Shown here: positions 1 through 15,709 of the stretch, in pieces
Layout: each line of letters starts with the position of its first letter
Numbering within the stretch: the first letter of the stretch is position 1
Position numbers and translations under genes: made by a program
NCBI GenBank assembly: GCA_003660555.1
Contig: QMUK01000024.1
Coordinates: forward strand, 1 to 15,709
DNA: 15,709 nucleotides
Reading direction: 5' to 3'
Source of the DNA: Thermococci archaeon
Lineage (GTDB): Archaea; Hadarchaeota; B88-G9
Notes under the pieces: generated by a model
What the model was told of the DNA's origin: nothing
The model's database searches: none
The model's input: only the letters and a program-made list of their open reading frames with translations

Positions 1-435
1 CGAAAAGAGAAAGAAGTATTCCTAAAGCTACTGGAGTTAGCTGAAAAATTAGAAAAGCCCATATCTGTACACTCTAGAGGAGCCGAGGAAGAGGTAATAG
101 AGACACTGGGCTCCTACGATTTGGAAGGATTTCTCCACTGTTTCACCGGAGATCCAAAACTTTCACTAAAAACAGATTTTTATTTCTCGATACCCACCCT
201 AATTCTAAGAAATGGGAAATTAAGAGAACTCGTGAACATACTAGAAACAGAAAGGATATTGCTGGAGACAGACTCACCATATCTATCACCATGGAGGAGA
301 ATAGAAAATTCTCCAGTAAATATAAAACTGGTTCTGGCTGAAGTATCCCAGATAAAGGGATTAGACCCAAATCACCTCAAGAAAAGAATAGAGGAAAATC
401 AATCAAGAATTTTCGGAGACGAATGGTTTAAGTGA
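1..435 (+). CDS. TatD-family metal-dependent hydrolase (3' part)
   Basis: The reading frame is open from base 1, so the true start lies left of the window; 144 residues are visible. Family members are cytoplasmic TIM-barrel hydrolases, several with DNase or deacylase-type activity, using a two-metal centre. Visible signature elements are the strand PISVHSRGA (second histidine region, about residues 20-28), FLHCFTGD (the HCF(S/T)G motif, about 44-51) and LLETDSPYLSP (the ETD(A/S)PYL(A/S)P motif with the metal-binding Asp, about 87-97). The N-terminal HxH motif would be upstream of the window. The C-terminal helix is normal, so the gene looks intact at this end. Its last 8 bases overlap the end of the convergent PAC2 gene. 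Family assignment is secure; the exact substrate cannot be read from sequence. Confidence 0.9.
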   Translation, partial: RKEKEVFLKLLELAEKLEKPISVHSRGAEEEVIETLGSYDLEGFLHCFTGDPKLSLKTDFYFSIPTLILRNGKLRELVNILETERILLETDSPYLSPWRRIENSPVNIKLVLAEVSQIKGLDPNHLKKRIEENQSRIFGDEWFK

Positions 436-1084
436 CCTCAGGAGAAGTCTCTTCACTTTTCATTTCCTCTTCGAATTTCTCTATTTTTAGGTCCTCATTT
501 ATCACTCTTTGTAATGTTTTCAATCCTCGAAGCGCAGATTTGAAGTCTCTAATCGGCTCTCTAGCTAGGCTTAGTATGCATACTCCTCGCATTCCTAGGA
601 CCTTTGCCACCCCCAAAACCAAACCATTCATTCCTGTTATTGAACCCTCGTCTACGATTTTGTACCCTTTTTCTCTCAGTTCCTCGGAGAGTTCTTTTTC
701 CGTAGTAACTATTCCAACTTCCCACTCTTCATTACCACTACCCACGTAAGCTGCTAAGGAGTAAATCTCTTGGACACCGAGCTTCTTCAAGTACGAGACT
801 AGTTCCCAAGTCAGAGAGAATTGTCCCTTTGGAGTCTGGGGTTGTATTTCCGAGGTCGCTAATGCGAAGTCCTTGTACTTATATATCTTCACTGAGACGT
901 TGCCTCCTACACCATCTCGATGGAGGAACACTGGGGGCATCCTATAGGAGTGTATTTCAGCTATTAGCTCACTCCCGAGACCTATTATATGGTCTAATAT
1001 TTGTTTAGCCACTAGACCATATCCAGAAAATCCAGTTATTGCCTTTCTGATTTTCCCCTCTTGGTTAGAGTATTCCACTATCAA
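428..1084 (-). CDS. PAC2 family protein (proteasome assembly chaperone-like)
   Basis: The protein (218 residues from the start chosen here) matches the PAC2 family, whose eukaryotic members chaperone 20S proteasome assembly and whose archaeal members are widespread but poorly characterised. Visible hallmarks are the N-terminal GFSGYGLV (the GFPGIGLV-type loop), the central segment QIYSLAAYVGSGNEE-like loop after a long helix, and ITGMNGLVLG (the TGLNGLLLG-type loop), followed by a long C-terminal helix and a Glu-rich tail. The ATG at 1111 lies inside the upstream gene and has only a weak ribosome site; GGGGAGGT at 1102-1095 places initiation at TTG 1084, which also matches where family members usually begin. 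It is the last gene of the minus-strand operon and converges on TatD. Role in proteasome biology is inference. Confidence 0.82.
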   Translation of the reverse strand: MIVEYSNQEGKIRKAITGFSGYGLVAKQILDHIIGLGSELIAEIHSYRMPPVFLHRDGVGGNVSVKIYKYKDFALATSEIQPQTPKGQFSLTWELVSYLKKLGVQEIYSLAAYVGSGNEEWEVGIVTTEKELSEELREKGYKIVDEGSITGMNGLVLGVAKVLGMRGVCILSLAREPIRDFKSALRGLKTLQRVINEDLKIEKFEEEMKSEETSPEVT

Positions 1085-1092
1085 TTTAGATG

Positions 1093-2604
1093 CTACCTCC
1101 CCTTCTTCCATCTTCTAGTTACCATTATTATTGAGGCTATGGTTACCAGAATTATTACAGCTGCGGCAATCAGCACTGTTTTGGAATGCGATGCTTTACT
1201 CTCTTTGGGAAGGACATTCAGCTCAATACCACCCGTTCTGATTATTTCCTCACCTATCTTTATGAGGGCAGGCTGTAGTAGATATCTCCCGGGCTTATTG
1301 GCCTTGATCCTGTAAGAGTACTTCACCATACCGTTAGGAGGAACACTCATTTTGATCTCTATGGTTGTATTTCCAATAGCCAATTCCCTCGGTATCTTGT
1401 CCATTAACACAACATCCTCTTCTCTTAGTACATTGGAGTATACCTCTATGGTTACGTTTGTTTCATCACCTTCAATCAGTACAGGAGCTTCTATGGTTTT
1501 CAGGGCGTAAAACTCTCTGACTACCAATGGGGCCCTTTCTCCAGATGCATAAGCAAATATATTCAAGAGAAACTGATAAGCCCCCTCTAATCCTCTTACT
1601 AAAGCTGTGTTGAAGAAGTCAGAGTCGCATACTACTATTACCTCTCCCTTCCCCAGCGAAGAAGAGGCTAAACAAGGAAGACCCCTTTCTTCATTTTGAT
1701 CAGGCATTTCATTCCAATTAGAGTCCAGAAAGCTTTCATCACTGAAATAAGCCAAACCCATAGCATTCCCGCTTAACTTCATCCCTACAGGGTCTATTGC
1801 CCTCACTCCACGGATTCCTCTAGCTATTTCACTCTCTCCTTGCTTGAATATTATTGGTAAATGGGGACTTCCCTTGAGGTTATAGACTTTATCCAGCACG
1901 AGGGAGTCCACGAACTCTATTCCAGTACCTTTCAGTATTTCGTTGGCATCTTCAATAGTCTTGGTCCCCTCTTGAACGTATATTAGCTTTCCACCACCCT
2001 CAACGAACTCCCTTATTGCACTCACTTCTTCTCTCGAGAACTTAGTTCTCGGGCCCATTAGGACTAGAACATCATATCCTCTTAGAACATCCCTTGTTAT
2101 GTGAGGAACTTCTCCCAATCCATATCTAAGTTTGTATTCGTATGCTTGCATCCTTCTGCTCTTTATTTTTATGGTCCAATTTCCTCTTTCGAATTCGTGG
2201 AAATGTAGACCATTTCCCCAAGGATCAGTGAGTATTTCCTTTCTCGGTGACTCGACAGCTAACACAAACGGATACTTTTCCGTTGAGTTGCTCTCCAAGA
2301 TGAAGACTAGACACTCGCCACTTTCTGGAACCTCCACTTGGAACTCAGTCTCCCCTCCTGCCCCTAGAACACCCTCTACTACACCTAGTTCCCTCTTCAC
2401 GTCTACTTCCAATAGATCAACTTTCAATCCGAGAAAATTGAAAATGTCGTTCATTTCTGGAGTTGATTTAGGGCTGTAGCTCTCAGAATGAGTTAAATCA
2501 AATAGTATCCTTTTTGTTGATTTGCTCTCACTACCTTCAGTGAGTGGGTAGTTCGAGATTACTAAGAGAGAGATAATGAACAGCGACAGAGCACCATTCC
2601 TCAT
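1093..2604 (-). CDS. Secreted, C-terminally anchored protein with a GATase-1-like fold (DUF4350/GldG-like)
   Basis: This 503-residue protein has an N-terminal signal peptide (about 1-24), a large extracellular part, one membrane helix (about 476-496) and a basic cytoplasmic tail (RRWKKGR). The start of a GATase-like domain is seen at 32-66 (RILFDLTHSESYSP), then a beta-rich segment (about 85-160, resembling pre-peptidase-type beta sandwiches), and the GATase fold resumes at 170-355 (YDVLVLMGP, EFVEGGGKLIYV, GKGEVIVVCDSDFF). A second beta sandwich (about 365-470) precedes the membrane helix. I see no catalytic Cys-His-Glu triad, so a binding or scaffold role is more likely than amidotransfer. 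The ATG is preceded by GGAGGGG and lies 5 bases after the upstream stop, so translation is probably coupled. The 3' end overlaps the upstream in-frame codons of the PAC2 gene. Specific function is unknown. Confidence 0.72.
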   Translation of the reverse strand: MRNGALSLFIISLLVISNYPLTEGSESKSTKRILFDLTHSESYSPKSTPEMNDIFNFLGLKVDLLEVDVKRELGVVEGVLGAGGETEFQVEVPESGECLVFILESNSTEKYPFVLAVESPRKEILTDPWGNGLHFHEFERGNWTIKIKSRRMQAYEYKLRYGLGEVPHITRDVLRGYDVLVLMGPRTKFSREEVSAIREFVEGGGKLIYVQEGTKTIEDANEILKGTGIEFVDSLVLDKVYNLKGSPHLPIIFKQGESEIARGIRGVRAIDPVGMKLSGNAMGLAYFSDESFLDSNWNEMPDQNEERGLPCLASSSLGKGEVIVVCDSDFFNTALVRGLEGAYQFLLNIFAYASGERAPLVVREFYALKTIEAPVLIEGDETNVTIEVYSNVLREEDVVLMDKIPRELAIGNTTIEIKMSVPPNGMVKYSYRIKANKPGRYLLQPALIKIGEEIIRTGGIELNVLPKESKASHSKTVLIAAAVIILVTIASIIMVTRRWKKGR

Positions 2605-2609
2605 TTGGT

Positions 2610-3077
2610 CTACCCCTCCTTTTTTAGTTTCAATATCTCATACAGGAAGACTGCTACTGCCCCTATTGATCCAAGATCTCTTTCAATTAAATAGACCACT
2701 TCTCCCAGCTCTTGATCTCTAGAGGAGACTCCTGGTGGAGATCCACTTACAACGAACATCACATCCCCCTCTTCCAATTGAGAGACTACCTCTTCATAGT
2801 CTAGTTTTCTCCTCCCCCCTCTTTCCGGTAGCTCACCTATGTATACTTTCCTAGGGTTCAGAACCTCTATTGCCTCCTCTAGGTCTCGAGTGACTAGAAG
2901 GGACTTTTCACTCTCGAAGGCAATTCTACTAGCAATTGGAACTCCGACTTGGGCTGCAGTTCCACTCGGCTTAGATATTACGAGTAGGTCGCATCCCAGC
3001 GAAAAAGATAATTTGGCTATTTCTTCTACTTTCCTACCGGAATGGACGTTGTGTAAACACACTATCAGCTTACCCAA
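2610..3077 (-). CDS. SPOUT-like archaeal conserved protein (COG4080/DUF2122 type)
   Basis: The 155-residue protein resembles a conserved archaeal family variously named 'SpoU rRNA methylase family enzyme' or 'RecB-family nuclease (DUF2122)'. Visible features are LIVCLHNVHSGRKVEEIAKL at the N terminus, the conserved segment KPSGTAAQVGVPIASR (36-51), and a C-terminal part that reads like a trefoil-knot methyltransferase: FVVSGSPPGVSS (108-119), then LGSIGAVAVFLYEIL (135-149), comparable to the SLNxAxAxxIxLYE helix of SpoU enzymes. No nuclease motif is seen. The start is TTG 3077, which follows an AGGAGGTG site located in the last codons of the methyltransferase gene; stop and start are separated by one base. 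RNA methylation is a fold-based inference; no substrate can be stated. Confidence 0.65.
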   Translation of the reverse strand: MGKLIVCLHNVHSGRKVEEIAKLSFSLGCDLLVISKPSGTAAQVGVPIASRIAFESEKSLLVTRDLEEAIEVLNPRKVYIGELPERGGRRKLDYEEVVSQLEEGDVMFVVSGSPPGVSSRDQELGEVVYLIERDLGSIGAVAVFLYEILKLKKEG

Positions 3078-3078
3078 T

Positions 3079-4044
3079 TTAGAGACACCTCCTTAGGTAA
3101 AGAGCAATTGCCTTAGCTAGCGGAGGGGGAACGGCCTCCCCTATTTGCTCGTATTGGTTATCTCTACTACCCAAGAACACGTGTTCATCCGGGAATCCCA
3201 TCAATCTAGCCTGTTCTCTGACAGTTATCAACCTATCCTCGAACGGGTGTATGAATCTGGAGTTCCCTTTCACGGTGGGTGCTGGTTTAAAGGGATGGAG
3301 CCTGGTCCAAGAAGTGTATGTCTTCCCACTAGATCCTCTGAATCTAACTAAGGATTGTCCCCATCTCAATTTATGGATTCTCTTTCTACGTTTCTTTGAC
3401 ACCGGAGTATATTCGTGGTTAGGGATGTCTTGATATTCTCCAGGTTCTGGCAGGTCTTTGATAGCGTCCCAGACGGTAATCTGCTTCGAAGGCTCTAGTT
3501 GAATTTTCACATTAGATATGAATATTCTTCTCCTTCTCGAAGGACATCCGTGTTTAGAGGCTTCTAGTAAATTGAAATGTATGTTAAATCCGACTCTCTC
3601 GAATTCGTACTCCAAAGCACTTCTGAGATCTCCATCGGTTATTGCCGGAACATTCTCCATAACGAAAACTTTCGGATTCAGGTCACCAGTTATTCTAATG
3701 AATTCTAAGACCAACCTTCCTCTTTCGTCTTTGTATAGTCTGTCTAGAGGATCCTTCATTCTGTCCACGCTCACTTCGCTGAAAGCTTCACATGGTGGTC
3801 CGCCTATAACTACAAGCTCTTCGCCGAAATCCTTAATCACACCTCTTATCTCTTTAGAGTGAATTTTCTTCACGTCTTTATTAAATAAAAAGACGTCAGG
3901 AAAGTTTTCAGAATACGTCCTAATAGCAGGAGGTGAGTTTTCAACAGCGCAGACTACCTTTATTCCTCCTTGGATGAATCCCCTCGTGAAGCCACCTCCC
4001 CCAGAGAAGAGATCTATCGCTATCATCGTTGTCGATTTATTCAT
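3079..4044 (-). CDS. C5-cytosine DNA methyltransferase (orphan)
   Basis: A 321-residue enzyme expected to transfer a methyl group from S-adenosylmethionine to C5 of cytosine in DNA; M.HhaI-like size. Motif I is DLFSGGGGF (11-19), motif IV GGPPCEAFS (81-89, catalytic Cys85), motif VI MENVP (129-133), motif VIII SRRRRIFI (169-176), a short target-recognition region about 180-260 including RLHPFKPAPTV (motif IX), and motif X QIGEAVPPPLA (300-310). Two usually conserved residues differ: the Gln after the catalytic Cys is Glu86, and the Asn of GN(A/S)V is Glu303. No restriction endonuclease gene is visible, so it appears to be a solitary methylase. It sits in an operon with a glycolytic gene, starting with the ATGA overlap of the phosphoglycerate mutase stop (GGAG upstream). 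A second ATG six codons in is possible. Confidence 0.88.
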   Translation of the reverse strand: MNKSTTMIAIDLFSGGGGFTRGFIQGGIKVVCAVENSPPAIRTYSENFPDVFLFNKDVKKIHSKEIRGVIKDFGEELVVIGGPPCEAFSEVSVDRMKDPLDRLYKDERGRLVLEFIRITGDLNPKVFVMENVPAITDGDLRSALEYEFERVGFNIHFNLLEASKHGCPSRRRRIFISNVKIQLEPSKQITVWDAIKDLPEPGEYQDIPNHEYTPVSKKRRKRIHKLRWGQSLVRFRGSSGKTYTSWTRLHPFKPAPTVKGNSRFIHPFEDRLITVREQARLMGFPDEHVFLGSRDNQYEQIGEAVPPPLAKAIALYLRRCL

Positions 4045-5264
4045 TCCCCAAACTCCTCGCCAATTCCCTCTAGGTTAAACATGATTGGAAGTAAATTTTT
4101 CCCTGATATTCTACCTATGCTCCCCGATGAACAGGAGATTTCATCGAACAACCTTGTTGAGTCCCTCCTAGCTGATTTGGAGTATATTGCTACTGGAACA
4201 GGGTCTCCTGTATGCTTCTTTACCTCTAGTGGAGTGGTGTGATCTGCCGTGACTGCGATAGTGAGCTCCTCAATTCCCTTCTCCTCTAAGATTCTACCCA
4301 AGAGCAAGTCTATCTTTTCAATCATGTTCACCTTTTCAAATACTTTTCCATCGTGGCTAGCCTCGTCTGTCCCTTTCACATTAACCAGAACGAAATCGTA
4401 CTTGTCCAAAGAGGAAATAGTAGCATCTGCCTTGGATAAAACATCGGTGTCCAATCCTCCAGTAGCCCCTTCGACCTCCACTACGTCTAGTCCTAGTAAT
4501 CTGGCTACTCCCTTAACGAGAGACATACCAGCTATGCAAGCTCCATTTACCCCAAATCTCTCCTTGAACTTCTGAACTTCTGGAAGAAAACTAGCTCCTC
4601 TAAGTAGAATGAAATTAGCAGGCGGTAGCCCCTTCCTTATTCTCTCTTTATTCACGGGATGTTCGCTTAAAGTTTCTTTGGCTATATTCAGGAATTCTCT
4701 CAGGATTTCTGCAGTTCTCTCCCCGTCTTCTCCTCTACCTTTGGGGATCAGAGGCTTTACTCCCACTCTCTTCGGATCAGTATCTGTAACTTCGTGACTG
4801 ATCTTCTTCCCCCTCAACACTAGAACACATCTATGAGCAAGAGCCTGTTTAAATTTTATCTTCACTCCACTTATTCTGATTCCATCAAGGCTTTTTGCTA
4901 GGATCTCCCCATCTTCTCTTATCCTGCCAGCTCTTCTATCTACTATAACGCCCTTTTCGTCCAGAGTACAGAAGTTGCATCTAAATGCAATGTCTCCCCT
5001 CTTGAGAGATATGCCAGAACCTAGCGCCTCTAGGACACCTCTCCCAGTATATATCTCGAACGGGTCATATCCAAGTAAAGCAATGTGTGCTGTATCGCTT
5101 CCCGGAGTTACTCCAGGAGATATTGGATCAATTATTCCATTTTCCCCAAGTTTGGAGATCAGGCACATGTTCCTGTTTCTGGAATACTGGAGAGGAGTTC
5201 TGTCTCCTAGTATACTGACTCTTCTGTCACTCATTCCATCCCCGACCAATACAACTATCGACAA
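4041..5264 (-). CDS. apgM: 2,3-bisphosphoglycerate-independent phosphoglycerate mutase, archaeal type
   Basis: This enzyme interconverts 3- and 2-phosphoglycerate in glycolysis/gluconeogenesis and belongs to the alkaline phosphatase superfamily with two metal ions. Counting from the start used here (407 residues, usual for archaeal ApgM), metal Asp9 lies in VGDGMSD, the nucleophile Ser56 in TPGSDTAHIALLGYDP, followed by YTGRGVLEALG, KGTDEASHDG (297-306), TADHTTP (339-345) and HTGDPVP (351-357). The frame remains open upstream to an ATG at 5351, but the added 29 residues have no family counterpart and would begin inside the oppositely oriented gene; TTG 5264, preceded by GGTGG, places the first beta strand (SIVVLVGDG) at the normal distance. 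It is the first gene of the five-gene minus-strand operon, and its stop overlaps the methyltransferase ATG. Confidence 0.92.
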   Translation of the reverse strand: MSIVVLVGDGMSDRRVSILGDRTPLQYSRNRNMCLISKLGENGIIDPISPGVTPGSDTAHIALLGYDPFEIYTGRGVLEALGSGISLKRGDIAFRCNFCTLDEKGVIVDRRAGRIREDGEILAKSLDGIRISGVKIKFKQALAHRCVLVLRGKKISHEVTDTDPKRVGVKPLIPKGRGEDGERTAEILREFLNIAKETLSEHPVNKERIRKGLPPANFILLRGASFLPEVQKFKERFGVNGACIAGMSLVKGVARLLGLDVVEVEGATGGLDTDVLSKADATISSLDKYDFVLVNVKGTDEASHDGKVFEKVNMIEKIDLLLGRILEEKGIEELTIAVTADHTTPLEVKKHTGDPVPVAIYSKSARRDSTRLFDEISCSSGSIGRISGKNLLPIMFNLEGIGEEFGE

Positions 5265-5340
5265 TTGACCACCAACTTTGACTTCATGGAAAGGGTTTTT
5301 ATCTCCCCTCAATCCCAATCCATTCGAAGGAGGTGTTACC
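5265..5340. promoter_or_regulatory. Divergent promoter between apgM and the CTG-start membrane protein gene
   Basis: The 76 bases between the two proposed starts hold an AT-rich core reading GGGTTTTTATC on the plus strand (5293-5303) and GATAAAAACCC on the minus strand, a TATA-like element usable in either direction. On the plus strand, initiation about 25 bases downstream would fall near 5325, just before the GGAGGTG ribosome site at 5329-5335. The TATA placement is read by eye; the transcription start is inferred. Confidence 0.5.
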
Positions 5341-6264
5341 CTGAGGACCATTCCACTAACTTTAATTTTACTTCTCTCTCTCCCATTAGTTGGGGGCCAA
5401 GGAGAGGAAGTGGGGGAGCTAAGAACAGTAACTAACCATTACTACATAGAGGAAGACGGAACTACAGTCACTTTCGTAAGAGAGGTGAGAGTTCTCCTTC
5501 CGGATCAGGCATCCAAAGAGGATTTTGAAAGGGAATTGGACAAGTTCAAAACTACTAGATCAGAAAGGGAATTGGAATGGAGAAAGGAGGCACTAAGAGA
5601 AATACAGGAGTATTCTAAGAGGACTGGGAGGAAAATGAGTCTGATATCATCGGAAATAGATATGTTCATAAGCGGAGATTACGGTTACTTAGTTTTCAGA
5701 GCAAAAATATCTAATTTTTGCTTAAAGGAGAAGTATAAGTATGTATTCGGAGATCAATTCCAAGGAGGAACGATAGTATCTGGAGTAACTATTAGAGTTA
5801 CCCTGCCACTGAAGGCCAAGGTCATAGAGGTCTCTCCTCCACCCAGTAACGTGAGAGGGAATGAAATAGAATGGCTTGGCCCACAAGTCTTCGGAGAAGA
5901 GGAACCTTACATAGAGTTCGTCGTACCACCAAAAGACCTTAGAGACAGGATAATAGACGTAGAAAATGCGATAAAAATTGTTAAGTCCAAAATAAGAAGA
6001 GGAGAAATAAGCAAGGGACAAATTAACTTAGATAAGTTAAGTGAAGCTGAGGAACACCTTGAAAGGGCTGTGGAATACATGGAGAAGGGGCTAATAGAGA
6101 AGGCAATGGCTGAGGTGAACTTGGCACAGAAGTCATATGAGGAATCTCTCGAGGGGTACAGACACGAGATTTACTACTCCTTGGCTGTGGCAATCGCTTT
6201 GATGTCCCTGCTAATGTTGTTCGTGAGAAAAAGGTTAAAGAAGGTTAAGAGACTTCAGGGATAA
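5341..6264 (+). CDS. Secreted, C-terminally anchored protein with beta domain and helical stalk; probable CTG start
   Basis: I do not recognise a named family; it recalls DUF4897-like archaeal surface proteins. From the start chosen, 307 residues: signal peptide (1-20, hydrophobic run LTLILLLSLPLV, cleavage near VGGQ), a beta-rich domain (about 27-195) interrupted by a charged helical segment (57-95), an amphipathic helical pair (200-272), one membrane helix (278-295) and a basic cytoplasmic tail (RKRLKKVKRLQG). There is no ATG, GTG or TTG near the signal peptide. The only standard start is TTG 5278, which adds 21 polar residues before the signal peptide and lies upstream of the predicted transcription start. 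CTG 5341 sits 5 bases after a perfect GGAGGTG (5329-5335), so CTG initiation is most likely. The layout resembles that of the membrane protein at 9284. The 3' end overlaps the Sec61-beta gene by 10 bases. Confidence 0.7.
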   Translation: MRTIPLTLILLLSLPLVGGQGEEVGELRTVTNHYYIEEDGTTVTFVREVRVLLPDQASKEDFERELDKFKTTRSERELEWRKEALREIQEYSKRTGRKMSLISSEIDMFISGDYGYLVFRAKISNFCLKEKYKYVFGDQFQGGTIVSGVTIRVTLPLKAKVIEVSPPPSNVRGNEIEWLGPQVFGEEEPYIEFVVPPKDLRDRIIDVENAIKIVKSKIRRGEISKGQINLDKLSEAEEHLERAVEYMEKGLIEKAMAEVNLAQKSYEESLEGYRHEIYYSLAVAIALMSLLMLFVRKRLKKVKRLQG

Positions 6265-6422
6265 TACATCCTAAGGAGCTGTATCACAATGGCGATCCCA
6301 ACGCTTATTCCAATTACTATCTCAGGCCTGACTCTCAGACCTTTTGTATCCTCATCGAAGTATCTTATTAGTCCAGCTCCTGTTGGAGGGAGTCTAGTTC
6401 TCTCTTTCTTTCCCTTCGGCAT
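6255..6422 (-). CDS. secG: Preprotein translocase subunit Sec61-beta (SecG)
   Basis: A 55-residue protein with the standard archaeal Sec61-beta layout: a short basic cytoplasmic N terminus (MPKGKKERTRLPPTGAGLIR), the conserved stretch YFDEDTKGLRVRPEIVI, and a single C-terminal membrane helix (about 33-50) ending in RMYYP. It is the small accessory subunit of the SecYE protein-conducting channel in the cytoplasmic membrane. The ATG is preceded by GGTGAGGGG (minus strand, 6436-6428). Its stop lies inside the convergent membrane protein gene, with a 10-base tail-to-tail overlap. Length and motif match the family, so I regard the call as firm although the gene is very short. Two genes for Sec-exported anchored proteins lie nearby. 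Confidence 0.93.
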   Translation of the reverse strand: MPKGKKERTRLPPTGAGLIRYFDEDTKGLRVRPEIVIGISVGIAIVIQLLRMYYP

Positions 6423-6487
6423 TTCTTCCCCTCACCTAGGATTACATTAGATGAATACTTAAGCATTTCCATCTCAGAGGTGGTCCC
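6423..6487. promoter_or_regulatory. Divergent promoter region of secG and the MazG-like gene
   Basis: This 65-base head-to-head spacer contains an AT-rich core ATTACATTAGATGAATACTT (6441-6460) and a palindromic CTTAAG (6458-6463). ATTACATTA could serve as the TATA element for the plus-strand gene, placing initiation near 6470 before the GAGGTGG ribosome site (6477-6483). The minus-strand element is probably the GCTTAAGTAT sequence. Exact start points cannot be fixed by eye. Confidence 0.4.
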
Positions 6488-6778
6488 ATGAGGATTAAAG
6501 AGGCCCAGAGGATGATGAAAGAGTTATATTATGAGAGAGATAAGAGAAGAGGGATAGAAAGAACATTCATGTGGATGGTGGAAGAGGTAGGAGAACTATC
6601 GGAGGCTATAATGTCCGGAGACGAGGAGAAAATATCTGAAGAGTTTGCGGATCTAATAGCATGGATGTTCTCACTAGCTAATGTCCTTCAGGTAGATGTA
6701 GAAGAAGTTTTCTTATCCAAATATGATTGGAAATGTCCTAAGTGCAGAGAAAATCCATGTGTATGTCCAGAAGGATGA
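6488..6778 (+). CDS. MazG-type nucleotide pyrophosphohydrolase with C-terminal zinc motif
   Basis: A 96-residue all-alpha NTP pyrophosphatase of the MazG superfamily, expected to hydrolyse non-canonical or excess nucleoside triphosphates to monophosphate and pyrophosphate with Mg2+. The metal-binding pattern is present: WMVEEVGELSEA (29-40; Glu32, Glu33, Glu36) and EEFADLIAWM (51-60; Glu52 and Asp55). The C terminus carries a four-cysteine motif CPKCRENPCVC (83-93), likely a structural zinc site that is common in small archaeal MazG proteins. The ATG is preceded by GAGGTGG with 4 bases spacing. The gene stands alone: a T-rich stretch and the tubulin operon promoter follow. House-cleaning of the nucleotide pool is family knowledge; the precise substrate is unknown. 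Confidence 0.87.
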   Translation: MRIKEAQRMMKELYYERDKRRGIERTFMWMVEEVGELSEAIMSGDEEKISEEFADLIAWMFSLANVLQVDVEEVFLSKYDWKCPKCRENPCVCPEG

Positions 6779-6928
6779 TTGGCGCTTATGCAAGGAGATA
6801 TCGGCATCATCAAGTCTAATCATCAAATTGCTCTTCAAGAATGTCTTATACTTTTTCCTATTCTGTAAAAACGTTTATATAGAAAAGGAACCTAACAACC
6901 CTAGACCCAAGTTAGGGGGTGTTGAGGT
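6779..6928 (+). promoter_or_regulatory. Promoter and leader of the tubulin-like operon
   Basis: This gene-free stretch holds a T-rich run (ACTTTTTCCTATTCTG, 6850-6865) that may terminate the MazG gene, then an A-rich BRE-like block and a strong TATA box GTTTATATA (6873-6881). Transcription would begin about 6902-6907. A perfect 6-base inverted repeat, CCTAAC (6891-6896) and GTTAGG (6911-6916), spans the expected start and overlaps the GGGGGT ribosome site (6915-6920). The TATA box is the clearest in the window. Confidence 0.65.
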
Positions 6929-8071
6929 TTGAAGATGTTGGCAGTAGGTCTAGGTCAGGCCGGGACTAAGATTGCCGACCTCTTCATAGGTTGGGAGATG
7001 AAGCAACCTGTGAAGTGCTTCAATGCTATAGCAGTGAACACAGCCAAATCAGATTTAATGGGACTGAAGAATATACCGATGGAAAACAGAGTCCTAATAG
7101 GAGAGACCGCAGTTAAAGGACACGGAGTTGGAGCTAACAACAAACTAGGGGCAGAGATAGCTATGGAGGAAATAGACGTGATATTGGGGGCCATAGACAG
7201 AATGACCAAGAGTGACTTAGACGCCTTCCTACTCATAGCAGCTGGAGGAGGAGGCACAGGCAGTGGGGCCATACCTGTAGTGGCCAGACACCTAAAGGAG
7301 CTTTACGACGAACCTGTGTACGCACTGTTCATACTACCAGCAGAAGCAGAGGGAGACATCTATACCCTGAATGCTGCGAGGAGTCTAAAGACACTGATAG
7401 GAGAGGTGGATGGTACTTTCTTGGTGGACAACGGCGCATTCCTGAGATACGGAGAATCAGTCAAGGAGGCATACGACAGAATAAATGCAGAAATAGTAAG
7501 GAGAATAGGACTATTGGCAAGAGCAGGAGAGGCCACTTCCCATGCTAAGGTTGGAGAAGTAGTAGTAGATGCCTCCGAGGTGCTGAATACCATAGGAAGA
7601 GGGGGAATAACATCGGTGGGATACGCTCAGGAAGCAATAGAGAAGAGAGCCAGAGGTAAACACACTTTCCTAGACGATCTAGGAAAAGCCACTAGGGTAA
7701 TAAGCATAGTTAAGAGGGCAGTAAGAGGTAAACTCACTCTCCCGTGCGATTACACCACTGCAGAAAGAGCTCTTGTGCTATTTGCTGGACCACCTGTGTA
7801 TATGACTAGGAAGGGTCTAGATAAGGCTAGACAATGGCTAGAGGGAGAAATAGCTGGGAGTGAGGTAAGAGCAGGAGATTACCCCAACCCTAAGGCAGAC
7901 TTCTTGGCTGCAGTAGTAGCTCTTTCTGGAGTTACTGAATCTCAAAGACTAAAGGAGCTCTTCGAGAGAGCAGCTAGAGCTCAAGAGAGAATAAAGGAGG
8001 TAGCTGAAGAAGGAAGAAGAAGGTTTGAAGAACTGTTCGAGGAGGCAGAAGACATAGAGCCATTGTTCTAG
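6929..8071 (+). CDS. FtsZ/tubulin-superfamily GTPase, non-canonical (CetZ-like or FtsZ-like-1), first of a tandem pair
   Basis: A 380-residue cytoskeletal GTPase of the tubulin/FtsZ superfamily, not a standard division FtsZ. Visible: T1 loop VGLGQAGTK (6-14), NTAKSDL (37-43), GHGVGANNKLG (64-74), the tubulin signature AAGGGGTGSGA (104-114), LPAEAEGDIYTLNAARS (136-152), VDNGAF (166-171), T7-like loop LPCDYTTAERAL (271-282), AGPP (286-289) and LSGVTESQ (332-339). After a charged helix (340-370) the protein ends in DIEPLF. Family T7 loops carry a second acid that takes part in GTP hydrolysis across the filament interface; Thr277 appears to stand in its place. TTG 6929 is chosen because it aligns with the neighbour's first residue and follows GGGGGT; ATG 6935 is possible. 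Co-transcribed with the paralogue 49 bases downstream. A filament role in shape or membrane remodelling is inference. Confidence 0.85.
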   Translation: MKMLAVGLGQAGTKIADLFIGWEMKQPVKCFNAIAVNTAKSDLMGLKNIPMENRVLIGETAVKGHGVGANNKLGAEIAMEEIDVILGAIDRMTKSDLDAFLLIAAGGGGTGSGAIPVVARHLKELYDEPVYALFILPAEAEGDIYTLNAARSLKTLIGEVDGTFLVDNGAFLRYGESVKEAYDRINAEIVRRIGLLARAGEATSHAKVGEVVVDASEVLNTIGRGGITSVGYAQEAIEKRARGKHTFLDDLGKATRVISIVKRAVRGKLTLPCDYTTAERALVLFAGPPVYMTRKGLDKARQWLEGEIAGSEVRAGDYPNPKADFLAAVVALSGVTESQRLKELFERAARAQERIKEVAEEGRRRFEELFEEAEDIEPLF

Positions 8072-8120
8072 GGAGACACATCCCCTCCTCCTTTGCTTCC
8101 CTATTTCCCGGGGGTATCCC

Positions 8121-9272
8121 ATGCAAATACTTGCCATAGGGGTAGGCGGTGCTGGCATAAGAATGCTCGATTTCCTGCTACACAGACCAGAAGAGGGAGT
8201 CCTAGAAAAATTCAAGGAAACCTTTGGAACGAGGAAATACTTTGATTACAAGGACAGTTTGACTCCTTTGGCTGTAGATACATCGAGACCCCATTTAGAA
8301 AACCTCAAGTCAATAGAGGAAAAGGACAAAATTCTAATAGGGAAATACGATGCCAAAGGCCACGGAACTGGCTCAGACATTTCTTTGGGAGAAAGGATAG
8401 CTGAGAAGGAGATAGACAGAATAGAAACGAAACTACAAGATGTGGCAGGTCAAGTTGACTTCTGCCTGATAATGCATTCATTAGGCGGAGGTACAGGGGG
8501 AGGAGCAACTCCAGTAATATCTGAAGTGGCTAGAAGAGTACTGGAGGTCCCAGTGTATACTGTTTCGATTCTACCGTCTCTGGAGGAGAGCAACATCTAC
8601 ATACTAAACGCAGTCGACGCAATGAAGAGTGTACTCGGGAAGGTGGATGGGGTGATACTAGTAGATAACGGGGTAGTAACGGAGAAAATAGTGAAGATAC
8701 CTATATATGAGCAGGTCAATCTATATGTCTCCAGGTTCGTGAGAACACTAGTCAGAGCTAGCGTGGAATCAGGGATAATAGGTTCTAGTTCAGTTATAGG
8801 AACTATGAGCCCATTCGATGGAGTTAGCACAATAGGAAATGTTTCATCTGGAATAAACAAACTTGGAAAAGGGAAGAAGTGGATATCCTTTCTAATGAAC
8901 AAAGTAATAAAGGGAAAAGGTGGCCTAGGCCTACTCCTCAATTGCGACTACAAGACTGCTCAGAGAGCCCTACTCCTAATAGTTGGTCCACCGGAAAAAG
9001 TAGCTGATACCTTCCACGATGCCAGAGAGTGGCTTCAGAATCAAATCCCCGGGATAGCCGTCAGAGGAGGGGAATATCACGTTCCCAATTCCACTCAAGT
9101 AGAGATAGGGGTGCTCCTATCTGGATTGACGGAGGTAACGGCAATAAAGGAGTTATATAAAAGAGCCAAGGAGATAACAGAAGTAATAAGGGAGAAAAAG
9201 GAGGAACTTAAGGTCAGAAAGGAGGAATTTATTAAATTATTTGAGGAAAGTGATATAGAACCCTTGTTTTAG
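8121..9272 (+). CDS. FtsZ/tubulin-superfamily GTPase, non-canonical, second of the tandem pair
   Basis: A 383-residue paralogue of the preceding gene, strongly diverged but with the same order of motifs: IGVGGAGIR (6-14), AVDTSRPHL (51-59), KGHGTGSDISLGERIA (79-94), signature SLGGGTGGGAT (120-130), LPSLEESNIYILNAVDA (151-167), VDNGV (181-185), T7-like loop LNCDYKTAQRAL (273-284), VGPP (288-291), LSGLTEVT (333-340). The T2 region is longer than in the partner and the nucleotide signature differs (GGGTGGG versus GGGGTGSG), so the two are not recent duplicates. Thr279 occupies the position of the expected second T7 acid. The C-terminal charged helix and final DIEPLF are shared with the partner. 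ATG 8121 follows GGGGGT with 5 bases spacing; no promoter is visible in the 48-base C/T-rich spacer. Pairing into a heterofilament is a hypothesis. Confidence 0.83.
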   Translation: MQILAIGVGGAGIRMLDFLLHRPEEGVLEKFKETFGTRKYFDYKDSLTPLAVDTSRPHLENLKSIEEKDKILIGKYDAKGHGTGSDISLGERIAEKEIDRIETKLQDVAGQVDFCLIMHSLGGGTGGGATPVISEVARRVLEVPVYTVSILPSLEESNIYILNAVDAMKSVLGKVDGVILVDNGVVTEKIVKIPIYEQVNLYVSRFVRTLVRASVESGIIGSSSVIGTMSPFDGVSTIGNVSSGINKLGKGKKWISFLMNKVIKGKGGLGLLLNCDYKTAQRALLLIVGPPEKVADTFHDAREWLQNQIPGIAVRGGEYHVPNSTQVEIGVLLSGLTEVTAIKELYKRAKEITEVIREKKEELKVRKEEFIKLFEESDIEPLF

Positions 9273-9283
9273 GAGGTGTGTGA

Positions 9284-10192
9284 GTGATGAAGAGACTATT
9301 TGCTGTATTGGGTCTCGTCCTAATGTTGCTGCCCGCAATCGGAATTTCCCAGCAAACGGACTTCCTGAGGGTTTCTGATGTGGAGAGACCACCAGGATCG
9401 GCTGAGCCAGAGAAACTGATAATAACAGAGGTGACTCTGGAGCCCAATAAGGGAGTGATAATTCCAACAGTAGCTACAGTGATATTCACCACGGACCTAG
9501 AGAAGACTCAATGGGAGGTCACAGTGGAACCTGAAAATGCAGCTAAGAGTATAACTGGAGCAGAGGCAGGAAGCAAAGAGCTTAGAATTTCTATAAACAC
9601 TTTCCTTATAAGGAGAATAACAGTTAGGCTTCAGGGAACCACTCCAGAGGTAACTGCCATGCAGAAGATAACTGGGATAAAAGTGGTGACTAAGGCCACT
9701 TATCCAGGTATAGGAACGAAGGACGAACTTGAACTCGATGCTCCAATAATGGTTGGTAGAGGAGAATGCGTTAGAGCTCAAGGTGAGATAGAATCTGCTA
9801 AAGGGGTAATAGAAGAGGCAAAAGATGCGATAAGCAAAGCTGATAGTGTATTAGCCGAGGCAATGGCCAAGGGAGTCTCTACGACTATATACTCAGGTAG
9901 GGTAGATGAAGCCAAGAGGGCAGTGGAGAGGGCAGAGGAACAAGTGAGGAGCGCAGAAGAATTAGTCAACAAGGGTGAGTGTACTACTGCAATGAGCACT
10001 GCTTCAGCTGCTAGAGACACAGCAGATGAGGCTAAATCCAAGGCAGAAGAAGTGACCAACATGCTTAGGCAAGAGATAATGGCGAAGCAGAAGGCTAGGA
10101 GAAACATGATGATAGCTGCGATAGTCGTAATAGTAGTGGTCATAGCGGTGGTGGTCTACTTCAAGACGAGAGGTATGGTGGAGCCCTGGTGA
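9284..10192 (+). CDS. Secreted, C-terminally anchored protein of the tubulin-like operon
   Basis: No recognised family. The 302 residues read as a signal peptide (1-22, RLFAVLGLVLMLLPAIG), an extracellular beta-rich domain (about 45-155), an Ala/Glu-rich helical stalk (163-270), one membrane helix (275-293) and a nine-residue cytoplasmic tail KTRGMVEPW. The stalk has three or four coiled-coil-like helices; Cys162 (GEC) precedes the first and Cys233 (GEC) the third, and these are the only cysteines, so a stapling disulfide is plausible. AGGAGGTG at 9271-9278 overlaps the stop of the upstream GTPase gene; start is GTG 9284 or ATG 9287. Twelve-base spacing makes operon membership nearly certain, suggesting it links the cytoplasmic GTPases to the membrane or cell surface. 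That role is inferred from context only. Confidence 0.72.
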   Translation: MMKRLFAVLGLVLMLLPAIGISQQTDFLRVSDVERPPGSAEPEKLIITEVTLEPNKGVIIPTVATVIFTTDLEKTQWEVTVEPENAAKSITGAEAGSKELRISINTFLIRRITVRLQGTTPEVTAMQKITGIKVVTKATYPGIGTKDELELDAPIMVGRGECVRAQGEIESAKGVIEEAKDAISKADSVLAEAMAKGVSTTIYSGRVDEAKRAVERAEEQVRSAEELVNKGECTTAMSTASAARDTADEAKSKAEEVTNMLRQEIMAKQKARRNMMIAAIVVIVVVIAVVVYFKTRGMVEPW

Positions 10193-10206
10193 AGTCCTCT
10201 CCCCCG

Positions 10207-10231
10207 TCTATTTTTCTCTAATTTCTATTTT
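10207..10231 (+). terminator. T-rich terminator after the tubulin-like operon
   Basis: Three T-tracts (TTTTT, ATTTCT, ATTTT) follow within 40 bases of the membrane-protein stop, with no hairpin. Archaeal transcription commonly ends at such oligo-T runs. The tract sits right before the amidohydrolase ribosome site, so it could equally be part of that gene's promoter. Confidence 0.4.
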
Positions 10232-10242
10232 CGGTGAATATT

Positions 10243-11358
10243 TTGCTGATATATAATGTGGAAATCCTGAATAGAGACTTTGAATTCGTCAGAGGGTCGC
10301 TTGAGATAGACGAAGAAGGATACATTTCTGGAATAACCGATTCAAGGAGAGGAGATCTAAATGGAAAAGGAAGCCTCTTGATACCTAGCTTTACCAACGC
10401 GCACGTTCACCTAGGAGACACAATAACTAGAGACATCTGGATTGGTAGATCTATAAGAGAATTGTTTAGACCTCCTAACGGTCTAAAACACAGGATATTA
10501 AAAGAAAAAAGTGATGAGGAGAAGATATTAGCGATTAAAACAGCTCTCAGAGAATTAATGTCATCTGGAATAGGGGCAGTATGTGACTTCCGAGAGGAAG
10601 GCAGAAACGGAGTTTTATTGTTTAGAAGAGCCATTTCTGAGTTTCCAATAGACTCAGTAGTATTAGGCAGACCCGATGGGGACTACTCCTTCTTGGAAGT
10701 AAGCGATGGGGTGGGAATAAGTAGTCCTATGGATGTAGGCCTAGATGAGTACTCCAGACTGGTAAAAGAAGCTAAGAAAAGAGGGAAAATGGCAGCAGTA
10801 CACGTTGGGGAAGATCCCTTTAACCAATTGATGGCCCTCAGCCAATACGGGGAGACAGAGGTGGAGTTAGCTCTCAAAGAGAATGTGGATTTCCTGGTAC
10901 ACTTGAACTATGCTACAGAAGGCGACATAGACTTGATTTTAAGGAGGAGAGTACCGGTAGTCTTCTGCCCAAGGGCCAATTTATCCATGGGGTTGCCTCC
11001 ACCACCCATAGACGAACTAATAGATAGAAATTTGATTGCTATTGGGACAGACAATTCAATGGTCACCTCACTAAACATCTTCCGTGAAATGGATTTCATC
11101 ATGAGACATTACAGACTAGAGCCTAAGGCAGTCCTGAAAATGGTCTATTCTGGGAGGGAGTTGCTTGGGTTGGAACCTAACTACATTGAGGAGGGGAACA
11201 GGGCGTCACTTTTATTAATGAGAATCGGGGAAAACCTGAGGTATTGTGAGGACAAGTTCTCGGCCTTGGTTGGAAGGGCCGGAGTAGAGAACGTATCCCA
11301 TCTAATAGTGGGGACTAGAGTCCTTTCCCTAGGAGGTGATCTCAATAAAAGTAGGTGA
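10243..11358 (+). CDS. Amidohydrolase-superfamily protein, deaminase-like (COG0402 type)
   Basis: A 371-residue metal-dependent hydrolase of the cytosine/adenosine deaminase-like branch. In sequence order: short N-terminal beta sandwich strands, metal motif NAHVHLGD (His54, His56), HVGE (His187 with catalytic Glu190, the HxxE pattern of deaminases), VHLNYAT (His220), FCPRANLSMG (241-250) and GTDNSM (Asp270). No carbamylated lysine is expected, which fits a single-metal deaminase rather than a urease-type enzyme. Substrate is unknown; archaeal relatives act on deoxyadenosine, methylthioadenosine or related purines. GTG 10234 overlaps the GGTGA ribosome site, so TTG 10243, five bases after GGTGA (10233-10237), is the better start. 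The 3' end contains the ribosome site of the CBS gene and overlaps it. Confidence 0.82.
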   Translation: MLIYNVEILNRDFEFVRGSLEIDEEGYISGITDSRRGDLNGKGSLLIPSFTNAHVHLGDTITRDIWIGRSIRELFRPPNGLKHRILKEKSDEEKILAIKTALRELMSSGIGAVCDFREEGRNGVLLFRRAISEFPIDSVVLGRPDGDYSFLEVSDGVGISSPMDVGLDEYSRLVKEAKKRGKMAAVHVGEDPFNQLMALSQYGETEVELALKENVDFLVHLNYATEGDIDLILRRRVPVVFCPRANLSMGLPPPPIDELIDRNLIAIGTDNSMVTSLNIFREMDFIMRHYRLEPKAVLKMVYSGRELLGLEPNYIEEGNRASLLLMRIGENLRYCEDKFSALVGRAGVENVSHLIVGTRVLSLGGDLNKSR

Positions 11359-12175
11359 AGTGATGAAAAAAGACCCAATACATGTGGAGATACCGGGGGA
11401 AAGAGGAAAGGTCTTGGAGCTGATGCAGAAGTATAGATTATCAGCAATCCCAGTTACCAAGAAGAGAAAGTTAGTCGGAATAATAACCATATCAGACTTA
11501 GCTGAGAATCCAGAAGAAGAACAGTTAGCACTTCTTGTGAGGAGAGGTCCAGTGAGTCTTTCCCCAGCCGATGAAATAAAGAAGGCTGCAGAGGTCTTCT
11601 TAAAGGAGAGAATAAGGATAATTCCGGTGGTTGAGAAAGATGAGCTAATAGGTGTGATATCAGTAGACGATGTGGTAAAGAAGGCGATATCTAGGATGAA
11701 CATAGCTGATCCCGTGGAGAAGTACATGTTAGACAAATTTGCCACTGTTTGGGAAGGAACTCCCATATCAGCAACTTTAGCAATATCTAGATACTCTGGG
11801 CAGAGGGTTCTACCGGTGATAAATTCTAGGGGAGAAATAGTTGGAATAGTGGACGACAACGACATGTTATCCTTAGGAGAGGTGATAGAGGAGACTAAGG
11901 TTTCTAGCCTCACTGCTCCATCCGAAGGTGAAAGATGGGCATGGGACACTGGAGATTTGCTCTACATAACTACTAGAAAGCTGGAACTTCCAGAAGACAA
12001 GCCAGTGTCAGAGATAATGACTAGAAACGTGATAAGTGTGACTAGGAAGACTAAAGTGTCCGAAGTTGCTAGGAAGATGAGGAGATACGACATAGAGACT
12101 CTCCCAGTCGTAGAGGCCAGTGGTGAACTCACCGGAATAATAAGAGACATAGATTTGCTCAAGTCCTTGTTGTGA
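11336..12175 (+). CDS. Four-CBS-domain protein
   Basis: Two Bateman modules (four CBS motifs) make up the whole 279-residue protein: CBS1 about 5-57 (VGEVMKKDPIHV ... GIITISDL), CBS2 65-118 (GPVSLSP ... GVISVDDV), CBS3 127-180 (ILxxPISA-like entry ... GIVDDNDML) and CBS4 223-277 (VSEIMTRNVISV ... GIIRDIDLL). Between 3 and 4 lies a linker with WAWDTGDLLY (201-210). CBS pairs bind adenosine nucleotides or SAM and regulate partners; the partner here is unknown. The start is uncertain: GTG 11336 lies inside the AGGAGGTGAT ribosome site (11331-11340), no ATG/GTG/TTG stands at the ideal distance (an ATA at 11345 does), and ATG 11363 follows GGTGA but trims CBS1. The neighbours (amidohydrolase, glyS, acyl-CoA synthetase) may be targets. 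Confidence 0.82.
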   Translation: MISIKVGEVMKKDPIHVEIPGERGKVLELMQKYRLSAIPVTKKRKLVGIITISDLAENPEEEQLALLVRRGPVSLSPADEIKKAAEVFLKERIRIIPVVEKDELIGVISVDDVVKKAISRMNIADPVEKYMLDKFATVWEGTPISATLAISRYSGQRVLPVINSRGEIVGIVDDNDMLSLGEVIEETKVSSLTAPSEGERWAWDTGDLLYITTRKLELPEDKPVSEIMTRNVISVTRKTKVSEVARKMRRYDIETLPVVEASGELTGIIRDIDLLKSLL

Positions 12176-12188
12176 GAGGGACTAGAGA

Positions 12189-13871
12189 ATGGATGTAATG
12201 GAATTAGCTAAGAGAAGGGGATTCTTCTGGCCATCTTTTGAAATATATGGTGGGGCTGGAGGATTCTACGATTATGGCCCTCTAGGAACTCTACTGAAAT
12301 GGAACATCATAGAAACCTGGAGGAAAATATTCGTAATAGAGGAGGGCTTTTATGAAATAGACACTCCAACAGTAAATCCAGAGGAAATATTCATTGCTTC
12401 TGGACATGTTGATCACTTCGTAGAGCAGATGGTTCGGTGTAAGTCATGTGGGGAAGCATATAGGGTAGAAGACATGCTCGAAGAACTTAGAATGTCTGTA
12501 GAGAGTCTCACCTCAGAAGAAACAGAAGAAAAACTAAGGAATTTAAAGTGTCCGAATTGTGGAGGAGATTTTGGAAAGACGGAGGAATTCAACACGATGT
12601 TCAGGACTAGTATAGGACCTGCCGGTGGAAAGACTGGATATTTGAGACCGGAAACTGCTCAGGGAATGTTCATATCCTTTCGAAGACTGTCGAAAATAGC
12701 TAGAGGAAAACTACCTTTTGGAATAGCCCAGATAGGAAGAGCCTATAGGAACGAAATTTCCCCCAGGCAGGGAGTAATAAGGTTAAGAGAGTTTAACATG
12801 GCAGAAGTAGAGATATTCTTTGATCCGGAGGAGAACTCGACACATCCAAAGTTCAAGGAAGTTGAAAACGAGAAAATAAGGATACTACCGGCGGAAAATC
12901 AGGAAGAGAGAAAAAAAGGGGAGGAAGTTGAGGTTACACTAAGAGAGGCCAGTGAGAGATACTTCCTGAATGAGTTCTTCTCCTATTACATATGGCTCAC
13001 GAAGAGGTTCCTCTTGGAGATAGGAATCCCCGAGAAAGCACTTAGATTCAGGCAACAGTTGGACGAGGAGAGAGCTCACTATTCTGCAGATACTTGGGAC
13101 GCTGAAGTCAAGACAGAGAGATTCGGCTGGGTCGAAGTTGCAGGCCATGCTTATAGGACGGACTACGATCTAAAGAGGCATATGGAGTTCAGCGGGGAGG
13201 ATCTCTCAGTATTCGTGGCTTTTGAGTCTCCCAGGGAGGTCGAGAAACTGAAAGTTTATCCTAGAATGGAGAGACTCAGGAAGAAAATGAAGGGACAAGC
13301 CTTGGGCAAACTGATAGAGATAACAAAGAAGGAAAACGAAAAAATACTAAGAGAACTAAATGAAAAGGGAGAACTGGAATTCGATGGAGTTAGACTTACA
13401 AGAGAAGACTTCGAGGTAAAAAAGGAGAAAGAAAGAGTTACAGGAAAGAAGGTAATTCCGCATGTGATAGAGCCATCCTATGGGATAGACAGGCCCATCT
13501 ATTGCATATTAGAGCTGAATTACCTAGAAGAAGGCGAGAGAATCTATCTGAGATTACCTCCCAAGATAGCCCCTATAAAGTGCGGAGTATTCCCACTGGT
13601 TTCCAAGGACGGTCTTCCAGAGGTAGCTAAGGAAGTGGACTCCCTCCTAAGAAAAAGAGGGATATATACATACTACGACGAGTCTGGGAGCATAGGTAGG
13701 AGATACGCTAGAATGGACGAAGTTGGCACGCCTTATTGCGTCACAGTAGACTACCAAACACTAGAAGACGGAACTGCAACGCTGAGATATAGAGATACTA
13801 AAGAGCAGATAAGGCTCAGGATAGAGGAAATACCTTCTTTCATCCTGAGGGAGATGGGGGTGCTCTGTTGA
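12189..13871 (+). CDS. glyS: Glycyl-tRNA synthetase, class II dimeric type
   Basis: The 560-residue enzyme charges tRNA-Gly with glycine in the cytoplasm. It is the alpha2 type used by archaea and eukaryotes. Evidence in order: N-terminal RRGFFWPSFEIYGGAGGFYDYGP-like opening (10-31), motif 1 region with EIDTPTVNPEE (56-66), zinc-type cysteines CKSC (84-87) and CPNC (121-124), YLRPETAQGMF (151-161), motif 2 RAYRNEISPRQG (184-195) with REFNMAEVE (200-208), motif 3 SYGIDRPIYCIL (430-441), and an anticodon-binding domain (about 460-555). Length is usual for the family and nothing looks damaged. The start is the ATG 13 bases after the CBS-protein stop; the ribosome site is weak (GAGGG). The TGA stop overlaps the TTG start of the next gene. 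Confidence 0.96.
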   Translation: MDVMELAKRRGFFWPSFEIYGGAGGFYDYGPLGTLLKWNIIETWRKIFVIEEGFYEIDTPTVNPEEIFIASGHVDHFVEQMVRCKSCGEAYRVEDMLEELRMSVESLTSEETEEKLRNLKCPNCGGDFGKTEEFNTMFRTSIGPAGGKTGYLRPETAQGMFISFRRLSKIARGKLPFGIAQIGRAYRNEISPRQGVIRLREFNMAEVEIFFDPEENSTHPKFKEVENEKIRILPAENQEERKKGEEVEVTLREASERYFLNEFFSYYIWLTKRFLLEIGIPEKALRFRQQLDEERAHYSADTWDAEVKTERFGWVEVAGHAYRTDYDLKRHMEFSGEDLSVFVAFESPREVEKLKVYPRMERLRKKMKGQALGKLIEITKKENEKILRELNEKGELEFDGVRLTREDFEVKKEKERVTGKKVIPHVIEPSYGIDRPIYCILELNYLEEGERIYLRLPPKIAPIKCGVFPLVSKDGLPEVAKEVDSLLRKRGIYTYYDESGSIGRRYARMDEVGTPYCVTVDYQTLEDGTATLRYRDTKEQIRLRIEEIPSFILREMGVLC

Positions 13872-15250
13872 GTTTGTCTACGTTCTTCGAGGCTAGATCA
13901 GTAGCTGTGATAGGCGCCTCTAAGACCCCTGGGAAAATAGGGCACGAGATTCTCAAGAACTTGGCTCTCTATGAGTATAAGGGGAAGGTATATCCAGTGA
14001 ATCCAAAGGAAAAAGAAATACTGGGAATGAAGTGCTATAAAACGGTATCAGAGATAGAGAACGAAGTAGAACTTGCTGTGATAGCTATACCTCCCAAATC
14101 TGTTCCGGGAGTAGTAGAGGAATGTGGAAGAAAGGGAGTTAGGGGCATAGTCATAGTTTCCGGAGGATTTAAAGAGTTAGGAGACGAGGGAAGAGAGATA
14201 GAGGAGCAAATAGTTTCAATAGCCAGAAAATATGGGATGAGGATAATAGGTCCAAATTGCATAGGCATATACGATTCTAGGAGTAAAATAGACACGTTTT
14301 TCCAATCTAGAGAGAGGATGATGAGACCAAAGGAAGGAGCCGTTTCCTTCATAACACAGAGCGGCACTTTCGGGTGTTCCTTTCTAGAATGGGCTGCAGA
14401 GGAGGGAATAGGGGTAGCTAGATTTGTTAGCTATGGGAACAGAGCAGATGTGGACGAACCAGAGCTTATAGAGTTCCTAGGAGAGGACGAGAGAACTAGA
14501 GTAATAGCCGTTTACATGGAAGGAGTCGGAGATGGTAGAAGACTAATGCAGTCCATATCGAAAACCTCTCGTAGGAAACCAGTACTTATACTCAAGGCAG
14601 GGAGGACTAAAGCAGGATCCAGAGTGGCCTTAAGCCATACTGGATGGCTTGCTGGAGAAGACAGAATATTCGACTCTGCTATTAAGCAAGCAGGGGGAAT
14701 AAGAGCTGAAAACATGGAGGAACTCCAAGACATGATAAAGGCTCTGGTAAAGCAACCCCTTCCTAAGGGGAACAGGATAGGAATGGTGACTAATGGAGCC
14801 GGTCCTTGCGTAATGGCAGCAGACTCCATAGTTGAAAGAGGGATGAAAATGGCCGAACTCTCTCAAGAGACCCTTGACCTACTAAAAAGAGAACTTCCTC
14901 CTTACTGTGTTCCGGGAAATCCAGTAGATCTAACAGGAAGCGCAACATCTAAGGACTACGACGTGGCTATAAGACTCTTAATGGAAGAGGAGAGAGTAGA
15001 CATAGTCATGCCCTTCTTCGTGTTTCAAGACACTCCTCTAGACGAAGGGATAATAGAGGTGATGCTAAGGATAAGAGACGAATATCCTGAGAAGCCTATT
15101 ATATGTGGAGCTAGTGGAGCGAATTACACTAGGAAAAAAACTAAGGAATTAGAGGAAATCGGGATACCAGTTTATCCTACTCCAGAGAGGGCCGTCTCTG
15201 CAGCTTATGCTCTCTGGACTTACTCTCTCATAAGGCAATCTAGGCAGTAA
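13868..15250 (+). CDS. acdA: ADP-forming acetate/acyl-CoA ligase, alpha subunit
   Basis: The 460-residue alpha subunit of an NDP-forming acyl-CoA synthetase, which converts acetyl- or aryl-CoA plus ADP and phosphate to the acid plus ATP, an energy-conserving step in fermentative archaea. Domain order: CoA-binding Rossmann domain (about 5-125; SVAVIGASKTPGKIG, VYPVNP, GFKELGDEG), RIIGPNCIGIYD (125-136), succinyl-CoA-ligase-like domain with FITQSGTFGCSFLEW (161-175), the phospho-histidine loop VALSHTGWLAG (His257, the same number as the active histidine described for the Pyrococcus furiosus enzyme), and a third domain (285-455) with GNPVDLTG. The ATP-grasp beta subunit is absent and must be encoded elsewhere. 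Start TTG 13868 follows GGGGGTG with 5 bases spacing and overlaps the glyS stop. Confidence 0.92.
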   Translation: MSLSTFFEARSVAVIGASKTPGKIGHEILKNLALYEYKGKVYPVNPKEKEILGMKCYKTVSEIENEVELAVIAIPPKSVPGVVEECGRKGVRGIVIVSGGFKELGDEGREIEEQIVSIARKYGMRIIGPNCIGIYDSRSKIDTFFQSRERMMRPKEGAVSFITQSGTFGCSFLEWAAEEGIGVARFVSYGNRADVDEPELIEFLGEDERTRVIAVYMEGVGDGRRLMQSISKTSRRKPVLILKAGRTKAGSRVALSHTGWLAGEDRIFDSAIKQAGGIRAENMEELQDMIKALVKQPLPKGNRIGMVTNGAGPCVMAADSIVERGMKMAELSQETLDLLKRELPPYCVPGNPVDLTGSATSKDYDVAIRLLMEEERVDIVMPFFVFQDTPLDEGIIEVMLRIRDEYPEKPIICGASGANYTRKKTKELEEIGIPVYPTPERAVSAAYALWTYSLIRQSRQ

Positions 15251-15345
15251 AACATCCTCTTTCTGCCCTTGTATCTTATCACACCATTTGAGACTCCTAA
15301 GTCCACCAATCTGCCACAGGAGTTACAGAACCCTCGCCTAGCCAT
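15220..15345 (-). CDS. Small zinc-ribbon protein (41 residues)
   Basis: A tiny basic protein with CNSC (7-10) near the N terminus and CLDC (34-37) at the C terminus, separated by a beta-hairpin-like stretch (VSNGVIRYKGRKRMFYC), the classic four-cysteine zinc-ribbon spacing. The ATG is preceded by a strong GGAGGGG site (minus strand, about 15359-15353), and a TTTAAA box (15383-15388) lies at a promoter-like distance. Its last 31 bases overlap the end of the acdA gene on the other strand. I do not know a named family; such small ribbons in archaea are often nucleic-acid or ribosome associated, but that is inference. Its ribosome site, promoter and paired cysteines argue for a real gene. Confidence 0.72.
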   Translation of the reverse strand: MARRGFCNSCGRLVDLGVSNGVIRYKGRKRMFYCLDCLMRE

Positions 15346-15474
15346 TTTTGTCCCCCCTCCGGTATGGCAATCCGCAATCCCCTTTAAATCGTTTTTAGTT
15401 CGCTTTTGAGTAACACAAGCCTAGTGGAAAACTTGATATACCAGCATGATATGACATTAATATGAGGGCAACCC
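15346..15474. promoter_or_regulatory. Divergent promoter region of the zinc-ribbon gene and thyX
   Basis: This 129-base head-to-head spacer has a TTTAAA box (15383-15388) suited to the minus-strand zinc-ribbon gene (initiation about 15360) and CTTGATATA (15432-15440) preceded by GGAAAA, suited to thyX (initiation about 15462, before GAGGG at 15464-15468). Other AT-rich words (ATTAATATG, 15456-15464) sit near the thyX start. I see no repeats or RNA gene in it. Confidence 0.5.
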
Positions 15475-15709
15475 GTGAGGGTGGAGCTAATCGCACACAC
15501 TCCAGAGCCGGAGAGAGTCGCTGCTTTCTCAGCGATGCTATCCCACTCTAGGAAAGACAAGGAGAATCTTTGGAAGGAGGCAGCACTAGAAAAAGGGAGG
15601 GAAATACTCAGAAAAGTAATGGAGATGGGACATCTTTCAGTAATTGAACACATCTCCTTCACTTTCTACGTGGAAGGGATAAGCAGAGTGTGCTCCCATC
15701 AACTGGTGA
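15475..15709 (+). CDS. thyX: Flavin-dependent thymidylate synthase ThyX (5' part)
   Basis: The first 78 residues are visible; the gene runs off the right edge. ThyX makes dTMP from dUMP using methylenetetrahydrofolate (or a modified archaeal folate), FAD and NADPH. Recognisable parts are the opening strand MRVELIAHTPEPERV, the helix with AMLSHSRKD, and the family stretch MGHLSVIEHISFTFYVEGISRVCSHQLV, which in ThyX runs directly into the RHRxxS signature just beyond the window. GTG 15475 follows GAGGG with 6 bases spacing; GTG 15481 is a close alternative. The gene is transcribed away from the zinc-ribbon gene. Confidence 0.9.
   Translation, partial: MRVELIAHTPEPERVAAFSAMLSHSRKDKENLWKEAALEKGREILRKVMEMGHLSVIEHISFTFYVEGISRVCSHQLV

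Follow-up and report, generated by a model that had tools for sequence, protein, structure and literature searches.

What could link two tandem GTPases of the tubulin superfamily to a membrane-anchored protein whose gene follows them on the same strand of an archaeal contig? This question is raised by the window, i.e. the whole stretch of 15,709 nucleotides analysed here, which represents a contig of 15.7 kb from a 1.3 Mb genome (91% complete, sole member of its family within the set searched). Contamination was ruled out by the identity pattern of the GlyRS encoded on the contig, which reached its top identities (56-64% over the shared 340 aa) with genomes of the same phylum, and from this we conclude that the contig fits its bin. 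A preliminary description of the window had proposed a three-gene module with tight spacing behind one strong promoter. Indeed, all three open reading frames were recovered on the forward strand, i.e. gene 1 (6929-8071), gene 2 (8121-9272) and gene 3 (9284-10192), with intergenic gaps of only 49 and 11 nt. Between positions 5200 and 10300, a TATA-like box was matched just once, upstream of gene 1 (6874-6881, + strand), which agrees with a single promoter before the operon, whereas the attribute "strong" reflects a consensus match only. A T-rich stretch noted by eye 3' of gene 3 (10209-10231, + strand) is a possible terminator.

Gene 1 encodes a core CetZ of 380 aa, as judged from Pfam domains (CetZ_C, 7.7e-60, 201.9 bits at a curated cut-off of 21.6; Tubulin, 9.9e-28, 98.1 bits at a cut-off of 33), from its best solved-structure match, H. 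volcanii CetZ1 (4b46, E 4e-111), which aligned end to end, and from its position within the core CetZ clade together with haloarchaeal CetZ. The GTP-binding T4 glycine loop reads GGGGTGSG (7244-7267), the T7 loop VVVDASEVLNT (7559-7591) corresponds to the CetZ consensus with the canonical acids present, and the protein ends with DIEPLF (8051-8068), to which the C-terminal motif of most core CetZs is close. The true start may be ATG 6935, because TTG 6929 abuts the sequence GAGGT.

Gene 2 (383 aa) likewise carries both Pfam domains (Tubulin, 8.8e-32; CetZ_C, 7.2e-17, 61.9 bits, above the cut-off), and the top Foldseek matches of its AlphaFold model (pLDDT 85.6, generated from locus relatives) were CetZ1 and CetZ2, with CetZ1 as the best (TM 0.88 by target). 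In pairwise comparisons the protein comes closest to the core CetZs, gene 1 included (36-37% identity; 37% with gene 1); in the tree it is located outside the core clade, inside the fork set by Thermococcales CetZ, which we took as the boundary of the CetZ family as in PMC9856176. The C-terminal DIEPLF (9252-9269) is the same as that of gene 1, and the T4 glycine loop GGGTGGG (8484-8504) is kept by sequence, so that this loop looks functional in both GTPases. In the T7 loop, GIIGSSSVIGT (8772-8804), both canonical acids are replaced (D to G and E to S) according to the alignment, the second of which aligns with E218 of H. volcanii CetZ1 (H. volcanii numbering), a residue that we take to be catalytic. 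Since the T7 acids are missing, we assigned gene 2 to the divergent, CetZ-B-like proteins and not to the canonical ones. The two genes had been described as non-canonical FtsZ/tubulin homologues that are told apart by their glycine signatures; both do belong to the tubulin superfamily and both signatures are present where they were seen, but the two proteins are specifically of the CetZ type, and the biggest difference between them is the T7 loop, more than the T4 glycine loop. An FtsZ identity of either GTPase was rejected based on the TIGR00065 equivalog, against which they scored 71 and 85 bits at a cut-off of 295.

Gene 3 (302 aa; ATG 9287 is a possible start) encodes a predicted type I membrane protein, which we assigned by HMM and hhalign to a family defined in this analysis and referred to as M. 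Its AlphaFold model (pLDDT 81) displays an N-terminal signal-like helix (residues 5-23), a beta-sandwich ectodomain (residues 28-151; 9365-9736), and three long helices (165-195, 204-229 and 233-274), the last of which runs through the membrane as the predicted TM helix 275-293 (stalk and TM helix together, 9776-10162), in line with the exported, anchored protein that had been proposed for the module. A predicted cytosolic tail of nine residues follows, KTRGMVEPW (10163-10189). Thus, gene 3 combines the signal peptide, beta-sandwich, helical stalk and single C-terminal TM helix by which family M is defined; a tail with L and then G, K or R as its last two residues is common in the family, but is not a criterion. 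The HMM of M matched gene 3 with 227 bits, the model including the gene 3 sequence, and hhalign related gene 3 to the M proteins of Hydrothermarchaeota (E 2e-10) and Methanomicrobiales (E 4e-12); these scores could be inflated by the coiled coil, although the beta-domain aligns as well. No known domain scored above cut-off for M in Pfam or NCBIfam, and the same scans gave no match to a SepF domain. The C-termini listed showed by eye no PGF-type motif before the TM helix, which would mark an archaeosortase substrate, and no NCBIfam sorting signal was matched. Foldseek returned many weak beta-sandwich matches for the ectodomain (TM by query ≤ 0.26), none of them specific enough to name a fold, and a sequence search of the PDB yielded coiled-coil look-alikes only.

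Taken together with the comparative data below, we favour, with somewhat better than even confidence, the reading that the products of the operon form a CetZ cytoskeleton linked to the membrane, in which gene 1 is the GTPase, gene 3 the membrane partner tying the filaments to the envelope and gene 2 a specialised co-subunit. Gene 1 would provide the GTP-hydrolysing subunit of filaments on the inner face of the membrane. Gene 3 would be exported, with the beta-sandwich and the stalk of helices on the outer side and one TM helix in the membrane, and its short basic cytosolic tail would dock on the CetZ filaments, so that these are tied through M to the envelope, i.e. the S-layer, which the stalk and the beta-sandwich would reach; such an assembly may act in cell shape or membrane remodelling. 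Gene 2 would bind GTP, but would lack the T7 acids that act on the GTP of the neighbouring subunit, and would thus not promote hydrolysis there; most likely, it would co-assemble with, cap or tune the gene 1 filaments. A bolder version, which we consider rather doubtful, would make M a general archaeal membrane anchor of CetZ acting via a C-terminal [W/Y]DxLG motif, and would add filaments in which a catalytic CetZ copolymerises with a T7-degenerate one, in the lineage of the window and in Hydrothermarchaeota, as an independent counterpart of the asymmetry of alpha/beta-tubulin.

The tail of M is the part that would contact the filaments. Behind the TM helix, M proteins carry about 6-17 residues, which are basic and then run into a short end. 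Among 126 distinct M proteins, this end reads WDELG in 47, YDKLG in 21 and REELG in seven, and in 106 the penultimate residue is L and the last one G, K or R. An end of the type [WYF][DEN]xL[GKR] is shared by 41 of the genes that neighbour CetZ on its downstream side and is lacking from all other genes in those loci, and the tail RRKWDELK is kept even in Archaeoglobaceae, where M is unlinked from CetZ. Ten members end in an RGIY-like sequence, the end in ANME-1-like lineages is RGIY, and gene 3 of the window, which ends MVEPW, is an outlier without the family motif. A tail of 6-17 residues is short, which was counted against a docking role. Overall, conservation is higher in the tail than in the ectodomain, as expected for a constant contact between tail and filament, but this does not separate the directions in which such a contact could work: M could be cargo and not anchor, i.e. 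the filaments would position M, which senses or organises the S-layer, and CetZ would contact the membrane by other means. The large and variable ectodomain (proteins of 261-412 aa) next to a tiny tail would suit such a cargo, as would the several lineages that have a core CetZ without M (Halolamina, Halorubrum and the genomes G091, G097, G103 and G063); nevertheless, we regard this alternative as unlikely. As CetZ of Halolamina and Halorubrum keeps its C-terminal motif without M, CetZ can do without M, and M cannot be the sole reason for the conservation of the CetZ C-terminus, which also weakened the idea that DIEPLF is kept because of M.

The proposed anchoring by M would leave the part of gene 2 to be explained, and here the loci of Hydrothermarchaeota are informative. 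Their gene order is CetZ-A, CetZ-B, membrane protein, CetZ-C, and it was found across families of the phylum. The membrane gene is present in 17 of its 23 genomes, with CetZ-B directly upstream in all 17, and nine out of nine further loci have B ahead of M; where the contig extends far enough, A lies upstream of B and C downstream of M (in one of the nine, L233, just a 95-aa piece is located ahead of B, at the contig edge). The T7 loop is canonical in every A, has lost the consensus in all B and is changed in C; since some B proteins retain one T7 acid, a loss of catalysis does not apply to B as a whole. The densely sampled tree placed gene 2 in one clade with Hydrothermarchaeota B (support 97/87) and not with gene 1, whereas a first tree was still compatible with gene 2 as an orthologue of CetZ-C (p 0.43). 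Because the branch of gene 2 is long, its placement in the CetZ-B clade is likely, but not certain. The conserved order, the T7 changes in B and gene 2, and the tree support the earlier view of a conserved pair with separate roles. The outcome named beforehand as refuting the module, a membrane protein that is no conserved neighbour of the pair or GTPases that never co-occur elsewhere, was not observed in these loci. Gene 2 could represent a recent duplicate of gene 1 without a separate role, the ancestral unit consisting of gene 1 and gene 3 only, and the AU test did not formally reject such a lineage-specific duplication, with p 0.19 for a clade of gene 1, gene 2 and the gene 1 paralogue C13a and p 0.054 for gene 1 and gene 2 alone. 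The same direction is indicated by the closest identities of gene 2, 36-37% to core CetZs including gene 1, and by the Halobacteriota loci read, which contain CetZ and M without B. Against this stand the clade with Hydrothermarchaeota B and the agreement of gene 2 with B in gene position and in the class of T7 change, and we therefore give a mere duplicate about one chance in a handful.

How closely M is tied to CetZ was assessed in a survey of 80 named CetZ loci and others. M lies directly downstream of single CetZ genes in Methanomicrobiales, ANME-1, Alkanophagales, Archaeoglobi, Methanocellales and Halobacteria, and linkage of M to CetZ thus extends far beyond the lineages visible from the window alone. 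Of the 58 genes that come next after CetZ on the same strand, 47 encode a signal peptide together with a C-terminal TM helix; of 611 other genes in these loci, 8 do so. All 58 M genes in the fetched CetZ loci directly follow CetZ, at gaps of -32 to +16 nt, and in 20 of them the two genes overlap by 4 nt, as is typical of translational coupling. Many of the surveyed loci come from related Methanomicrobiales, so that these counts are not independent. Since the loci had been fetched through CetZ, the reverse search from M matters: among 119 Halobacteriota genomes, 83 showed a match to M, and in the best 30 of these loci CetZ was located directly upstream in 29, while the remaining one is cut off by the end of its contig. 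For the 40 genomes covered by both searches, M (E ≤ 1e-6) is present in 20 of 25 with a core CetZ and in 2 of 15 without. From these results we conclude that a functional linkage of CetZ and M is strongly supported, which bears out the membrane protein as a conserved neighbour, and in our model the two proteins would also bind physically. M might instead act as a regulator or sensor that reports the state of the envelope to CetZ and controls assembly without bearing load. This would agree with a single-pass topology with an ectodomain and a short tail, and with the varying presence of M among haloarchaea, but the coupling of translation at 20 of the 58 loci is easier to reconcile with a structural partner that is synthesised together with CetZ, and we consider a regulator improbable. 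Chance co-transcription without a functional link, for which the commonly tight operon spacing of small archaeal genomes would speak, is effectively refuted by the adjacency of CetZ and M across at least eight lineages while other neighbours change.

The proposed membrane-linked CetZ cytoskeleton resembles known systems in part. Like CetZ1 of H. volcanii (PDB 4b46), gene 1 has the T4 loop, the T7 loop and the C-terminal motif and matches end to end, and gene 2 has by prediction the fold of CetZ1 and CetZ2 (4b46, 4b45), but unlike these it lacks the T7 acids, and we did not find a CetZ tandem with M described. With SepF and the ZipA/FtsA-type anchors of FtsZ, M would share the tethering of tubulin-superfamily filaments; it differs as a predicted exported type I protein with a beta-sandwich ectodomain, a C-terminal cytosolic tail and no SepF match. 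Alpha/beta-tubulin, bacterial BtubA/B and Asgard AtubA/B are likewise paralogue pairs with one member departing from the catalytic T7 loop, whereas both members of the window pair are of the CetZ family, gene 2 changes both acids and the heterodimer is putative. A tandem CetZ with an altered T7 loop could thus serve as an archaeal model for the origin of paired tubulin subunits with unequal GTPase roles. The FtsZL1 system of Makarova and Koonin (2010) reportedly links a tubulin-superfamily protein to membrane components; in contrast to it, the window operon lacks the VWA, second GTPase and OmpA genes, and genes 1 and 2 match CetZ_C. A 2024 study goes no further than a "loose association" of CetZ with the envelope (PMC10927574). 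The open-access literature searched named no membrane partner of CetZ, and contained neither the M partner, the M tail or the A-B-M(-C) operon nor anything on E218A or HVO_2203/HVO_2205; preprints and subscription journals were outside this scope, so that priority is uncertain. The CetZ family is known, and the M partner is apparently undescribed.

CetZ controls archaeal cell shape, and the presence of M beside cetZ1 makes the question of an envelope link testable in an archaeon with tractable genetics. A search with H. volcanii CetZ1 as the query recovered cetZ1 from 95 of the 99 genomes of a single haloarchaeal family. M is located downstream in all of the best 25 loci (88-99% identity to H. 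volcanii CetZ1), as best matches a sample from which more divergent genera may differ. Six of these encode a CetZ1 that is 96-99% identical to that of H. volcanii and, judged by this identity, are probably Haloferax; M thus adjoins cetZ1 in close relatives of H. volcanii. Being widespread beside CetZ, including CetZ1 of Haloferax-like archaea, M is in our view a strong candidate for the as yet missing connection of CetZ to the envelope. The loci read match the description of Brown and Duggin (PMC9856176), who reported nolA upstream of cetZ1 and cof genes nearby, as well as few similarities among non-haloarchaeal CetZ loci outside Thermococcales. Their text makes no mention of a membrane partner, and the grey uncharacterised genes in their figures may include M (PMC9856176). 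The haloarchaeal gene order is epimerase, cetZ1, M and then a further gene, whose position and protein start (VPF...KTRL) suggest cofC. In Halolamina, Halorubrum-like and some other loci, M is absent and the cofC-like gene directly follows cetZ1.

Besides gene 3, which is the member of the membrane protein family M encoded downstream of the two CetZ genes, the window holds a second protein with a signal peptide and a C-terminal TM segment (5278-6264, + strand; DUF4897/DUF7345, coiled coil), whose layout is like that of gene 3 and which was not matched by the M profile. A 503-aa protein with a GldG / IFT52-GIFT-like domain (1093-2604, - strand) is likewise exported and C-terminally anchored.

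Elsewhere in the same genome, contig C4 encodes an M paralogue of 500 aa (L203:4615-6117) in which two beta-domains resembling that of M are combined with a C-terminal TM segment; CetZ is absent beside it. Contig C13 carries a further CetZ pair (L031:4865-7430), the two genes of which are divergently oriented; one member is a close paralogue of gene 1 with an intact T7 loop, and the other is very divergent, its glycine-rich T4 loop being altered to GLGGSFGGG.

In three Archaeoglobaceae loci (L183, L184, L185), the M gene is no longer located at the CetZ locus, and the tail WDELK or FDELK is retained despite this separation. Archaeoglobi also encode CetZ-like proteins that have lost the T4 glycine loop and retain a T7-like loop (L061:6834 and L037:7222), which is the opposite of the pattern in gene 2; in L061, this gene immediately precedes CetZ, which is followed by M. 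Divergent FtsZ-like genes occur five in tandem in one archaeon (L043:4556-10105), near a gene for an exported, C-terminally anchored coiled-coil protein, and in a Hydrothermarchaeota genome a two-TM coiled-coil protein is encoded between two long FtsZ-like genes, with 4-nt overlaps (L036:3683-7712).
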